Assembly (NCBI RefSeq): GCF_030534335.1
Contig: NZ_CP130565.1
Location: forward strand, 2,625,501-2,689,500
DNA length: 64,000 nucleotides
Reading direction: 5' to 3'
Source: Marivirga harenae
Lineage (GTDB): Bacteria > Bacteroidota > Bacteroidia > Cytophagales > Cyclobacteriaceae
Part shown: in pieces, positions 1 through 64,000 of the stretch
How the letters are laid out: every line of letters starts with the position of its first letter
Position numbering within the stretch: the stretch's first letter is position 1
Notes under the pieces: generated by a model
What the model saw: the letters and a program-made list of their open reading frames with translations, nothing else
Database searches by the model: none
What the model was told of the DNA's origin: nothing
Translations under genes and position numbers: made by a program

Positions 1-274
1 TGACCAAATATTTGAAATCTTCAGGTAAGCCTTCCTCTCTGAAAATTCTTTCAATGATCGGCATATACATATCCACGCGCTCCAGTTTCTTTTGGAAATA
101 AGTTTCACTTCTGGTGAGAGCGTCCACATCAGCTTGAATGTCCTTTATAGCTCCTGTGGTAAGTCGAAGTTCCATGTTTGCAAATTCCATTCTAGAAGGA
201 ACTTGCTGAGCACAAAGCTTTACAACTGTAAGTACAAATATTGCTGATGTGAAAAGAGAAAGTTTTATATTCAT
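1..274 (-). CDS. Lytic murein transglycosylase-like protein, N-terminal part (runs off window)
   Basis: The reading frame opens with ATG at 274 and continues without a stop to base 1, giving 91 residues of the N-terminus; the rest lies left of the window. It begins with a signal peptide (Lys near the start, hydrophobic stretch, then a CAQQ cleavage region). The segment YMPIIERIFREEGLPEDFKY is typical of the region just before the SLT domain in MltD-type transglycosylases, which cleave peptidoglycan glycan strands in the periplasm. Its start codon overlaps the stop of the upstream O-methyltransferase as ATGA (271-274), so the two are probably translationally coupled. The catalytic domain is not visible, so the family call is an inference. 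Confidence 0.6.
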   Translation of the reverse strand, partial: MNIKLSLFTSAIFVLTVVKLCAQQVPSRMEFANMELRLTTGAIKDIQADVDALTRSETYFQKKLERVDMYMPIIERIFREEGLPEDFKYLV

Positions 275-915
275 TTTTTTCTTAAAATCATTAATCCATC
301 TCGGATGGGAAATAACACATTTTGAACTCTATCATCTTGATGCACAAATTCGTTGAAATTCAGCATACTTTCAGTATCCTTGTCTAGTTTTTTTCTGTTT
401 TTTTCTAATACTTTTCCGCTCCACAATACATTGTCGACCAAAATATATCCGCCTTTTCTCACTTGTTCAATACAAAGTTGGTAGTAGTTTAAATAATTTG
501 ATTTATCTGCATCTATAAACACCATATCCCAAGTTTTATTGAGAGTTGGTATGATGTCCAATGCCTTTCCAATTTTCACTTCTATTTGGTCTGAGAAAAG
601 TGACGCCTGAAAATAAGATTTTACCCGATCTGCTAATTCTTCGTTTACATCTAGGGTAATCAGTTTTCCATTTTCTTTTAATCCTTCTGCCATACAAAGA
701 GCCGAGTAGCCCGTGTAAGTGCCGATTTCCAAGATGTTTTCAGGCTGAATCATATGAGATAGCATCGATAATACCCTGCCTTGCAAATGTCCGCTTAACA
801 TACGGGGTTTTAAAACTTCGGTATGTGTTTCCCTGTTGATTTTATGGAGTAACTCATTCTCAGGCTCGGTATGAGCTTCAATATATTTGTCTAAGTCAGG
901 ATCTAGGAATTCCAT
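271..915 (-). CDS. SAM-dependent O-methyltransferase (family 3, CCoAMT-like)
   Basis: A 214-residue protein, the usual length for the class I family-3 O-methyltransferases that move a methyl group from SAM to a catechol-like hydroxyl using a divalent metal. The SAM-binding motif is visible (LEIGTYTGYSAL, about residues 62-73). The metal-binding acidic motifs follow: FIDADKSNYLNYY in the middle, then VDNVLWSGKV. It sits only 2 bases downstream of the M16 peptidase gene and overlaps the following transglycosylase-like gene by ATGA, so all three form one operon. The natural substrate cannot be told from sequence. Confidence 0.85.
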   Translation of the reverse strand: MEFLDPDLDKYIEAHTEPENELLHKINRETHTEVLKPRMLSGHLQGRVLSMLSHMIQPENILEIGTYTGYSALCMAEGLKENGKLITLDVNEELADRVKSYFQASLFSDQIEVKIGKALDIIPTLNKTWDMVFIDADKSNYLNYYQLCIEQVRKGGYILVDNVLWSGKVLEKNRKKLDKDTESMLNFNEFVHQDDRVQNVLFPIRDGLMILRKK

Positions 916-917
916 AT

Positions 918-2156
918 TTATCTTCTTTTAGCTTTATAAGTTAAGATGCTCAATCGATCATCTTCGAATATCTCATGGGCGGTATTTTGTAAATCCTTAG
1001 CTGAAATTTGCTTTATTTGTTCAAAAAGCTCATCTAAAGATTCGATTTTATCTTTATCTAATAAACTCCTGCCCAACATCAACATATAGCTCATATTATT
1101 TTCTTCTGCCATTGCCAATTGTCCCATAAGTTGTTGTTTGGCAACATGCAATTGCAAACTGCCTAGAGGCTGATCTTTCAATTTTTTGAGTTCCTTTTTT
1201 ACCAGTTTTATGCTTTTCGGAAGCTGACCAGGGTCTGTCCCGAAAAATATGCTGAAAAGAGCAGTATCAGTGAATGGATGATAGCCAGCATCAATAGCAT
1301 ACACAAATCCGTATTTTTCGCGTAGGGCCATATTTAAGCGACTATTCATTCCAGGCCCACCTAAAATATTGACCAACATAAAAAATGCAAGTCTTTTGGG
1401 ATGATGAATAGGGTAGGCGGTGGTACCAATCGCACATTGAGATTGAGAAATTTCTTTATCGAAATTCAAGGTGTTAGGTTGATAAACTTCAAAAGGAATT
1501 CTTTCTCTTTTCCTTTTATGATGTGCAATGGGCTCTAAGTATTTCTTAACATAGCGTTCCAATTTTCTCTCAGGAATATCACCTACGATCGAAAAAACCG
1601 TTCGCTCTGTATCTAAATTTTCTTCTAAAAATTCTAAGAAATGATTTCGAGTAAAGCTTTTGAGGCTTTCTTCAGTTCCTAAAATATTGTTTCCAAGTGG
1701 GTGTCCTGAAAAAATGACTTCATCGAATTGATCTTGAATATCATCTTCAGGTGAATCTTTGTACATCGCCATTTCTTCTAAAATGACCTGCCGTTCTTTT
1801 TCAATTTGTCTTTCAGGGAAAATGGATTGGAAGGTGATATCCACCAATAAATCCATGGCTTTATCGAGATATTGCTCCAAAACAGATGCATGGAAAAATA
1901 TTTTCTCTTTGGTAGTGTAGGCATTCAACTCACCTCCGACAGAGTCCAATCTGTTGAGAATGTGAAAGGTCTTACGTTTTTTGGTGCCTTTAAAAGCCAT
2001 ATGTTCCCAAAAATGGGCAATACCCACCTGATGTGGTTTTTCATCACGGCTTCCAATGTCCAAAGCGAATCCGCAATGGACTATTTTAGAGTTACTTACT
2101 GGTTGGTGGATCACCCGGATCCCGTTTTCTAATGTCTTTACTTTATATTGATTCAT
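918..2156 (-). CDS. M16 family zinc metallopeptidase (insulinase-like, processing-peptidase type)
   Basis: A 412-residue single-unit M16 peptidase of the pitrilysin/mitochondrial-processing-peptidase type. The inverted zinc motif HxxEH is present as HFWEH (residues 48-52), and the third zinc ligand is expected in the helix ERQVILEEMAMYKDSPED. The later HPLGNNILGTEESL segment and the C-terminal M16_C half are typical. There is no obvious signal peptide, so it is probably cytoplasmic. It is the first gene of the leftward operon with the O-methyltransferase (2-base gap) and is divergent from the glycosyltransferase at 2277. The 120-base gap holds a -7-like TAGTTTTG at 2236-2243 facing the glycosyltransferase. 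Confidence 0.9.
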   Translation of the reverse strand: MNQYKVKTLENGIRVIHQPVSNSKIVHCGFALDIGSRDEKPHQVGIAHFWEHMAFKGTKKRKTFHILNRLDSVGGELNAYTTKEKIFFHASVLEQYLDKAMDLLVDITFQSIFPERQIEKERQVILEEMAMYKDSPEDDIQDQFDEVIFSGHPLGNNILGTEESLKSFTRNHFLEFLEENLDTERTVFSIVGDIPERKLERYVKKYLEPIAHHKRKRERIPFEVYQPNTLNFDKEISQSQCAIGTTAYPIHHPKRLAFFMLVNILGGPGMNSRLNMALREKYGFVYAIDAGYHPFTDTALFSIFFGTDPGQLPKSIKLVKKELKKLKDQPLGSLQLHVAKQQLMGQLAMAEENNMSYMLMLGRSLLDKDKIESLDELFEQIKQISAKDLQNTAHEIFEDDRLSILTYKAKRR

Positions 2157-2276
2157 TCATTCCCCCGCTTCAATGCAAAACTACAAATTATCTTTCTTTT
2201 TAAAGAAGTAATGAGTACCACAAAAGAAATTTATTTAGTTTTGAGTTGTGACAAAATGAAGATTTAATTTTTTAAT

Positions 2277-3413
2277 ATGCATATAGCTTTCGAAGCCAAG
2301 CGTGCTTTCAATAATTTTACGGGATTAGGCAATTATAGTCGGTTTGTAATTTCTGCCTTGAAAGAACAGTATCCCAAGGAGCAGTATTCACTTTTCACAC
2401 CTCAAGTGTCTACACGTGATGAAGCCGCCCATTTTTTGAAGGAAAATAAAGAAATTACTGTCTTACCTTCAGGCTTATGGAAAGCAGGCGCTCTCAAAAG
2501 TGCTTGGCGCTCTAAAAGAATCGGCAAATTGGCAGAGAAGGAAGATGTGGATGTATTTCATGGACTTAGCAATGAATTGCCCTCGGGCTTAAAAAATAGG
2601 ACGAAGAAAATTGTCACTATTCACGATTTAATATTTTTGAGATATCCTGATTTTTATCCTTTCATAGATAGGAGGATTTATAAAAAGAAATTTAAGTCTG
2701 CATGTAAAAAGGCAGATGAAATTATTGCGATCAGCGAACAAACTAAAAAAGATATCATAGAATTTTTTGACATTGATTCGTCTAAGATCCATGTGGTTTA
2801 TCAGGGTGTTCACCCCATCTATAAGCAGGAATTGAAAACCAGAAGGTTGTTGTACCTATTGGATCAATACAGCTTACATCAGCCTTATTTTTTGTATGTA
2901 GGTTCAATCGAAGACAGGAAAAATGCTAAGGATTTGGTACAAGCTTTTAAATTGGTTTTGGATCAAGTAAATCATGATTTACTGCTGTTGATTGTAGGAA
3001 AGAGAACGGATTATCAAAAAGAAGTGGAAAAGGAAATTAATGATTTGAGGCTTGATCAAAATGTTCGGATTTACAATAATATCCCATTCACTGAATTGCC
3101 TTATCTCTATAAAGGAGCGGTAGCTTCTGTGTATCCATCGAGTTTTGAAGGTTTTGGAATCCCTGTGTTAGAATCCCTTTCTGTCGGTACTTCTGTGGTG
3201 ACGGGCAATCAATCCGCTATGAAAGAAGCAGGAGGGAAGCATGCACTTTATGCGAATCCAAAAAATCATGAAGAATTAGCTTCGCAAATGGTGAAACTAG
3301 CAGATGATAATGCGTTTAATGAGCAGTTGCTTGTTGGCGTAGAGGGACACTTAGTGCAGTTTTCGGCCGAAAAAATAGCTGGAGATTTGATGGGCATTTA
3401 TAAAGCCCCCTAA
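2277..3413 (+). CDS. Glycosyltransferase family 4 (GT-B fold)
   Basis: A 378-residue retaining GT4 glycosyltransferase. The N-terminal domain starts with MHIAFEAKRAFNNFTGLGNY, a form common in mannosyl/rhamnosyl-type GT4 enzymes, and includes the loop VTIHDLIFLRYPDFYP. The C-terminal nucleotide-sugar domain has YVGSIEDRKN and the diagnostic E-x7-E motif (EGFGIPVLE), which holds the donor sugar. The gene is alone on the + strand between leftward operons. Its last codons and stop lie in a CCCC-rich repeat (see 3400-3426). Donor and acceptor are unknown; position beside glycogen genes does not prove a role in glycogen. Confidence 0.85.
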   Translation: MHIAFEAKRAFNNFTGLGNYSRFVISALKEQYPKEQYSLFTPQVSTRDEAAHFLKENKEITVLPSGLWKAGALKSAWRSKRIGKLAEKEDVDVFHGLSNELPSGLKNRTKKIVTIHDLIFLRYPDFYPFIDRRIYKKKFKSACKKADEIIAISEQTKKDIIEFFDIDSSKIHVVYQGVHPIYKQELKTRRLLYLLDQYSLHQPYFLYVGSIEDRKNAKDLVQAFKLVLDQVNHDLLLLIVGKRTDYQKEVEKEINDLRLDQNVRIYNNIPFTELPYLYKGAVASVYPSSFEGFGIPVLESLSVGTSVVTGNQSAMKEAGGKHALYANPKNHEELASQMVKLADDNAFNEQLLVGVEGHLVQFSAEKIAGDLMGIYKAP

Positions 3414-3426
3414 GCCCCAATTGGGG
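3400..3426. repeat. CCCC/GGGG palindromic interspersed-repeat fragment at a gene end
   Basis: The tail of the glycosyltransferase gene runs into AAGCCCCCTAAG followed by the perfect 12-base palindrome CCCCAATTGGGG (3415-3426). The surrounding DNA is strongly AT-rich, so this C/G-rich block stands out. Similar C-run/G-run palindromes recur between genes in many Bacteroidota genomes as small interspersed repeats. Whether this one is repeated elsewhere cannot be tested inside the window. It could also fold as a short transcript-end hairpin, though no T-run follows. Confidence 0.45.
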
Positions 3427-3662
3427 AAAGACACGGAACTCACGTCATGAGTAGGTTGGTAACTGCAGTTCGGTCTGAAAGTAGGTGGTACTAATTAGAT
3501 AAGAAATGTGAATAAAGCTGAGATAAACATTTTTATTAGGGAAATGAAATATAATAGACGGAAAAATTAACGACTGCTGTTAAAATACTATCATCTGAAC
3601 TAGAGATAATTTGCAACCTAAGACCTATCACCGAAAACATTAACCCACTAGTAATTCCGTTT
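3427..3662. other. Intergenic stretch, no gene seen
   Basis: The gap between the convergent GT4 and GH57-like genes has no coding frame I can support. It contains a 10-base perfect palindrome AACTGCAGTT around 3460 but no T-run that would make a clear terminator. The unusual GC-richer left part may belong to the repeat at 3400-3426. Confidence 0.4.
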
Positions 3663-4658
3663 TCACTTATACCGCAAACTAATATCCGTCAACCAATTCA
3701 TGCTGCTAATAAAATGATCGTATCCTTCTTCTTTGCTAGTTTGATTGATTTGCAACAGGTGGTCGGGTTGGCATAACAGCATTAAAAGCTTATAATCTTC
3801 ATCTGATAATTTTTCATGAAATTGGTTAACCAAATTAGCAGCTTGTTTCAATAATGCTTTTTGCAATGGATTATTCGTGTAATCAGGTATTTTATGCTCC
3901 CATGAAGGAGAACTTAATGGCAAACTTACTGCATAAACAGAGTGCTCATCAGAACTGTCTAGCATGAACAACTCTTGAATTTGCTTATTATTTGACACGC
4001 CTTTGTCTATAAAATCAGAGTTGTAGGCACTTCCATAACCATTCACCAGGCTAATTTGAAAATTGTCTGGACCGTCACCATTAGAAAGTAATATATTGAA
4101 GGGCTGTGCGGTATTCGATTTATACACTTGACCAGAATGCTTCCCCGCCAAATGCCAGGGGTTTGCGGTGGCAATAATTCCTTGATAACCTAGCGCATTT
4201 ACTATTTCAGCGACTTGATCATCGTACAAGCAAGCTGTATTAATGAAAATCCCAGGCTTCTTTTCAAAATATTCATTTAATCCATCCAGATATAATTCGA
4301 CCTCTTTTTTGAATAAAAGTGGAGAACATAAGTAACTGAATGAATGATAGGCACATGAACCTACCAATTGTATTTTTCCAGTATCAACTTGTTTTTTGAT
4401 CTCCAACATCAAATTTGTGTCATGCTGTTTGAGAAATTTCAAAAATGGTAAACTGAAAAACACTAATGGCATTTTTCTTTCATCCGCCATTTTTAATACA
4501 GTTTTCAATTTTGAATGAACCAAATCAGCGAAATCATTGACAAAATCTTGCTGACTTTTAAGTTCATTTATGGCTGAATGATTTTTTCCAATATCTAAAA
4601 ATGATAATCTTTTTACCTCCAGCGGGTGATTGAAATGTATGATTTGGTAATTATCCAT
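3663..4658 (-). CDS. GH57-like protein lacking catalytic motifs (probable pseudoenzyme)
   Basis: 331 residues that line up with the catalytic barrel of Bacteroidota GH57 alpha-amylases: an opening HFNHPLEVKRLSFLDIGKNH, then GKIQLVGSCAYHSFSYL, then FINTACLYDDQVAEIVNALG. In active members the first region reads HQP, here NHP (residues 10-12), and the nucleophile Glu sits in an NTELIY-type motif, here NTACLY (140-145) with Ala142 in its place. The usual DYETFGEH-type acid/base region is not recognisable, and the protein is shorter than usual. The gene starts 3 bases after the stop of the GT4 glucan synthase-like gene, so they are surely co-expressed. I infer a binding or regulatory role on glucan; residual or different chemistry is not excluded. 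Confidence 0.7.
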   Translation of the reverse strand: MDNYQIIHFNHPLEVKRLSFLDIGKNHSAINELKSQQDFVNDFADLVHSKLKTVLKMADERKMPLVFFSLPFLKFLKQHDTNLMLEIKKQVDTGKIQLVGSCAYHSFSYLCSPLLFKKEVELYLDGLNEYFEKKPGIFINTACLYDDQVAEIVNALGYQGIIATANPWHLAGKHSGQVYKSNTAQPFNILLSNGDGPDNFQISLVNGYGSAYNSDFIDKGVSNNKQIQELFMLDSSDEHSVYAVSLPLSSPSWEHKIPDYTNNPLQKALLKQAANLVNQFHEKLSDEDYKLLMLLCQPDHLLQINQTSKEEGYDHFISSMNWLTDISLRYK

Positions 4659-4661
4659 TTT

Positions 4662-5867
4662 TTATACTTGCTTTAGTGCTGATAAAATTTCAGATGAAAC
4701 ATCTTTCCAGTTTCTTTTCTTAACAGACGCTGCGTTTTCTTTGGCGACTTTTAAAGATTGCTTTTTGTCAGCCAGTAGTGCTCGAACAGCTGTTGCATAT
4801 GCAGCTGCATCTTTTGTAGTCACTGTGTTTACATTACTTAAAACTTCAGCCACGCCACAATTTTTTGATAAAACTAGTGGCACTTCCAAACTCACAGCCT
4901 CCAAAGCAGATAGACCAAAGGGCTCTGATAATGACGGCATCACCATCGCTTGAGAAGCTTTCATGACAGCAAAAACATCCTCCTGCGGTAAAAAACCTGT
5001 GAAATGAATTTTATCCATTAGTCCTTTTTCAGTAGCAGACGAAATCATTTCTTCCATCAATTCACCTTGCCCAACGACAACAAATCGAAGTTTATTCTCC
5101 TTTTGTATTAGTGCTTCTGCAATATCTATAAAGGTCGTAGCACCCTTTTGTAAACTTAATCTTCCACAAAAAAGAACAATATCCTCTTTGAATGGGGCCT
5201 TATAAGCAGATGGTTTTAATTCATTAATTCCATGATGGATTACCTTGATCTTGGAAGCTGAAATACCGTATTCTTTTACCATTATGTTTTTATGGTACTT
5301 GCTCACGGCTATTACTAAATCAGCTTTCTGCATGCCTTCCCTTTCCAAGTCAAATAACCATGAATTGCTTTTTTTTCCACTACGATCGTAATCCAAGGCA
5401 TGAATATGCAAAACAAAAGGTTTTTTACTCAACTCTTTTAATTGCTTGGATGCAGGAATGGCGGTCCAATCATGCGCATAAATAATATCAAAATCTAGAT
5501 TCCTGCTTTTGGAAATGATTTTTTGGCTGAAATCCTCTAATGCTTCTTGTACAGAAATTTCAATATTATCATTGTATTGCTCTTCAATTTCAACACTTCC
5601 AGCGTAAAAATAGGGATTGAGTTCACTTTTAACAGACAGGTGAACTAAATCGGCATTCAATTGCTGTTGGTTAGTGAGCTTTTGTCTATTGACTGTTTCA
5701 ATTCTACTTTGCTCAGTTTCTTGCTCCGCTAATTCATCTGCACTCTCGACCGAGAATAATTTCAGATGCACCTTTTCAGCTAAATGCTGAGCAATATGAT
5801 AGCATGCGATTCCCAGTCCGCTGTTCTGTGGGCTTGGTTTTCCTGGTCCGATCATCAAAACTTCCAT
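4662..5867 (-). CDS. GT4 glycosyltransferase, glycogen/starch synthase-like
   Basis: A 401-residue GT-B protein. The N-terminus MEVLMIGPGKPSPQNSGLGI resembles the start of bacterial/archaeal glucan synthases, and DIIYAHDWTAIPA is the usual glycogen-synthase-type acceptor-domain motif. The donor domain shows CGRLSLQKGATTFIDIA and the E-x7-E motif EPFGLSALE. I chose ATG at 5867 over a TTG two codons upstream. It is the middle gene of a tight leftward operon: 21 bases after GH31 and 3 bases before the GH57-like gene. That context suggests alpha-glucan synthesis or remodelling, but the exact product is unproven. Confidence 0.8.
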   Translation of the reverse strand: MEVLMIGPGKPSPQNSGLGIACYHIAQHLAEKVHLKLFSVESADELAEQETEQSRIETVNRQKLTNQQQLNADLVHLSVKSELNPYFYAGSVEIEEQYNDNIEISVQEALEDFSQKIISKSRNLDFDIIYAHDWTAIPASKQLKELSKKPFVLHIHALDYDRSGKKSNSWLFDLEREGMQKADLVIAVSKYHKNIMVKEYGISASKIKVIHHGINELKPSAYKAPFKEDIVLFCGRLSLQKGATTFIDIAEALIQKENKLRFVVVGQGELMEEMISSATEKGLMDKIHFTGFLPQEDVFAVMKASQAMVMPSLSEPFGLSALEAVSLEVPLVLSKNCGVAEVLSNVNTVTTKDAAAYATAVRALLADKKQSLKVAKENAASVKKRNWKDVSSEILSALKQV

Positions 5868-5888
5868 GGGCAATTTTTTATAAGGTTA

Positions 5889-8309
5889 CTATTTTATGAT
5901 TTCAATTGTAGTAAATTCTTTACTAACGATAAATGTTGAATTAGCGATGGTACTAATTGTATGACCATCTACTATTACTTTTTCAATATTTTCAAATCCA
6001 TGTAGAATCACTTCAAATCCTTTATTTCCACTTTCAAATTCTTTGTCCAGATTATGATGAATGATTACACCATTATCAACGGGCTTTTGAATAAAAGTGT
6101 GCAAAGTACTGATACCCATTTCAAAATCTTTGGTCAGTCCATCATCTTCATATAATTCGCTTTCTGTTTCTTCTAAAGCTTTATAAACGTGAAGTTTGAT
6201 GTTTTCGGGAATGAATTCATCCACATACTGCATTTTATCCTGCATAGGGAGAATTGCTCCCGCTTTTACAAACATTGGAATTTGATCCAAAGGAGTTTGG
6301 ACAGTAATTTCCCTTTTTCCCGATAATATCTCATCAGTCCAGAAATTATACCATTTGCCCTCAGGCAAATACATCATTCTTTCAGTTACTTTAGGAGCGG
6401 AAACCGGGCAAATCAGTAAATACTGGCCTAACAGAAATTCTTCTTCTCTGTCCAAAGTCTCAGTATCGTTTTGATATACTAAAGATATCGACCGCAACAT
6501 AGGTTTAGCATTTTCTGCATATTGCCAATAGGTCGTATAGAGGTATGGCATGATTTCATACCTCATTTCGATAAATCTTCTTACAATGTTCAAATATTTT
6601 TCTTCAAACTGCCAAGGCTCTTTGTCGCCATGGTCTCCTGATGAATGCGTTCGGAAAAATGGATGGAAAGTAGCCATTTGAATCCAACGAGTATACAGTT
6701 CTCCATCAGGGGCTCCGATGAATCCCCCTACGTCAGAGCCAGAGAAAGAAACACCCGAAGCACTTAATCTTTGGCACTGAATATTGGCAATTTTCAAATG
6801 CTCCCATGAGGCCATATTATCTCCTGTCCAAACAGAGCTGAATCTTTGAATTCCTGCATATGCTGAGCGGGTGATGGTAAAGCTTCTGTTATTTCCTGAA
6901 AATTGCTCTAAGCCTTCGTAGGTTGCTCTGGCCATTTGCATTCCGTAAACATTATGTCCTTTTCGATGGCTACACGGATGACCGTCATAATCATGTCTTA
7001 CATCACGTGGAAATGTGCCTTCTTCAAATACTGCAGGCTCGTTCATATCATTCCAAACGCCAGCCACTCCATCTTGTACTAGTCCTCCGAATAATCCTGA
7101 CCACCATTTCCTTGCTGCAGGATTTGTGAAGTCAGGGAAATGGCAAGGACCAGGCCAAACACTGCCTTTAAATCTGGCACCATCCATTCTTTGGCAGAAA
7201 TAATTATGGTGAACACCTTGTTGAAAAACTGTATAGAGCGGATCAATTTTAATTCCGGGGTCAACAATTACGATGGTCTTAAATCCATCTTCCTTCAAAT
7301 CGGCAATCATCTGCTTTGGATTTGGGAACCTTTCATTATTCCAGGTAAAGATTCTATAGCCATCCATGTAATCAATATCTAAATGGATCACATCGCATGG
7401 AATTTTCTTGTCGCGGAAGTTATTAGCCAATTCACGAACTGTTTGCTCAGGATAATAGCTCCATTTACTCTGATGGTAACCTAATGCCCATTTTGGTGGG
7501 AGAGGGGATCTTCCTGTCAGCTCGGTGTAATCTTGCACTACATTTTCTAACTTAGGACCATAGATGAAGTAATATCGCATTTCCCCTCCTTGTGCCCAAA
7601 AACTTAAGGCCTCTTTTCTCTCATGCCCAAAATCAAAGAATGTCCGAAAAGAATTGTCTAAGAAGATACCATAGCCTTCTCCATCATTCAAACCCATAAA
7701 GAACGGAATGTTTTTATAAACAGGGTCTGTTTCATTGCCATATCCATAGCAATCGGTGCCCCATAATTCTCTACGAGTTCCATTTAAATTTAGACTGCCT
7801 GTTTTATCGCCTAAGCCGTAATATTTATTATTTTTCGAAGATTTTAAGGTAGAAATAACCACATGTCCACCAAATCTTTTTTCATCTTTCCAATGATAGC
7901 CTTTTTCATCTTCAACTAACATTTTTCCATCCTTATCAAGGATTTTGATTGTTGCATCTGATTTTTTAATGATGCACTTGAGCAAATCAGTACTGACAAT
8001 TAATGCATCTTGAGATGTCTCGAAATGATAATTCGTATTTTCAAATTCGAATTCTGGATCAATTGCGTAAGAAAAGTCATTTTCAAAATATCCATCATTG
8101 GCGTAACGGAATTTTAGGATTTTCTCACTAATAATACTGAGTTCCAAGGAAGAGTGTTGGGCATAAATTTTTATTTTGCCTTTTTTCTGTTTCCAGCTGA
8201 TGATTCCACCAGGATAAAATTCCTCTTCCTTGTGCTCTTTAAATTTTTCTATATAATTGCCTTCAAAATCCTTCGCAGACTCCTCAGCTTTATCTTTATT
8301 TTCTTCCAT
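5889..8309 (-). CDS. GH31 alpha-glucosidase
   Basis: An 806-residue family 31 glycoside hydrolase that releases glucose from alpha-glucan ends. The (beta/alpha)8 barrel carries the nucleophile motif WNDMNEP (Asp421), and the acid/base is expected at Asp497 in WTGDNMASWEHL. GSDVGGFIGAP and the FHPFFRTHS substrate-site motif are also clear. An N-terminal galactose-mutarotase-like domain and C-terminal beta domains frame the barrel. No signal peptide is present, so it probably acts in the cytoplasm on glycogen or maltodextrin. It heads the operon with the GT4 and GH57-like genes and is divergent from the glycogen synthase (226-base gap). Confidence 0.93.
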   Translation of the reverse strand: MEENKDKAEESAKDFEGNYIEKFKEHKEEEFYPGGIISWKQKKGKIKIYAQHSSLELSIISEKILKFRYANDGYFENDFSYAIDPEFEFENTNYHFETSQDALIVSTDLLKCIIKKSDATIKILDKDGKMLVEDEKGYHWKDEKRFGGHVVISTLKSSKNNKYYGLGDKTGSLNLNGTRRELWGTDCYGYGNETDPVYKNIPFFMGLNDGEGYGIFLDNSFRTFFDFGHERKEALSFWAQGGEMRYYFIYGPKLENVVQDYTELTGRSPLPPKWALGYHQSKWSYYPEQTVRELANNFRDKKIPCDVIHLDIDYMDGYRIFTWNNERFPNPKQMIADLKEDGFKTIVIVDPGIKIDPLYTVFQQGVHHNYFCQRMDGARFKGSVWPGPCHFPDFTNPAARKWWSGLFGGLVQDGVAGVWNDMNEPAVFEEGTFPRDVRHDYDGHPCSHRKGHNVYGMQMARATYEGLEQFSGNNRSFTITRSAYAGIQRFSSVWTGDNMASWEHLKIANIQCQRLSASGVSFSGSDVGGFIGAPDGELYTRWIQMATFHPFFRTHSSGDHGDKEPWQFEEKYLNIVRRFIEMRYEIMPYLYTTYWQYAENAKPMLRSISLVYQNDTETLDREEEFLLGQYLLICPVSAPKVTERMMYLPEGKWYNFWTDEILSGKREITVQTPLDQIPMFVKAGAILPMQDKMQYVDEFIPENIKLHVYKALEETESELYEDDGLTKDFEMGISTLHTFIQKPVDNGVIIHHNLDKEFESGNKGFEVILHGFENIEKVIVDGHTISTIANSTFIVSKEFTTIEIIK

Positions 8310-8535
8310 ATTAAAGTATTACTATTTAGCGATTTATCGCCAATTCCAATACAAATTAACTACTTATTGTAGTTAATACACTAAGTATTTGCTTATTTTT
8401 TTTAAATTAAGGTTCTAAGACTAAAAGCTATTTTAATTTAACAAAACTGGATTGATTTTCACTCCATTTGGTCTTATTTACAGATTATTCTTATAAATTA
8501 AGTATTCTATTCCAGATATTGAGAAACGAACAAGT

Positions 8536-10359
8536 ATGAAGGAAACTAATTCGATTGATAATGAAGCACATATTTTAACCGAAGTGGCTTGGGAGGTCTG
8601 CAATCAAGTAGGCGGAATTTACACGGTTATACGATCCAAGGTACCTACTATGGTGAAAAACTGGGGAAAAAACTATGTTCTTCTAGGTCCTTATGCGCCC
8701 AAAGAAGCAGCCACCGATTTTGAAGAGGCACAGTTTGGTCACGATGTAATTGATGAAACTTTAAGAATATGTAGAGAGAAAGGTTTAAATATAAAGAGTG
8801 GATATTGGTTAGTATCGGGTAGACCTCAAACCTTACTGTTTGACCATAAGTCTTCCTTTCACGAATTAGGTGATATTAAATACTATTATTGGCAAAATCA
8901 TGGAATAGATTTTAAAAATCATGATCCACTGATGGATGAGGTATTGGCTTTTGGATACATGGTGCATATTTTTCTTTCTGAGTTGACTCGAGTGGCCATT
9001 GATAAAAAATTGAAGCCAATAGCCCATTTCCATGAATGGATGGCTGGTTCTGCAATTCCAAACTTGCGTAGAGATCAAGTTCCTCTGCAAACAATATTTA
9101 CAACTCATGCCACACTTTTAGGTAGATATTTGGCTATGAACGACCCCCAATTTTATGATCACCTTCCATTTATGGATTGGCATAAAGAAGCAGTTCATTT
9201 TAATGTAGAGGCAAATGTTAAATTAGAGCGAGCTTGTGTTCATGGTGCACATGTTTTTACAACCGTCAGTGAAGTGACAGGAAAAGAATGTTTTCATTTG
9301 CTGGGTAGGAGCCCAGATAAAATATTACCTAATGGCTTAAATATAGAAAGGTTCTCAGTATTACATGAAGTACAGAATTTGCATCATAAATATAAGCTTC
9401 TACTTGAGCAGTTTATTATGGGGCATTTTTTTAAAAGTTATTCATTTAACTTAAGTAAAACACTTTACTTTTTTACCTCTGGGAGATTTGAATATTCCAA
9501 TAAAGGTTACGATTTAACCCTAGAAGCATTGGCTCGCTTAAACCATAGATTGAAGGAAGCTAACTCCCCATTAACTGTGGTCATGTTTTTTATTACACGT
9601 CAACCTGTTCAGTCCATCAATCCTGATGTTTTGAATGCAAGGGCGATGTTGGATAAAATTAATACCAATTCAAATGCAATAGTAGAACAGATTAAGAATC
9701 GATTATATCGTCAGGCCGCCTCAAGTAAAGGAGATCATAAGCTCCCTAATCTAAATGATATGGTCGATGACTATTGGAAATTGCGGCACAGAAGAACCAT
9801 ACAGGCATGGAAGTCAGGTGGTTTGCCGCCCGTGGTAACGCATAATTTAGTGAACGATGATAAAGACGATATTTTAAATTTCTTGAGAACCGCCAACCTT
9901 GTCAACCACGAATCCGATAAAGTTAAAGTAGTGTATCATCCTGATTTTATATCGTCCACGAATCCGTTATTTGGAATGGAGTATGATGATTTTGTAAGGG
10001 CTTGCCATCTTGGAGTTTTTCCAAGCTATTATGAACCTTGGGGATATACGCCTTTAGAATCTTTGGCAAGAGGTGTAGCTTCAGTGACTTCAGATTTGTC
10101 AGGATTCGGAGACTACATGAAGAATGTGAGTATCGGAGATAGAAAGCATGGAATGTTCATAGTAAAAAGAGCCAATAAAAGCTTTGATGAGGCAGCTGAG
10201 GAATTGACGAATGTGATGTGGGATTTTACCCAAATCACTAGTAGAGAAAGAATTGATATGCGGAATATGTCAGAAGATTTATCAGAAGTTTTTGATTGGA
10301 AGAATTTGTATAGCGCTTATGAAAGTAGCTACAAAATGGCTTTAGAGACATATTTTTAA
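8536..10359 (+). CDS. Glycogen synthase, eukaryote-type GT3
   Basis: A 607-residue protein of the GT3 family, the glycogen synthase class of fungi and animals, rather than the bacterial GlgA (GT5) class. The N-terminal EVAWEVCNQVGGIYTVIRSK closely parallels yeast Gsy. The E-x7-E catalytic motif lies in YEPWGYTPLESLARG and is followed by SDLSGFGDYM. WKLRHRRTIQAW and VTHNL are also GT3 hallmarks. The long phosphorylated C-terminal tail of eukaryotic enzymes is absent, and the glucose-6-phosphate-sensing arginine helix is partly kept (Arg570, Arg572, Arg576). It polymerises glucose from a nucleotide sugar in the cytoplasm. DUF4301 follows 18 bases later in the same operon. Confidence 0.93.
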   Translation: MKETNSIDNEAHILTEVAWEVCNQVGGIYTVIRSKVPTMVKNWGKNYVLLGPYAPKEAATDFEEAQFGHDVIDETLRICREKGLNIKSGYWLVSGRPQTLLFDHKSSFHELGDIKYYYWQNHGIDFKNHDPLMDEVLAFGYMVHIFLSELTRVAIDKKLKPIAHFHEWMAGSAIPNLRRDQVPLQTIFTTHATLLGRYLAMNDPQFYDHLPFMDWHKEAVHFNVEANVKLERACVHGAHVFTTVSEVTGKECFHLLGRSPDKILPNGLNIERFSVLHEVQNLHHKYKLLLEQFIMGHFFKSYSFNLSKTLYFFTSGRFEYSNKGYDLTLEALARLNHRLKEANSPLTVVMFFITRQPVQSINPDVLNARAMLDKINTNSNAIVEQIKNRLYRQAASSKGDHKLPNLNDMVDDYWKLRHRRTIQAWKSGGLPPVVTHNLVNDDKDDILNFLRTANLVNHESDKVKVVYHPDFISSTNPLFGMEYDDFVRACHLGVFPSYYEPWGYTPLESLARGVASVTSDLSGFGDYMKNVSIGDRKHGMFIVKRANKSFDEAAEELTNVMWDFTQITSRERIDMRNMSEDLSEVFDWKNLYSAYESSYKMALETYF

Positions 10360-10377
10360 ACCTAACAACCTAAAATT

Positions 10378-11883
10378 ATGGATAGTAAATTACAAGAAGA
10401 TATTCAAAAAGCAGGAAAGTCAATTGATCTGGTAGAGGAACAGTTAAATAGATTTAAAAAAGGATTTCCTTACTTGCCCATTGACAGACCCGCAACTATT
10501 GGAGATGGATTGATTCAATTATCTGAAAAAAGTATAGATGAATTTATTTCCTTTTATGAGAAGCAGTCAAATGATTATAACTTGATAAAATTTGTACCTG
10601 CAAGTGGAGCTGCTAGTCGGATGTTTAAGAATTTGTATGCTTTTCTGGAGGAAGACGAATCTAAAGCAGAGCATGATCAATTTTTGAAAAAATTCTTTGA
10701 CAATATTCATAATTTCGCGTTTTCTCAAGCATTAGATAAGGAAATGCAAGAGAATGGAAGTGGGATCGATCAAGCTCTAAAGAATGGAGAGTATCATAAG
10801 ATCGTACAAACTCTGCTTTTCGAAGATGGATTAAATTACGGGAATTTGCCCAAAGGACTCTTGGAATTTCATGATTATAAATCAGGAATTAAAACACCGG
10901 TAGCCGAGCATTTTACAGAAGGTGAAAATTATGCAAGAGGGACTGAAGGAAAAGTTAGATTGCATTTTACTTGTTCACCTGAGCATCAAAAACTATTCGA
11001 AGAGCATGCGGACCATATAAGGAAGGGTTTCAGTGAATTTGATATTACCTTTTCTCAACAAAAGCCTGAAACTGATACCATTGCAGTCAACCCTGATAAT
11101 ACTCCTTTCTACAATGAAGATGGAAGTATTCTATTTCGGCCTGCTGGTCATGGCGCTTTAATTGAAAACTTGAATGATTTAGATAGCGATATAGTTTTTA
11201 TCAAAAATATCGATAATGTAGTACCTGATCATTTAAAATTGAATACTATTCACTATAAGAAAGCTTTAGCCGGATTGTTAATGAGTGTCCAAAGTAGATT
11301 GTTTGGTTATCAAAATCAATTGGAAAGAAATATCAGTGAGTTGGAATTATTAGAAATTGAGAATTTTGCCAGAAAGGATCTGTTTTTAGTATTTAAGAAC
11401 GATTATGCTCAATTAGATTTTTCAGAGAAAGTAGGTTATCTGCAGTATTTATTGCACCGACCAATAAGGGTATGTGGCATGGTGAAAAATACTGGAGAGC
11501 CAGGAGGTGGTCCTTTCTGGGTAAAAGAAGAGGATGGCTCATTAAACTTGCAAATAGCAGAAACATCCCAAATTGATCCTGATGATAAAAGGGCGCAGGA
11601 AGCATTGCAAAATTCCACTCATTTCAATCCAGTTGATTTGGTTTGTGGAATTAAGGATTTACATGGTCGAAAGTTTGATTTAATAAAATATAGAAATCCA
11701 GAAACAGGATTTATTACCGCTAAATCCAAAGATGGTAAGGAGTTAAAAGCATTGGAGCTTCCAGGCTTGTGGAATGGTGCAATGTCTGATTGGATTACGC
11801 TTTTTGTAGAAGTGCCATTATCAACCTTTAATCCTGTAAAAACAGTTAATGATTTACTAAGGGAAGAACATCAAGCAGGGTGA
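10378..11883 (+). CDS. DUF4301 family protein, predicted sugar nucleotidyltransferase
   Basis: A 501-residue DUF4301 protein. Its motif order resembles UDP-glucose and UDP-GlcNAc pyrophosphorylases: a glycine-rich-loop-like KFVPASGAASRM (71-82), then a LHFTCSPEHQ segment (195-204), ITFSQQKPETD (223-233), and finally RPAGHGALIENL (254-265) followed by FIKNIDNV (274-281). The last pair mirrors the GHG/GNG...NIDN site that holds nucleotide and metal in those enzymes. This likeness is my reading of motifs, not a search result. Being 18 bases downstream of a GT3 glycogen synthase, it could supply the sugar nucleotide. It ends at a hairpin terminator shared with the convergent flavoprotein gene. 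Confidence 0.75.
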   Translation: MDSKLQEDIQKAGKSIDLVEEQLNRFKKGFPYLPIDRPATIGDGLIQLSEKSIDEFISFYEKQSNDYNLIKFVPASGAASRMFKNLYAFLEEDESKAEHDQFLKKFFDNIHNFAFSQALDKEMQENGSGIDQALKNGEYHKIVQTLLFEDGLNYGNLPKGLLEFHDYKSGIKTPVAEHFTEGENYARGTEGKVRLHFTCSPEHQKLFEEHADHIRKGFSEFDITFSQQKPETDTIAVNPDNTPFYNEDGSILFRPAGHGALIENLNDLDSDIVFIKNIDNVVPDHLKLNTIHYKKALAGLLMSVQSRLFGYQNQLERNISELELLEIENFARKDLFLVFKNDYAQLDFSEKVGYLQYLLHRPIRVCGMVKNTGEPGGGPFWVKEEDGSLNLQIAETSQIDPDDKRAQEALQNSTHFNPVDLVCGIKDLHGRKFDLIKYRNPETGFITAKSKDGKELKALELPGLWNGAMSDWITLFVEVPLSTFNPVKTVNDLLREEHQAG

Positions 11884-11912
11884 TTTGTAAAACCAAACCT
11901 TAATAAAAACGG

Positions 11913-11950
11913 AAAGCCTTTTAGTTAATTTTGAAGGGCTTTTTCATTTT
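11913..11950. terminator. Hairpin terminator between convergent genes
   Basis: AAAGCCTTT (11913-11921) can pair with AAGGGCTTT (11934-11942), with one G-U wobble, followed by a T-rich stretch TTCATTTT. It lies 30 bases after the DUF4301 stop and overlaps the 3' end of the opposite-strand flavoprotein gene, so it may stop transcription mainly on the + strand. Confidence 0.6.
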
Positions 11951-13162
11951 CTGAAATTCCCTGCGAAGCCAACCAAGCTGTAGTCCAAGCGGCTTGAAAG
12001 TTAAAACCCCCAGTGACGCCATCAATATCCAAAACTTCACCTGCAAAAAACAAGCCTGGGCAGTTTCTGCTTTCCATAGTTTGCATATTAACATCGCCTA
12101 ATTTTACTCCTCCTGCTGTTACAAACTCTTCCTTGAAAGTAGTCTTTCCTGACGCCTCGTATAAATCCGCTACTAAGTGGTTGACAAGCTTATTGAATTT
12201 TTTACCTGAAAAATTATTCCAGCGTAAGCCTTCATCAATATCACATTTAGTGAGAAGATATTCCCACAGCCTTTTTGGCAATTGATAAGGATTGCTGTTG
12301 AATAACATCTTTTTAGGATTTTCTGATTGAAATTCAATGAGTCTCATTCTAGCTTCTTCCTCATTGGAAGTCGCCAGCCAGTTAACAAGCACTGAATAGT
12401 TATAATTCTTATCATACAGAATCCTAGCTCCCCAAGCGGAAAGTTTCAGCACTGCTGGCCCACTCATGCCCCAATGAGTAATCAATAAGGGCCGTGATGA
12501 GATAGTTTTGTTCCGGCAATTTTTACTTCAACATCAGAAACTGAAACTCCTGATAAAGTCGTGATATGAGAATTTGGCAGGTTAAAAGTAAATAAAGAGG
12601 GGATAGGCTCGGAAATACTATGCCTCAAATCAGCCAACCACTGAAAGGATTCTAGTTTATTATGTCCGCCAGTAGCCACTAATACTTTATCGCACTCAAG
12701 ATTTTCAGAGCCTTTTAAAATCAGTGAAAAGCCGTTCTCCGTTTTTTCAATTGATTCTACTGATACTTTCGTTCTGATTTGTACTTTGTGTTTTCTGCAT
12801 TCATTCAAAAGGCAATCAATTATGGTTTGTGAATCATCTGTAATGGGAAACATTCTCCCATCGGCTTCCGCTTTCAGCTGAACACCTCTGTTTTCAAACC
12901 ACGCTATAGTTTCTTTAGAACCGAACTGCTCAAATGCTTTTCTAAGTTTTTTATGGCCTCTCGGATAGTGTTTGATAAGCTCTTGGGGTTCCTGACAAAC
13001 ATTTGTCACATTGCACCGCCCACCACCAGAGATTTTAACTTTGGATAGTAGCTTGCTTGATTTTTCCAATACCATCACCTTCGCATCAGGATTCTTAATT
13101 GCTATATTAATAGCTCCAAAAATGCCTGCTGCACCAGCTCCTATAATGATGAATTTAGTCAA
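11925..13162 (-). pseudogene. HI0933/BaiN-type NAD(P)/FAD flavoprotein, frameshifted
   Basis: Two abutting frames together give one normal-length (about 412 aa) HI0933-family flavoprotein. The first part (12482-13162) has the FAD-binding IIGAGAAGIFG and the family motif SGGGRCNVTN, and ends ...LSHHGPY-stop. The second part (11925-12485) resumes at LITHWGMSGPAVLKLSAWGA and ends with LFFAGEVLDIDGVTGGFN. Family members read straight through HHGPLLITHWG, so one base (most simply a T in the coding strand, near 12486-12488) is missing. The start is TTG at 13162, overlapping the pgi stop as TTGA. It may be a real null mutation or a sequencing error; no frameshift-stimulating signal is evident. Confidence 0.85.
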
Positions 13163-14817
13163 TTTTTACCCTTTCTCAACCGCTTATATTCATTAATTAA
13201 GCCATTAGTGGAAGCATCATGTCCAATAACAGGATTGTCATGCTCTAATTCAGGCAAAATTAAACCCGCCAATTGCTTTCCTAGCTCCACTCCCCATTGG
13301 TCAAAACTAAAAATATTCCAGATGATGCCTTGCACAAATATTTTATGTTCATAAAGTGCAATCAAACTACCCAAGCTTTTAGGGGTTATTTTCTTCATCA
13401 ATATGGAGTTGGTGGGATTATCACCTTTAAATATTTTAAAAGGCAATAATTTCTCGATTTCTTCTGACTGTAAGCCTTTTTGTTCTAATTCCCGTCTAGC
13501 TTCTTTTTCTGTCTTTCCATTCATTAAAGCCTCAGTTTGTGCAAAGAAATTAGCTAACAATTTCTGATGATGGTCCCCGATAGGATTATGGGAAACTGCT
13601 GGAGCAATGAAATCACATGGAATCATTTTTGTCCCTTGATGAATTAATTGGTAAAAGGCATGTTGTCCATTCGTACCTGGTTCACCCCAGACGATTGGTC
13701 CTGTTTGATAAGTTGCAGGCTTACCATTTCTATCAACTGATTTCCCATTGCTTTCCATATTCCCTTGCTGAAAGTATGCAGCAAATCGGTGCAAATATTG
13801 GTCATAGGGTAAAATAGCTTCCGTTTCGGCTTTGTAAAAATTATTGTACCATATGCCAATCAAAGCTAAGACTACAGGCGCATTATCAGATAATGGAGCT
13901 TCCTTGAAATGAACATCCATTTCATGTGCTCCTTTTAATAGCGCTTCAAAATTTTCATACCCTATGTTTAAGGCAATCGATAATCCGATTGCAGACCAAA
14001 GCGAATATCTACCACCAACCCAATCCCAAAATTCGAACATATTGGCTGGGTCTATCCCAAAATTTTCAACGCCTGCTTTATTAGTACTTAGCGCTACGAA
14101 ATGTTTTTTGATTGTATCTTCACTGCCTCCATTCTCCAAAAACCATCTTCTAGCTGTATGGGCATTGGTCATGGTTTCTTGGGTAGTAAATGTTTTGGAG
14201 GCTATTAAAAACAATGTTGTTTCAGGATCAATTTTTTGCAAAACTTCTGCTATATGAGTAGCATCAACATTGGATACAAAATGACTCTCGATTCCTTTTA
14301 CTTTATAAGGTTTTAAAGCCTCGGTAACCATAACAGGCCCTAAGTCAGAGCCGCCAATTCCGATATTGACAATATGCTTAATCTCTTTGCCAGAATAGCC
14401 TTTCCATCCTCCTGAATGCACCTTTTGGCTGAAGGTCTCCATTTGCTTTCTCACCTTTTTCACTAAAGGCATTACATCCTGGCCTGATTCCATAACAGGA
14501 TTGTTGGAAAAATCTCTCAAGGCAGTATGCAGTACCGCACGATCTTCCGTTTGGTTGATTTTATTACCCGTAAACATAGATTCAATGGCTTCAGGAATTT
14601 CCATCTCCACTGCTAACTCCAATAATAAACTGAGCGTTTTTTCTGTGATTTTATTTTTAGAGAAATCTATAAAAAGGGATTCAGTATTGAGGGTGAATTT
14701 TTCGAATCTCCCTTTATCGTCTTCAAATAGTTTTTTGAGATGGATACCTTTGGTGTTTTGATAATGCTCCTCCAGCTTTTTCCAACTTTTGGTCTCGATC
14801 GGTGAAATATATGCCAT
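13159..14817 (-). CDS. pgi: Glucose-6-phosphate isomerase
   Basis: A 552-residue class I phosphoglucose isomerase of the long bacterial/eukaryotic type, interconverting glucose-6-phosphate and fructose-6-phosphate. [35 protein letters not shown] and the C-terminal [20 protein letters not shown] are diagnostic, as are [18 protein letters not shown] and [10 protein letters not shown]. The stop overlaps the TTG start of the frameshifted flavoprotein, indicating an operon of two. Its closeness to the glycogen genes fits glucose-phosphate metabolism, although pgi is a housekeeping gene anyway. The 207-base region upstream (14818-15024) is divergent to the exonuclease gene; I see no strong consensus promoter in it. 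Confidence 0.97.
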
Positions 14818-15024
14818 TGTTATTTAAAGTCTATGCTTAAAAATCGATGCAAAGTTAAAGCCTATCCTGTAAAAAGATAGTTTTAGTAAGTTTTTTGTTG
14901 AAATTTAAGATTCTGGGATTGCACATCCGATCATCGCCCTTCCATTAGTTATTATTGTAAAATTTTCCTCTGAAAAATATTTTATATAATTTAAGCCGAC
15001 TTTCAACTTAAACTCCAACCTAAG

Positions 15025-15726
15025 ATGGCAATACTTTTTATCGATATAGAAACTGTCCCACAAACCGAATATTACAACGACTTAACCGAAAAAGAGAAGA
15101 TGCTTTGGCAACATAAAGCATCTTTTCTCACAAAAAATGAAGAAACAGCAGAAGAAATTTACACTAGAGCAGGAATTTATGCCGAATTCGGGAAAATTGT
15201 GGTCGCTTCATTAGGTTGGATGTTTGGAGATGAGAAAAATAGAAAGCTTCGGCTGACTACAATAGCTAATAAAAATGAAGTCAAACTCTTGGAAGAGTTA
15301 GTGGAGATTTTACAAAAGGTTGACGGTACAAATGCAGTTATCTGCGGACATAATATCAAAGAGTTTGATATTCCCTATATTTGCAGACGAATATTGGTCA
15401 ATGGCTTAAAACTTCCTTCGATATTGGACGTTTCAGCTATGAAGCCATGGCAAACACCATATACGGACACTTTGGAAATGTGGAAGTTCGGTGATAGAAA
15501 ACATTATACCAAATTAGATTTATTGGCCCACATATTTGATTTACCCACTAGTAAGGACGATATTGACGGAAGCCAAGTATATGAAGTATATTATAAAGAA
15601 GGTGATTTAAAAAGAATTGCCGAATATTGTGAAAAAGATGTAGTGCTCACTTGCCAATTGTACCTCAAATTGAAAGGTCAACCCATCTTGCAAGAAGAGC
15701 AAATCATTAAAGTTAAGGATGAATGA
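15025..15726 (+). CDS. PolB-like DEDDy 3'-5' exonuclease
   Basis: A 233-residue predicted 3'-5' exonuclease of the DnaQ/RNase H fold related to the proofreading domain of family B polymerases. The three Exo motifs are clear: FIDIETVP (metal-binding Asp and Glu, residues 5-12), GHNIKEFDIPYI, and YCEKDVVLT, whose YxxxD spacing makes it the DEDDy subtype. No polymerase domain is present. It acts on DNA in the cytoplasm, probably in repair. RNase R begins 60 bases downstream on the same strand. Confidence 0.85.
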   Translation: MAILFIDIETVPQTEYYNDLTEKEKMLWQHKASFLTKNEETAEEIYTRAGIYAEFGKIVVASLGWMFGDEKNRKLRLTTIANKNEVKLLEELVEILQKVDGTNAVICGHNIKEFDIPYICRRILVNGLKLPSILDVSAMKPWQTPYTDTLEMWKFGDRKHYTKLDLLAHIFDLPTSKDDIDGSQVYEVYYKEGDLKRIAEYCEKDVVLTCQLYLKLKGQPILQEEQIIKVKDE

Positions 15727-15786
15727 TTTATTGATTTCTTCATATTCACTTAATCATATCCTTTACAAAACATTTTAATTTTAAAC

Positions 15787-17958
15787 ATGAGTAAAAAACG
15801 AAATAAAAAAGGCCCAAAAAAGGCCAAAAGAATAATTAAAAGCATACCAGAACTTAAACAAGAAGTTCTTCAAATTCTAGATTTTAATCTGCACAAGTCC
15901 TTTACAGTTAGAAATATTGCAAAAGCAATGGGTAGCAACACTGCCGAAGCGAAGCGACTAATTGATAAAGTACTGGTTGAATTATTGAATGAGGGCAAAA
16001 TTGAAAAAGCTTCCAGAGCTACCTATGTCTCATCTAGAGAACCTGAATTTATCATCGGAAAAGTTGACCACGTCAATCCAAGATTAGCCTATATCATTTC
16101 CGAAGACAGGGAAACGGATATCATTGTCAAAACCGATAAGCTGAAAGGCGCTTTTCATAAAGATACCGTAAAAGTAGTTATCACCAAGAAAAATAAAGAC
16201 GGCAGGGAAGAAGGAAAGGTAATTGAGATCGTTGAACGAGCTAAAACCCAATTTGTAGGGCGAATCGATAAATCTGTTCGCTACGCATTTATGATTCCTG
16301 ACAGCCGATATATCCATACTGATTTCTTTATCAATAATGATAAATTAGGAGGAGCTCAGCATCAAGATAAGGTAATTGCTGAAATCAAGAGTTGGGGAGA
16401 TACAGACCGAAAACCAGAAGCTAAGGTTATTAAAGTCTTAGGACCAGCTGGGGAGAATGAAGCGGAAATCCATTCCATCATGGCGGAATTTGAATTGCCT
16501 ATGGAATTTCCCGAAGCTGTGGTTAGAGAGTCTGAAAAGATCAGTGACCAATTACCTGAAAAGGAAATTTCTAAGCGAAGGGATATGCGTGGCACCACAA
16601 CTTTCACGATCGATCCTGAGGATGCCAAAGATTTTGATGATGCTATTTCTTTCAAAAAAATAGATAACGGTCATTATGAGATCGGAATTCATATCGCAGA
16701 TGTAACCTATTATGTGCAGCCAGGCACTCTTCTAGAAGAAGAAGCGTATTTTAGAGCAACTTCTGTTTATTTAGTGGACAGGACCATTCCGATGTTGCCT
16801 GAAAGATTGTCAAATGGCTTATGCTCACTCAGGCCCAATGAAGATAAATTCACTTTCTCAGCTGTTTTTGAATTAGATGATAAAGGAACAATTCATAATG
16901 AATGGTTTGGTAGAACTGTAACACATTCGGATAGAAGGTTTGCTTATGAGGAAGCTCAGGCTGTTTTGGAAGCTGGAATTGGAGATCATGCCGAAGAACT
17001 TACCACGCTTAATGCAATCGCTAAGAATTTGAAAGCAACTCGCTTTAAGCATGGAGCTATTGCTTTTGAATCGGTGGAAGTGAAGTTTAAGTTGGATGAA
17101 AACGGTAAACCTCTTGGAGTTATTCCAAAGGTGAGAAAAGATGCCCACAAATTAGTGGAGGAATATATGTTGTTGGCCAATCGAAAAGTAGCCGAATTCA
17201 TTGCAACCAAAAAGAAAGGTGACCAAAAACTGACTTTCGTATATCGTCAACATGATTATCCTGATCCAGAGAAATTGAGTACCTTCTCTATTTTTGCTAA
17301 AAGATTTGGTCATGAATTAGAAATTGAGGAAAAAGCTGTGGCAAAATCTTTGAATTCCTTAATGAATGAAATCCAAGGAAAGCCTGAACAGAATGTTTTG
17401 GAGAGCCTGGCAATTCGGTCCATGGCGAAGGCGAAATATACTACTAAGAGCTCCTTTCACTTTGGACTGGCTTTCCAGTATTACACCCATTTCACATCTC
17501 CAATTAGAAGATATCCGGACGTAATGGTGCACAGGTTGCTACAACATTACTTAGATCAAGGAAAGTCGGTTAATGCAGAAGAATTCGAATCCAAATGTCT
17601 TCATTCCTCTGAAATGGAGAAAAGAGCTTCAGATGCAGAAAGAGCTTCCATTAAATACAAACAAGTTGAGTTTATGGCATCAGTAGAAGATAAAGCATTC
17701 GATGGCTTGGTTACAGGTGTGACAGAATGGGGGATTTTTGTAGAAATCATAGAAACCAAATGCGAAGGCATGGTTCGATTAGTCGATATGACTGATGACT
17801 ACTATGAATTTGATGAAAAGAATTATAGAATCATTGGTCAAAACAATAAGCGTATGATCACCTTAGGGGATCCTGTTACAGTCAGAGTGAAAGCTACTGA
17901 TATTGATAAAAGGACTATTGATTTGGAATTTTGCGAGAAAGAAGAAGTTGATGGATGA
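15787..17958 (+). CDS. rnr: Ribonuclease R
   Basis: A 723-residue RNase II/R family 3'-5' exoribonuclease that degrades structured RNA. An N-terminal basic and helix-turn-helix region (KKRNKKGPKKAKR at the start) is followed by cold-shock-like domains, the RNB catalytic domain with TIDPEDAKDFDDAISF (metal-binding aspartates) and HYEIGIHIADVTYYV, the FTSPIRRYPDVMVHRLL signature, and a C-terminal S1 domain (DGLVTGVTEWGIFVEI). Length matches the family. Start ATG at 15787 gives a natural Lys-rich N-terminus. Confidence 0.96.
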   Translation: MSKKRNKKGPKKAKRIIKSIPELKQEVLQILDFNLHKSFTVRNIAKAMGSNTAEAKRLIDKVLVELLNEGKIEKASRATYVSSREPEFIIGKVDHVNPRLAYIISEDRETDIIVKTDKLKGAFHKDTVKVVITKKNKDGREEGKVIEIVERAKTQFVGRIDKSVRYAFMIPDSRYIHTDFFINNDKLGGAQHQDKVIAEIKSWGDTDRKPEAKVIKVLGPAGENEAEIHSIMAEFELPMEFPEAVVRESEKISDQLPEKEISKRRDMRGTTTFTIDPEDAKDFDDAISFKKIDNGHYEIGIHIADVTYYVQPGTLLEEEAYFRATSVYLVDRTIPMLPERLSNGLCSLRPNEDKFTFSAVFELDDKGTIHNEWFGRTVTHSDRRFAYEEAQAVLEAGIGDHAEELTTLNAIAKNLKATRFKHGAIAFESVEVKFKLDENGKPLGVIPKVRKDAHKLVEEYMLLANRKVAEFIATKKKGDQKLTFVYRQHDYPDPEKLSTFSIFAKRFGHELEIEEKAVAKSLNSLMNEIQGKPEQNVLESLAIRSMAKAKYTTKSSFHFGLAFQYYTHFTSPIRRYPDVMVHRLLQHYLDQGKSVNAEEFESKCLHSSEMEKRASDAERASIKYKQVEFMASVEDKAFDGLVTGVTEWGIFVEIIETKCEGMVRLVDMTDDYYEFDEKNYRIIGQNNKRMITLGDPVTVRVKATDIDKRTIDLEFCEKEEVDG

Positions 17959-18024
17959 TTTCTGAACTAGAATTAATTCATGTTTTTGGAAAAGAAATAT
18001 TTGAAGAATTCAGATGTTTCTTTT

Positions 18025-18058
18025 TTTGTTTTAAATCAATTTCATTTCACTAATTTTG
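18025..18058 (+). promoter_or_regulatory. Bacteroidota-type promoter for hisB
   Basis: TTTG at 18025-18028 and TAATTTTG at 18051-18058, separated by 22 bases, match the Bacteroidota sigma-A pattern TTTG / TAnnTTTG. The -7 element ends 19 bases before the hisB start at 18078, giving a short leader. No other control element is visible. Confidence 0.55.
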
Positions 18059-18077
18059 AATTTGTAATTACTGAATA

Positions 18078-19175
18078 ATGAAAAAGAAAGTTTTGTTTAT
18101 AGATAGAGATGGTACTATCATTCAAGAGCCACCATCTGATTTCCAAGTTGATTCTTTAGAAAAATTGGAGTTTTTGCCCTACGCCATTAGTGCCTTGCAA
18201 TTTATTGCACAAAATTCAGATTATGAATTGGTCATTGTCACAAATCAGGATGGGCTAGGCACTGATTCTTACCCGGAAGATACTTTTTGGCCTGCTCATA
18301 ATAAGATGTTGAAACAACTTGAGATTGAGGGGGTAACTTTTGTTGAACAGCATATTGATAGAAGTTTTGAAAAAGAGGGAAAAGATACTCGTAAGCCTGG
18401 GATAGGTATGCTGAATAAATATTTAACTGATGAATATGATTTAGCTAACAGTTATGTGATTGGCGACAGAAAAACGGATGTTCAGCTAGCTGAAAATCTA
18501 GGAGCGAAATCGATTTTCATAGGGGAAGAATTGCCAGAAGCTACTATTTCATCGAAAGATTGGAGAGAAATAGCACGATATTTAGTTTTGCCAGCAAGGA
18601 CAGCTTCTATAACTCGCAAAACGAATGAGACTGATATTAAAATTGAGTTGAATTTAGATGGAAGTGGAAAAGTATCGAATGCTACTGGTCTAAAGTTTTT
18701 TGATCATATGCTAGACCAGCTCGGGAAACATGGGGGCTTGGATTTGTCCATTCAGGTAGATGGCGACCTGGAGGTGGATGAACATCACACCATTGAAGAT
18801 ACGGCTTTGGCACTTGGGGAAGCATTTAAACTAGCAATTGGGAATAAGAAAGGAATCTATCGTTATGGCTTTCTTTTGCCTATGGACGATGCATTAGCAC
18901 AAGTAGCTATTGATTTTGGTGGAAGACCCTGGATTAACTGGAAAGCTGAGTTTAAGAGAGAAATGGTAGGAGATATGCCAACGGAAATGTTCTTTCATTT
19001 CTTCAAATCGTTTTCGGATGCAGCGCAATGTAATTTGGATATTCAGGTTAGCGGTGATAATGAACATCATAAGATTGAAGCAATTTTCAAAGGATGGGCT
19101 CGCGCGATAAAAATGGCAGTGAGCAGAGATGAAAGTAGATTAAATGATCTGCCTAGCACTAAAGGGGCTTTGTGA
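18078..19175 (+). CDS. hisB: Bifunctional histidinol-phosphatase / imidazoleglycerol-phosphate dehydratase
   Basis: A 365-residue HisB fusion catalysing two steps of histidine synthesis. The N-terminal HAD phosphatase has the nucleophile motif FIDRDGTI (residues 6-13) and [15 protein letters not shown]. The C-terminal IGPD domain has the manganese-binding histidine motifs [32 protein letters not shown] and [12 protein letters not shown], and the classical end LPSTKG. No other his genes flank it, so it is detached from the usual operon. It has its own promoter candidate and is followed by a hairpin inside a PIN-gene remnant. Confidence 0.96.
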
Positions 19176-19183
19176 TCAAGTAG

Positions 19184-19330
19184 AAAATTTATGATTTGGA
19201 AGATGGTTTTGAATATTGTGCTGCTGAAAGAGCGGGTTGTAAAGTGATACTAACGGAAAATAAAGAAGACTTCTACTTTAGTGACATAGAAGTCTTAAAT
19301 TTCAGTGAGTTTATTGCTCAGAAGGTTTAG
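19184..19330 (+). pseudogene. C-terminal remnant of a VapC-like PIN-domain ribonuclease
   Basis: Between hisB and the convergent CoA-binding gene, a 48-codon open frame preceded by a stop and without a start reads KIYDLEDGFEYCAAERAGCK, then VILTENKEDFYFSDI, then VLNFSEFIAQKV. This is the end of a PIN domain: the D-L-E-D acidic helix (PIN toxins read D-x-E-D-A-x-Q), the AGCxxIxTxNxxDF core and the SxIxVLxxxEFL tail. The N-terminal two thirds and any antitoxin are gone. It ends at the 3' end of the opposite-strand gene (overlap 19327-19330). I infer a decayed toxin-antitoxin locus. Confidence 0.75.
19266..19296. terminator. Perfect 10-bp hairpin, possible hisB terminator
   Basis: AAGACTTCTA (19266-19275) and TAGAAGTCTT (19287-19296) are exact reverse complements around an 11-base loop, 91 bases after the hisB stop. 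It lies inside the PIN remnant and is followed only by AAATTT rather than a long T-run, so terminator function is tentative. It could serve either strand. Confidence 0.4.
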
Positions 19331-19695
19331 TAAACCCCACTACCCAACATGACCAATGTACATGCATATTCTGTTTCGATTCCCTTGTCCTTAGCTAAAT
19401 TTACCAATTCAGGGTTTTCAGTTCCGGGATTGAATATGATTCGTTTTGGATTGAGACTGAGTAAATAGTTGTAGTACTCTGGCTGATGTCTGGCTCCCAA
19501 GTAGAGGGTGACAGTATCTACATTATCAACTTTGGGGGATTTCCGAATATCTAAAATTTCTTCGCCAAAAACTTCTCCTTTCTTAATACCCACAGGAACG
19601 ATTTCATGTCCTGCATTAGTCAATCTATCCGCTGCGAAATAGGCATATCTTGATGGATTGGTAGTGGCTCCTATAATGACAGTTTTCTTACTCAT
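19327..19695 (-). CDS. CoA-binding protein (YccU-like, Rossmann fold)
   Basis: A 122-residue CoA_binding_2 protein. The N-terminal VIIGATTNPSRYAYFA is the nucleotide-binding loop, followed by GHEIVPVGIKKGEV and the conserved end NPGTENPELVNLAK. These small proteins bind CoA or a related nucleotide and their function is unsettled. The start overlaps the stop of the upstream FAD dehydrogenase by ATGA (19692-19695), so both are co-translated. Confidence 0.88.
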   Translation of the reverse strand: MSKKTVIIGATTNPSRYAYFAADRLTNAGHEIVPVGIKKGEVFGEEILDIRKSPKVDNVDTVTLYLGARHQPEYYNYLLSLNPKRIIFNPGTENPELVNLAKDKGIETEYACTLVMLGSGVY

Positions 19696-21266
19696 TTCTT
19701 ATTTTGATAAATTTCAACGACTTTTTCCGCACATCTTTCTCCATCCATGGCGGCAGAAACAATTCCACCTGCATATCCAGCACCTTCTCCACATGGAAAA
19801 AGTCTTTTAGTTTCGGTATGTTCTAACGTCTCTTTGTCTCTAGGGATTCGAACGGGAGAGGACGTTCGGCTTTCAACTCCAACAACAACAGCATCATTTG
19901 TAAAATAACCTTTCATTTTTTCACCATATGCTTTAAAGGCAGTCTTCAGTCTTTCAGTTATAAAGGGAGGAAGGACTTCATCCATACGAGCTGAAAATAG
20001 ACCGGGCTGGTAGGAAGTGTCTGGTAAATCACGACTAATCTTCCCCTGAGTAAAATCTACTAATCTTTGAGCGGGGGCAGTTTGGTTATTTCCTCCTATT
20101 TTACAAGCATTTTGTTCAATAGATTTTTGTAATTCTAAGCCTTTCAATGAACCAAACTTTTCAAAATCTACCATATCTTCTAATTCAATAGCGGCTACAA
20201 TCCCAGAATTGGCGAATCTTGAATCCCTCCTTGATGGACTCATTCCATTAACTACTATTTCTCCACTTTCTGTTGCTGCAGGAACTATAAAACCACCTGG
20301 ACACATGCAAAATGAGAATACACCTCTTTGCTTATTTTCAAAGTAAGTTTGATGTACTAGAGAGTAGGAAGAAGCAGGTAAATATGGTCCTCGCTCTTCA
20401 CATTTATATTGAATTTTATCAATAATTTGTTGAGGATGCTCAACTCTAACCCCCAAGGCAAAGGGCTTGGCTTCAATGAGAATTTTATTTTCGTGCAATA
20501 AGTAAAATATATCTCTGGCGGAATGGCCAGTTGCCAAAATGAAAGCATCTGCTTTGAATTCGTGTCCACTTGCGGTGCTTACAGATTTAAGCTCATGTTT
20601 TTCCACCTTAAATCCTGTGACCTTGGTGTCAAAATGGACTTCTCCTCCATGTGCCAATATGGTTTCTCTGATGTTTTGGATGATTTTCGGAAGTTTGTTA
20701 GTTCCAATATGAGGGTGAGCATCGATCATGATATCTTCTTTAGCACCATGAGCCACTAAAATTTCCAAAATTCTATAGATATCTCCTCTTTTTTTGGAAC
20801 GGGTGTAGAGCTTTCCGTCAGAATAGGTGCCAGCACCGCCTTCACCAAAGCAATAATTACTTTCGGAATTTACAATATGCTTTTTATTGATGTCAGCCAA
20901 ATCTCTCCTTCGAGATCTAACGTCTTTCCCTCGTTCTAAAATAATGGGTTTCCATCCGAGTTCAATTAGTCGTAATGCTGAAAATAAACCAGCTGGTCCT
21001 GCTCCAATAATAATGGCTGATTGTCGCGCATTATGAACCTCGGGCAAGTCCTCAATTTTATAGTTTATTCTAGCTGGAAAAGGCTCATTTTGACTTATGT
21101 CAACTTTAATCCGTACTTTTACTTCCTTTGAACGAGCATCAATCGACCGCTTGGAAATTCTAAAATCTTGGGTTGATTTTAATCCTAACTTTTTTTGAAT
21201 TACCGCTAAAACCTCTTCCTCGTTGAAAGCCTCTTCTGGCTTTAGAACTACTTCTTTTTCTATCAT
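19692..21266 (-). CDS. NAD(P)/FAD-dependent dehydrogenase (COG2509 type)
   Basis: A 524-residue flavoprotein with an N-terminal extension of about 80 residues, then the dinucleotide motif AIIIGAGPAGLFSALRL, a second motif at ILATGHSARDI, and a C-terminal FAD site in CGEGAGYAGGIVSAAMDG. The SNYCFGEGGAGTYSDGKLYT and FSFCMCPGGFIVPA segments mark this uncharacterised dehydrogenase group. Substrate is unknown. It starts 19 bases after the end of the MORN protein gene and overlaps the CoA-binding gene. Confidence 0.88.
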   Translation of the reverse strand: MIEKEVVLKPEEAFNEEEVLAVIQKKLGLKSTQDFRISKRSIDARSKEVKVRIKVDISQNEPFPARINYKIEDLPEVHNARQSAIIIGAGPAGLFSALRLIELGWKPIILERGKDVRSRRRDLADINKKHIVNSESNYCFGEGGAGTYSDGKLYTRSKKRGDIYRILEILVAHGAKEDIMIDAHPHIGTNKLPKIIQNIRETILAHGGEVHFDTKVTGFKVEKHELKSVSTASGHEFKADAFILATGHSARDIFYLLHENKILIEAKPFALGVRVEHPQQIIDKIQYKCEERGPYLPASSYSLVHQTYFENKQRGVFSFCMCPGGFIVPAATESGEIVVNGMSPSRRDSRFANSGIVAAIELEDMVDFEKFGSLKGLELQKSIEQNACKIGGNNQTAPAQRLVDFTQGKISRDLPDTSYQPGLFSARMDEVLPPFITERLKTAFKAYGEKMKGYFTNDAVVVGVESRTSSPVRIPRDKETLEHTETKRLFPCGEGAGYAGGIVSAAMDGERCAEKVVEIYQNKK

Positions 21267-21285
21267 TTTATTTCTTGTATGCTGG

Positions 21286-23121
21286 CTACGGATTTAAGGT
21301 CTTTACATTCTTAAGTTTAAAAACATAACCAAAGGAAAGGCCAACTATTGGCTGCAACTTAAAACTTGAACTTTTTATATCTTCAAAGATCCCTACTTTT
21401 TCACCTTCGTTTATAACTTCTCCGAAGAAATAGTAATTGAAGTTGATGCCAAGGTTAATATCAAATGTAAACCCATTATCATTAAGGTTTTGTAAAATCC
21501 TACTTCCCACCAGTAGACCATAACGGATACCTTGTGAATTCATTTCAGCAGAAAGCACATCGGTACCTGAATCATCTTCGTAATATTTGAATCTATCTAC
21601 ATTAGTGTACGAGATGGAATGGCCGAAGTAGGGCATTCCGAATTTAGTGTCTTTATGGTAAAACCTTTGCCTAAAACTAAATCCGAACCCTTGAAAAAAG
21701 TTATCACCCGCCCGTAAATTTAGAGAGTTTGCAAAAAAAGGATTTCTAAAAGTATGATAAAGTAATTCGTATCCTATCCTTTGCTGGATATTGTACTCCA
21801 AAGCAACTTGCAAGTCACCAAAAAGCATATTAAATGGATTGGCCTGAAGAATTAATGTAGGAAAATCATTGTTTCTTGATTTGAAATAAGAGGTGCTTTT
21901 TGATTTATATCTATAATCTGGCTTATTGTACTGTGGGTTTTCATCTGATAATTCATTTGGACTTTTAGCGGTTCTTAATAGCGGTTCATAATCTTCATAA
22001 ATAGGCTTATAATAGCCTGCTAATTTGCCATTGTCGTCATACAATTCCCATGTCCCAATTTTTACTCCATCTTCAATTAAGCCTTTCATTTTGATATCAC
22101 CATTGAGATAATATCCAATAAATTCTCCTTTACCATTTTCAAACTCCGCTTTTCCTTCTTTTTCGCCAGATTCGTAAAAATACTCCCATTTCCCTTCGCT
22201 TTTCCCATCAACCACTGAGCCCTTTAATTTTAGTTTTCCGCTTTCATAAAATTCTTTGTATTCACCACTGCCCGCATCGTAAATCCCTTCTCCTTTTAAT
22301 CTACCATCCTCAAAGTAAAGTTTCCAGTATCCTTCTTTTTTACCCTCTCTCTCAGCTCCTTCAGCGCTTACTTGGCCATTAGAATGGTAATACACCCATT
22401 TTCCATGACTCAAATTATCAACATAACTCCCTTCTCCTGATAGTTTTCCATCCTCATAGAAATATACCCATCTTCCTTCCTTAGCACCTTCCTTATAGTT
22501 TCCCTTAGACTTTAAATTACCGGTTTTGTAATAATTTTTCCACAGGCTATCACTTTGTTCATCTTTAATGAATCCCTCTGATTTTAGGTTCCCACTTGGA
22601 TAAAACTCTTTGTAAATTCCATTTCCGTTTTTATAAATTGCCTTAGCCTTTAAATTGCCATTTTCAGAGTAATTTGTCCAAAGTCCATTTTTTTGGTCGT
22701 CCTTGTACTCTCCTTCACTTTTAATGATCCCTGTCTCATAATAATATTTCCAGAGGCTCTGGCGCTGTCCATCATAAATTCTTCCCTCCATTCTCAGTTC
22801 CCCGTTTTCAAAGTAATAAGACCACAGCCCATGATTGGAATTATTTTTAAGCTGGCCTTGCATTTTCAGCTTTCCATTTTCATAGTAATATTTCCATTGG
22901 CCGTAGGTCTCGTCATTAATATACTGACCCTTACTTTTTAATTCTCCAGAGATATAATAGGATTCATAGGTTCCATATAGAATGCTGGGATCCAAATCTT
23001 TAACAAAATAGCGTTCTTTTAAATGCTCTCTTTCGTCATCGTAATAGACTTTAACCTCCTTGCTTTGCGCTGAAAGTAGGTATGGAACTAATGTCAATAT
23101 GATGCTGAAAACTATCTTCAT
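21286..23121 (-). CDS. MORN-repeat envelope protein with C-terminal barrel-like domain
   Basis: A 611-residue exported protein. I start it at ATG 23121, which yields a clean signal peptide (MKIVFSIILTLVPYLLSAQS); the longer TTG frame would overlap the upstream gene. Residues from about 50 to 390 are more than a dozen MORN_2 (YwqK-like) repeats of the form WxYYYENGKLKxxGxxxDG. From about 415 on, FPTLILQANPFNMLFGDLQVALEYN and later aromatic alternating strands suggest an outer-membrane or beta-rich domain like that of small Bacteroidota porin-like proteins. The YwqK label as an antitoxin is not meaningful here. It lies 7 bases after the tryptophan dioxygenase stop and before the FAD dehydrogenase. 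Confidence 0.8.
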   Translation of the reverse strand: MKIVFSIILTLVPYLLSAQSKEVKVYYDDEREHLKERYFVKDLDPSILYGTYESYYISGELKSKGQYINDETYGQWKYYYENGKLKMQGQLKNNSNHGLWSYYFENGELRMEGRIYDGQRQSLWKYYYETGIIKSEGEYKDDQKNGLWTNYSENGNLKAKAIYKNGNGIYKEFYPSGNLKSEGFIKDEQSDSLWKNYYKTGNLKSKGNYKEGAKEGRWVYFYEDGKLSGEGSYVDNLSHGKWVYYHSNGQVSAEGAEREGKKEGYWKLYFEDGRLKGEGIYDAGSGEYKEFYESGKLKLKGSVVDGKSEGKWEYFYESGEKEGKAEFENGKGEFIGYYLNGDIKMKGLIEDGVKIGTWELYDDNGKLAGYYKPIYEDYEPLLRTAKSPNELSDENPQYNKPDYRYKSKSTSYFKSRNNDFPTLILQANPFNMLFGDLQVALEYNIQQRIGYELLYHTFRNPFFANSLNLRAGDNFFQGFGFSFRQRFYHKDTKFGMPYFGHSISYTNVDRFKYYEDDSGTDVLSAEMNSQGIRYGLLVGSRILQNLNDNGFTFDINLGINFNYYFFGEVINEGEKVGIFEDIKSSSFKLQPIVGLSFGYVFKLKNVKTLNP

Positions 23122-23128
23122 ACTTTTT

Positions 23129-24121
23129 TTACTCTCCAAAAATCTCTTTAATGACCCATCCCTTTCCCCATTCTTCTATCTCTTTCTTTGACCATAGTTC
23201 AGGGAAAAAGATACGTTTTTGGAACCTAGGGGGTAAATATTGCTGCCAATTTGTACCACCTGTTGCAGGCACATCCTTATTCTCTTGTTGTAAATACCTG
23301 ACCGCAGATTTGTAGTGAACCAGAGGCCAAAAAACATTTACATTCAAATCAAAGTTTCGCAAAGCTTCCTTTAGTTTTTCATTGTTTTTAGAGTCTTGGT
23401 CAAGTGACAAATATTTTAAATAAATATTTTTATCCTGAAAACGTTTAATCCATTCAAGAAATTCCTCTTTGTATTTTTTTTCAAATTGCTCTAGGGTCAG
23501 TGTTTTTTGGCCTGTTTCCACTTCTGTTGCCCCTTCTTTCCAATAAATATGCTCATATTTTTCTTCAAGAGATGCATTTTCGCAGGCCTCTTTTTTCTCT
23601 TTTCTAACCAAATGAATTAGTGGAGTGGATGCAAATTCAATTAACCTATATTGCGCGGATTGAAATCCACTTGCTGGTAAAAGAGCCATTCGAAATCTTT
23701 GGAACTGTTCTTTTTCCATTCCTTGGACCATAATATCGAATGAATGAGTTAAAGTCTCAAAGTATTTATTCATTCTGTTTATTCTTCTAAGGAAAAAGCC
23801 AACGTCTAATTTCTCATTCCAACCTAAATCTTCTCCGTTTTCGCCAATAATCTGACCATTATTAGCAATTTGTTCCATTTCATTGAGGCACATTTTGAAA
23901 TAGAGCTCCGTAATTTGATGATACATGATGAAAATTTCTTCATCGGGGAAGTCCGTCTTTGGTCTTTGAAGAGTTAATAGTGTATCAACACTTATGTAGT
24001 CCCAATAAGTAGTGTAGTTTGATAACAGTAATCCGTCAAGATAAGCTGATAAGTCCTGTCCCATTGACTGATACTTAAGATTCAGTTTTTCTAAACTTTT
24101 ATTGATCTGTTCTGTGTTCAT
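23129..24121 (-). CDS. kynA: Tryptophan 2,3-dioxygenase
   Basis: A 330-residue haem dioxygenase that opens the indole ring of tryptophan to N-formylkynurenine, the first step of the kynurenine pathway. The substrate-site motif IMYHQITELYFKMCLNE matches TDO enzymes (YHQITELWFK type), and RRINRMNKYFETLTHSFDIM, LPASGFQSAQYRLIE and the late TGGTNWQQYLPPRFQ are all family hallmarks. It is divergent from glutaryl-CoA dehydrogenase across a perfect 12-base inverted repeat, which suggests joint control. No other kynurenine genes are in view. Confidence 0.93.
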   Translation of the reverse strand: MNTEQINKSLEKLNLKYQSMGQDLSAYLDGLLLSNYTTYWDYISVDTLLTLQRPKTDFPDEEIFIMYHQITELYFKMCLNEMEQIANNGQIIGENGEDLGWNEKLDVGFFLRRINRMNKYFETLTHSFDIMVQGMEKEQFQRFRMALLPASGFQSAQYRLIEFASTPLIHLVRKEKKEACENASLEEKYEHIYWKEGATEVETGQKTLTLEQFEKKYKEEFLEWIKRFQDKNIYLKYLSLDQDSKNNEKLKEALRNFDLNVNVFWPLVHYKSAVRYLQQENKDVPATGGTNWQQYLPPRFQKRIFFPELWSKKEIEEWGKGWVIKEIFGE

Positions 24122-24139
24122 AGGTTAAAAAATAAGTAT

Positions 24140-24196
24140 TAGTGCAAATTTCCCCTTTTTTGAAGGTTTCTTGAAAATACTTTTAAATTTGCACTA
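24140..24196. promoter_or_regulatory. Divergent promoter region with 12-bp inverted repeat
   Basis: TAGTGCAAATTT (24140-24151) and AAATTTGCACTA (24185-24196) are exact reverse complements, 33 bases apart. For the + strand gene the pattern TTTG (24159-24162), 21-base spacer, TAAATTTG (24184-24191) fits the Bacteroidota promoter consensus, and the right arm contains this -7 box. On the - strand the left arm gives GAAATTTG, a 7-of-8 -7 box for the tryptophan dioxygenase gene. The symmetry may be an operator for a dimeric regulator or simply mirrored promoters. Confidence 0.6.
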
Positions 24197-24243
24197 TTCA
24201 ATTGAGCTAACAAAGTTACAAAAATAAAAACGACTAAATATTT

Positions 24244-25431
24244 ATGACTAATCAATCAACCGACCAATTTGAGTCACCGGATTTTTACGCTTTAGATGGG
24301 TTGCTAACAGAAGAACACAAATTAATCAGACAATCAGTCAGAGATTTTGTGAAAAAAGAAATCAGTCCCAATATTGAGGAATGGGCACAAAATGCACATT
24401 TTCCATATGAAATAGTAAAAAAGTTTGGTGATGTAGGAGCCTTTGGTCCAACTATTCCACAAGAGTATGGCGGTGGAGGTTTAGATTATGTTTCTTATGG
24501 ACTCATCATGCAAGAGATTGAAAGGGGAGATTCAGGGATGCGATCAACAGCCTCGGTTCAGGGTTCATTGGTGATGTATCCGATTTATGCTTTTGGAAAT
24601 GAAGCCCAAAGAAAGAAGTATTTACCGAAATTAGCATCAGGTGAATGGCTGGGAAGTTTTGGATTAACAGAGCCTGATCATGGTTCTAATCCAGGAGGCA
24701 TGACAACTAATTTTAAGGATAAAGGAGACCATTATCTTCTTAATGGTGCAAAAATGTGGATTTCCAATTCCCCTAAGTGTGATGTTGCTGTTGTATGGGC
24801 TAAAGATGAATCAGGAAGAATCCACGGATTGATTGTAGAAAGAGGCATGGAAGGGTTTACCACTCCGGAAACTCACGGCAAATGGTCTTTACGGGCGAGC
24901 ACTACCGGTGAATTAGTTTTTGATAATGTGAAAGTACCAAAGGAAAATTTATTAGAAGGAAAATCAGGATTAGGTGCTCCCATGAAATGCTTAGATTCTG
25001 CCAGATTCGGAATAGCCTGGGGTGCTATTGGAGCTGCAATGGATTGCTATGATTCAGCAAGAAGGTATTCCTTAGAACGTATCCAGTTCGGTAAGCCAAT
25101 TGCTTCTTTCCAGTTGACTCAGAAGAAGTTATCAGAGATGTTGACGGAAATCACCAAGTCGCAATTGTTAAATTATAGACTGGCACAATTAATGGATGAG
25201 GGCAAAGCCTCAACGCCTCAAATTTCACTTGCAAAGCGTAATGCGGTGGAAATAGCATTAAATATTGCTAGAGAAGCAAGACAAATTCACGGGGGAATGG
25301 GAATTACTGGAGATTATCCAATGATGCGACATATGGCAAACCTCGAGTCTGTAATAACGTATGAAGGAACACACGATATTCATTTGTTGATCTTAGGGAA
25401 AGAAATTACTGGAATTGCAGCATTTGAATAA
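24244..25431 (+). CDS. gcdH: Glutaryl-CoA dehydrogenase-like acyl-CoA dehydrogenase
   Basis: A 395-residue FAD enzyme. RSTASVQGSLVMYPIYAFG, GLTEPDHGSNPGGM and CLDSARFGIAWGAIGAAMDC follow the glutaryl-CoA dehydrogenase branch, and the catalytic Glu is expected in VITYEGTHDIHLL. The enzyme oxidises and decarboxylates glutaryl-CoA to crotonyl-CoA in lysine and tryptophan breakdown. Being divergent from tryptophan dioxygenase with a shared symmetric promoter region supports that role. Strict specificity over other acyl-CoAs is inferred. Confidence 0.9.
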   Translation: MTNQSTDQFESPDFYALDGLLTEEHKLIRQSVRDFVKKEISPNIEEWAQNAHFPYEIVKKFGDVGAFGPTIPQEYGGGGLDYVSYGLIMQEIERGDSGMRSTASVQGSLVMYPIYAFGNEAQRKKYLPKLASGEWLGSFGLTEPDHGSNPGGMTTNFKDKGDHYLLNGAKMWISNSPKCDVAVVWAKDESGRIHGLIVERGMEGFTTPETHGKWSLRASTTGELVFDNVKVPKENLLEGKSGLGAPMKCLDSARFGIAWGAIGAAMDCYDSARRYSLERIQFGKPIASFQLTQKKLSEMLTEITKSQLLNYRLAQLMDEGKASTPQISLAKRNAVEIALNIAREARQIHGGMGITGDYPMMRHMANLESVITYEGTHDIHLLILGKEITGIAAFE

Positions 25432-25457
25432 TTTTTTAACATAAATCAAATGGATTA

Positions 25458-25745
25458 ATGGAAAAATTTGAAGAATTTAAGAACTCATCTACAAAGAAAA
25501 TAAAAGAATTAAAAACGGAATTTGAGGTATTAAAAGCAGAAGCGCGAAATGCTCAGTCTGAGCGCAACGATGAGATTGCGGAGAATCTGACAAGGTTGGA
25601 AAAACTGCAAAATGAGCTAGAAGAGAAATACTCTAGAGTCGAAAATTTTGGAGATATAGCAGCTCAGGAATTGAGTGACGCTTTTTTTTCGTCCACAGAA
25701 GCTTTTAAGGACATAATTAACCAAACCAAGGATAAATTAAAATAG
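25458..25745 (+). CDS. Small coiled-coil protein, unknown function
   Basis: 95 residues, highly charged (Glu/Lys rich) with heptad-like helices: KIKELKTEFEVLKAEARNAQ and NLTRLEKLQNELEEKYSRVE. No signal peptide and no known catalytic motif. It starts 26 bases after glutaryl-CoA dehydrogenase and ends at a strong hairpin terminator. It resembles in composition and length the 98-residue protein at 32740-33036, but the two do not align convincingly. Probably a soluble helical protein of stress or structural kind; function not assigned. Confidence 0.65.
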   Translation: MEKFEEFKNSSTKKIKELKTEFEVLKAEARNAQSERNDEIAENLTRLEKLQNELEEKYSRVENFGDIAAQELSDAFFSSTEAFKDIINQTKDKLK

Positions 25746-25753
25746 AACTAAGA

Positions 25754-25778
25754 GCCAGGGTTTTCCTGGCCTTTTTTA
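25754..25778 (+). terminator. Rho-independent terminator
   Basis: GCCAGG (25754-25759), loop GTTTT, CCTGGC (25765-25770), then C and six T. It follows the small coiled-coil gene by 8 bases and should end the gcdH transcript. Confidence 0.8.
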
Positions 25779-25844
25779 TGAAATTTTATTGTGCATTTCC
25801 ACTGGAAGTTATTTTGTTTATCTTCATAGCTGAAAACAATAATT

Positions 25845-27182
25845 ATGAAGATATTAATATCAACCTTACTATTCCTTTCCTGCCAACTTGCATCTGCGCA
25901 AGATTATGGTAGCTCAAAAGCAGACAGTTTACTAAATGCCATTGAAGAGCACGATGAAGGAATGGGTTCCGTTGCTGTTCTGAAAGATGGCCAACTATTG
26001 TATCAAAAAGCCTACGGTTTTGCTGAAATCAAATCTAAGCAGAAGAATAATCCTAACACTTTATTCCGAATAGGTTCTATATCCAAAACTTACACTGCAA
26101 CGCTTGTAATGAAGGCAGTAGAGGAGGGGCTGTTAAAACTAGATGATAAACTATCCAAGTTTTATCCTGAATTTGAAAATTCTGATCAAATATCAATAAG
26201 CCATATGCTACAGCACAGAAGCGGCTTATATAATTTTACAAATTCACCTTTCTATGTCCAGTATATGACACAGGCAAAGACAAAGTCTGAAATGTTGGAG
26301 ATTTTATTATCTACAAAAAATAACTTTAGACCTGATGAAGGACATGAATACTCCAATACAGCCTATGTTTTATTGTCTTATATTTTGGAGGATGTTTACG
26401 GGTTGAAATACGGAGATATCCTAAAGGAAAAGATTTTGGTTCCCCTAAAACTTGAAAATACATATTTTGCGAAAGCAATAGATCAATCGGCAAATGCATC
26501 TGTCTCATATTTCAGGACAGCCCAATGGGAGGTTTCTCCCGAAACTAATATGATGATTACAATGGGGGCAGGAGGAATTTCAGCAACAGCAAAAGAGGTT
26601 GCGATATTTTACGAAGCTTTGTTTAATGGTGAAATATTAGAAGAGTCATCCTTGAGTAAAATGAAAGAGATTAAAGATGGTTTTGGTTACGGATTATTCC
26701 AAATGCCCTACTATGATCAAAAAATATTGGGCCATACAGGAGGTATCGATGGATTTCAGTCGGTGGCTGTCCACCTAGAGTCCGAAAATTTAACTGTCGT
26801 GATTTTATGCAATGCAGTTAGTTATAAAAGGAATGATATATTACTTGGGCTTTTAGCAGCCTATTTCGGGAAAGAATTTGAAATACCTGATTTCAAAGCA
26901 GGTGTTGCACTGCAGCGAGAAGAACTTATTGATTTTGAAGGTGTTTACAGCTCAGAAACCTTCCCGTTAAAAATAACAATTTCAATTGCAGATAATAGTC
27001 AATTGATGGCTCAAGCAACAGGGCAATCAGCTTTTCCATTGACAGCTATTAATCCCTATAGTTTTAAGTTTGATCCTGCTGGAATCAAAATAGTTTTTGA
27101 TTCTGAAAATAGCTTGCTTACTTTGGAACAAAATGGAATGAAGTTTAAATTAAAGAAAGAAGTAGAAAGCACTGATGATTGA
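25845..27182 (+). CDS. Secreted serine hydrolase (beta-lactamase/class C PBP family)
   Basis: A 445-residue exported protein with signal peptide (MKILISTLLFLSCQLASAQ). The Beta-lactamase domain shows the SxxK motif SISK (Ser78, Lys81), the YxN motif in GHEYSNTAYVLLSYIL, and the HxG-type third motif GHTGGIDGFQS. A C-terminal domain of about 100 residues follows. Members of this group are esterases or D-amino-acid/peptide hydrolases rather than true antibiotic resistance enzymes, so the substrate is open. Its end overlaps the MscS gene by 8 bases. Confidence 0.9.
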   Translation: MKILISTLLFLSCQLASAQDYGSSKADSLLNAIEEHDEGMGSVAVLKDGQLLYQKAYGFAEIKSKQKNNPNTLFRIGSISKTYTATLVMKAVEEGLLKLDDKLSKFYPEFENSDQISISHMLQHRSGLYNFTNSPFYVQYMTQAKTKSEMLEILLSTKNNFRPDEGHEYSNTAYVLLSYILEDVYGLKYGDILKEKILVPLKLENTYFAKAIDQSANASVSYFRTAQWEVSPETNMMITMGAGGISATAKEVAIFYEALFNGEILEESSLSKMKEIKDGFGYGLFQMPYYDQKILGHTGGIDGFQSVAVHLESENLTVVILCNAVSYKRNDILLGLLAAYFGKEFEIPDFKAGVALQREELIDFEGVYSSETFPLKITISIADNSQLMAQATGQSAFPLTAINPYSFKFDPAGIKIVFDSENSLLTLEQNGMKFKLKKEVESTDD

Positions 27183-28233
27183 ATATTTTGATTCTATTGG
27201 AATAGAAACGCCTTTTTTACGCTTATTTGTTTGTACGTGTGTCTCAATTATTATTGGGATTATCATCCGATATTTATTCTTCAAAACTTTACTTGTCCTT
27301 AATAAAAAGGATGACAGAGAACTGATAGGAATTCTGGAAAACCGTTTTAAAGGAAGTATTTTTCTGTTCATTCCAATGCTGATTATGCATAGTCTAATTC
27401 CGAGTTTAGAATTAGGGGTAAACATTAACGACTGGTTGCTATTGATAACAGAATCACTGATTATCGCTTCTTTCACTATAGTGGCTATCCGACTAATTTA
27501 TTTTTTTCAAGATGTTCTCAATCAAAGGTTTAATATTTCTCATGCTGATAACCTGAAACAGCGGCAAGTAATTACGCAAGTTATCTTTGTTCGAAAAATT
27601 GTCATTTTCTTAATTACCATGATTGGATTGAGTTTATTCTTATTACAATTTGAAGGAGTAAGAAAATATGGAGCAACTTTTTTGACATCTGCCGGTGTAG
27701 CTGGTATAATTATAGGTTTGGCTGCGCAAAAAACTATTGGGAATTTATTGGCAGGAATACAAATTGCTTTTACTCAGCCAATTAAAATTGGAGACGCTGT
27801 ATTTGTCGAAAAGGAATGGGGATGGATAGAAGAAATAAACTTGACCTATGTTGTAGTAAAGATTTGGGATCAAAGACGGTTGGTGCTTCCAATTACTTAT
27901 TTCACCGAACAAACCTTTCAAAACTGGACTAGAAATTCTGCAGATATCATAGGTAGTGTCTTTTTATTTACCGATTACACAATTCCAATTGATGAATTAA
28001 GGAATGAATTTGAGTCAATTTTGGCAAATACTGATTTATGGAATAAAAATGTTCAAGTCCTTCAGGTTACAGACTGCACTGAAAAAACAATGCAGATCCG
28101 AATGTTAATGTCAGCAAAGGACTCCCCAACAGCTTGGGACTTAAAATGTTTCGTTAGAGAAAAGATGTTAGTATTTATACAGGAAAATTATCCTACGGCA
28201 TTACCAAAAACCAGATTGGAGATGACTCAATGA
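27175..28233 (+). CDS. Mechanosensitive channel, MscS family
   Basis: A 352-residue inner-membrane protein with four or more hydrophobic segments in the first 170 residues. The pore-lining TM3 is seen as ATFLTSAGVAGIIIGLAAQK followed by TIGNLLAGIQIAFTQPIKIGD, then the beta domain AVFVEKEWGWIEEINLTYVV. It would release solutes upon osmotic downshock. It overlaps the serine hydrolase stop by 8 bases (ATG inside the upstream gene), so it is co-translated. Its stop lies only 2 bases from the stop of the convergent patatin gene. Confidence 0.92.
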   Translation: MIEYFDSIGIETPFLRLFVCTCVSIIIGIIIRYLFFKTLLVLNKKDDRELIGILENRFKGSIFLFIPMLIMHSLIPSLELGVNINDWLLLITESLIIASFTIVAIRLIYFFQDVLNQRFNISHADNLKQRQVITQVIFVRKIVIFLITMIGLSLFLLQFEGVRKYGATFLTSAGVAGIIIGLAAQKTIGNLLAGIQIAFTQPIKIGDAVFVEKEWGWIEEINLTYVVVKIWDQRRLVLPITYFTEQTFQNWTRNSADIIGSVFLFTDYTIPIDELRNEFESILANTDLWNKNVQVLQVTDCTEKTMQIRMLMSAKDSPTAWDLKCFVREKMLVFIQENYPTALPKTRLEMTQ

Positions 28234-28235
28234 AG

Positions 28236-30500
28236 CTATTTCAATGTTTGATGTAACCAGTATAAAGTTTTTTGATTTTCACTACTGTTGATTGCATTTC
28301 TTATATTATACTTTTCGCGACCAGTCAAACGCCAGTTTAAGGATGCCCTTTCTTGTATATGGGTCATCTTTTTAATGCTATCGTCAGAAATAGTTTGTCC
28401 TGCATCATAAGTTAGCATGGCATGACTTAAGTTACCGTCAAACCATTCTGAGGCATATTCTATTAGTAAATCATTACGTGTATCTTGCACATTGGACCAG
28501 TTATTATATATGTTACTGATAGGAGTAAAGAGTTTTTCTAAAATCGATAAGTTCTGTTTTTTATCAATTATTGCTGCTTTTTTAGAATCTCTGATGGTTA
28601 AAATAATGACACCAGAAGTGTTTTCTGCAATCCAATCTTTAAAGTTGTACAAAAATAAAACGGCATCACTTACCCCAAAATTATCTGCTAAACCTGCATC
28701 CATAATTTCAAGACTAGGATTGCTAGGAAGGTTTACGTTGGGAGTTATATATGGAAACGAAGCACTCATTCTCAGCGCAGTCAAAAAGCTAAGATTTTCC
28801 GAACCCTGATCTTTGAACATCCTTAAAAAATCAATACTTCTATTATCCATCAATGTATTCAATGAATCATCAGTAATGGATTTGCTAGACATATAGCTAG
28901 TACTATTTGGGGTAATGTATAATTTCCTACCGTCATTAACGCTGGTTGGCGCTAACAGTAACATAGGGATTTCAGCTTTCAATTCAGGTTCTTTATAATC
29001 AATGATTCTCTTATTTAAAATCCCCCCTAAGTTTCTATTTAGCTTCTGCTCAAACGCATATCCTCTATCTTTCGGGTAGCTATATCCGCCATAGTCAAAA
29101 GACTGATATCGAAAGAAAATGTCATTGGTCAGTAAACTAAATATTATAGGGTTGAGAGCTTCTTTTCCAATGTTTGATAGATATTGAGAGTCGTAAATGT
29201 TAATGTCATTATTTTTTTTCTCTAAATATTTAAGCTCTCGGAAGTAGGCGGCTCCTATTAACCCTCCTGATGCACCTGAAATACTAACGGTATGTTTAAA
29301 GAGGTTTCCGTTAGTGATACTGTCTGCCTTTTGCAGTGCATTCATTGTCCAATATGCTGCCCGCTGTCCGCCACCACTGGCAGTTAGCAAAATCATTTTA
29401 GGTTTTTGTTCAAATCGCTGTCTCCAATTATTTAGAATTTTTAAAGTAGTGTTTTTATCCTCGTTTATTACGGTATCATTACTCAATTTGTCAATAGCAT
29501 TTTGACTATAAAGAGTTGCTTCGGTTTCATAATCAAGTCCGTGGGCATAATGCGTTTTACTTATGAAGTCAACTGTAGATAGATAATTGATAAGAAAGAA
29601 GATGGTAATTGCCCCCGTAATTGCCCAGGATCGAAACCAAAAGGTGATAGCTCCAACTGCCATTAATATGATGCTAATAAAAAGAACTGCACTTGCAGCT
29701 GCAGGAATTTGAAAGTATGGGTAATCCCTAAAGGCCCCTAAAATTAGGATAATAACAAAAATAAAAAGCTCTGCTATTACCGTATTAAGATGATTTTGAT
29801 CAAAGATACTGTTAATGACCCCAAATATTTTTTTATCATCTTGTTGATTAACTTTTACCCATTTGAATTTCAAATCGAAAAAACCTACTACTTCAGTTTG
29901 CTGTTTTTTAAGATCTTTGTGATATTTAACTGCTGCAATCCTTCCAATCGTAAGTTTCTTTATTCTTTTCTCTACACGTTCGGCTAATACTTCCCTAAAA
30001 TCTTTATTGGTGAACCAAAAGTAAAGCTGTAAAATAAAAATAGATATAAAAATACCCAAGGGAACAGCAGAGGCAAGAATAGATGCTTGCCAAAAGCCCA
30101 TGAATTCATAGAGCATTTGATAATTGATTACCTGAATAACATAGTTGATTATAAAAGCGATTGGAATAAGTGAATTATTTAATGAGAATTTAGAAAAAGG
30201 TTTGGTTATGGTGCTGATAAAATGAAATTTATAACCGTCTAAAATGTAGGAGGCAATATTAAAGGCCACTATTAATCCACCTAGGGTTAAACCGACAATC
30301 AGATAGCTTTGAAAACTAACTTCATTTAAATATTCAGGAGAAAGAAAAAGATACGGGATGCCTAACCCTTTTGCAAAGCCGCCATTAATAATTGAAAATA
30401 GCAGCACCCAACAAAGTAACAATAATTGATTCTTCTTAAAATGATTTAGAATCAATTGAAATGGAAATGAATAGACTATTGAATGGATACGTTTTTTCAT
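28236..30500 (-). CDS. Membrane-anchored patatin-like phospholipase
   Basis: A 754-residue protein. The N-terminal 330 residues hold several membrane segments (for example LLLLCWVLLFSIINGGF and LFIFVIILILGAF). The patatin domain follows: oxyanion loop LTASGGGQRAA (Ser375 region), nucleophile elbow GASGG (Ser411) and the catalytic Asp in DAGLADNFG (Asp601; DGG in most relatives). It should hydrolyse lipid acyl chains at the membrane. The combination of N-terminal membrane domain and patatin is seen in some Bacteroidota proteins. It stands alone on the - strand, tail to tail with mscS; physiological role unknown. Confidence 0.85.
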   Translation of the reverse strand: MKKRIHSIVYSFPFQLILNHFKKNQLLLLCWVLLFSIINGGFAKGLGIPYLFLSPEYLNEVSFQSYLIVGLTLGGLIVAFNIASYILDGYKFHFISTITKPFSKFSLNNSLIPIAFIINYVIQVINYQMLYEFMGFWQASILASAVPLGIFISIFILQLYFWFTNKDFREVLAERVEKRIKKLTIGRIAAVKYHKDLKKQQTEVVGFFDLKFKWVKVNQQDDKKIFGVINSIFDQNHLNTVIAELFIFVIILILGAFRDYPYFQIPAAASAVLFISIILMAVGAITFWFRSWAITGAITIFFLINYLSTVDFISKTHYAHGLDYETEATLYSQNAIDKLSNDTVINEDKNTTLKILNNWRQRFEQKPKMILLTASGGGQRAAYWTMNALQKADSITNGNLFKHTVSISGASGGLIGAAYFRELKYLEKKNNDINIYDSQYLSNIGKEALNPIIFSLLTNDIFFRYQSFDYGGYSYPKDRGYAFEQKLNRNLGGILNKRIIDYKEPELKAEIPMLLLAPTSVNDGRKLYITPNSTSYMSSKSITDDSLNTLMDNRSIDFLRMFKDQGSENLSFLTALRMSASFPYITPNVNLPSNPSLEIMDAGLADNFGVSDAVLFLYNFKDWIAENTSGVIILTIRDSKKAAIIDKKQNLSILEKLFTPISNIYNNWSNVQDTRNDLLIEYASEWFDGNLSHAMLTYDAGQTISDDSIKKMTHIQERASLNWRLTGREKYNIRNAINSSENQKTLYWLHQTLK

Positions 30501-30531
30501 AAATATATCATTTCCTTATAACAAGGCACTT

Positions 30532-31179
30532 CTATAAATCTTCAAATAGGAAGTTGTTGATGGCATATTTTACTAAACCTGCCAAAGTTTTTGAGCCCGT
30601 TTTCTCCATTAAATTCCTCTTATGCGCTTCCACAGTCCTTATGCTAATAAATAATTTATCTGCAATTTCTTGATTGCTTAATTCATCAATAATTAGTCTC
30701 AATACTTCTTTTTCTCTTTTGGAGATGGCAACTACATCAGCGTCTTGTTTCTTCTTGCTCATGAAGTCCATAATGGCTTTGGTAGCTTCCTGAGCATAAT
30801 AAGTATCCCCTTGAAATACAGTCTTCACCGCATCTACAATCTCTTTCTCCCTTGCGTTTTTTAATAGGTATCCTGAGGCCCCAGCTTGTAACATTTGCTT
30901 TACATACTGGCTGTCTTTTATCATTGTAAGTGCGATAATTTTCACTTCGGGAAATGCTTTATGTACTTCTGCTGCTAATTCGACACCATTCATTTCAGGC
31001 ATACTGATGTCGGTCAGCATTACATCAACTGCTTCAGGATTTTTTTCTAAAAAAATCAAAGCTTGTTTTCCGTCGCTAGCTTCACCGGCAATAGTGATCT
31101 CATTTTCTTCTTTTTCCAGATAAAACCTTATCCCGTCCCGGATTAAACGGTGGTCATCAACTAACAAAACTTTTATCAT
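30532..31179 (-). CDS. NarL/LuxR-family response regulator
   Basis: A 215-residue regulator: receiver domain with acidic pocket LLVDDH (Asp8, Asp9) and phospho-acceptor Asp57 in VMLTDISMPEMNG, and a LuxR-type helix-turn-helix near the C-terminus (SKREKEVLRLIIDELSNQEI, then ADKLFISIRTVEAHK). It is divergent from the hybrid sensor kinase at 31224 with only 44 bases between starts, and the kinase is of the matching HisKA_3 type, so they are probably cognate. It ends 31 bases before the patatin start on the same strand, so the patatin may be in its regulon, which is inference. Confidence 0.93.
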   Translation of the reverse strand: MIKVLLVDDHRLIRDGIRFYLEKEENEITIAGEASDGKQALIFLEKNPEAVDVMLTDISMPEMNGVELAAEVHKAFPEVKIIALTMIKDSQYVKQMLQAGASGYLLKNAREKEIVDAVKTVFQGDTYYAQEATKAIMDFMSKKKQDADVVAISKREKEVLRLIIDELSNQEIADKLFISIRTVEAHKRNLMEKTGSKTLAGLVKYAINNFLFEDL

Positions 31180-31223
31180 TCCGAAATATAATAATAACTT
31201 TATACAACTGTAAAAATTAAACT

Positions 31224-32672
31224 ATGGAAGATAGTAAAAATAAAAAACCAAGAGTATTTTATCTTGATGATGACGAAATCAATCTAGCCATACTGGAAGC
31301 TAATTTAGAAGATTATTATGAAATTATAGGCTTTAGTGATCCTAACAAATCCATAAAATTCCTCAAAAAAAATGAGGTTGATGTGATCTTAACGGATCAA
31401 ATCATGCCATTGATGGACGGAATTGAATTCTTACAGGCCATTCAAAACATTCAGCCAAATGTTGGTAGGATATTATTAACAGGTGTAGTGAATCACGAGG
31501 TGATGCTGCAAGCTATTAATAAAGTAAATATTTATAGGTTTCACGAAAAGTCGGACAATTTTGACGGCTTAAAATTTGATATTGATAATGCATTCCAGAT
31601 GGTAGTTGCATTAAGACAGAAAGACTATTATTACAAACAGTTGATTGAGACATCTGAAAAGCTGAAAATAATCTCAGATAATGTTCCTGCCCAGATTATA
31701 CATACCGATTTGGATGGAAATATTTTGGAAATAAATCAAGAAACTACTGCCCTGACGAAGGCTAGCATTGGAAAAAATATTTCTGACTATTTACCTGATG
31801 ATGAATTAAAAAAGCTTTTTCAAACAATGGCTAGAGTGGTTAGAACCAAAAAAAGTCATAATATTATTACGCGAGCCTTTAATTTTTATGAAAATTTCCA
31901 ATGGTTTTCGACAGTTATTGGTCCTTTACATTCCAAGAATGAGCTAAGTGGATTTCTTATGGTAAGTCAGGATATAACAGATCGGATTAATCATGAAGAA
32001 AAAATCATGTCTGCCGTAATTGAGGCTGAGGATCGACAAAAAAGTAAAATAGCTAGAGATATTCATGACGGACTTCAACAGACCCTGACTATAGCACTTT
32101 TGAATTTTGAATCTTTGGATGAACAATCAATTCAGATTTCAGAAAATGAACTTGAAAAATTCAAACAGGGTGTTAAATTCTTAAGAAAAGGATTGCAGGA
32201 GACGAGAAGTATTGCGTACGAGTTGATTCCTAAGTCCGTAGAGGATTTCGGATTTGTTGATACTATAAAAGAGCTTATTGGAGAATTTAATAACACTTTA
32301 GATGATACTGAATTCAATTTCTACACCAATCTTGATAAAAGAATTGAAGATTTGAACATTGAATATAATCTTTTCAGAATAACTCAAGAATCATTGAATA
32401 ATATAATTAAATATGCTAATGCAACTGAAGTTTTTGTACAATTAACACGATATGACAATATTTTACAATTGACCATCGAAGATAATGGGAAAGGATTTGA
32501 CGTAGAGAAAAAGCTCAATTCAGACTTCAGTTTTGGGTTGTTTAATATGAATAAAAGAGCGGAAAGTTTGTCTGGAAAAATGACCATTGAATCAAAAGAC
32601 GGCACCTTAGTTTTTGTAGAAATACCTCTAAGAAAGAAAATAAATAACAATTCTAAGGAGATTGAAAATTAG
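31224..32672 (+). CDS. Hybrid REC-PAS-histidine kinase (NarX/DesK type)
   Basis: 482 residues with no membrane segment. An N-terminal receiver domain has YLDDDE and phospho-acceptor Asp58 in VILTDQIMPLMDG. A PAS domain (about 145-255, TDLDGNILEINQETT) is followed by HisKA_3 with the phospho-accepting His281 in SKIARDIHDGLQQTL and a C-terminal HATPase with ITQESLNNIIKYANAT and EDNGKGFD. It is a soluble kinase whose own receiver could take input from another kinase. Divergent from the LuxR-type regulator at 30532, its likely partner. Confidence 0.92.
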   Translation: MEDSKNKKPRVFYLDDDEINLAILEANLEDYYEIIGFSDPNKSIKFLKKNEVDVILTDQIMPLMDGIEFLQAIQNIQPNVGRILLTGVVNHEVMLQAINKVNIYRFHEKSDNFDGLKFDIDNAFQMVVALRQKDYYYKQLIETSEKLKIISDNVPAQIIHTDLDGNILEINQETTALTKASIGKNISDYLPDDELKKLFQTMARVVRTKKSHNIITRAFNFYENFQWFSTVIGPLHSKNELSGFLMVSQDITDRINHEEKIMSAVIEAEDRQKSKIARDIHDGLQQTLTIALLNFESLDEQSIQISENELEKFKQGVKFLRKGLQETRSIAYELIPKSVEDFGFVDTIKELIGEFNNTLDDTEFNFYTNLDKRIEDLNIEYNLFRITQESLNNIIKYANATEVFVQLTRYDNILQLTIEDNGKGFDVEKKLNSDFSFGLFNMNKRAESLSGKMTIESKDGTLVFVEIPLRKKINNNSKEIEN

Positions 32673-32739
32673 CTTGATGTAACAATATTTATTCTAAAGG
32701 GTTAATATTAAAGTACTTTTTAATGTAAATAATCAAATT

Positions 32740-33036
32740 ATGGATACGAAAGATGCTTTAAAGCAAAAACTTGTTTCACAATACGAGGAATGGAAAGCCG
32801 ATTTTAATAAGTTGAAGGCAGAAACCAAAGGAGCTTATGCTGAAGGCCAGTTAGAAGGCAGTAAGGAAGCAAAAGAATTGGAATCTAATATGGATAAAAT
32901 AGAAGCTTTTATTGATAAGCTGGAAAATGCCAATGAAGAAGACGTTCAAGAATTAAAATCTAAAGCAGATGGTCAATTAGACGGACTAAAAAGTGCCTGG
33001 CAGAACTTAAAGGATAAATTTAATACGACTAGATAA
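32740..33036 (+). CDS. Small helical coiled-coil protein, unknown function
   Basis: 98 residues, strongly charged and helical: LVSQYEEWKADFNKLKAETK and the C-terminal QLDGLKSAWQNLKDKFNT, reminiscent of apolipoprotein-like amphipathic helices. There is no signal peptide. It lies 67 bases after the hybrid kinase and ends at a long bidirectional terminator. Similar in style to the 95-residue protein at 25458-25745. Function not assigned. Confidence 0.65.
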   Translation: MDTKDALKQKLVSQYEEWKADFNKLKAETKGAYAEGQLEGSKEAKELESNMDKIEAFIDKLENANEEDVQELKSKADGQLDGLKSAWQNLKDKFNTTR

Positions 33037-33051
33037 ATTTTTAAATTTTAA

Positions 33052-33091
33052 AAAATATAAGCTATCGATCTATTTAGATAGCTTATATTTT
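33052..33091. terminator. Bidirectional terminator, perfect 15-bp stem
   Basis: AAAATATAAGCTATC (33052-33066) and GATAGCTTATATTTT (33077-33091) are exact reverse complements with a 10-base loop. Flanking A and T runs make it work in both directions, between the small helical gene (+) and pyk (-), both of which end within 16 bases. Confidence 0.88.
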
Positions 33092-33104
33092 GCATAATCC
33101 CTTA

Positions 33105-34541
33105 CTATTTTACCTCAGTTACTTTCAACATATTAGTTCTATTCTTTTCTTTGATTGGCATACTCGCCATTAAAATGATGATATCACCGCTTTGAACATG
33201 ATTATCTCTTTTCAAAGTTTTCTCAATGTCAGCAAAGGTCTTATCGGTACTTTCATAATTTTCATAAATGTAGCCCCTTACACCCCATACCAGATTAATG
33301 GTTTCTAGCAAATCATGATTTCCAGTGAAAATGAAGATTCCCGCTTTTGGACGGTGACTTGCTAATCTGTAAGCAGTATATCCAGATTTGGTCATTCCAA
33401 CAATAGCTTTTGCATTGGTTTCCTCAGCTAGCTTACAAGCTGTTTGCACTAAATTATCGCTGTTAAAAGTCGCGGAATTTCGCGATACATGGCCGTATTT
33501 GTGGTAGATAGAATCATGTTTTTCAATGCTTGCAATAGTATTAGACATGCTCAAGACAGACTCAACAGGATATTGTCCCGCTGCTGATTCGGCAGATAGC
33601 ATAACTGCATCCCCACCATCTAAAATTGCATTGGCCACATCATTTGTTTCTGCCCTAGTAGGCCTAGGGTTTTCGATCATACTTTCCATCATCTGTGTAG
33701 CTACAATCACAGGTTTACATGCATCATTACATTTTTTGATGATCATTTTTTGAGCTAAAGGAACATCTTCCATCGGGATTTCTACTCCTAAATCTCCACG
33801 AGCCACCATAACTGCATCTGTGGCTTCAATAATATTGTCAATATCTTTCAATGCCTCCGGTTTTTCTATTTTCGCTACTACTTTGCAATCTTTTCCGTTG
33901 TATTTAATTCTGTTTTTTAAATCAAGAACATCTGCAGCAGAACGTACGAATGATAAAGCAATCCAGTCTACTTCATTTTTAAGGCCAAATTTTAGATCTT
34001 CTAAATCTTTGTCTGTTAAACTAGGGGCTGAAACTTTTGTAAAAGGGAGATTGATACCTTTTTTTGATTTCAATTCATTTCCATAAATAATTTTAGTTTT
34101 TACTTCCGTTTTATCAGATGACAGAACTTCCAACTGAATGTTACCGTCATCAATTAGAATAAGATCGCCTTTTTTGACATCAGAGGGGAGGCCTTGATAA
34201 GTAGTAGATGCTTTCTTAGCATCTCCTTCCATTTCTTGAGTTGTTATGATAAATTCGTCTCCAGCCTTAATGTTGACACAGCCACCTTTAATCTCCCCAA
34301 GTCTAATTTTTGGGCCTTGTAAATCTTGAAGTATGCTGACGTTAGTGCCCCATTCTCTATTGATTTCTTCAATATATTGCAAAGTTTGCTGATGGACTTT
34401 ATGGTCGCCATGTGAGAAGTTGAGTCTAAAAACATCCGCACCTGCTTTTACTAACTTTTGTAACATTTCTTTAGTGTTGGAAGCTGGGCCAACTGTTGCT
34501 ACTATTTTTGATTTGTTAAATTTGATGCTTTCTTTTTTCAT
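33105..34541 (-). CDS. pyk: Pyruvate kinase
   Basis: A 478-residue glycolytic enzyme converting phosphoenolpyruvate and ADP to pyruvate and ATP. KIVATVGPASNTKEMLQKLV, FRLNFSHGDH, ILQDLQGPKIRLGEI, the active-site VAKIEKPEAL and VARGDLGVEIPMEDVPLAQK are all present. Length is normal. It lies downstream of the IPExxxVDY gene in a two-gene operon (11-base gap) typical of Bacteroidota. Confidence 0.97.
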   Translation of the reverse strand: MKKESIKFNKSKIVATVGPASNTKEMLQKLVKAGADVFRLNFSHGDHKVHQQTLQYIEEINREWGTNVSILQDLQGPKIRLGEIKGGCVNIKAGDEFIITTQEMEGDAKKASTTYQGLPSDVKKGDLILIDDGNIQLEVLSSDKTEVKTKIIYGNELKSKKGINLPFTKVSAPSLTDKDLEDLKFGLKNEVDWIALSFVRSAADVLDLKNRIKYNGKDCKVVAKIEKPEALKDIDNIIEATDAVMVARGDLGVEIPMEDVPLAQKMIIKKCNDACKPVIVATQMMESMIENPRPTRAETNDVANAILDGGDAVMLSAESAAGQYPVESVLSMSNTIASIEKHDSIYHKYGHVSRNSATFNSDNLVQTACKLAEETNAKAIVGMTKSGYTAYRLASHRPKAGIFIFTGNHDLLETINLVWGVRGYIYENYESTDKTFADIEKTLKRDNHVQSGDIIILMASMPIKEKNRTNMLKVTEVK

Positions 34542-34552
34542 TGTAAATAGAT

Positions 34553-34978
34553 TTATGTCATTAGGTTCACAACCGATTTCAGCCGGTTGGCATCCAATAT
34601 TTGAATCAAAATTACATTTTTTATTTTACTTAGTGTACTTTTTACATTAAGTATTTCCAATTCTTCAGTATCATCTTGTATAATGAGGAAATAATCAATA
34701 TTTTTCATTTCTGGAATTAGGAAAGCTTGCTGAGCCTCACTTTCATTTAATTTATTTTTCAGTAATTTTATGGAAATGTTCTCTGTTTGATGTCGAAAAC
34801 AAGAAGTGTTGAGGTGAAGCCCTTTTTTAAGTTCAATAAAATGGTCCTTTGTTCTTTTTAGAGTAAAATGAGTATGTTGATTTATATGCCAGGCCATTTG
34901 AAAATCGGTCAATGCAGAGGAGATGGCCAGAAGTTGAAAATCAACCTTGAAGGTATCTTGTAACAATTTATTGTTCAT
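34553..34978 (-). CDS. IPExxxVDY family protein
   Basis: A 141-residue protein of the Bacteroidota IPExxxVDY family. The name-giving motif is seen as LIPEMKNIDYFLII. These proteins are of unknown function and are commonly encoded just upstream of pyruvate kinase, as here. No signal or membrane segment. Divergent from acpP (155-base gap). Confidence 0.85.
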   Translation of the reverse strand: MNNKLLQDTFKVDFQLLAISSALTDFQMAWHINQHTHFTLKRTKDHFIELKKGLHLNTSCFRHQTENISIKLLKNKLNESEAQQAFLIPEMKNIDYFLIIQDDTEELEILNVKSTLSKIKNVILIQILDANRLKSVVNLMT

Positions 34979-35071
34979 GTGATCAAGTTATGAATATTTC
35001 AATTTAATCTAAAACTTGATTAATAAAGTTGCAACAAAAAGCAAAATACTTGGACGAAAGGAAAAAAATTG

Positions 35072-35103
35072 TTTGACATTAATGGGGGAAATACATTTCT
35101 TTG
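35072..35103 (+). promoter_or_regulatory. Promoter candidate for acpP-fabF
   Basis: TTTG (35072-35075), within TTTGACA, is followed after 20 bases by TTTCTTTG (35096-35103), which differs from TAnnTTTG at one position. It lies 30 bases before the acpP start. Confidence 0.4.
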
Positions 35104-35133
35104 CGGAGTATTTAAAACTAAAATTCTAAAATA

Positions 35134-35370
35134 ATGTCTGAAATAGCACAGAAAGTAAAGGCAATTATCATTGACAAACTAGGAGTAGAAGAGTCAGAAG
35201 TGACTGCAGAAGCAAGTTTCACCAATGATTTGGGAGCAGATTCACTGGATACAGTGGAGTTGATCATGGAGTTTGAAAAGGAATTTAATATTTCTATTCC
35301 TGATGATCAAGCCGAAAACATTGGTACTGTTGGACAGGCCATTTCTTACTTAGAAGAAAACGTAAAATAA
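35134..35370 (+). CDS. acpP: Acyl carrier protein
   Basis: A 78-residue acidic ACP. The phosphopantetheine attachment Ser is in [15 protein letters not shown], as in all type II fatty-acid ACPs. It carries growing acyl chains in the cytoplasm. It is followed 22 bases later by the fabF reading frame and then by rnc, the classic Bacteroidota acpP-fabF-rnc operon. Confidence 0.97.
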
Positions 35371-35392
35371 TTTAATAGCTCAAAATTCTTTT

Positions 35393-36644
35393 ATGAATTT
35401 AAAAAGGGTAGTTGTAACGGGACTGGGTGCATTAACACCTATTGGTAATTCTGTCGAAGAATACTGGGAGAATCTTGCTTTGGGAAAAAGTGGTAGCTGG
35501 TCCCATTACTAAATTTGATGCGTCCAAATTTAAAACGCAATTTGCCTGCGAGGTAAAAAATTTCCAAGCTGAGGATTATCTAGACCGAAAAGAGGCTAGA
35601 AAGATGGATCCATTCACTCAGTACGGAATGATTACGGCAGAGCAAGCAATTCAAGATTCTAAACTCGACTTATCAAAAATAGATTTAGACAGGGCAGGAG
35701 TGATTTGGGGCTCAGGAATCGGGGGGTTAAAAACGTTTCAAGATGAAGTAGATAACTTTGTATCAAACGATAGAAATCCGCGCTTCAATCCATTTTTTAT
35801 TCCCAAAATGATTTCTGATATCTGTGCAGGACTTATCTCCATAAAATATGGATTTAGAGGTCCAAATTTTGTGACAGTATCTGCATGTGCATCGGCAACG
35901 AATGCCTTAATTGATGCCTACAATTATATCCGTCTTGGAAAAGCTGATATATTCATATCTGGTGGCTCTGAGGCTTCTGTAACCGAAGCAGGGATCGGTG
36001 GCTTTAATGCCATGAAAGCATTGTCAGAAAGAAATGATGATCCGAGTACGGCATCTCGTCCATTTGACAAAGACAGAGACGGATTTGTTTTAGGCGAAGG
36101 TAGTGCGGCTTTGATTCTTGAAGAATATGAGCATGCTGTGGCCAGAGGAGCTAAAATTTATGCAGAAGTTATTGGAGGTGGAATGTCTGCTGATGCCCAC
36201 CATATGACTGCACCACACCCAGAAGGATTAGGAGCTACAAACGTAATGAAATATGCCTTGGATGATGCTCAAATTGATGCTTCTGAGGTGGACTATATAA
36301 ATGTGCATGGAACCTCTACTCCATTAGGAGATTTAAGTGAGTCCAGTGCTATAAAAAATGTGTTTGGGGATCATGCTTATAATTTAAATATTAGCTCGAC
36401 CAAGTCCATGACTGGGCATTTATTAGGTGCTGCTGGGGCAGTTGAAGCATTAGCTTGTATCTTTGCTTTAGAGAAGCAAATGGTTCCACCTACTATAAAC
36501 CATTTTACAGATGATGAGGAATTCGATCCAAAATTGAATTTCACATTTAATAAAGCGCAAGAACGAAAAGTAAAAACAGTATTAAGCAATACCTTTGGTT
36601 TTGGTGGGCATAATACTTCTATCTTACTTAAGAAGTTAGATTAA
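35393..36644 (+). pseudogene. fabF: 3-oxoacyl-ACP synthase II (FabF), apparent single-base frameshift
   Basis: The true start is ATG at 35393: [20 protein letters not shown] and onward to ALGKSG, after which the frame reads into a stop (SWSHY). The expected [12 protein letters not shown] is one frame over, so an extra base (most simply A at 35495) interrupts the gene at about codon 34. Joined, the protein has 416 residues, normal for FabF, with catalytic Cys in VSACASATNALIDAY and the two histidines in HGTSTPLGD and TGHLLGAAGAVE. A TTG at 35442 could open the downstream part only with an unrelated N-terminus. Since this elongation enzyme is usually essential, an error in the sequence is at least as likely as a real mutation, and I type it as a pseudogene only because the frame is broken. 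Confidence 0.85.
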
Positions 36645-36653
36645 TTTCCGACC

Positions 36654-37385
36654 TTGATTAGGCGATTTTTAACTTCATTCAAAAAATTATCAAAAAAAGA
36701 CAAAAGGCTTGTCGCTACAGTTAAATCAATTGTTGGCTACAAGCCTTTTCGTTTAGAGTTATTTCAGTTGGTGACACAGCATTCCAGTGTAGCTAAAACT
36801 CTTCCCAATGGCTTTAGGGCTTCAAACGAAAGACTTGAATATCTAGGGGATGCAATATTAGGAGCTGTAGTGGCGGACTATCTTTTCAAAAAATATCCCT
36901 TTAAGGATGAAGGCTTTCTTACCGAGATACGTTCTAGATTAGTAAACCGAGAATCATTGAGCTTATTGGCTAAAAAAATTGGTATCAGCCAAATGTTGGA
37001 ATCTGATTTTTCCAAAAACCGATACCATTTTAAGTCAATCTATGGCGATATGATGGAGGCCTTTATTGGTGCAGTATATATCGATAGAGGATACCAGTTC
37101 TGCAAGACGTTTATAATCAATAAATTACTGATCCCGCATTTTGATTTAGATGAAATAATTGAAAATAATACCAATTATAAAAGTATTCTAATTGAATGGT
37201 CACAAAAGGAAAATAAATCTATAAGATTCGATATTGAAGATTATAAACAAGAAGGGATGAAAAAGGAATTTAGAGCTGTTATTATAATCAATGGTGATAA
37301 GTTTGCTAAAGGGGCTGGACTCAATAAGAAGAAAGCGGAGCAGAATGCTGCTTTTAAAGCTTGTCAGAAATTAAAACTGTCTTAG
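36654..37385 (+). CDS. rnc: Ribonuclease III
   Basis: A 243-residue double-strand RNA endonuclease. The signature ERLEYLGDAILGAVVADYL is present, along with the second active-site region SIYGDMMEAFIGAVYIDRG, and a C-terminal dsRNA-binding domain (KKEFRAVIIINGDKFAKGAG, then KKKAEQNAAFKACQKL). The start is TTG at 36654, 9 bases after the fabF stop; there is no ATG in between. Standard third gene of acpP-fabF-rnc. Confidence 0.95.
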   Translation: MIRRFLTSFKKLSKKDKRLVATVKSIVGYKPFRLELFQLVTQHSSVAKTLPNGFRASNERLEYLGDAILGAVVADYLFKKYPFKDEGFLTEIRSRLVNRESLSLLAKKIGISQMLESDFSKNRYHFKSIYGDMMEAFIGAVYIDRGYQFCKTFIINKLLIPHFDLDEIIENNTNYKSILIEWSQKENKSIRFDIEDYKQEGMKKEFRAVIIINGDKFAKGAGLNKKKAEQNAAFKACQKLKLS

Positions 37386-37423
37386 GAACAGATAGTTTAA
37401 TTTGTTGTTATAAAACCATAATT

Positions 37424-39274
37424 ATGAAAATTGCAGGCGCAACTCTTAATCAAATCCCATTAGATTGGAAAGGTAATACTCAAAACATCTTAGAGGCATT
37501 GATGGATGCTGAAAAACAGGGGGTAAAGTTATTGTGCTTTCCTGAATTAAGTATTTGTGGCTATGGTTGCGAGGATGTTTTTCTGAGTGATTGGATGTGG
37601 GAGAAAGCTTTAAGAACCTTAACTGAAAAAATCCTGCCACTTGCTCCGGCTTTGGCTTTTACTGCGGGATTACCAATAAAACATGAGGGTAAATTATATA
37701 ATTGCATTGCTTTTTGCAAAGATGGAACTATACAATCCATCATTCCAAAACAAAATTTAGCGAAGGATGGTGTTCATTATGAACCCAGGTGGTTTACCGA
37801 ATGGGAGGTCAACAGGAAGGATACTTTAAACTTAAATGGAGAAGAAATCCCAATCGGTGATTATACGATTGATTTTGAACATTATACTATTGGATTTGAG
37901 ATTTGTGAAGATGCTTGGAGAGTTGATAGACCTGCCAATAGGCTAAGAAAAAGAGGAGTTAATTTAATTTTAAATCCCTCTGCAAGTCATTTTGCTATTG
38001 ATAAATCTTTAAGTAGACAGGAATTGGTTGTGAGCAGTTCTAAAGATTATAGTTGTACTTATATCTATGCAAACTTATTAGGAAATGAAGCCGGCAGGAT
38101 GATCTATGATGGTGAACTAATGATTGCTAAGGATGGAGAGCTAAAGTTCAGAAATGAATTACTGTCTTTTAAAAATTATCAGCTAGGAATTTGGGATACA
38201 GAAAAAGAGCACTCAAAGATTGCTGCAAACTTTGAATCAAATCCAAATCAAGAATTCACAAAGGCGGTGAGTTTGGCATTATTCGATTATTTAAGAAAAA
38301 GTCATAGTAATGGTTTTGTCTTATCTTTGAGTGGGGGAGCTGACTCATCCACTTCAGCAGTTTTGGTTGCAGAAATGATCCGTTCAGGGATAGAGGAATT
38401 GGGATTAGAACTATTTCTACAGAAGATTCATAAGGCAGTGTGGTTTTCGGAATTGGAAAACAAACAGAATGCTAGAAAGGAAATCGCTAATCGGATATTC
38501 GCCACTGCCTATCAAAGCACAGAAAATTCAGGTAGCGCTACATTGGAGTCTGCTCAAAAACTTGCAGAAGAAATTGGTGCAGTTTTCTATCATTGGGGAA
38601 TCGATGAAGAAGTAAAAAGTTATACCGAGAAAATATCCGAGAAAATTGGAAGAAAATTGAACTGGAGCGAAGATGATATTGCACTTCAAAATATTCAAGC
38701 CAGAGCTAGATCACCCATTATATGGATTTTAGCAAATATTAACAATGCGCTTTTACTAACTACTTCAAACAGGAGTGAAGGAAGTGTTGGTTATACCACG
38801 ATGGATGGAGATACTAGTGGAAGTATAGCGCCTATCGCGGCTATTGATAAGCCTTTTATTATTCAATGGCTAAAGTGGGCTGAGAAGACTTTATCTTATA
38901 AAAGTTTAAGCTATGTTAACAGCTTACAGCCTACTGCTGAACTAAGACCTGAGGATCAATCTCAATCCGATGAAACAGATTTAATGCCATATCCATTATT
39001 GCAAAGGATAGAAGAATTGGCGATACGGGAGAGGTTGTCACCATTAGGTGTCTATAAAGAAATCAAATCGTCTTGGAGCGGAGACCTGAGTAGTCTAAAA
39101 TCTTCCGTTCAAAAGTTTTTTAAGTTATGGACAAAAAATCAATGGAAGAGAGAAAGAATTGCTGTTTCCTTTCATTTGGACGACTATAATGTAGATCCTA
39201 AAACTTGGTGTAGATTTCCTATTTTGTCATCTTCATTCAAAGAGGAACTTGAAGATCTGGAAAAAGCAGAATAA
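37424..39274 (+). CDS. nadE: Glutamine-dependent NAD+ synthetase
   Basis: I start at ATG 37424 (MKIAGATLNQIPLDWKGN), giving 616 residues; the frame is open further upstream but that part has no family likeness. The N-terminal glutaminase (nitrilase fold) has the catalytic Glu in CFPELSICGYGCED, the Lys in IPKQNLAKDGVHYE and the Cys in GFEICEDAWR. The C-terminal synthetase has the PP-loop LSLSGGADSSTSAV and TTSNRSEGSVGYTTMDGD. It amidates deamido-NAD using ammonia channelled from glutamine. It begins 38 bases after rnc. Confidence 0.96.
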   Translation: MKIAGATLNQIPLDWKGNTQNILEALMDAEKQGVKLLCFPELSICGYGCEDVFLSDWMWEKALRTLTEKILPLAPALAFTAGLPIKHEGKLYNCIAFCKDGTIQSIIPKQNLAKDGVHYEPRWFTEWEVNRKDTLNLNGEEIPIGDYTIDFEHYTIGFEICEDAWRVDRPANRLRKRGVNLILNPSASHFAIDKSLSRQELVVSSSKDYSCTYIYANLLGNEAGRMIYDGELMIAKDGELKFRNELLSFKNYQLGIWDTEKEHSKIAANFESNPNQEFTKAVSLALFDYLRKSHSNGFVLSLSGGADSSTSAVLVAEMIRSGIEELGLELFLQKIHKAVWFSELENKQNARKEIANRIFATAYQSTENSGSATLESAQKLAEEIGAVFYHWGIDEEVKSYTEKISEKIGRKLNWSEDDIALQNIQARARSPIIWILANINNALLLTTSNRSEGSVGYTTMDGDTSGSIAPIAAIDKPFIIQWLKWAEKTLSYKSLSYVNSLQPTAELRPEDQSQSDETDLMPYPLLQRIEELAIRERLSPLGVYKEIKSSWSGDLSSLKSSVQKFFKLWTKNQWKRERIAVSFHLDDYNVDPKTWCRFPILSSSFKEELEDLEKAE

Positions 39275-39326
39275 ATCATTGAGATTTCTCATTTTACCCT
39301 AATTTTGTGTTAAACGAAAATAGAAT

Positions 39327-40409
39327 ATGCTTAGCTACATAGTATGGTCACCGAAGCCTTACATTCTTGATTTGGGATTTACTGAATTAAGATGGTATGG
39401 TTTACTTTTTGCCCTGGGATTCATTATATCTCAACAAATAATGTTTTACATCTTTAAAAAAGAAGGGAAAAAAGAGAGGCAAGTTGAAGTTTTAACCCTT
39501 TATATGGTTGTGGCTACTATAATTGGAGCTAGATTAGGACATGTCCTTTTCTATGAACCAGTGAGATATTTAAGTAATCCCCTAGACATTTTGAAGATAT
39601 GGGAAGGTGGTTTAGCAAGTCATGGTGGTGCCGCAGGCATTTTAATAGCACTCTATTTATTCTCAAGAAAATATCAAGACATAAGCTATTTATGGATTCT
39701 GGATAGAATCGTGATAGTAGTAGCAATTACGGGTGCCTTAATTAGAACAGGCAACTTCATGAATTCTGAAATCATAGGTAGTCCTACTGACAAATCGTTT
39801 GGAGTTGTTTTTGGGCGAGAAGTTGAATTAAGATTAAGTTATCTTGCTTCTGCCATAGAGGATGTTGAAATTGAAAGTGTTAGTAAATCGAAATTGATTG
39901 AAGGTTCTCTTGAAAGCGAGTTTGAACATCCTGTGAAGTTGATTGTGGCCTATAATGATAAAAATAAATTGGAGGATGTGAAAAGATTTTCTGAGACCCA
40001 ATTGTTAAATAAACTTCAAGAAGATAATATTCGGCAGCATGTAAAATTTTCAAAAAATACTGAATTTGACTATAATCAAAAAGGTGGTTTTATTTACGTG
40101 ACAACCTACGGAGATGGAGTCCCTAGACATGCATCCCAATTGTATGAAGCCATTTCATGTTTACTGATTTTCTTGTTATTGTTTTATTTATGGAATAAAA
40201 ACAGAAGTGGATTGGCAGACGGCCGACTTTTTGGTATCTTCCTGATTGCTTGTTTTGGTTTGAGATTTCTTTATGAATTTATTAAGGAAAACCAGGTAGC
40301 TTTTGAGGATGGACTAGTCCTTAACATGGGGCAGTGGTTAAGTATTCCATTGGTATTGGCTGGATTTTATTTTATTTTTCAATCTTTTAAAGCTGAGAAA
40401 GGAATTTAG
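39327..40409 (+). CDS. lgt: Prolipoprotein diacylglyceryl transferase with insert
   Basis: A 360-residue inner-membrane enzyme that attaches diacylglycerol to the lipobox Cys of lipoproteins. [33 protein letters not shown] and the signature [12 protein letters not shown] are all present, and [10 protein letters not shown] comes late. Between about residues 164 and 262 there is a roughly 90-residue extra hydrophilic segment not found in E. coli Lgt. A -7-like TAATTTTG lies at 39300-39307, so it may have its own promoter. Its stop overlaps the stop of the convergent yidD. Confidence 0.94.
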
Positions 40410-40657
40410 GGAACAGGGTCAAAACCAGATCCACCCCATGGATGGCACTTCGAAATCCGTTTTGCTGATAATTTCGAACCTTTAAATAAACCATGTTTTA
40501 ATATAGCCTGTTTAGTATATTCTGAACAGGTGGGTGTAAAACGACAGGAAGAAGGAAATAAAGGTGATATACCATACTGATAAAACAATACTGGCCACAC
40601 AGCAATTTTTCGTACGATTTTTGTTAATTGATACTTTTTGTTTTGTCCCAAGTTCAA
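40406..40657 (-). CDS. yidD: Membrane protein insertion efficiency factor YidD
   Basis: An 83-residue Yid[21 protein letters not shown] and [20 protein letters not shown], then [13 protein letters not shown], are the complete family signature. It assists membrane-protein insertion. The start is TTG at 40657, since an in-frame stop lies just upstream and no ATG is available. It overlaps the lgt 3' end by 4 bases, tail to tail, and is divergent from the BamA-like gene. Confidence 0.92.
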
Positions 40658-40728
40658 ATTTTATGAATTAAAATTAGTAAGAAATTAAAATAATATCTTT
40701 AAATATCGAGTCAAATCTTAAGCTTTCC

Positions 40729-42243
40729 TTGAAATTTATATTCAAGCTTAGTCTGCTATGTGTCATTTTCCCAGTACTAAGTTCTCATAACGCAAAAAGT
40801 CAAGTGACGGTTGAAACTGATTTAGGAAGACTTGAAGTAGTTAACAGAACCAAAGATAGCCTCCAAAATCAAATTCTTTTTTTAGAAAAAATCGAAATTA
40901 GGGGGAATAAGAAAACAAAACGAAGGATTATTACCCGAGAAATAGATATCCAAGCTAACGTCAGCTATCCTTTTAGGGAGTTGAAAGACTTGATTAAGCT
41001 TGATGAAAATAAGATTTTCAATACTGGTTTGTTCAATAGTGTCAGAGCTGAGCTGGAATTTGTAGAAGGAAGCGAAAATAATATTAAAGTTGTATTCTTC
41101 GTAGAGGAGAGGTGGTATATATGGCCGAGCGTCATCTTTAAACTAGCGGATAGGAACTTTAGTGACTGGCTATTCAATCAGAATGCAGCCACTGATCGAT
41201 TTGAATATGGTTTTAAGTTTGATCAGTTCAATGTTCGGGGGTTAAATGAGCGTTTGTCAGCAATGGCACAGTTCGGTTTTAAAAGGCGTTTTTATTTTGG
41301 TTATAACATTCCGTACTTAAATAAAGATCAAACTTTTGGTATGGGTTTAAGCTTTTCATTCAGTGAATTAGATCAAATTGATTATACAAATATTGCTAAT
41401 AAACGCCTGTTTATTGATGCGGACAGTATATTCGGAGACGATGGTGAAAGGCAAATCATCTCAAATACACTTACTAGCAATTTGGTTTTCAACTACAGAG
41501 AATCGTACTACAATACGCACACCATGCGGTTAACCTACTCGCGAACTACGATCCTCGAGGAAGTTCTTCAATTCAATGAGGACTATTTGGGGAGAAATGG
41601 TGAGGTAGAGCAAAACTATATTGGTTTATCCTATATTTTTAGGAGAGATTTTAGGGATCGTAATAATTACCCCCTTAAAGGCTTTTTGATTGACGGGAGA
41701 TTTACCAAAATGGGCTTAGGAATTTTTAATGATATCAACCAAGGCAATATACAAGCACACTTGGCTTATTTTAAGCCCCTAAAATATAACTTTAATATAG
41801 CTTCTTCATTCACTGGCTATACTAGTTTCCCGCGCTTTCAACCTTATAATTCTATGCAGGGATTGGGTTTTGCTAATAATCTCTTGAAAGGCTATGAGCT
41901 ATATGTTATTCAAGGTCAGCATTACGCAATGAATAAAACTGAGTTTAAGAAAAGGCTATTTTCAATTGAAGCTAATTTAGGAAGATTGATGCCATTAAAA
42001 CAATTTAGAAAAGTTCCGATTGCAGCTTATTTTAAAGTATTTTATGATCATGCTTACGTTCAAAATAATTTGCCCCAAAGCAGCAAAACTACTGTGAGCC
42101 CACTCTTATCCAATAGGTATATATATAGTTATGGTGCCGGATTAGATATTGTAACTTATTATGATGCAGTTGTGAGGTTTGAATATTCTATCAATGCTTT
42201 AAATGAAGGAGGATTTTTCATTAATGTGAAATCTGGTATTTAA
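40729..42243 (+). CDS. BamA/TamA-like outer-membrane protein (POTRA plus barrel)
   Basis: A 504-residue exported protein starting at TTG 40729; the frame upstream has a stop and no ATG. A signal peptide is followed by a POTRA-like domain (IEIRGNKKTKRRIITREIDI, then LFNSVRAELEFVE) and an outer-membrane barrel of the Omp85 class, with RRDFRDRNNYPLKGFLIDGR as the typical late conserved motif. It is too short for BamA, with one or two POTRA domains, and is closest in form to small Omp85 family members of unknown substrate. The gene is monocistronic. Confidence 0.85.
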   Translation: MKFIFKLSLLCVIFPVLSSHNAKSQVTVETDLGRLEVVNRTKDSLQNQILFLEKIEIRGNKKTKRRIITREIDIQANVSYPFRELKDLIKLDENKIFNTGLFNSVRAELEFVEGSENNIKVVFFVEERWYIWPSVIFKLADRNFSDWLFNQNAATDRFEYGFKFDQFNVRGLNERLSAMAQFGFKRRFYFGYNIPYLNKDQTFGMGLSFSFSELDQIDYTNIANKRLFIDADSIFGDDGERQIISNTLTSNLVFNYRESYYNTHTMRLTYSRTTILEEVLQFNEDYLGRNGEVEQNYIGLSYIFRRDFRDRNNYPLKGFLIDGRFTKMGLGIFNDINQGNIQAHLAYFKPLKYNFNIASSFTGYTSFPRFQPYNSMQGLGFANNLLKGYELYVIQGQHYAMNKTEFKKRLFSIEANLGRLMPLKQFRKVPIAAYFKVFYDHAYVQNNLPQSSKTTVSPLLSNRYIYSYGAGLDIVTYYDAVVRFEYSINALNEGGFFINVKSGI

Positions 42244-42335
42244 GTTTAAGAAAATTTTATTTACTCAAAAGCACTGGTTACTAAAAAAAGTAAAACGAAG
42301 AAATACAAATCAGAATCCTATTTAAAGCGTAGACT

Positions 42336-42986
42336 CTATTTAATATCTGATTTATCAACCTTTTTCTTTTTCCCAAACCTGTTGAAATAATACCAATTCC
42401 CTATTTTTTCACCTTTACTATAATATCCTTCGTAGGTTTTTCTTCCCTTATCATCAAAGTATTGCCATAGCCCATCTTCTTTCCCATTTTGATAGTCGCC
42501 TGTTTGAATAATTTGACCTGATTTATTGAAGAATTGCCACGGACCATCTGGTAGTCCTTTCTGATAATTTCCAATTTGTCGTAATCTGCCGTTTTCATAG
42601 AAAAAATCCCACTGTCCGTGATAGTTACTATCTAAATATTCCCCCTGTTTTTCAACCTGACCATTTTCAAAAAAATAAACTGATCTACCTTCCAATTCTC
42701 CATGCAGCCAATTTTCTTCGGAGGAAATCTGTCCGTTCGGATAGTAATTGATAATCTCGCCATTTAGTTTGCCATCTTGATATTTTTCTATTGCATTTAT
42801 TTCGCCATTGGGATAGAAGTACTTCCAATGTCCATGTTTTGCGTTATTTTGAAGTTCACCAAAGGCTTTCAGCTCTCCAGAATCGTAATATATTGAATCA
42901 AGCTGAGCGAAGATTTCAGTCGGAAAGCTTAGAACAAAAATTGCGTATGCACAATATTTTTTATAATTTTTCAACTTATTTTTCAT
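42336..42986 (-). CDS. Exported MORN-repeat (YwqK-like) protein
   Basis: 216 residues: a signal peptide region (FVLSFPTEIFAQ) and then about seven MORN_2 repeats of the form GxWxYFYPNGEIxxxExYxxG. It lacks the beta-rich C-terminal domain of the larger MORN protein at 21286. Likely periplasmic or surface-exposed; function unknown. Divergent from the PorQ-like gene (52-base gap). Confidence 0.8.
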   Translation of the reverse strand: MKNKLKNYKKYCAYAIFVLSFPTEIFAQLDSIYYDSGELKAFGELQNNAKHGHWKYFYPNGEINAIEKYQDGKLNGEIINYYPNGQISSEENWLHGELEGRSVYFFENGQVEKQGEYLDSNYHGQWDFFYENGRLRQIGNYQKGLPDGPWQFFNKSGQIIQTGDYQNGKEDGLWQYFDDKGRKTYEGYYSKGEKIGNWYYFNRFGKKKKVDKSDIK

Positions 42987-43038
42987 TTAGGCTCCTAGCT
43001 AATTTAATCACTTTGAGCTTATAATTTGTATTAAGTGC

Positions 43039-43854
43039 ATGAAAATTTTCAACCTCATACCCATTTTATTGATTATATCTCTTAAAACTCATGCGCAATC
43101 TATATACGCCCCAGTATCAAGTCGAGGGATTGGCATGGGGGATGCCTCTGTCACTGTAGACGGTTACTGGGCCTCTTTTCAAAATACTGCAGGAATTACT
43201 TCTACTAATAGTTTTGAAGTTGGAGCCACTTATGCAAACAGATTTAGCATGCCGGGCATGGATTTTATGGCAGTCGGTATCACCAGCAAACTGCCTTTCG
43301 GTCATGCATCTCTCAATGTTTTCCGCTTTGGGGATGATATTTATAATGAGCATAAAGTCTCGCTAGGATATGCTACTGAAATTGGAATAATTAGAATTGG
43401 AGGAAGGACCAATTATCTTCAGTATGTGGTACAGGATTTAGGTACTAGAAGCAGCTATTCTGTTGATTTTGGTGGAATCGCTATGTTAACTCCACAGTTG
43501 GCAATTGGTGCTCAAGCCTTGAATATTACTCAGTCTAGCTTAAATGCCAAAACTGAAGAACGAGTTCCCACTTTATTGAAATTGGGAATATCCTACAGAC
43601 CAAGAGATTATTTCATGATAAATGCGGAAGCTGAAAAGGATATTTTAAAAACAACTTTACTAAAGCTTGGTGCAGAATATAATTTCTTAGACAAATTCTA
43701 TTTACGGACAGGACTAAATAGTAATTCATTTCAGTCCTTCTATGGGCTAGGCTTTCAGTATCTGAGTTTTCAGTGGGATTATGCCCTTAGTAATCATGCG
43801 GAAATGGGATTTTCACATAGTGTTTCTATGCACTATAAATTGAATGCGAAATGA
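43039..43854 (+). CDS. PorV/PorQ-like outer-membrane barrel protein
   Basis: A 271-residue protein with signal peptide (to SLKTHAQS). ASRGIGMGDASVTVDG-like start (SSRGIGMGDASVTVDGYWA), then FQNTAGI, matches the PorV/PorQ (UPF0164, FadL-like) group that supports type IX secretion or forms small barrels in Bacteroidota. The C-terminus ends with alternating hydrophobic strands and an aromatic-rich tail. Its stop overlaps the start of the HHH barrel gene as ATGA (43851-43854), so they are co-translated. Membership of the secretion machinery itself is not proven. Confidence 0.75.
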   Translation: MKIFNLIPILLIISLKTHAQSIYAPVSSRGIGMGDASVTVDGYWASFQNTAGITSTNSFEVGATYANRFSMPGMDFMAVGITSKLPFGHASLNVFRFGDDIYNEHKVSLGYATEIGIIRIGGRTNYLQYVVQDLGTRSSYSVDFGGIAMLTPQLAIGAQALNITQSSLNAKTEERVPTLLKLGISYRPRDYFMINAEAEKDILKTTLLKLGAEYNFLDKFYLRTGLNSNSFQSFYGLGFQYLSFQWDYALSNHAEMGFSHSVSMHYKLNAK

Positions 43855-45922
43855 AGATTTCATTTTTTACTATAATACTTTTCATTTCAGCACTAGCCAA
43901 TCCTTTTAATTCCCAAGCCCAAGAGTTTGACTTAGAAGATTTTATTGAGCGTAATTTTTCAGTGCAAGACGAGAATACCAATTATGAAGATATTTATGAA
44001 GCTTTGTTTCAACTTTACCAATCGCCAATCAACCTAAATATTGCCTCGCGTCAAGATTTACAATCAATATTATTGCTTTCCAATATTCAAATAAATGAGT
44101 TTTTGACGCACAGAGCAAAAAACGGAAAATTGCTAAGTATTTATGAACTTCAGTCCATTCCTGAATTTGATCTGGAAACTATAGACGAAATTCTTCCTTT
44201 TGTAAGCGTACGAGAAACTGGCTTGCAAGCTGATAATAGACCATTATTACAAAGAATATTAAATGAAGAGAATAATTATTTAATTATTAGATCTGACAGA
44301 ACGCTAGAAAAGAGGCGAGGATATATTTCTACAAAAGAACGGGAAAGAGAATATTTAGGTGATCCATATAGAGTTTACACCCGCTTCAGAGTAAAGCACA
44401 CAGATGATTTTAGTCTAGGGTTTACAACTGAAAAAGATGCAGGAGAACAATTTAAATGGGATCCCAGTCATAGTCAATACGGGATGGATTATTGGTCTTT
44501 TCATGTACAGTTGGAAAATCAGGGAAGGTTAAAGAATATTGTTGTTGGTGACTATCAGTTGCAATTTGGGCAGTCTTTATTGTTTGGTGCTGGCTTCGCA
44601 ATAGGCAAGGGGAGTCAAACGGTAGCAACAGCACGTAGAAGTAATCTTGGTGTTTTACCTTACACCTCCGTGCTGGAGACTAATTTCTTTAGAGGGATTG
44701 CCACCACAATTGAGTTGAATGATTTCTTGGATTTGACCACCTTCTATAGCTATAGTCCGATCAATGGAAATTTAGATTCAGATTCAGCAAGAAGTGCTGA
44801 AGAGTTTTTCACCTCCATCAGATTGACTGGTTTTCATCGGACTGAAGATGAGTTAGCCGGAAAAAATGCTATCAACACGCAGAATTTTGGAGGTAATCTA
44901 CTATTTAATACCGAAAGGGAAAACTTGAATATTGGTTTAAATTATATACATACTATTTATGATCGACCATTTTTTCGCCAGCCTAATAAATATAATCAAT
45001 TTGAATTTGGTGGAACTGAAAATCAGAATTATGGCCTTTTTGCTAATTATTATTGGCGTAATTTTCATTTATTTGGGGAAAGCGCCATCAGTAGTTCTGG
45101 AGGAATTGGGCCATAGGTGGTTTTATCGCTTCGATCACTCCAAGTCTGCAGACCAGCTTTATCGTAAGGAATTATGATAGAGATTTTCATACATTTTATG
45201 GGACCGCTTTTGGCGAAAGTACTAGGAATATAAATGAGCAAGGCGTTTACTGGGGAATAAAATTTCAACCCTTCAAACGACTGACTTTTTCCGGATATTA
45301 TGATCGTTTTAATTTCCCATGGCTTAGATTTCGTGCTGATGGACCATCCATAGGAAATGAGTTCTTAGGTCGAGTTACTTATCGGTTTAGTAGAGAAATA
45401 AAATTATATGCTCAAGCGAGAGTTGAAAGTAAAGAGCGGAATGTAGATCTAGAGGATAATCCCAACCTATATGGATTGTCTACAGCTGAGAAAAGAAATT
45501 ACATCTTAAATTTAGATGTCAGACCAAAAGGTATTATTTCACTAAAAACCAGAGCACAGTTTAGTGAATTTTTGCTTCAAGGGGAATATTCAACTGGGAT
45601 GGCCTTAATTCAGGATGTTAATTTTGACTTCGGAAGGTTTCGGTTAAGTACACGATATTCTATTTTTGACACTGACGATTTCGAAAATAGGCAATATGTT
45701 TATGAGAAGGATGTTTTATATGCGTTCTCAATCCCGGCCTATCAAAATGTGGGAAGTCGATCTTATGCTCTTTTGCAGTATAAATTTTCAAAGAAACTGC
45801 AAATGTGGGCTCGATATGCCCAGTTTCGATTTGTGGATCAGTTTACTGTAGGAACTGGTAATGAAGAAATAGAGGGGGATACCAGGTCGGAGGTAAAAGT
45901 GCAGATGATGATGAGGTTTTAG
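43851..45922 (+). pseudogene. Exported ComEA-like helix-hairpin-helix barrel protein, frameshifted
   Basis: A first frame (43851-45116) gives a signal peptide, then a helix-hairpin-helix region like ComEA (PINLNIASRQDLQSILLLSN, NEFLTHRAKNGKLLSIYELQ) and a long beta-barrel (YQLQFGQSLLFGAGFAIGKG), ending abruptly at GGIGP. The continuation is in the next frame from 45113 (IGGFIASITPSLQTSFIVRN) to the stop at 45922. One G missing in the run near 45108-45112 explains it; repaired, the protein has about 690 residues. HHH domains in exported barrel proteins are frequent in Bacteroidota. Gene expression is coupled to the PorQ-like gene. Could be a real mutation or sequence error. Confidence 0.8.
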
Positions 45923-46186
45923 AGGTTAGTTAAAATCAGTTAAAAATGGATTTCTAAACCTAAATATAATCCGCATTCCTTTGGAATTTTTGTGTTGTAT
46001 TTCTGTAGCTGTTACCAAAAGTTCATTCTTTTGGAACTTAGATGCTATGAAATTTATTGATAAAAATGTCATTTACTTCTTAAGCATCTGATTAGCGATT
46101 GGTCAAATAAAATCCCATTTAATTTCCGCAAAACTTTTTTCTTGAATAAATTGTACTCTATTATATGTTTTTGAACTCTTATGTGA
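45923..46186. other. Intergenic stretch, no gene seen
   Basis: 264 AT-rich bases between the HHH barrel gene and the lipoprotein. I find no open frame with a family likeness, no hairpin with T-run and no full promoter match. Confidence 0.4.
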
Positions 46187-46906
46187 ATGAAAAAATCCTT
46201 ATTAATTGTAGTCTTTATAATTTTCATGCTTTCAGCCTGCAAATACAGCACGCCTCCGGAAATGCTGATGGGTAATTGGTACGTGGCTTCGGTAAAAGCA
46301 AATGGGCACGAAATGATCAATGATTACTTGGATGCCAATACGCGCTATCTGATTTTTAAAGAAGAAGGCTCTTATCAAGTAGGGCTATTAGATACCACAA
46401 GGGAAAAAAGCTGGATGATAAAGCCAGATAAAAATGAACTAGTAATGATGAATGGAAGCCCTTTTGATGATATAAAGACCTGGAGTGTTAAGGCATCAGA
46501 TGAATTGGTTTATTTGACTGACAAGCGCAATCATTTCCGTATTACTTTAAATAGAAAAGCCAAATTACCCAAAATTGAAATAGCTGACCCAAATGCGTTA
46601 GTGGGGAAATGGGTTCTTGACAAAGTAACCGTAAATGGTTATAATAATACTGATAAGTATGCCTTTCCAAACCGTTGGATTCTTCTTTCTGATAATGGTA
46701 AATTCTATAATGGTAGTGAAAAAGGTGATCAAAATGTTGGTTATTGGGAAGCGAATAGTTCATTGACAAAGGTTGACTTTTTTGCACAAAAGGATCAAGA
46801 TGAATCTTTTATTTCGTTTAATATAGCTAATAATACGCTTTGGTATGAAAAGGAAACTGATAATTACGACCAGCCGCAGGTAAGAGTGTATTTTAAAAAA
46901 AAATGA
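46187..46906 (+). CDS. Lipoprotein with two lipocalin-like domains
   Basis: A 239-residue predicted lipoprotein: signal peptide ending LSACKY with lipobox Cys18. The rest looks like a tandem duplication, each half opening with a G-x-W strand (LMGNWYVASVKANG near residue 27 and LVGKWVLDKVTVNG near 139) followed by the same order of strands (YLIFKEEGSYQVG against WILLSDNGKFYNG). That is the Lipocalin-like fold common in Bacteroidota lipoproteins. Ligand unknown. Confidence 0.75.
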   Translation: MKKSLLIVVFIIFMLSACKYSTPPEMLMGNWYVASVKANGHEMINDYLDANTRYLIFKEEGSYQVGLLDTTREKSWMIKPDKNELVMMNGSPFDDIKTWSVKASDELVYLTDKRNHFRITLNRKAKLPKIEIADPNALVGKWVLDKVTVNGYNNTDKYAFPNRWILLSDNGKFYNGSEKGDQNVGYWEANSSLTKVDFFAQKDQDESFISFNIANNTLWYEKETDNYDQPQVRVYFKKK

Positions 46907-47005
46907 CTAAAATTCAAATCATCCAAGATAATCTCCGATCATAAACTTTAAACCTCATAATTGATAGGAATTTTCGATATTCGTCAAATACAAAATTCAA
47001 TTACT

Positions 47006-49768
47006 ATGAAGCGAATATTAGCCGTTCTTCTTGTTTTACTTGTGCCTTCCTTTCTGATTGCTCAGGTTCAACCAACCGATGCCAATTCAATATTACAAGG
47101 CATTGAAGGTAGAAAAAAATTAGCAGAATCATCAAGTTTGAAATCCTTTCCAGCACGAAATGTTGGCCCTGTAATTCAAGGTGCTAGGATAGTGGATATA
47201 GCCGTTAATCAAAAAAATATAAAAGAATTTTACATTGCCTACGCCTCTGGCGGACTGTTTCAGACGAAAAATAATGGAGTGAGTTTTGATCCTATTTTCG
47301 ACAATGTTGGTGCATTGACCATAGGGGATATTGCATTAGCTCCAAGTGATGAAAATATTCTATATGTGGGGACTGGAGAAAACAATTCCAGTAGAAGTAG
47401 TTATGCCGGTTCTGGTGTCTATAAATCTATTGATAAAGGCAAAAACTGGAAGCACATTGGCTTACCAGGCAGTCAGCACATAGGTAGAATTGTGGTTCAC
47501 CCTAAAGATCCGAATACGGTTTGGGTAGCTTCTATGGGCGGTTTATATTCTGATAATGAAGAAAGAGGTATTTATAAAACCACTGATGGCGGAGATAACT
47601 GGAAAAAGGTCTTGTTTATAGATGATAAAACTGGTGCCATTGATTTAATAATCCATCCTGAGGACCCAGATTTGCTCTGGGCTAGTATGTGGGAACGCAA
47701 AAGATATGCCTGGGACTTCGTAGGGAATGGTGAAGGTTCTGGGATTTATAGCTCAGCCGATGGTGGTGAGAATTGGAGCCTTTCCATGAATGGAATGGAA
47801 GATGATGAGTTTACTGGAAGAATTGGTTTGGATATTTCACTGTCCAATCCTGATATTTTATACGCCTTAGTGGATTATCAGAAAGAGACCAAAAAAGAAA
47901 AAGAGAATGAAGAAGGTCTAGCCCCAGCCGATTTTTTAGAAATGTCAGTCAAAGAATTTCTTAAATTGAGTAACGAGGACCTAGATCAATATTTAAAAGA
48001 CAATAATTTTCCTGAAAGATATAATGCGGTAAATGTCAAAAAAGACATAGAATCAGGAAGCTATAAGCCCAAAGCTTTGAGCGAATATTTGGGAGATGCT
48101 AATCAAGCTTTATTTGAAACGGATGTGAAAGGGGCAGTGATTTATAAATCTACTGACAGGGGAGCTACATGGCAAAAAACACATGATTATGATTTGTCTG
48201 GAGTTTATTACACTTATGGTTACTACTTTGGGGAAATCAGAGTAGCCACTCAAAATCCTGATATCATTTATGCCATGGGAGTACCAATAGTGGTTTCAAG
48301 AGATGGCGGAAAAACTTTCAACCGAACAGATTCAGTGGGGGATGTGCATGTAGATCATCATGCTATGTGGATTAATCCAAAAGATGAAGAGCATATCATG
48401 TTGGGGAATGATGGCGGACTTTATATCACTTATGACGGAGGAGCCACTTGGGATCATAAAAATAGCATGTCAGTTGGGCAATTTTATACCGTAAATGTGG
48501 ATATGGAAAAGCCTTACAATATTTATGGCGGATTGCAGGATAACGGCACTATGGTTGGCAGTTCTCGTACTGTGCCCAACGTAAGAGGACGATGGGAAAG
48601 TATATTCGGTGGTGATGGAATGTTTGTAAGTGCTGATCCTCGGAATTCTGATATTGTTTATGTTGGCTATCAATTCGGGAATTATTTCAGAATCAATAGA
48701 GAAAGTGGAGAAAGAAATTATATCACACCTAAACATAACATTGGCGAAGATCGGTTGAGGTTCAACTGGAGAACACCTGTAGTCATGAGTAAGCATAATC
48801 CTGATATCATTTATATGGGAGCTCAAAAAGTTTACAGAAGTTTAAATCAAGGTGATAGATGGACTGCATTGACTGGTGATTTGACCAATGGTGCCAAAGA
48901 AGGTAATGTTCCATTTGCTACCATTACTGAAATTGCAGAATCACCACTGAAGTTCGGGATTGTTTACATAGGCACTGATGACGGAAATGTTTGGCTAATG
49001 AAAGAAGGCCAGAACATTAGAAGAATCAATAACAACCTTCCGGCAGATTTATGGGTGAGTAGTATTCATGCTTCAGAACATGATGAAGCTACCGTTTATC
49101 TTTCGATGACAGGCTATAGAAATGATAATTTTGATAATTATGTTTTTAAAAGCTCTGATTTTGGTAAAAACTGGAAGTCTATTGCAGGAGATTTACCACT
49201 AGAGTCTGTTAATGTAATTTATGAAGATCCTAAAGTGGTTGGCTTGCTTTACATAGGAACTGATCATGGGTTATACACCAGCTTCAATGATGGAGAAAAT
49301 TGGCAGCATATGGGGGCTATTCCTAATGTGGCTACTTATGATTTAATGGTTCATCCGAGGGATTTGGATTTGATTGTAGGTACCCATGGCAGAAGTATAT
49401 ATGTGATGGATGTGAAGCCTTTGCATAAGATAGCCCAAAATGAGGTTAATAAATTAGTAACTTTCGCTTTAAATAATATTCGCTTTAGCAAAAACTGGGG
49501 CGAAAAATCACATCCCTATTCAAAAGCGTATTTACCAAAAATGGAAATAGCATTGTTTTATGATTCCGATAAAAATGGAAAAGTTAAGATTGAAGTGTTG
49601 AATGAAGAAGGTGAAAGCCTAAGCTCTTGGGAAGAAGAATTATTCAATGGCTACCAAAGCTTCGACTGGAATTGTAAAATAGGAGATGATTTCATTTCCA
49701 AAGGAAAATATGAATTGAAATTCACCTTAGGAAATGAAGAGCATAAGGAAGGATTTGAAGTGAAGTAA
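47006..49768 (+). CDS. Secreted BNR/sortilin-like beta-propeller protein
   Basis: I start at ATG 47006, which gives a signal peptide (MKRILAVLLVLLVPSFLIAQ) and 920 residues. The protein is built of Asp-box/BNR-type repeats: GVYKSIDKGKNWKHIG, GIYKTTDGGDNWKKV, GIYSSADGGENWS, GLYITYDGGATWDHK and others. These make two seven-bladed propellers like the VPS10/sortilin and 'glycosyl hydrolase' BNR families. About 100 C-terminal residues form a beta domain (HKEGFEVK at the end). A helical insert near 310-370 is unusual. No catalytic residues can be assigned. It abuts the convergent SixA-like gene stop to stop. Confidence 0.85.
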   Translation: MKRILAVLLVLLVPSFLIAQVQPTDANSILQGIEGRKKLAESSSLKSFPARNVGPVIQGARIVDIAVNQKNIKEFYIAYASGGLFQTKNNGVSFDPIFDNVGALTIGDIALAPSDENILYVGTGENNSSRSSYAGSGVYKSIDKGKNWKHIGLPGSQHIGRIVVHPKDPNTVWVASMGGLYSDNEERGIYKTTDGGDNWKKVLFIDDKTGAIDLIIHPEDPDLLWASMWERKRYAWDFVGNGEGSGIYSSADGGENWSLSMNGMEDDEFTGRIGLDISLSNPDILYALVDYQKETKKEKENEEGLAPADFLEMSVKEFLKLSNEDLDQYLKDNNFPERYNAVNVKKDIESGSYKPKALSEYLGDANQALFETDVKGAVIYKSTDRGATWQKTHDYDLSGVYYTYGYYFGEIRVATQNPDIIYAMGVPIVVSRDGGKTFNRTDSVGDVHVDHHAMWINPKDEEHIMLGNDGGLYITYDGGATWDHKNSMSVGQFYTVNVDMEKPYNIYGGLQDNGTMVGSSRTVPNVRGRWESIFGGDGMFVSADPRNSDIVYVGYQFGNYFRINRESGERNYITPKHNIGEDRLRFNWRTPVVMSKHNPDIIYMGAQKVYRSLNQGDRWTALTGDLTNGAKEGNVPFATITEIAESPLKFGIVYIGTDDGNVWLMKEGQNIRRINNNLPADLWVSSIHASEHDEATVYLSMTGYRNDNFDNYVFKSSDFGKNWKSIAGDLPLESVNVIYEDPKVVGLLYIGTDHGLYTSFNDGENWQHMGAIPNVATYDLMVHPRDLDLIVGTHGRSIYVMDVKPLHKIAQNEVNKLVTFALNNIRFSKNWGEKSHPYSKAYLPKMEIALFYDSDKNGKVKIEVLNEEGESLSSWEEELFNGYQSFDWNCKIGDDFISKGKYELKFTLGNEEHKEGFEVK

Positions 49769-50251
49769 TCACAAATTTTTAGGGAACTGAAAAAAATGGA
49801 GTGAGGCACTTTGAGGAGAAGCTTCGCTCCATTTTTGTATATCAAAATTCAAACTTACAATCCCGGTCGTAGGAATATTATCCGTGAAACCAGAGAGCAG
49901 ATAATCGGCCAAATCATTCAATCCCGGATTATGACTGACCAATAGCAAGCAATTGATTTCATCATTAGCTTGCTTTATGATATTCAATAATTTTGATCTG
50001 CTCGCATGATACAATTGGTCATCAATTTCCATAAGGATATTTAATACGGCTTGAAATGCAATAGCTGTATTTTTAGTTCTTTCAGCACCACTACTGATAA
50101 TCAAATCTGCCTTGATTTCTTGTGAAGATAGCCACTGAGCCATTTTAGGTGCATCTCTTTTTCCTCTATCATTTAAAGGGCGATCATAATCTTTGAGGTG
50201 AGGGAAATCCCAACTTGACTTGGCATGACGGATTAGTATTAATTTTTTCAT
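49769..50251 (-). CDS. SixA-like histidine phosphatase
   Basis: A 160-residue histidine phosphatase. The phospho-accepting His is in LILIRHAKSSWDFP (RHxK form of SixA), followed by YDRPLNDRGKRDAPKMAQWL, ISSGAERTKNTA and the second His in LLVSHNPGLNDLADYL. SixA enzymes dephosphorylate His-phosphorylated relay proteins; here the target is unknown. Its stop codon touches that of the BNR gene. Confidence 0.9.
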   Translation of the reverse strand: MKKLILIRHAKSSWDFPHLKDYDRPLNDRGKRDAPKMAQWLSSQEIKADLIISSGAERTKNTAIAFQAVLNILMEIDDQLYHASRSKLLNIIKQANDEINCLLLVSHNPGLNDLADYLLSGFTDNIPTTGIVSLNFDIQKWSEASPQSASLHFFQFPKNL

Positions 50252-50346
50252 ATTAGCTTCGCTTAAAAATAATTAGCCACAATAGTAACAGAATAAATCA
50301 AAAAATGTATATTGCCTCAAATTTATAATTAATAACAATTTATTTT

Positions 50347-50538
50347 ATGAGTACTGGAACAGTAAAGTTCTTCAATGAAGACAAAGGATTTGGATTTATC
50401 ATTGAAGACGAAACAGAGAACGAAATTTTCGTTCACGTAAGTGGTTTAGAAGACGATATCGAGAAAAACGATAAAGTTACTTTCGAAACTACAGATGGTA
50501 AAAAAGGCTTAAATGCCATTGGTGTCAGAAGAGTATAA
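50347..50538 (+). CDS. Cold-shock domain protein
   Basis: A 63-residue CSD protein (MSTGTVKFFNEDKGFGFII). RNP1 is KGFGFI and RNP2 is IFVHVSG, which bind single-stranded RNA/DNA. It lacks basic residues at the end, as in other Bacteroidota CspA-like proteins. Monocistronic, with a strong terminator 25 bases downstream. Confidence 0.94.
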   Translation: MSTGTVKFFNEDKGFGFIIEDETENEIFVHVSGLEDDIEKNDKVTFETTDGKKGLNAIGVRRV

Positions 50539-50563
50539 TTCTATTTATAGATTCTGAATGTAA

Positions 50564-50592
50564 AGCTGATTGGTCGCCAATCGGCTTTTTTT
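50564..50592 (+). terminator. Rho-independent terminator of csp
   Basis: AGCTGATTGG (50564-50573), loop TCG, CCAATCGGCT (50577-50586), one G-U pair, followed by six or more T. It follows the cold-shock gene. Confidence 0.88.
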
Positions 50593-50615
50593 GTGCCTAC
50601 ACAGTATTGATTTTA

Positions 50616-50875
50616 ACCACAAAAGAGCCAAAAGATAACAAAAGGCTTTTCGCTAAAGCGAAAAAATAATTACAAATTTCTCATTCCTGTTCAAGGAACA
50701 CCACCGAAGTCAAATCATCTCGCTTAGGCATCTAAAATTAACGGCTTTGTTATTGTTTGAACTAGGTTTCTTAGCGAGACGCTAAAACCAGTATCAGTTC
50801 CATAGGAACGGCCTTACGGTTTGGTAGAAGGAGTCTAATTTATATCTACAAGAGTAAAAGCTATTCTTTTGTGGT
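50616..50875. repeat. MITE-like element with terminal inverted repeats
   Basis: In the gene-free 454 bases between csp and the M42 peptidase, ACCACAAAAGAG (50616-50627) and TTCTTTTGTGGT (50864-50875) form 12-base terminal inverted repeats with one mismatch. Between them lie several perfect hairpins: TTTTCGCT/AGCGAAAA (50647-50664), TTAGCG/CGCTAA (50771-50785) and GTTCC/GGAAC (50797-50809). There is no coding frame. The form, about 260 bases with inverted ends and internal hairpins, fits a miniature mobile element or Bacteroidota interspersed repeat; copy number is not testable here. Confidence 0.5.
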
Positions 50876-50883
50876 AAAGTGTT

Positions 50884-50900
50884 TTTCAGCTTTGCTGAAA
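50884..50900. other. Short hairpin upstream of the M42 peptidase
   Basis: TTTCAGC, loop TTT, GCTGAAA forms a 7-base stem followed by a moderate T stretch. It lies between the repeat element and the peptidase gene. Role unknown; perhaps a weak terminator or the outer part of the repeat. Confidence 0.35.
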
Positions 50901-50992
50901 TCATTTTTACAGCTTTCAAAACAATTCTTTTCCTTCACAATTATTGATAACTACCGAATTCGATTAATTTTGGAAAAATTAAATAAGCTAAA

Positions 50993-52048
50993 ATGAAAAA
51001 CTTTAACATAGAACTACTTTCAAAAATTTGTGAGACGCCTGGAGCACCGGGGCATGAAAAGAGAATTCGAGATTTAGTGATCAATGAAGTGAAATCACTG
51101 GTTGATGAAGTGGAAGTCGATAACTTGGGCAATGTTCACGCCATAAAAAGAGCCAATAGCAATCCGGAAGGAAAAAAGGTAATGGTGGCGGCCCATATGG
51201 ATGAGATCGGTTTTATGGTGACCCACATTGATGCAAATGGGTTTTTAAGATTTACCACACTAGGTGGATTTGATCCTAAAACGCTTACTGCTCAGCGTGT
51301 GATTGTTCATGGAAAAAAGGATGTGATTGGGGTAATGGGATCTAAGCCAATACACGTCATGACTACTGAAGAAAGAAATAAAGTATCCAAGACAACTGAT
51401 TATTTTATTGATCTGGGGATGAATAAAGAGGAGGTTGAGAAGATCGTTTCAGTGGGTGATGCAGTGACCCGAGAAAGAGGCCTGATTGAAATGGGAGATT
51501 GTGTGAACTGTAAGTCAATAGATAACAGAGTTTCGGTTTTCGTATTGATAGAGGCTTTAAAGACTTTAAAGAATCATCCTTATGATGTTTATGCGGTATT
51601 TACAGTTCAAGAGGAAGTTGGGCTCAGAGGTGCCAATGTAGCTTCGCACAAAATCAATCCTGATTTCGGAATTGCATTGGATACTACTATTGCTTTTGAT
51701 TTACCTGGAGCTCAAGCACATGAAAAAGTGACTTCCTTAGGGGCAGGGACGGCCATTAAGGTTTTGGATGCCATGACCATTTGTGATTACCGAATGGTAG
51801 AATTCATGAAGCAAACCGCTGACCGAAACAATATTAAATGGCAACCTGAAATTTTAACAGCGGGCGGAACAGATACTGCTGGCTTGCAGCGAATGGGAAA
51901 AAATGGGGCGATAGCAGGAGCGATTTCTATCCCGACAAGAAATTTACATCAAGTAATTGAAATGGCTCATAAACAAGATATATTGGATTCCGTTAATCTA
52001 CTAAATGCTTGCCTTGAGACCTTGGATAAATATAATTGGGACCACTAA
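50993..52048 (+). CDS. M42 family aminopeptidase
   Basis: A 351-residue cocatalytic zinc peptidase of the glutamyl-aminopeptidase/tetrahedral aminopeptidase family. VAAHMDEIGFMVTHID provides the first zinc ligand and Asp, the bridging and catalytic residues are expected in GDCVNCKSIDNRVSVFVLIE and FTVQEEVGLRGANVAS, and the final ligand in SIPTRNLHQVIEMAH. It is soluble. A -7-like TAATTTTG lies at 50965-50972. The CarboxypepD_reg gene follows after 11 bases. Confidence 0.93.
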   Translation: MKNFNIELLSKICETPGAPGHEKRIRDLVINEVKSLVDEVEVDNLGNVHAIKRANSNPEGKKVMVAAHMDEIGFMVTHIDANGFLRFTTLGGFDPKTLTAQRVIVHGKKDVIGVMGSKPIHVMTTEERNKVSKTTDYFIDLGMNKEEVEKIVSVGDAVTRERGLIEMGDCVNCKSIDNRVSVFVLIEALKTLKNHPYDVYAVFTVQEEVGLRGANVASHKINPDFGIALDTTIAFDLPGAQAHEKVTSLGAGTAIKVLDAMTICDYRMVEFMKQTADRNNIKWQPEILTAGGTDTAGLQRMGKNGAIAGAISIPTRNLHQVIEMAHKQDILDSVNLLNACLETLDKYNWDH

Positions 52049-52059
52049 AAAAATATATT

Positions 52060-52665
52060 ATGAGAAATAGCCTATTAGTATTCTTGTCTGTGTTTTTATT
52101 CAGTTTTTCTGCTTTTTCGCAAGAAGAAGATCCTATCAATATTACCGGGGTAATATTAGATGCAGAGAATATGGAGCCAGTTCCTTTCACTACAGTATTA
52201 ATTGGAGAAGGAAAAAGTGGTACCGTAGCGGATAATTCGGGATACTTCTCATTTTTAGCGTATCCAGGTGACACTATAACTTTTAGGAGTGTTGGTTATC
52301 AAACTTCCACATTCATTATTCCAAAGTTATTAGAAGGCAAGACCTATTCTTTAATTGAATTAATGGTACGGGAAAATGTACTTTTAGACGAGGTGACAGT
52401 GTATCCATTGCCTGATGCGGATTATTTTACCAATACCATCGTTAAAACCGAATTGACAGAGATTCAGAAGAGACAGTTAGACGATTTTAAAAGGGATTTA
52501 AATAGACTTTTAGAAGAACAATATAATCAAAATAGCCCCTATTACGATCAGTGGAGGTATGCAAGGTTATATGAAATGACTGGCATAGTCCCACCTAATA
52601 ACTTCCTAAACCCTATGACCTGGAGTAATTTTATTAGGGATTGGAAAAAGGAGAATAAGAGGTAA
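52060..52665 (+). CDS. Exported CarboxypepD_reg-domain protein
   Basis: 201 residues starting at ATG 52060 (MRNSLLVFLSVFLFSFSAFS), a clean signal peptide; the longer in-frame start would run into the peptidase gene. A carboxypeptidase-regulatory-like domain follows (ITGVILDAENMEPVPFTTVL, DNSGYFSFLAYPGDTITFRS), as in Bacteroidota surface proteins and SusC N-termini, then a helical C-terminal region ending FIRDWKKENKR. The last 40 bases recur at 55086-55125. Function unknown. Confidence 0.85.
   Translation: MRNSLLVFLSVFLFSFSAFSQEEDPINITGVILDAENMEPVPFTTVLIGEGKSGTVADNSGYFSFLAYPGDTITFRSVGYQTSTFIIPKLLEGKTYSLIELMVRENVLLDEVTVYPLPDADYFTNTIVKTELTEIQKRQLDDFKRDLNRLLEEQYNQNSPYYDQWRYARLYEMTGIVPPNNFLNPMTWSNFIRDWKKENKR
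52626..52665 (+). repeat. Direct repeat A (3' end of CarboxypepD_reg gene)
   Basis: This 40-base stretch coding NFIRDWKKENKR-stop matches 55086-55125 at 35 of 40 positions in the same orientation. The two copies bracket the decayed accessory patch of about 2.4 kb. Confidence 0.75.
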
Positions 52666-53241
52666 GATTATTTCTTGCTAAATCATCAGTTCGGGTAGGC
52701 TAAAATATATTTTAGTAGTAAAAATATTACAATTGACTTCTTTAACTTTCCTCTGAAGTGATGATTATTGACGCGTTTTTATTTCTTCTTTTTCCCAGAT
52801 ATGAGGAAGCAAGTTATCTTTTATAACTTGATTAAAGGCTTTACCCTTTCTTCGGATAAGAATTCTATAGTTGAAATTGATTGAAAAAAATTAGAAGAAT
52901 CTTAACCCGAGAAATTCATATAAATTTTTGTTCCGAAGGACAGGCAATTTATGAAAACCCAATAATTAGATAGGTAAACTACGAGTTTCATGTTAAAACA
53001 TGAATTTTCAAACACCAAAATTTGGACTATTAGGTTTTATAAATTATCGGGCTTATCTAGTTTTCTATATGGATAATCAATTAGTTTAAACTTACTGTTT
53101 TCATTTTTCATAGCCTTTTTATGAATAGTGTGGGTTGAATTGAAATGAATTAGTATAATCTAAAAGTTATAATACAAACATTTATATATATAGAGTTTAT
53201 TTTGTGCCTTTAATGTAGTTTTAACTAAAATATTAAAAAAT
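52666..53241. other. Gene-poor stretch with two small hairpins
   Basis: 576 bases with no supported gene. CAAGTTAT/ATAACTTG (52810-52830, loop CTTTT) and TTCATGTT/AACATGAA (52987-53004, loop AA) are perfect 8-base stems. A 27-codon frame at about 52801 (ending SIVEID) has no likeness I recognise. Probably decayed DNA. Confidence 0.4.
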
Positions 53242-53619
53242 ATGAATAATCTAGTTGTTACAAAACATAAAACTATATGTCATATTTTGGCCCTTTCTTT
53301 ATTTGGCCTTTATGCTTTTGGTTGCGAAAGTCAATCTCCAGTTGACAAAGTTCCTGAAGAGCAAATTGACAAAATCCCTGAGGGGCAAAGAGATGTGGAA
53401 GCTTTGGTTTTCTATGATGGGAATCCTGGTGTAGATGGCTGTGGTTGGTTAATTCTTCATGACCAAAATTTTCACGCAACTGTTAATTTGGATTCGGTTT
53501 TTATGATAGATAGTCTTAAGGTTGTATTGACCTATAGTTTTTTGGAATCAAATAGATTTTGTGGCTGGAGAGACTCCGGCTACAGGGAAATTGAAATATT
53601 AGAAATCGAAAAGCAATAG
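53242..53619 (+). CDS. Small predicted lipoprotein, unknown function
   Basis: A 125-residue protein with an N-terminal hydrophobic stretch and lipobox LYAFGCES (Cys28). A short Pro/Glu linker with an imperfect repeat (DKVPEEQI, DKIPEGQR) precedes a beta-rich domain with GCGWLILHDQNF, seen in Bacteroidota lipoproteins of unknown role. It lies alone within the decayed patch. Its codon use and AT content fit the neighbourhood. Confidence 0.6.
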   Translation: MNNLVVTKHKTICHILALSLFGLYAFGCESQSPVDKVPEEQIDKIPEGQRDVEALVFYDGNPGVDGCGWLILHDQNFHATVNLDSVFMIDSLKVVLTYSFLESNRFCGWRDSGYREIEILEIEKQ

Positions 53620-53884
53620 TGAGATATGATATGCTTGTAGAATACCAAACCGTTGACATGTAGCTGACGGATTTTGATTTTTGATAAGACAAGGGGAGAA
53701 CCCTGTCTTTAAATAGTATGATCAAAAGGTTAGTTTAAATCACGAAATCAAAACCTGATAGCATAATTAAGTAATTCATTCACAATTATTCATAAACAAC
53801 AAATGCCGTTGGTTTATTTAAACTTTTGTATATATTATTTTTTCGTCCTACATTTATTATGTTCTTAGGTAATTATAAGAAATC
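53620..53884. other. Intergenic stretch with possible terminator hairpin
   Basis: 265 bases without a gene. AAGACAAGGG (53686-53695) can pair with CCCTGTCTT (53701-53709) with one bulged A, followed by a short T/A run; a weak terminator for the lipoprotein gene is possible. Confidence 0.35.
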
Positions 53885-54277
53885 ATGAAAAAATCAACCT
53901 ATATTTTTATTCTCATTTTTTACCTATTAAATAATAGCTGCGCTCAAGAGAATGATTCATTATGTGAATCTAGTTGTGACAATGAATCAGTTATAGAACA
54001 TATTTCAGGTCAAAAAGCTCGTGTAATTGAAGAGGATGAATTTGGTTTTATTCTTAGCACTAATCCATCGGATTTTACCAGAGAACCATTTGCTGCAAGT
54101 AATGAATATATTTTAGTTCCTTGCAATTGGGATTTTACCTATAAACATAATACAATTGTTTTGATAAGTGGTAATAAAAAGAGTTGTTGCAATCTAATAA
54201 TAGATCCATATGTATGGGGTGGTTTCGGCTGTAAATTCGAAATCACTTCCATTGAAGATTTAAATAATAAAAAATGA
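53885..54277 (+). CDS. Small Cys-rich predicted lipoprotein, unknown function
   Basis: 130 residues with signal peptide and lipobox LLNNSCAQ (Cys19). It contains several cysteines (CESSC near 27, CC near 102, GCKF late) that could form disulfides. No family is recognised. Its stop overlaps the start of the M43 pseudogene as ATGA (54274-54277), implying an earlier operon. Confidence 0.6.
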   Translation: MKKSTYIFILIFYLLNNSCAQENDSLCESSCDNESVIEHISGQKARVIEEDEFGFILSTNPSDFTREPFAASNEYILVPCNWDFTYKHNTIVLISGNKKSCCNLIIDPYVWGGFGCKFEITSIEDLNNKK

Positions 54278-54960
54278 AACGAATATTATCAGCCTTACCG
54301 TTAACTTTTTTGATTATTACTAATACATCAGCACAAAATATTTGTGGCTCGGAATTGAACCTCGAAGCAATTTAAAAATATAATCCTGATCGATACAAAA
54401 GAATTACTCAAATTGAAAGGCAAACATCTGATTATGTAAATCAAAAGTTACTTGGGAGATCTTCCAATCACCCACTAATTACTATTCCAGTAGTGATACA
54501 CGTTTTGCATAATGGAGAGGCAGTAGGCTCCGGCCTTAAAATAAGCAACACTCAAATTCAATCACAAATTGATGTTTTGAATAAAGATTTCAGAAGGCTT
54601 AATGCAGATGCATCCAATACACCTTCAATATTCGAAGGAGTAGCGATCGATACAGAATTTGAATTTGTGCTTGCTTGTACAGACCCAAATGGTAATCCTA
54701 CCAATGGTATTGTAAGGGCTCAGACTAGTGAAAGTGATTATACCCGTATTAGAAATTCTGACGGGTCAACAAATGAGGTAGCTACCGGTATTAAATTTGC
54801 CCCAACAGGCATTCCTGCCTGGCCGACTGACAGGTATTTAAATATATGGGTTTGTAATCTTCAGGCTGGTTTACTTGGATATGCTCAGTTTCCAGATATG
54901 TTTGAAGTTCGACCCAATACTGATGGGGTAGTGGTAAACACGACTGCTTTTGGTATGTAA
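54274..54960 (+). pseudogene. M43 (pappalysin-type) metalloprotease remnant
   Basis: A start at 54274 gives a signal peptide (MKRILSALPLTFLIITNTSA) and then an in-frame TAA at codon 34 (54373-54375). The same frame continues KYNPDRYKRITQIERQTSDY, then TIPVVIHVLHNGEAVGSGLK, ISNTQIQSQIDVLNKDFRRL and NPTNGIVRA, all typical of secreted M43 proteases, and stops at 54960 after VVVNTTAFGM. Intact relatives continue here into the HExxHxxGHxxG zinc motif, which is absent. So the gene has both a nonsense codon and loss of its catalytic half. The frame from 54493 to 54960 alone is not a functional protein. Confidence 0.85.
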
Positions 54961-55312
54961 AATTACAAATGCTCAAGAAACCCAACTATTCAAATTAATT
55001 GAAGACAAACAACAAATTGCTAAGATTTTAAAGCAATAAGCTTTGGAAAATAAAATTGCCTAAGTCCGATAATCCACCTTTTACCTAATTCTATTAGGGA
55101 TTGGAAGAAGGACAACAAGAAGTAAAATTCTCTACTTTCAATAAGACCTCCTATGTTTTTAAAACCTGGAAGGTCTTTTACAATTTCCCATACCATTACT
55201 TGCCACTTCTGTCTTCTAGTTGCCCGCTATAATATAAAGCTATTTCCGGTTTGACCTTCGGTACTGACCTAAATCGAAACATAAAAACTTCAAAACTTAC
55301 TCACTTCAACAA
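54961..55312. other. Decayed region after the M43 pseudogene
   Basis: 352 bases with only gene fragments. A frame from about 54953 reads KITNAQETQLFKLIEDKQQI, then AKILKQ-stop at about 55039, like the helical tail of a longer protein. Then the duplicated gene end at 55086-55125. No promoter or complete gene is seen. Confidence 0.45.
55086..55125 (+). repeat. Direct repeat B (orphan gene tail)
   Basis: Encodes SIRDWKKDNKK-stop, matching 35 of 40 bases of the CarboxypepD_reg gene end at 52626-52665. Likeness continues weakly for about 25 bases upstream with a 4-base gap. The body of the gene copy is missing. Confidence 0.75.
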
Positions 55313-58300
55313 CTAAATCCCTATCATCACAAAAGCACCCCAATAAATGGGGTCTTTATATTCGTTCCGGATTTCTTTTTTAGCATCTATAAAAGCTTGT
55401 CTTTTGTCTCCGGTTTCCAGCCATTTTTCATAAAAGGTAACCATTAGCTTTTCAGTGGCTTCATCTGAAACTTTGAAAAGGCTCATTACCAATGTTTTCG
55501 CTCCTGCCACTAGGAAAGACCTTTGCAAACCAAATACTCCCTCTCCTTCATGCACCTCTCCCAAGCCGGTTTCACAAGCAGAAAGCACTACTAAGTCAGT
55601 TTGATCTAAATTAAGGTTCATAGCCTCATAAGCTGTTAAAATACCGGGTTCTATATTATAATTATAGCGTGTTTTGGCTAATAGATCCCCAGATCCTTTT
55701 AACATCAAGCCTGTGTTTAGTAAAGGATTTTCGCTCATCTGTTTATTTTCAAATGTATTGCTTGTATTCCTGTCCTCTTTTTCTGTAAAGAATCCATGGG
55801 TAGCAATATGAAATACTTTAGGACTTTTCATTTCCTTTACTGTACCTTCGGCCGCTTGCACATCCATATAGTTTGAAGTGGACCAGCCGTGCTCTTTAAA
55901 TAGTTTGGTAAGCGCATTTATTTCTTTTTGAGTCCCAGGTAAGTCACTAATTTGGGTGGCACCTGACCTAAATTCACTCGTGTACTCGTCTCTAGATGCC
56001 AAATAGAACTTCGGATCTCCAAACAGAAGTGCAGTTTTATCCCCCTGCGAAGCCATGCTATTATTCTTCTTTAAGTATAGGTCTTTAGTATTGCTAACTA
56101 GGATTATATTTGATTTATCGAGAAGGTACTGTCCATTACCTACCGGAATAGCTTCTAAGTTGATCTGGTTGTATACGCCATCTGGTGAAAGGTATATAGT
56201 TTTATTTTCACCAATATTATTTTCAATTGGCTCCCAAAAATTTTTAAATGAAAAATTATCTGCAACCCTAAATTTGATAGCGTTTCGGTAATTATTAAAG
56301 AATTTGGATTCCATATCTTTGCCATTTTCCATAACGACAAATTCTGGTTTACTCTTTTTCTCATTTTTTAAAATGAGCATTAAATAGACTACTGAATCAG
56401 TAATGTAATGATCAAAGTATCTAAACCTGACCATTTCAATAGCAACTTCATTAGGTTGCAATGTCTCTTTAATTTGTTCCCAATTGAATTCTTGTTGAAT
56501 AATACCTTCGCTGAACAGTTCTGATTGCTGGCTTAAGGATTTTTCTATCAGTTCTACTTCTCTCGCCAAGTCGCCAAGATCTATTTCTTCATTTTCGAGC
56601 TGCTCCTGACTCATTGAGATTGCTTTGGATAGCACTTCTTTTTTATCAAGCCAATTAAAATATTGTGCCTTCAGGGTGGAGTCATTGCTACTCAAAATTC
56701 TTTCCCTCATTTTGATAGAACTGCTAAGTAACAAACCTTTGGTTTTTAGGGCATTGTTATAAACGGTCTCGATCATTTCGGGAAATCGATCATTCATGGT
56801 TAATGCCATGGTATTAAAGTAATCGTAGTCAGTTTTGATCGTATTCCAGTATTTGGTTTTCTCACGCTCACTTAAGGCAGGAAAATAATCTTTTATGAAG
56901 CGATTATAATTGGACATTACTTCCTCAATGTAGCTTTTAGCTTTTCTTTGGTTTCCATCCATATAATAAACCTTACTCATGCGAGAGGTGGCTTTTACAT
57001 ATTCTGGATGTTGATCATTAAAAAACTTCTCATTTAGCTTTTGGCTTTCTTTATATTCGTTTTCTGCTTCGTTCCATTTTCTTTGTTTGTAGAAGATATC
57101 ACCTCGTAAGATATGTATATCTGCTGCTTTAATATTGTTTCTTCTTCCAGCTTTTTCTTTCCATATGTCTTCTGATTGTTCTAGGAAGCTTAAAGCATCT
57201 TGCAGTTTGTTTTCGGAAATAAAGAATCGCGCCATATCTTTCAGAAGATCTGCATATAGAGGGCTTTTATACGAAAATCTTTTACCGATAATGTCTTTTG
57301 CTTCAAACAATAGACTTTCTATTTTTTGATTATCTTCTTCTCCTTCATAGAACATAACTATTGCCAACTTGGAAATAGAGGTCGCAACATCTACATGTTC
57401 CCTGCCAAATTGTTTTTCCAAAATAGTAATAGCTCTTTTATAAAATTCTTCCGATTTATTATAGTCTCCTAAAGTCTCATACAATTCACCTAGGAGTAAA
57501 ATGGCGGGAGCATTTTTTGTGGAGCTTTCACCAAATACGCTTTCGGAGATTTCCAGAGCACGTCTGCCCAATTCTTCTGTTTTGGTATAATCTCCTTTAA
57601 TAAGCTGAAGCCTTCCAAAATCAACCATCGGCAGAATTAACTTCCTACTATCATTACCATAAAGATTTACATTCCTGTCTAATGCTTTTGAAAGGATTTC
57701 GTCAGTTTCTTGGTATTTACCGACCTTCATGTAAACAGAAGCCAATTCCTGAGAAGCGATTAAAGGGTTATATTCAGGACTTGGTACCGTATTGGCATAG
57801 AGCTTTTGTGATAACTCCAAGGCATCCTCAGCTTCATCAAAGAAACCCTTGATTGACATCAGCTTGGCATAAGTCTCCAACGCCATAATGTAATAGACCA
57901 CATTAAAATCACTGTTAAAATTTTCTAAAATCCGAAGTGACTCGGTAATATTAACCTGCGCTTTTTCGTATTCTCCTATCTTAATTTGCAAATCGGCAAT
58001 TAAATTCAACTCTTTTCCAAAGTCAATATCTTGGTTGTCATACTTTTGTCTAGTAACCAGCAATGCTTCATCCAGCAAAGCAGAAGCTTTTCCATATTCA
58101 TCATCAATTTGATAGGTAGAGGCTAGGTGGTTGAGCAGATTTACATACTTATAATGCTTATCAGTGATCTGTGGTTCGATCTTAGCAAAAAATTCCCTAT
58201 CGTAGATTTTAACTGCTTCTTCAAATTTATCAGTATAATCTACCCAGTGATGAGCTAGGTCTAATCTGCTGTAGGCGGTTGTTATACTTGTATCTCCATA

Positions 58301-59539
58301 TAGTTTTGATTTTATATTGATAATTTCAGTAAGATACTTTTCAGCATCTTGGTATTGATTTTTAGCGGATGCCACCTCTACTAACGTATTTAGTAAATCT
58401 ATTCTGATGGGGTGATCTGTTGGGAGGAGGTTTTTGTCCGCTTCTAGCTTTGCTGCCGCTTTTTCCACTTTTTTAATTTCACCTTTTTTCAGGTTTGATT
58501 CAAAAGACACATTGGCAAGTTTGACAAAATGAGAACTAGTTTTATCAAAATTGGATTTAAGGATCTTTTCCAAGTCTTTGTAAAATGCCATTGCACGACT
58601 TATGTTGTTTTCCTTTACGGTATTAAGTATTAAACTTTCTAGATACTTAAGCGTGGTCGGATGACTAGTCCCGTTAGCGGCAATGGAATAGATGTAAGCA
58701 TCGGTATAATAGCTGTATGGTAAATCTCTGGTTCCGTTCTCCTCCAAAAATTGAGCAAAATGGAATAAATGATCAACAAAATATTTATTTCTTTTATTGA
58801 GCTTGTCTTTGATCCAATTCTCACCAGTCGAAAAAGCTGAATCTGCTCTTCGGATTTCTCCTTTATGTCGCAATGCATTACTTTTTAATGTAATCATGCG
58901 GGCAGCGTCCTCATATCTCTTGTCTAGTTCGTTGCTTTTAAGTTTTTTGTCTTTGTTTAAAGTCCTTTGTAAGAACAATGATTCTTCGGAATTTATTAAG
59001 CTTAAGGCTTGATTGTAATCACCTAACGCTATTAATATTTCTGCTTTTTTTAGTTTTAGTTCACTCAAATAAACGTCATCGGCCACTGAAGAATTTCCAA
59101 ATATATCAAGGGCTTTTTCTAAATATTCATAAGCTCTAACATAATTGCCATAATTAACCATATTCTGGGTGGCATCGGTCAGGTTTATTCCATGGCTAAT
59201 AGAGTTTTCTCCATTTACCTTTTGGCTTATTTGAATCGCATTTTCATTAAGAGTGTAATAATCATTAAACTCACCCATTGCCCAGTTAAATTTTGCCTTT
59301 TTGAGCTTCGCAACTGCAACAAATTGGTTTTCAAGACCGAATTTATCTACACTCTTGCTTTCTAATTTATTGGCAAACTTTACAGCCTTTTCATATTTTC
59401 CCTTGTTAAAATTTTTATCTGCTTTTTCAATGTATTTATTATATTTTTTTACGCTTTGAGAATAAGAATGACCTGGGTTTAATGTCACTAAAAATACCCC
59501 AAGAATTGATATTTGGAAAAGTTTTTTTGCAGCTTTCAT
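55313..59539 (-). CDS. Exported TPR-CHAT protease-like protein
   Basis: A 1408-residue protein: signal peptide (ending HSYSQS near residue 28), about 850 residues of helical tetratricopeptide repeats (for example EKAVKIYDREFF and YETLGDYNKSEEFYKRAITI), a connecting coiled region (about 880-1060), and a C-terminal CHAT domain. The caspase-like His-Cys pair is present: His1248 in FHIATHGFFTE and Cys1322 in VVLSACETGLGEVH. GAKTLVMSLFKVSD closes the domain. The catalytic pair suggests a cysteine peptidase acting in the periplasm or at the surface; its target is unknown. It is monocistronic, with no gasdermin-like or other defence gene beside it. Confidence 0.9.
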   Translation of the reverse strand: MKAAKKLFQISILGVFLVTLNPGHSYSQSVKKYNKYIEKADKNFNKGKYEKAVKFANKLESKSVDKFGLENQFVAVAKLKKAKFNWAMGEFNDYYTLNENAIQISQKVNGENSISHGINLTDATQNMVNYGNYVRAYEYLEKALDIFGNSSVADDVYLSELKLKKAEILIALGDYNQALSLINSEESLFLQRTLNKDKKLKSNELDKRYEDAARMITLKSNALRHKGEIRRADSAFSTGENWIKDKLNKRNKYFVDHLFHFAQFLEENGTRDLPYSYYTDAYIYSIAANGTSHPTTLKYLESLILNTVKENNISRAMAFYKDLEKILKSNFDKTSSHFVKLANVSFESNLKKGEIKKVEKAAAKLEADKNLLPTDHPIRIDLLNTLVEVASAKNQYQDAEKYLTEIINIKSKLYGDTSITTAYSRLDLAHHWVDYTDKFEEAVKIYDREFFAKIEPQITDKHYKYVNLLNHLASTYQIDDEYGKASALLDEALLVTRQKYDNQDIDFGKELNLIADLQIKIGEYEKAQVNITESLRILENFNSDFNVVYYIMALETYAKLMSIKGFFDEAEDALELSQKLYANTVPSPEYNPLIASQELASVYMKVGKYQETDEILSKALDRNVNLYGNDSRKLILPMVDFGRLQLIKGDYTKTEELGRRALEISESVFGESSTKNAPAILLLGELYETLGDYNKSEEFYKRAITILEKQFGREHVDVATSISKLAIVMFYEGEEDNQKIESLLFEAKDIIGKRFSYKSPLYADLLKDMARFFISENKLQDALSFLEQSEDIWKEKAGRRNNIKAADIHILRGDIFYKQRKWNEAENEYKESQKLNEKFFNDQHPEYVKATSRMSKVYYMDGNQRKAKSYIEEVMSNYNRFIKDYFPALSEREKTKYWNTIKTDYDYFNTMALTMNDRFPEMIETVYNNALKTKGLLLSSSIKMRERILSSNDSTLKAQYFNWLDKKEVLSKAISMSQEQLENEEIDLGDLAREVELIEKSLSQQSELFSEGIIQQEFNWEQIKETLQPNEVAIEMVRFRYFDHYITDSVVYLMLILKNEKKSKPEFVVMENGKDMESKFFNNYRNAIKFRVADNFSFKNFWEPIENNIGENKTIYLSPDGVYNQINLEAIPVGNGQYLLDKSNIILVSNTKDLYLKKNNSMASQGDKTALLFGDPKFYLASRDEYTSEFRSGATQISDLPGTQKEINALTKLFKEHGWSTSNYMDVQAAEGTVKEMKSPKVFHIATHGFFTEKEDRNTSNTFENKQMSENPLLNTGLMLKGSGDLLAKTRYNYNIEPGILTAYEAMNLNLDQTDLVVLSACETGLGEVHEGEGVFGLQRSFLVAGAKTLVMSLFKVSDEATEKLMVTFYEKWLETGDKRQAFIDAKKEIRNEYKDPIYWGAFVMIGI

Positions 59540-59792
59540 AACGATTAGATTATTGCAATTTATTATAAGATAAAGATAATAAAAATATATTGAATTTTAG
59601 CTTATGAATATCATTTGTTAATCATTTAAATTATAAATAGTTCGTATTCAGCAATAATAGATCTCATGCTTATATAAAAATCGATTCCCAATGATTGACT
59701 TCACGTATTTGGTTTTAATCAAATATTCTAAATCCCCACTTTGAGGAATTCCACTTATAATATTGTTAGTTTTGCAAACTGAATTAATATCA
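59540..59792. other. Divergent intergenic region
   Basis: 253 AT-rich bases between the divergent CHAT and MATE genes. The MATE promoter lies at its right end; I find no full consensus promoter for the CHAT gene and no other feature. Confidence 0.4.
59740..59774 (+). promoter_or_regulatory. Bacteroidota-type promoter for the MATE gene
   Basis: TTTG (59740-59743) and TAGTTTTG (59767-59774) with a 23-base spacer match the TTTG/TAnnTTTG pattern and end 18 bases before the ATG at 59793. This supports that start over the upstream in-frame TTG, which would lie inside the promoter. Confidence 0.5.
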
Positions 59793-61157
59793 ATGAAGTC
59801 ACAAGATTTTAAAGAACATTTCAAGCGGAATTATCTTCTTGCTTATCCGGTGGTCCTAAGTCAGTTGGGACATGTGTTGGTAGGAACAGCAGATTCTGTC
59901 ATGGTAGGTAGGGTAGGCACGGTAGAATTGGCTGCTGTATCGGTAGCGAATGCAGTTTTCAGTGTTACCATGATGTTTGGAATTGGGGTTTCATTTGGAT
60001 TAACGCCTTTAGTAGCGCAGTCTGATGGGGAAGGAAATCATAGGTCTTCAATGCGTTTTATGAAGCATAGCTTTGTAATTAATGTCATATTTGGGATCAT
60101 TCTCTTTTCATTCTTATTGTTTGGAGGCTATATCCTTGATGTTCTAGACCAACCAAAAGAAGTGGTAGTCCTGGCTAAGCCCTATTTGGCCGTAATAGGT
60201 TTTTCTTTATTGCCTTTTATGATATTTCAGACTTTCAAGCAATTTGCTGAGGGTTTATCACTTACAAAACAGGCTATGTATATCACCTTGGGTGCCAATG
60301 TTATTAATATCGCCTTAAATTATGTGTTGATTTTTGGGAAATTGGGCTTTGAACCAATGGGCTTGTTGGGAGCTGGTTGGGCCACTTTGATTTCTAGGAT
60401 AATCATGGCCGTAGGAATGGTGTACTTCGTCAGGCATTACAAAAAATTTCAAGTCTACTGGAAGTACTTCAAAGTTACTGTTTGGAATGCCGTCTCATTC
60501 AAACAATTGCTAAATTTAGGTGTCCCTACAGGTTTTCAGTATATTTTTGAAGTAGGTGCCTTTGCCTCGGCTGCTATTATGATCGGATGGATGGGTGCGG
60601 TTCCACTAGCATCTCATCAGGTTGCCATGAATTTGGCTTCCATTAGTTATATGATGGCCACTGGGATTTCAGCAGCAGCCACGGTGAGGGTAGGGAATCA
60701 ACTAGGGCAGAGAGATATCCCAAGGATGCGAATAGCAGCATTCACTTGTTTCTTAATGGCTATAATTTTCATGAGCTTTACAGGCTTAATTTTCATGGGT
60801 TTAAATGATTATTTGCCTATGCTGTATACTTCTGACCAGCAGGTAATTCCAATTGCTTCTTCATTGTTGATCATAGCAGCACTTTTTCAGCTTTCCGATG
60901 GAATTCAAGTAGTTGGCTTAGGTGCATTAAGAGGAATGGGAGATGTAAAACTACCAACAGCAGTAACTTTTATAGCCTATTGGGTGATTGGTTTACCGTC
61001 AGGGTATTTGTTGGCATTTGTTCTAGGATTCCAAGAACAAGGGGTTTGGTATGGATTGCTAATTGGTTTAAGTGTTACAGCTGCTATTTTATTTATAAGG
61101 TTCAATAACAAGACCAAAAAATTGGCTGTCAATATGAATCAAGCTAAGTCAGGATGA
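59793..61157 (+). CDS. MATE family efflux transporter
   Basis: A 454-residue inner-membrane antiporter with 12 predicted helices. I start at ATG 59793 (MKSQDFKEHFKRNYLLAYPV). VVLSQLGHVLVGTADSVMVGRVG and the second-half GVPTGFQYIFEVGAFASAA are the duplicated MATE halves; the sodium/proton-coupled family exports drugs and cationic compounds. The end overlaps the convergent DUF429 gene by 19 bases. Substrate unknown. Confidence 0.93.
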   Translation: MKSQDFKEHFKRNYLLAYPVVLSQLGHVLVGTADSVMVGRVGTVELAAVSVANAVFSVTMMFGIGVSFGLTPLVAQSDGEGNHRSSMRFMKHSFVINVIFGIILFSFLLFGGYILDVLDQPKEVVVLAKPYLAVIGFSLLPFMIFQTFKQFAEGLSLTKQAMYITLGANVINIALNYVLIFGKLGFEPMGLLGAGWATLISRIIMAVGMVYFVRHYKKFQVYWKYFKVTVWNAVSFKQLLNLGVPTGFQYIFEVGAFASAAIMIGWMGAVPLASHQVAMNLASISYMMATGISAAATVRVGNQLGQRDIPRMRIAAFTCFLMAIIFMSFTGLIFMGLNDYLPMLYTSDQQVIPIASSLLIIAALFQLSDGIQVVGLGALRGMGDVKLPTAVTFIAYWVIGLPSGYLLAFVLGFQEQGVWYGLLIGLSVTAAILFIRFNNKTKKLAVNMNQAKSG

Positions 61158-61921
61158 TAAATCCACCCCTCTTCCTGGGAAATCTCAATAAACCGCTGTG
61201 GAATTTCAGACTTAATCCCAGGTATTGATTTTATTTTCCTGTTAAGTCCTAGTACAAAAATGGCACATATTACAGCATCAGCAACATCTGTTTTTTCTTT
61301 CGAGTCACGAAAGTAGTAATCAAATCCTTTAATGCCCTGAAAGATTTTACGATCTAGGATTTTTTTGAAATCGTGAAAAATAGAATGCTTTCGTAAATTG
61401 ATGCTTTTCAGCAAACCAGGATATACTTCTACAGCATTGATATGATTATGTTCGTCAAAAGGTAGTACAGAAAAGTTTTCAAATTTTGATCTCAATTCAC
61501 CTATTAATGATATAGCCACAGTTGCATTGCTAGTTAAAAAACTAAATGAAGCACTTAGAGGAGTTTTTCCAAAATAATTCTTGATATACAAATCTGTTGC
61601 TCGCCATGCTATTGGATTCTCCATATGTTTACTTTTAATGGAAGAAAATATATTGATGGGATTATGATTGATTATTTCTTTGAAAAGCTGAGGGAATTGC
61701 AATGGTGCATCTATACCTAAAGTAATGCTGTGGCTATCTTGATAATCATGTATTGTAGTTTCAATTTTTTCTTTTAAATGGTATATATTTACATTTGTCG
61801 CCATTAAAAGCTTAATTTCATCATCAATAATTTCCAAAATGCACAAACCATGATTTTTCCCGCTCCACCCTCCAACATCCCATCCGATGGAAATTTCTTT
61901 ATTTTTTAGTTCTTTTTTCAT
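61139..61921 (-). CDS. DUF429 family protein, predicted RNase H-fold nuclease
   Basis: A 260-residue DUF429 protein. The N-terminal ISIGWDVGGWSGKNHGLCI provides the first acidic residue of an RNase H-like fold, TLGIDAPLQFP the second, and EKTDVADAVICAIF the third. These features suggest a nuclease-like function, not tested. It overlaps the MATE gene 3' end by 19 bases tail to tail and is divergent from plsC (23-base gap). Confidence 0.8.
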   Translation of the reverse strand: MKKELKNKEISIGWDVGGWSGKNHGLCILEIIDDEIKLLMATNVNIYHLKEKIETTIHDYQDSHSITLGIDAPLQFPQLFKEIINHNPINIFSSIKSKHMENPIAWRATDLYIKNYFGKTPLSASFSFLTSNATVAISLIGELRSKFENFSVLPFDEHNHINAVEVYPGLLKSINLRKHSIFHDFKKILDRKIFQGIKGFDYYFRDSKEKTDVADAVICAIFVLGLNRKIKSIPGIKSEIPQRFIEISQEEGWIYHPDLA

Positions 61922-61944
61922 TCGCTATTTTTAGGTCTTAAGGT

Positions 61945-62688
61945 ATGCAGTATTTTTTCAAACAGATATACACAGCTTGGTGCGCAATTGTTTTCATTGG
62001 CCTTTTTTTGCTGTTATTTCCTTTTTACTTGATAATAATATCTAATAATTCATGGCATAAACACTGTTTTTACCTCAATAAAATTTGGGCAAATGTTGCT
62101 TTGTTTTTAGTCGGAATTAAAACACAAATTGAAGGTCTTCAATATTTGGATTCAAAAAAACAATACGTTTATTGCTCCAATCACTTTTCCTTATTAGATA
62201 TTGTATGTTTTGGTTTTGCGCCCAATCCGGTGGTTTATATTGGCAAAAGTTCGTTAGCTAAAATTCCTTTGTTTGGCTATATGTTCAAGAAATTACATGT
62301 GACAGTGAATAGGTCAAGTTTAAAAAATCGTTATGAAGCTCTACAGTCTGCAATTGAAAAAATGGGTGAGGAGCGCTCATTGGTAATGTACCCTGAAGGC
62401 GGCATAGTTTCCAAAAATATACCTCAAATGGCCAGATTTAAAGATGGCGCTTTTCGTGCTGCTATCACCAAACAAATTCCGCTGGTCCCTGTGTCTCTTC
62501 CGGATAATTGGATAATTTTGCCAGACGAAAAAATCCCACTGATTACGAGACGCAAAATGCGGATGATTTATCATAAGCCTATACCTACAGAAGGACTCAA
62601 TATGGAGGACGTATCTGCGTTAAAGGAAAAGATTTATCAGGTAATAGAAAATGAATTGAAAACGCGACTGAAAAATGAGCATAGATAA
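61945..62688 (+). CDS. plsC: 1-acyl-sn-glycerol-3-phosphate acyltransferase
   Basis: A 247-residue membrane enzyme that acylates lysophosphatidate to phosphatidate. An N-terminal hydrophobic helix (LFLLLFPFYLIII) is followed by the catalytic HX4D motif NHFSLLD and the acceptor motif MYPEGGIV, plus VNRSS and PLVPVSLPD. The stop overlaps the gatC start by 14 bases, so both are co-translated. Confidence 0.93.
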   Translation: MQYFFKQIYTAWCAIVFIGLFLLLFPFYLIIISNNSWHKHCFYLNKIWANVALFLVGIKTQIEGLQYLDSKKQYVYCSNHFSLLDIVCFGFAPNPVVYIGKSSLAKIPLFGYMFKKLHVTVNRSSLKNRYEALQSAIEKMGEERSLVMYPEGGIVSKNIPQMARFKDGAFRAAITKQIPLVPVSLPDNWIILPDEKIPLITRRKMRMIYHKPIPTEGLNMEDVSALKEKIYQVIENELKTRLKNEHR

Positions 62689-62962
62689 ACAGACATTAGA
62701 AAAAATTGCACATTTGGCTCGCTTGGAGTTTGATGAAAAATCCGAGGAAAAAATGCTAAAAGATATGAATAATATGCTTTCTTTTGTGGAGAAATTGAAG
62801 GAACTGGATACGGACCATGTTGAGCCCTTGCAGTCTATGACATTTGAAATGAATCAATTTCGTGAAGATAAGGTCCAAGACCAATTGGATCATCAAGATG
62901 GTTTGAAAAATGCCCCAAATAATGACAAGGACTTTTTTAGGGTACCCAAAGTAATTGAATAA
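62675..62962 (+). CDS. gatC: Aspartyl/glutamyl-tRNA amidotransferase subunit C
   Basis: 95 residues of GatC: LEKIAHLARLEFDEKSEEKM, then DMNNMLSFVEKLKELDTDHV, EPLQSM and FRVPKVIE at the end. GatC stabilises GatA/GatB, which convert Glu-tRNAGln and Asp-tRNAAsn by transamidation. gatA and gatB are not in the window. Its start is inside plsC; the membrane-protein gene follows with a 7-base gap. Confidence 0.95.
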   Translation: MSIDKQTLEKIAHLARLEFDEKSEEKMLKDMNNMLSFVEKLKELDTDHVEPLQSMTFEMNQFREDKVQDQLDHQDGLKNAPNNDKDFFRVPKVIE

Positions 62963-62969
62963 AGGAAGG

Positions 62970-64000
62970 ATGAATAATTTAAATTTTTGGAAAGATTGGC
63001 GTAGGAAATATAGGGGCATTTATCAAGTGCTCCTTTTTGTTTTCTTTATCTCAATTCTTTATAGTTTTTACTCGCAATATAATAGTTATGATTTAGCCTT
63101 CCCCAAAGACACGGTCAGAAAAACTCAAAGCGTGGAGCTCAGTCTGCATAATGTTCAAGATTTTGTTTTTGATTTGCAGGTTCCCGCGCGTAGTTATATT
63201 GTATTTCAGTCTTTTCTTTCCCTTGATTCCGGATTTGAATTAGGAAATACTTACCTGTTACTAGCCATAAATTTTTGTTGTTTTAGCTTCTTAATGACCG
63301 CATCTACTTATTTAAGCAGATGGTGGTTTATCATTTTTCAATCCGTATTTGTGATTTGGATTATTACACTGAAACTTCAGTTTTTGAATATTTTCGGTAT
63401 TGATAACCAGTTATTTACTTTTGTTTTTGTCGGACTAGTCTTAGTAGCAGGTTATTATTTCCATGCCTTTAAAGACGATGCAGGACTTTTCCAAAGATGG
63501 CTAATTTTTGCATTGATTCTTATTGCCTTGCTGTCATTAGTTATCATTGGATCAAAAGTAGAGGCACCTGTTGTGTTTATGGCTCATCATGGAATTATAA
63601 TTCCTGTTATTTTAGCGATTATTTTTATTTTTAATGTTGCCTACGATATCATTCTTCATATTCTCTATTTGCTGGCAGCTAGGAAAAATAATGATGGCAG
63701 CTCAAACCTCATGCACTTTTTGATCATTTCCTTGCTTTATTTAATCTATGTTGGGTTGACATTTGCTAAAAATGATAACCTGATCAATATTGAGATTATT
63801 TACCTAGATGAATTTTTGCTATTTGGTGTTTCAGCAGTCTTGGGCATTTGGGGCTTTAGAAAAAGAAGCGAATTGATAAATAAACAGTTGATATTTAGAC
63901 CTTTAGGCGGATATGTTTATTTGGCAATGGGGATCATGGCTTTTTCCGTTTTGACCTGGGTTTTCAGAAATGGAAATGACCCATTGATGGATACATTTGA
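62970..64000 (+). CDS. Multi-pass membrane protein, N-terminal part (runs off window)
   Basis: An open frame from ATG 62970, with a good ribosome site (AAGGAAGG just before), to the window end: 343 codons without a stop. After a short cytoplasmic start (NNLNFWKDWRRKYRG) and one helix (VLLFVFFISILYSF), a roughly 80-residue extracytoplasmic region is followed by seven or more hydrophobic helices (for example YLLLAINFCCFSFLMT, FTFVFVGLVLVAGYYF, FALILIALLSLVII). I do not recognise the family; it could be the sensing part of a longer kinase or cyclase, but that lies past the edge. Probable operon with plsC-gatC. Confidence 0.75.
   Translation, partial: MNNLNFWKDWRRKYRGIYQVLLFVFFISILYSFYSQYNSYDLAFPKDTVRKTQSVELSLHNVQDFVFDLQVPARSYIVFQSFLSLDSGFELGNTYLLLAINFCCFSFLMTASTYLSRWWFIIFQSVFVIWIITLKLQFLNIFGIDNQLFTFVFVGLVLVAGYYFHAFKDDAGLFQRWLIFALILIALLSLVIIGSKVEAPVVFMAHHGIIIPVILAIIFIFNVAYDIILHILYLLAARKNNDGSSNLMHFLIISLLYLIYVGLTFAKNDNLINIEIIYLDEFLLFGVSAVLGIWGFRKRSELINKQLIFRPLGGYVYLAMGIMAFSVLTWVFRNGNDPLMDTF

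Follow-up and report, generated by a model that had tools for sequence, protein, structure and literature searches.

DUF4301, a protein family predicted to fold like the UDP-glucose-making enzyme of animals and plants, may make UDP-glucose in many Bacteroidota

Background

The proteins most similar to the DUF4301 family are UDP-sugar pyrophosphorylases. Eukaryotic UDP-glucose pyrophosphorylases (UGP; PDB 3r3i, 2icy and 5weg) are its best Foldseek matches and share with it GHG, N-x-D-N, Q-x2-E-x2-Q and VP-x3-F-x-PVK-x3-DLL, arranged in matching order. They differ from DUF4301 in sequence (13-16% identity among the Foldseek matches listed), DUF4301 falls below the PF01704 cut-off, and it has an altered glycine-rich loop, some 70 helical residues between this loop and a P-K pair, and a helical block after NIDN. 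The UAP/AGX enzymes (3oc9, 6g9v and 1jv1) also match in fold, with a TMq up to 0.51, but share only 10-13% identity with DUF4301 among the Foldseek matches listed. Bacterial GalU (TIGR01099) catalyzes the reaction that is proposed here for DUF4301, yet belongs to a separate family. A plant-like, non-GalU UDP-glucose pyrophosphorylase of the UGP3 type is reported in Chlamydiae (PMC7935935); it resembles DUF4301 in the proposed reaction and in being a eukaryote-like enzyme of bacteria without GalU. According to the literature, all Bacteroidetes lack GlgC (review, PMC10395257), B. fragilis stores glycogen, and UDP-glucose pyrophosphorylase activity is reported in Prevotella bryantii (cited in a review, PMC4432691).

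This work concerns a DUF4301 gene of Marivirga harenae, located in a stretch of 64,000 nucleotides (contig NZ_CP130565.1, positions 2,625,501 to 2,689,500) that is referred to as the window. Because its predicted fold resembles that of the animal and plant enzyme, DUF4301 may be the UDP-glucose maker of many Bacteroidota.

Methods

Gene context was read in the window and in 40 of the 43 DUF4301 genomes of a phylum sample (G142 and G222 were omitted). A second context set was obtained by keeping 80 of 586 confirmed stretches. A DUF4301 ORF was called in 118 of these 121 loci, and none in L118, L136 and L139. Fused or extended DUF4301 proteins were trimmed to their last 515 residues before alignment and tree construction; the deep nodes of the tree were weakly supported and left uninterpreted. 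For profile-profile comparison with hhalign, DUF4301 was compared with UGPs only, namely two plant UGPs. Of the NTP_transferase matches in B. fragilis, four of nine were scanned.

Results

The DUF4301 gene (10378..11883, forward strand) encodes a protein of 501 aa, the proposed NDP-sugar (UDP-glucose) pyrophosphorylase, which scores 735 bits against PF14134 over residues 6-499 (curated cut-off 27 bits). ORF coordinates and Pfam agree with the earlier note in placing it 18 bases downstream of a eukaryote-type GT3 glycogen synthase gene (8536..10359, forward strand; 607 aa; PF05693, 655 bits, over the cut-off, residues 16-606). On the reverse strand, the alpha-glucan neighbourhood includes genes for a GH57-family protein (3663..4658; PF03065, E 2.3e-15) and a GT4 glycosyltransferase (4662..5873; PF00534, E 8.7e-33). 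A GH31 alpha-glucosidase-like protein (5889..8309; PF01055, E 2e-125) and glucose-6-phosphate isomerase (13159..14817; PF00342, E 1.8e-239) are encoded on the same strand.

The motif order claimed for the window protein, namely KFVPASGAASRM, TCSPEHQ, FSQQKP, RPAGHGALIENL and FIKNIDNV, was verified. Across 41 aligned DUF4301 proteins, the most distant of which shares 31% identity with the window protein, residues P74, A75, S76, G77, R81, M82, P158, K159, T198, S226, Q228, R254, P255, G257, H258, G259, K276, N277, D279 and N280 are invariant. The GHG and KN-DN sites, which the earlier note had singled out as decisive, are therefore conserved in the whole alignment (41/41), and each member has G(H/N)G followed by N-x-D-N.

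All motifs lie on the forward strand. FVPASGAASRM (residues 72-82; 10591..10623), in which F72 is likewise invariant in 41/41, is proposed to correspond to the nucleotide-binding glycine-rich loop (LNGGLGTTM in UGP); position and form suggest this equivalence, and hhalign placed the stretch elsewhere. A canonical glycine-rich loop with P-K close behind is absent in DUF4301, which has PASGAASRM and, some 75 residues on, P158-K159 (10849..10854). This PK is a candidate counterpart of the G-P-K lysine of UGP, a pairing seen only in a low-confidence hhalign alignment. FSQQKP (residues 225-230; 11050..11067) may correspond to FNQSKYP of UGP, with an uncertain register from a low-confidence alignment. 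The GHG motif RPAGHGALIENL (residues 254-265; 11137..11172) aligns with the GHG of Entamoeba UAP (profile) and of plant UGP (hhalign), and the N-x-D-N motif FIKNIDNV (residues 274-281; 11197..11220) with HNVDN of 3oc9 (profile) and NSDN of plant UGP (hhalign). Two further counterparts come from hhalign: QIAETSQID (residues 392-400; 11551..11577; Q392, E395 and Q398 invariant) for QLLEIAQV of UGP, situated within a sub-threshold Pfam UDPGP match (residues 390-497), and EVPLSTFNPVKTVNDLL (residues 478-494; 11809..11859; F484, P486, V487, K488, D492 and L493 invariant) for NVPRSRFLPVKASSDLL of UGP.

The loop thus departs from the UGP form LNGGLGTTM, and no counterpart was assigned to two helical segments (approximately residues 84-155 and 284-359), as might be the case if DUF4301 kept the fold and served as a non-catalytic regulator or sensor. 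We regard such a role as extremely improbable, since none of the candidate active-site residues varies among the 41 proteins, down to 31% identity. DUF4301 is very probably an active nucleotidyltransferase of the NDP-sugar type.

The AlphaFold2 model of the window protein is confident (pLDDT 93, pTM 0.92). Foldseek returned 54 PDB matches at E ≤ 0.001, the best being human UGP 3r3i (E 5.4e-12), and every one of the best 50 is a UDP-glucose, UDP-N-acetylhexosamine or UDP-sugar pyrophosphorylase (UGP, UAP or USP); for these 50, TM-scores are modest (TMq 0.37-0.51) and rmsd is high. The prediction accordingly contains the GT-A-like core on which the idea of the earlier note hinged, and by fold DUF4301 is a member of the UGP/UAP superfamily. 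When the DUF4301 profile was searched against all PDB sequences, the single match at E ≤ 10 was the UDP-GlcNAc pyrophosphorylase 3oc9 (E 0.0075), in an alignment that covers the GHG and N-DN sites. Pfam UDPGP was matched at E ≤ 1 by 16/41 DUF4301 members (best E 9.1e-5), and each other non-self family by at most 2/41 (25 of the 28 families listed, ordered by members). The window protein (15 bits) missed the curated PF01704 cut-off of 22 bits, as did two other DUF4301 genes (18.5 and 21.7 bits). As all the bit scores seen are under this cut-off, DUF4301 is placed as a sister family of PF01704.

In the profile-profile check against the two plant UGPs, the hhalign probability was 3.6%, PASGAASRM appeared in the third match against an out-of-order part of UGP, and global mode failed. 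The top stretch was the UGP segment ending VP..F.PVK...DLL, in which DUF4301 residues 478-494 pair with NVPRSRFLPVKASSDLL. Because of the low probability and the out-of-order loop match, column-shuffled controls were run. The best score was equalled by 1/200 controls, and the sum of a collinear match pair (50.8) was reached by 0/200, with the highest control close at 49.9. At the level of sequence comparison, the 16/41 UDPGP matches and the shuffle controls indicate that the DUF4301-UDPGP resemblance is beyond chance. The kinship with UDP-sugar pyrophosphorylases that had been read from the motifs is supported by the whole-chain model, the best PDB matches and the invariant GHG and N-DN.

This kinship would also fit a nucleotidyltransferase that has the UGP fold but works on a different sugar phosphate or nucleotide (e.g. 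another UDP-sugar, or ADP- or GDP-glucose), with RmlA or another NTP_transferase making UDP-glucose. UGP, UAP and USP enzymes are mixed in the Foldseek list and the sole PDB profile match is a UAP, whereas the top hhalign stretch is a UGP segment (UGPs alone having been compared). Four PF00483 proteins are encoded in the genome of the window; one alone is over an NCBIfam cut-off, that of RmlA, and an rmlA_long-like enzyme of 336 aa is also encoded in this genome. RmlA-type enzymes can accept UTP. Furthermore, GT3 is missing from 39/43 DUF4301 genomes of the phylum sample, and neither DUF4301 nor over-cut-off GalU was found in 6/10 GT3 genomes of that sample or in the GT3 genomes G301, G334, G338 and G345 of the putative Bacteroidales; these genomes must therefore obtain the donor in some other way. 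Against this, nearly all genomes of that order have DUF4301 and nearly all have GT3, and we consider a different substrate unlikely.

In the order taken to be Bacteroidales, DUF4301 was found in 142/149 genomes (141 over the cut-off) and GT3 in 139/149. GalU (TIGR01099, E ≤ 1e-40) was present in 5/99 genomes tested and over-cut-off UDPGP (PF01704) in 0/99, the lone sub-threshold UDPGP match in these 99 being a DUF4301 gene. All five GalU genomes carry DUF4301 as well, so the two are not mutually exclusive. In the genome of the window, GalU was not found at E ≤ 1e-40 nor UDPGP at E ≤ 0.001, and TIGR01099 was not among the NCBIfam matches of the window DUF4301 protein at E ≤ 1. The near-universality of DUF4301 and GT3 in this order, together with the rarity or absence of GalU and UDPGP in the 99 genomes, makes a UDP-glucose function plausible; this distribution is a better argument for such a role than GT3 adjacency. 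Within the two samples, DUF4301-GT3 co-occurrence did not reach significance (Fisher p 0.076 and 0.071).

GT3 adjoins DUF4301 in only 3/118 loci from two lineages, namely two Marivirga and a MAG of the Ichthyobacteriaceae. In the tree, the DUF4301 of this MAG does not group as sister to the Marivirga proteins. Adjacency as a family-wide trait is therefore rejected, and the synthesise-and-use pair suggested by the earlier note has indirect support, in which the near-universality of both genes in the putative Bacteroidales weighs more than their rare adjacency. Five genomes with GT3 and DUF4301 less than 20 kb apart (G265, G388, G311, G307 and G363) were chosen by eye and judged weak; four loci (L181-L184) were inspected, G311 not being among them. 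A glycogen cluster was seen in L181 (G363) alone, a third lineage, where GDE-GT4-GH57-GT3/phosphorylase is followed downstream, on its own strand and after two intervening genes, by DUF4301. In L182 and L184, GT3 and DUF4301 are separated by genes that were read as unrelated, and GT3 lay outside the retrieved stretch in L183.

Other neighbours were named by reading of the sequence. A RelA/SpoT-like gene is beside or near DUF4301 in 31 loci, and oxoprolinase/carboxylase-type genes are near it in Cyclobacteriaceae-type loci. Both look like plain synteny and were rejected as functional clues.

In 22/118 loci, DUF4301 is located behind PnuC and/or nicotinamide-riboside kinase, and in 11 it is fused to the kinase. 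This context is a link to NAD salvage that a UDP-glucose role does not account for. The kinase domain fused ahead of DUF4301 in this subset is of the NadR type: the fusion protein matches positions 164-322 of 325 of the TIGR01526 profile, within the kinase part only, and neither the fusion protein nor DUF4301 itself matches the N-terminal NMN adenylyltransferase half. NadR is thus represented by its kinase half alone, and its adenylyltransferase half is missing. DUF4301 might then be an NMN adenylyltransferase with a GT-A-like fold, which would convert NMN and ATP to NAD after PnuC import and the kinase step. However, three genomes of one family (G029, G088 and G107) keep PnuC, the kinase and the next gene and lack DUF4301, and the DUF4301 genomes include 11/43 without a PnuC match and 13/43 without a kinase match (E ≤ 1e-15; at most 14 candidates per genome scored in one search). 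In addition, L057 and L059 have DUF4301 after PnuC without an intervening kinase gene, and the predicted fold of DUF4301 is that of sugar-1-phosphate uridylyltransferases. PnuC co-presence was dropped as evidence, as genomes of the same class have PnuC with and without DUF4301. We judge the NMN adenylyltransferase reading to be very unlikely. Its specific form, in which DUF4301 of Flavobacteriaceae-like bacteria is the NMN adenylyltransferase of the PnuC-kinase route, stands in for the NadR adenylyltransferase domain without being homologous to it and performs NAD synthesis on a UDP-glucose pyrophosphorylase fold, is more doubtful still.

Discussion

Our best reading, towards which we lean slightly, assigns DUF4301 to the eukaryotic UGP/UAP superfamily, as a sugar-1-phosphate nucleotidyltransferase of Bacteroidota type that acts as UTP:glucose-1-phosphate uridylyltransferase (EC 2.7.7.9). 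For the predicted specificity taken by itself, we put UDP-glucose at about an even chance. In the proposed mechanism, the nucleotide triphosphate, presumably UTP, would be bound by PASGAASRM, the modified glycine-rich loop, together with the P-K pair further along the chain. GHG, N-x-D-N and F-x-PVK-x3-DLL would form the side of the site that faces sugar, metal and phosphate, with glucose-1-phosphate as the proposed substrate. The GT3 glycogen synthase of Marivirga, whose gene lies 18 bases before DUF4301, would receive the product, and in the genome of the window this synthase probably uses UDP-glucose. In Bacteroidales, DUF4301 would fill the UDP-glucose step, most sampled genomes having no recognisable GalU or UGP.

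The activity reported for P. bryantii, as cited in the review, contrasts with the counts for GalU (5/99) and over-cut-off UDPGP (0/99) in the sampled order. The kinase-DUF4301 fusion is a second puzzle. If DUF4301 is the enzyme behind the P. bryantii activity, a role would be gained for an uncharacterised family that occurs in 142/149 genomes of this order. A gap in the glycogen and UDP-sugar metabolism of Bacteroidota would then be filled, and the DUF4301-GT3 pair would constitute a eukaryote-like glycogen module in bacteria.

Kinship of DUF4301 with UDP-sugar pyrophosphorylases

An AlphaFold2 model of the 501-aa DUF4301 protein (10378-11883), built on 41 aligned homologues, had a pLDDT of 93 and a pTM of 0.92. 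Foldseek returned 54 PDB matches at E ≤ 0.001, and a pyrophosphorylase-type core was found: the best 50 of the 54 were all UDP-glucose (UGP), UDP-N-acetylhexosamine (UAP) or UDP-sugar pyrophosphorylases, with human UGP on top (E 5.4e-12). The majority of these 50 alignments cover most of the chain; their TM-scores by query length are only 0.37-0.51, with high rmsd, as expected of a distant relative, perhaps one whose domains are placed differently.

At the sequence level, the DUF4301 profile matched a single UDP-GlcNAc pyrophosphorylase and nothing else among PDB sequences at E ≤ 10; this match, with E 0.0075, aligns the GHG and N-DN sites. Pfam UDPGP was matched at E ≤ 1 by 16 of the 41 homologues (best 9.1e-5), the next non-self families by 2. 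As the bit scores seen for DUF4301 genes all stay below the UDPGP cut-off, DUF4301 is considered a sister family rather than a member. Profile-profile comparison with two plant UGPs, a check proposed in the earlier note, paired residues 390-496 and 244-308 collinearly with UGP 265-367 and 177-266, but at a probability of at most 3.6%; a third match placed the PASGAASRM stretch on an out-of-order part of UGP (322-346); global-mode alignment with the two UGPs failed. The clearest stretch was EVPLSTFNPVKTVNDLL versus NVPRSRFLPVKASSDLL. In 200 column shuffles, with insert columns taken out, the best score was equalled once and the collinear pair never (top shuffle 49.9, observed 50.8).

The GHG and NIDN sites named in the earlier note are conserved: none of the 41 homologues varies at the GHG, KN-DN, PVK or P-K residues. 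Its glycine-rich-loop-like segment is present as PASGAASRM, but differs from the canonical loop of UGP, to which we infer that it corresponds. Unlike in UGP, about 75 residues, spanning helices, separate this loop from the P-K pair after it, and NIDN is succeeded by a helical block (about 284-359); a low-confidence alignment suggests that this pair may be equivalent to P-K of UGP. Together, the Foldseek, UDP-GlcNAc pyrophosphorylase and UDPGP matches and the invariant residues provide good support for DUF4301 as a relative of UGP/UAP-type nucleotidyltransferases. In automated databases, DUF4301 may already sit in the nucleotide-diphospho-sugar transferase superfamily.

Gene context

The DUF4301 gene starts 18 bases downstream of the GT3 glycogen synthase gene (8536-10359) on the same strand, as confirmed by ORFs and Pfam. 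GT4, GH57, GH31 and glucose-6-phosphate isomerase genes surround the pair, and this alpha-glucan neighbourhood is kept in Marivirga sericea, the nearest named locus (88% identity). An adjacent oxidoreductase-like gene (11925-13162, minus strand) consists of two ORFs (226 and 186 aa, 4-base overlap), its M. sericea counterpart being a single 412-aa ORF (L079:10548-11786); the split may be a frameshift or a sequencing error.

The adjacency is not typical of DUF4301, with GT3 adjoining DUF4301 in only 3 of 118 loci: two of Marivirga and one of an Ichthyobacteriaceae MAG (L158). In the DUF4301 tree, Marivirga clusters with 14 others, mostly Cyclobacteriaceae-type (support 0.987), inside a 103-member clade (support 0.931); L158 falls outside that clade, so the pairings look separate. 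In locus L181, picked for GT3-DUF4301 proximity, DUF4301 lies downstream of a debranching enzyme, GT4, GH57 and a GT3-phosphorylase fusion encoded on its own strand, separated from them by two genes. This fusion (L181:4151-8383) combines GT3 with a carbohydrate phosphorylase domain and DUF3417.

DUF4301 lies behind PnuC and/or a NadR-type kinase in 22 of the 118 loci, 11 of which are fusions behind a NadR-type nicotinamide-riboside kinase (AAA_28; L053:8053-10164, which adjoins PnuC, and ten other loci). L158 combines both contexts as PnuC-kinase-GT3-DUF4301. The linked kinase matches the kinase half of NadR only, a pattern that might suggest an NMN adenylyltransferase role for DUF4301; however, three related genomes retain PnuC, the kinase and the next gene without DUF4301, two loci retain PnuC and DUF4301 with no intervening kinase, and a kinase match at E ≤ 1e-15 is missing from 13 of the 43 genomes with DUF4301.

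Distribution and the missing UDP-glucose step

Of the 247 Bacteroidota genomes sampled, 43 carried DUF4301; in the order to which genome G238 belongs, 142 of 149 did (141 over cut-off; those of G270 and G378 are short fragments). We take this order to be Bacteroidales, since the named DUF4301 loci are largely from Bacteroides, Prevotella and kin, and the control genome having DUF4301 is Bacteroides ihuae. GT3 was found over cut-off in 10 of the 247 (12 at E ≤ 0.001), and it was present in 139 of the 149, where ORFs of ~1,400 aa with GT3 matches are common. Co-occurrence gave Fisher p values of 0.076 (phylum sample) and 0.071 (order); both genes being near-universal in the order, association within that sample cannot be strong. 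The case for function is the missing UDP-glucose step, not this correlation.

GalU was detected in 9/247 genomes at E ≤ 1e-40 (3 over cut-off) and in 5/99 of the order, all five also carrying DUF4301. UDPGP exceeded its cut-off in none of these 99, the sole sub-threshold match lying inside a DUF4301 gene, and in 5/247, as pieces of 1,113-1,144-aa ORFs (L031:10-2175, L032-L035, L038) that possibly represent another uncharacterised or UGP3-like pyrophosphorylase family.

With the search limited to NTP_transferase (PF00483), Bacteroides fragilis (genome of L147) has nine matches; of four scanned, two scored over the cut-off of RmlA and two over that of glucose-1-phosphate cytidylyltransferase, while those of GalU and GlgC were reached by none. 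The window's genome has four such proteins, just one over any cut-off (RmlA). A 336-aa rmlA_long-like nucleotidyltransferase of this genome (L173:1489-2496; a similar protein occurs in L172), below every NCBIfam cut-off shown, is a candidate for another UDP-glucose source.

Published reviews describe GlgC as absent from all Bacteroidetes and suggest an enzyme closer to human ones instead (PMC10395257), report UDP-glucose pyrophosphorylase activity in Prevotella bryantii, citing Lou et al. (PMC4432691), and place Bacteroidetes GT3 inside DPANN archaea, with UDP-glucose as the donor of eukaryotic GT3 (PMC11046441). In a literature search mostly short of full texts, no named UDP-glucose pyrophosphorylase gene of Bacteroides, Bacteroidetes or Prevotella and no mention of PF14134 were found; DUF4301 turned up in one paper, in a table row of a rumen metaproteome study.

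Real counter-evidence to UDP-glucose as the product comes from genomes that have GT3 but neither DUF4301 nor GalU, from those carrying GalU and DUF4301 together, and from the kinase-DUF4301 fusion. UDP-glucose is the most likely, but unproven, product of DUF4301.
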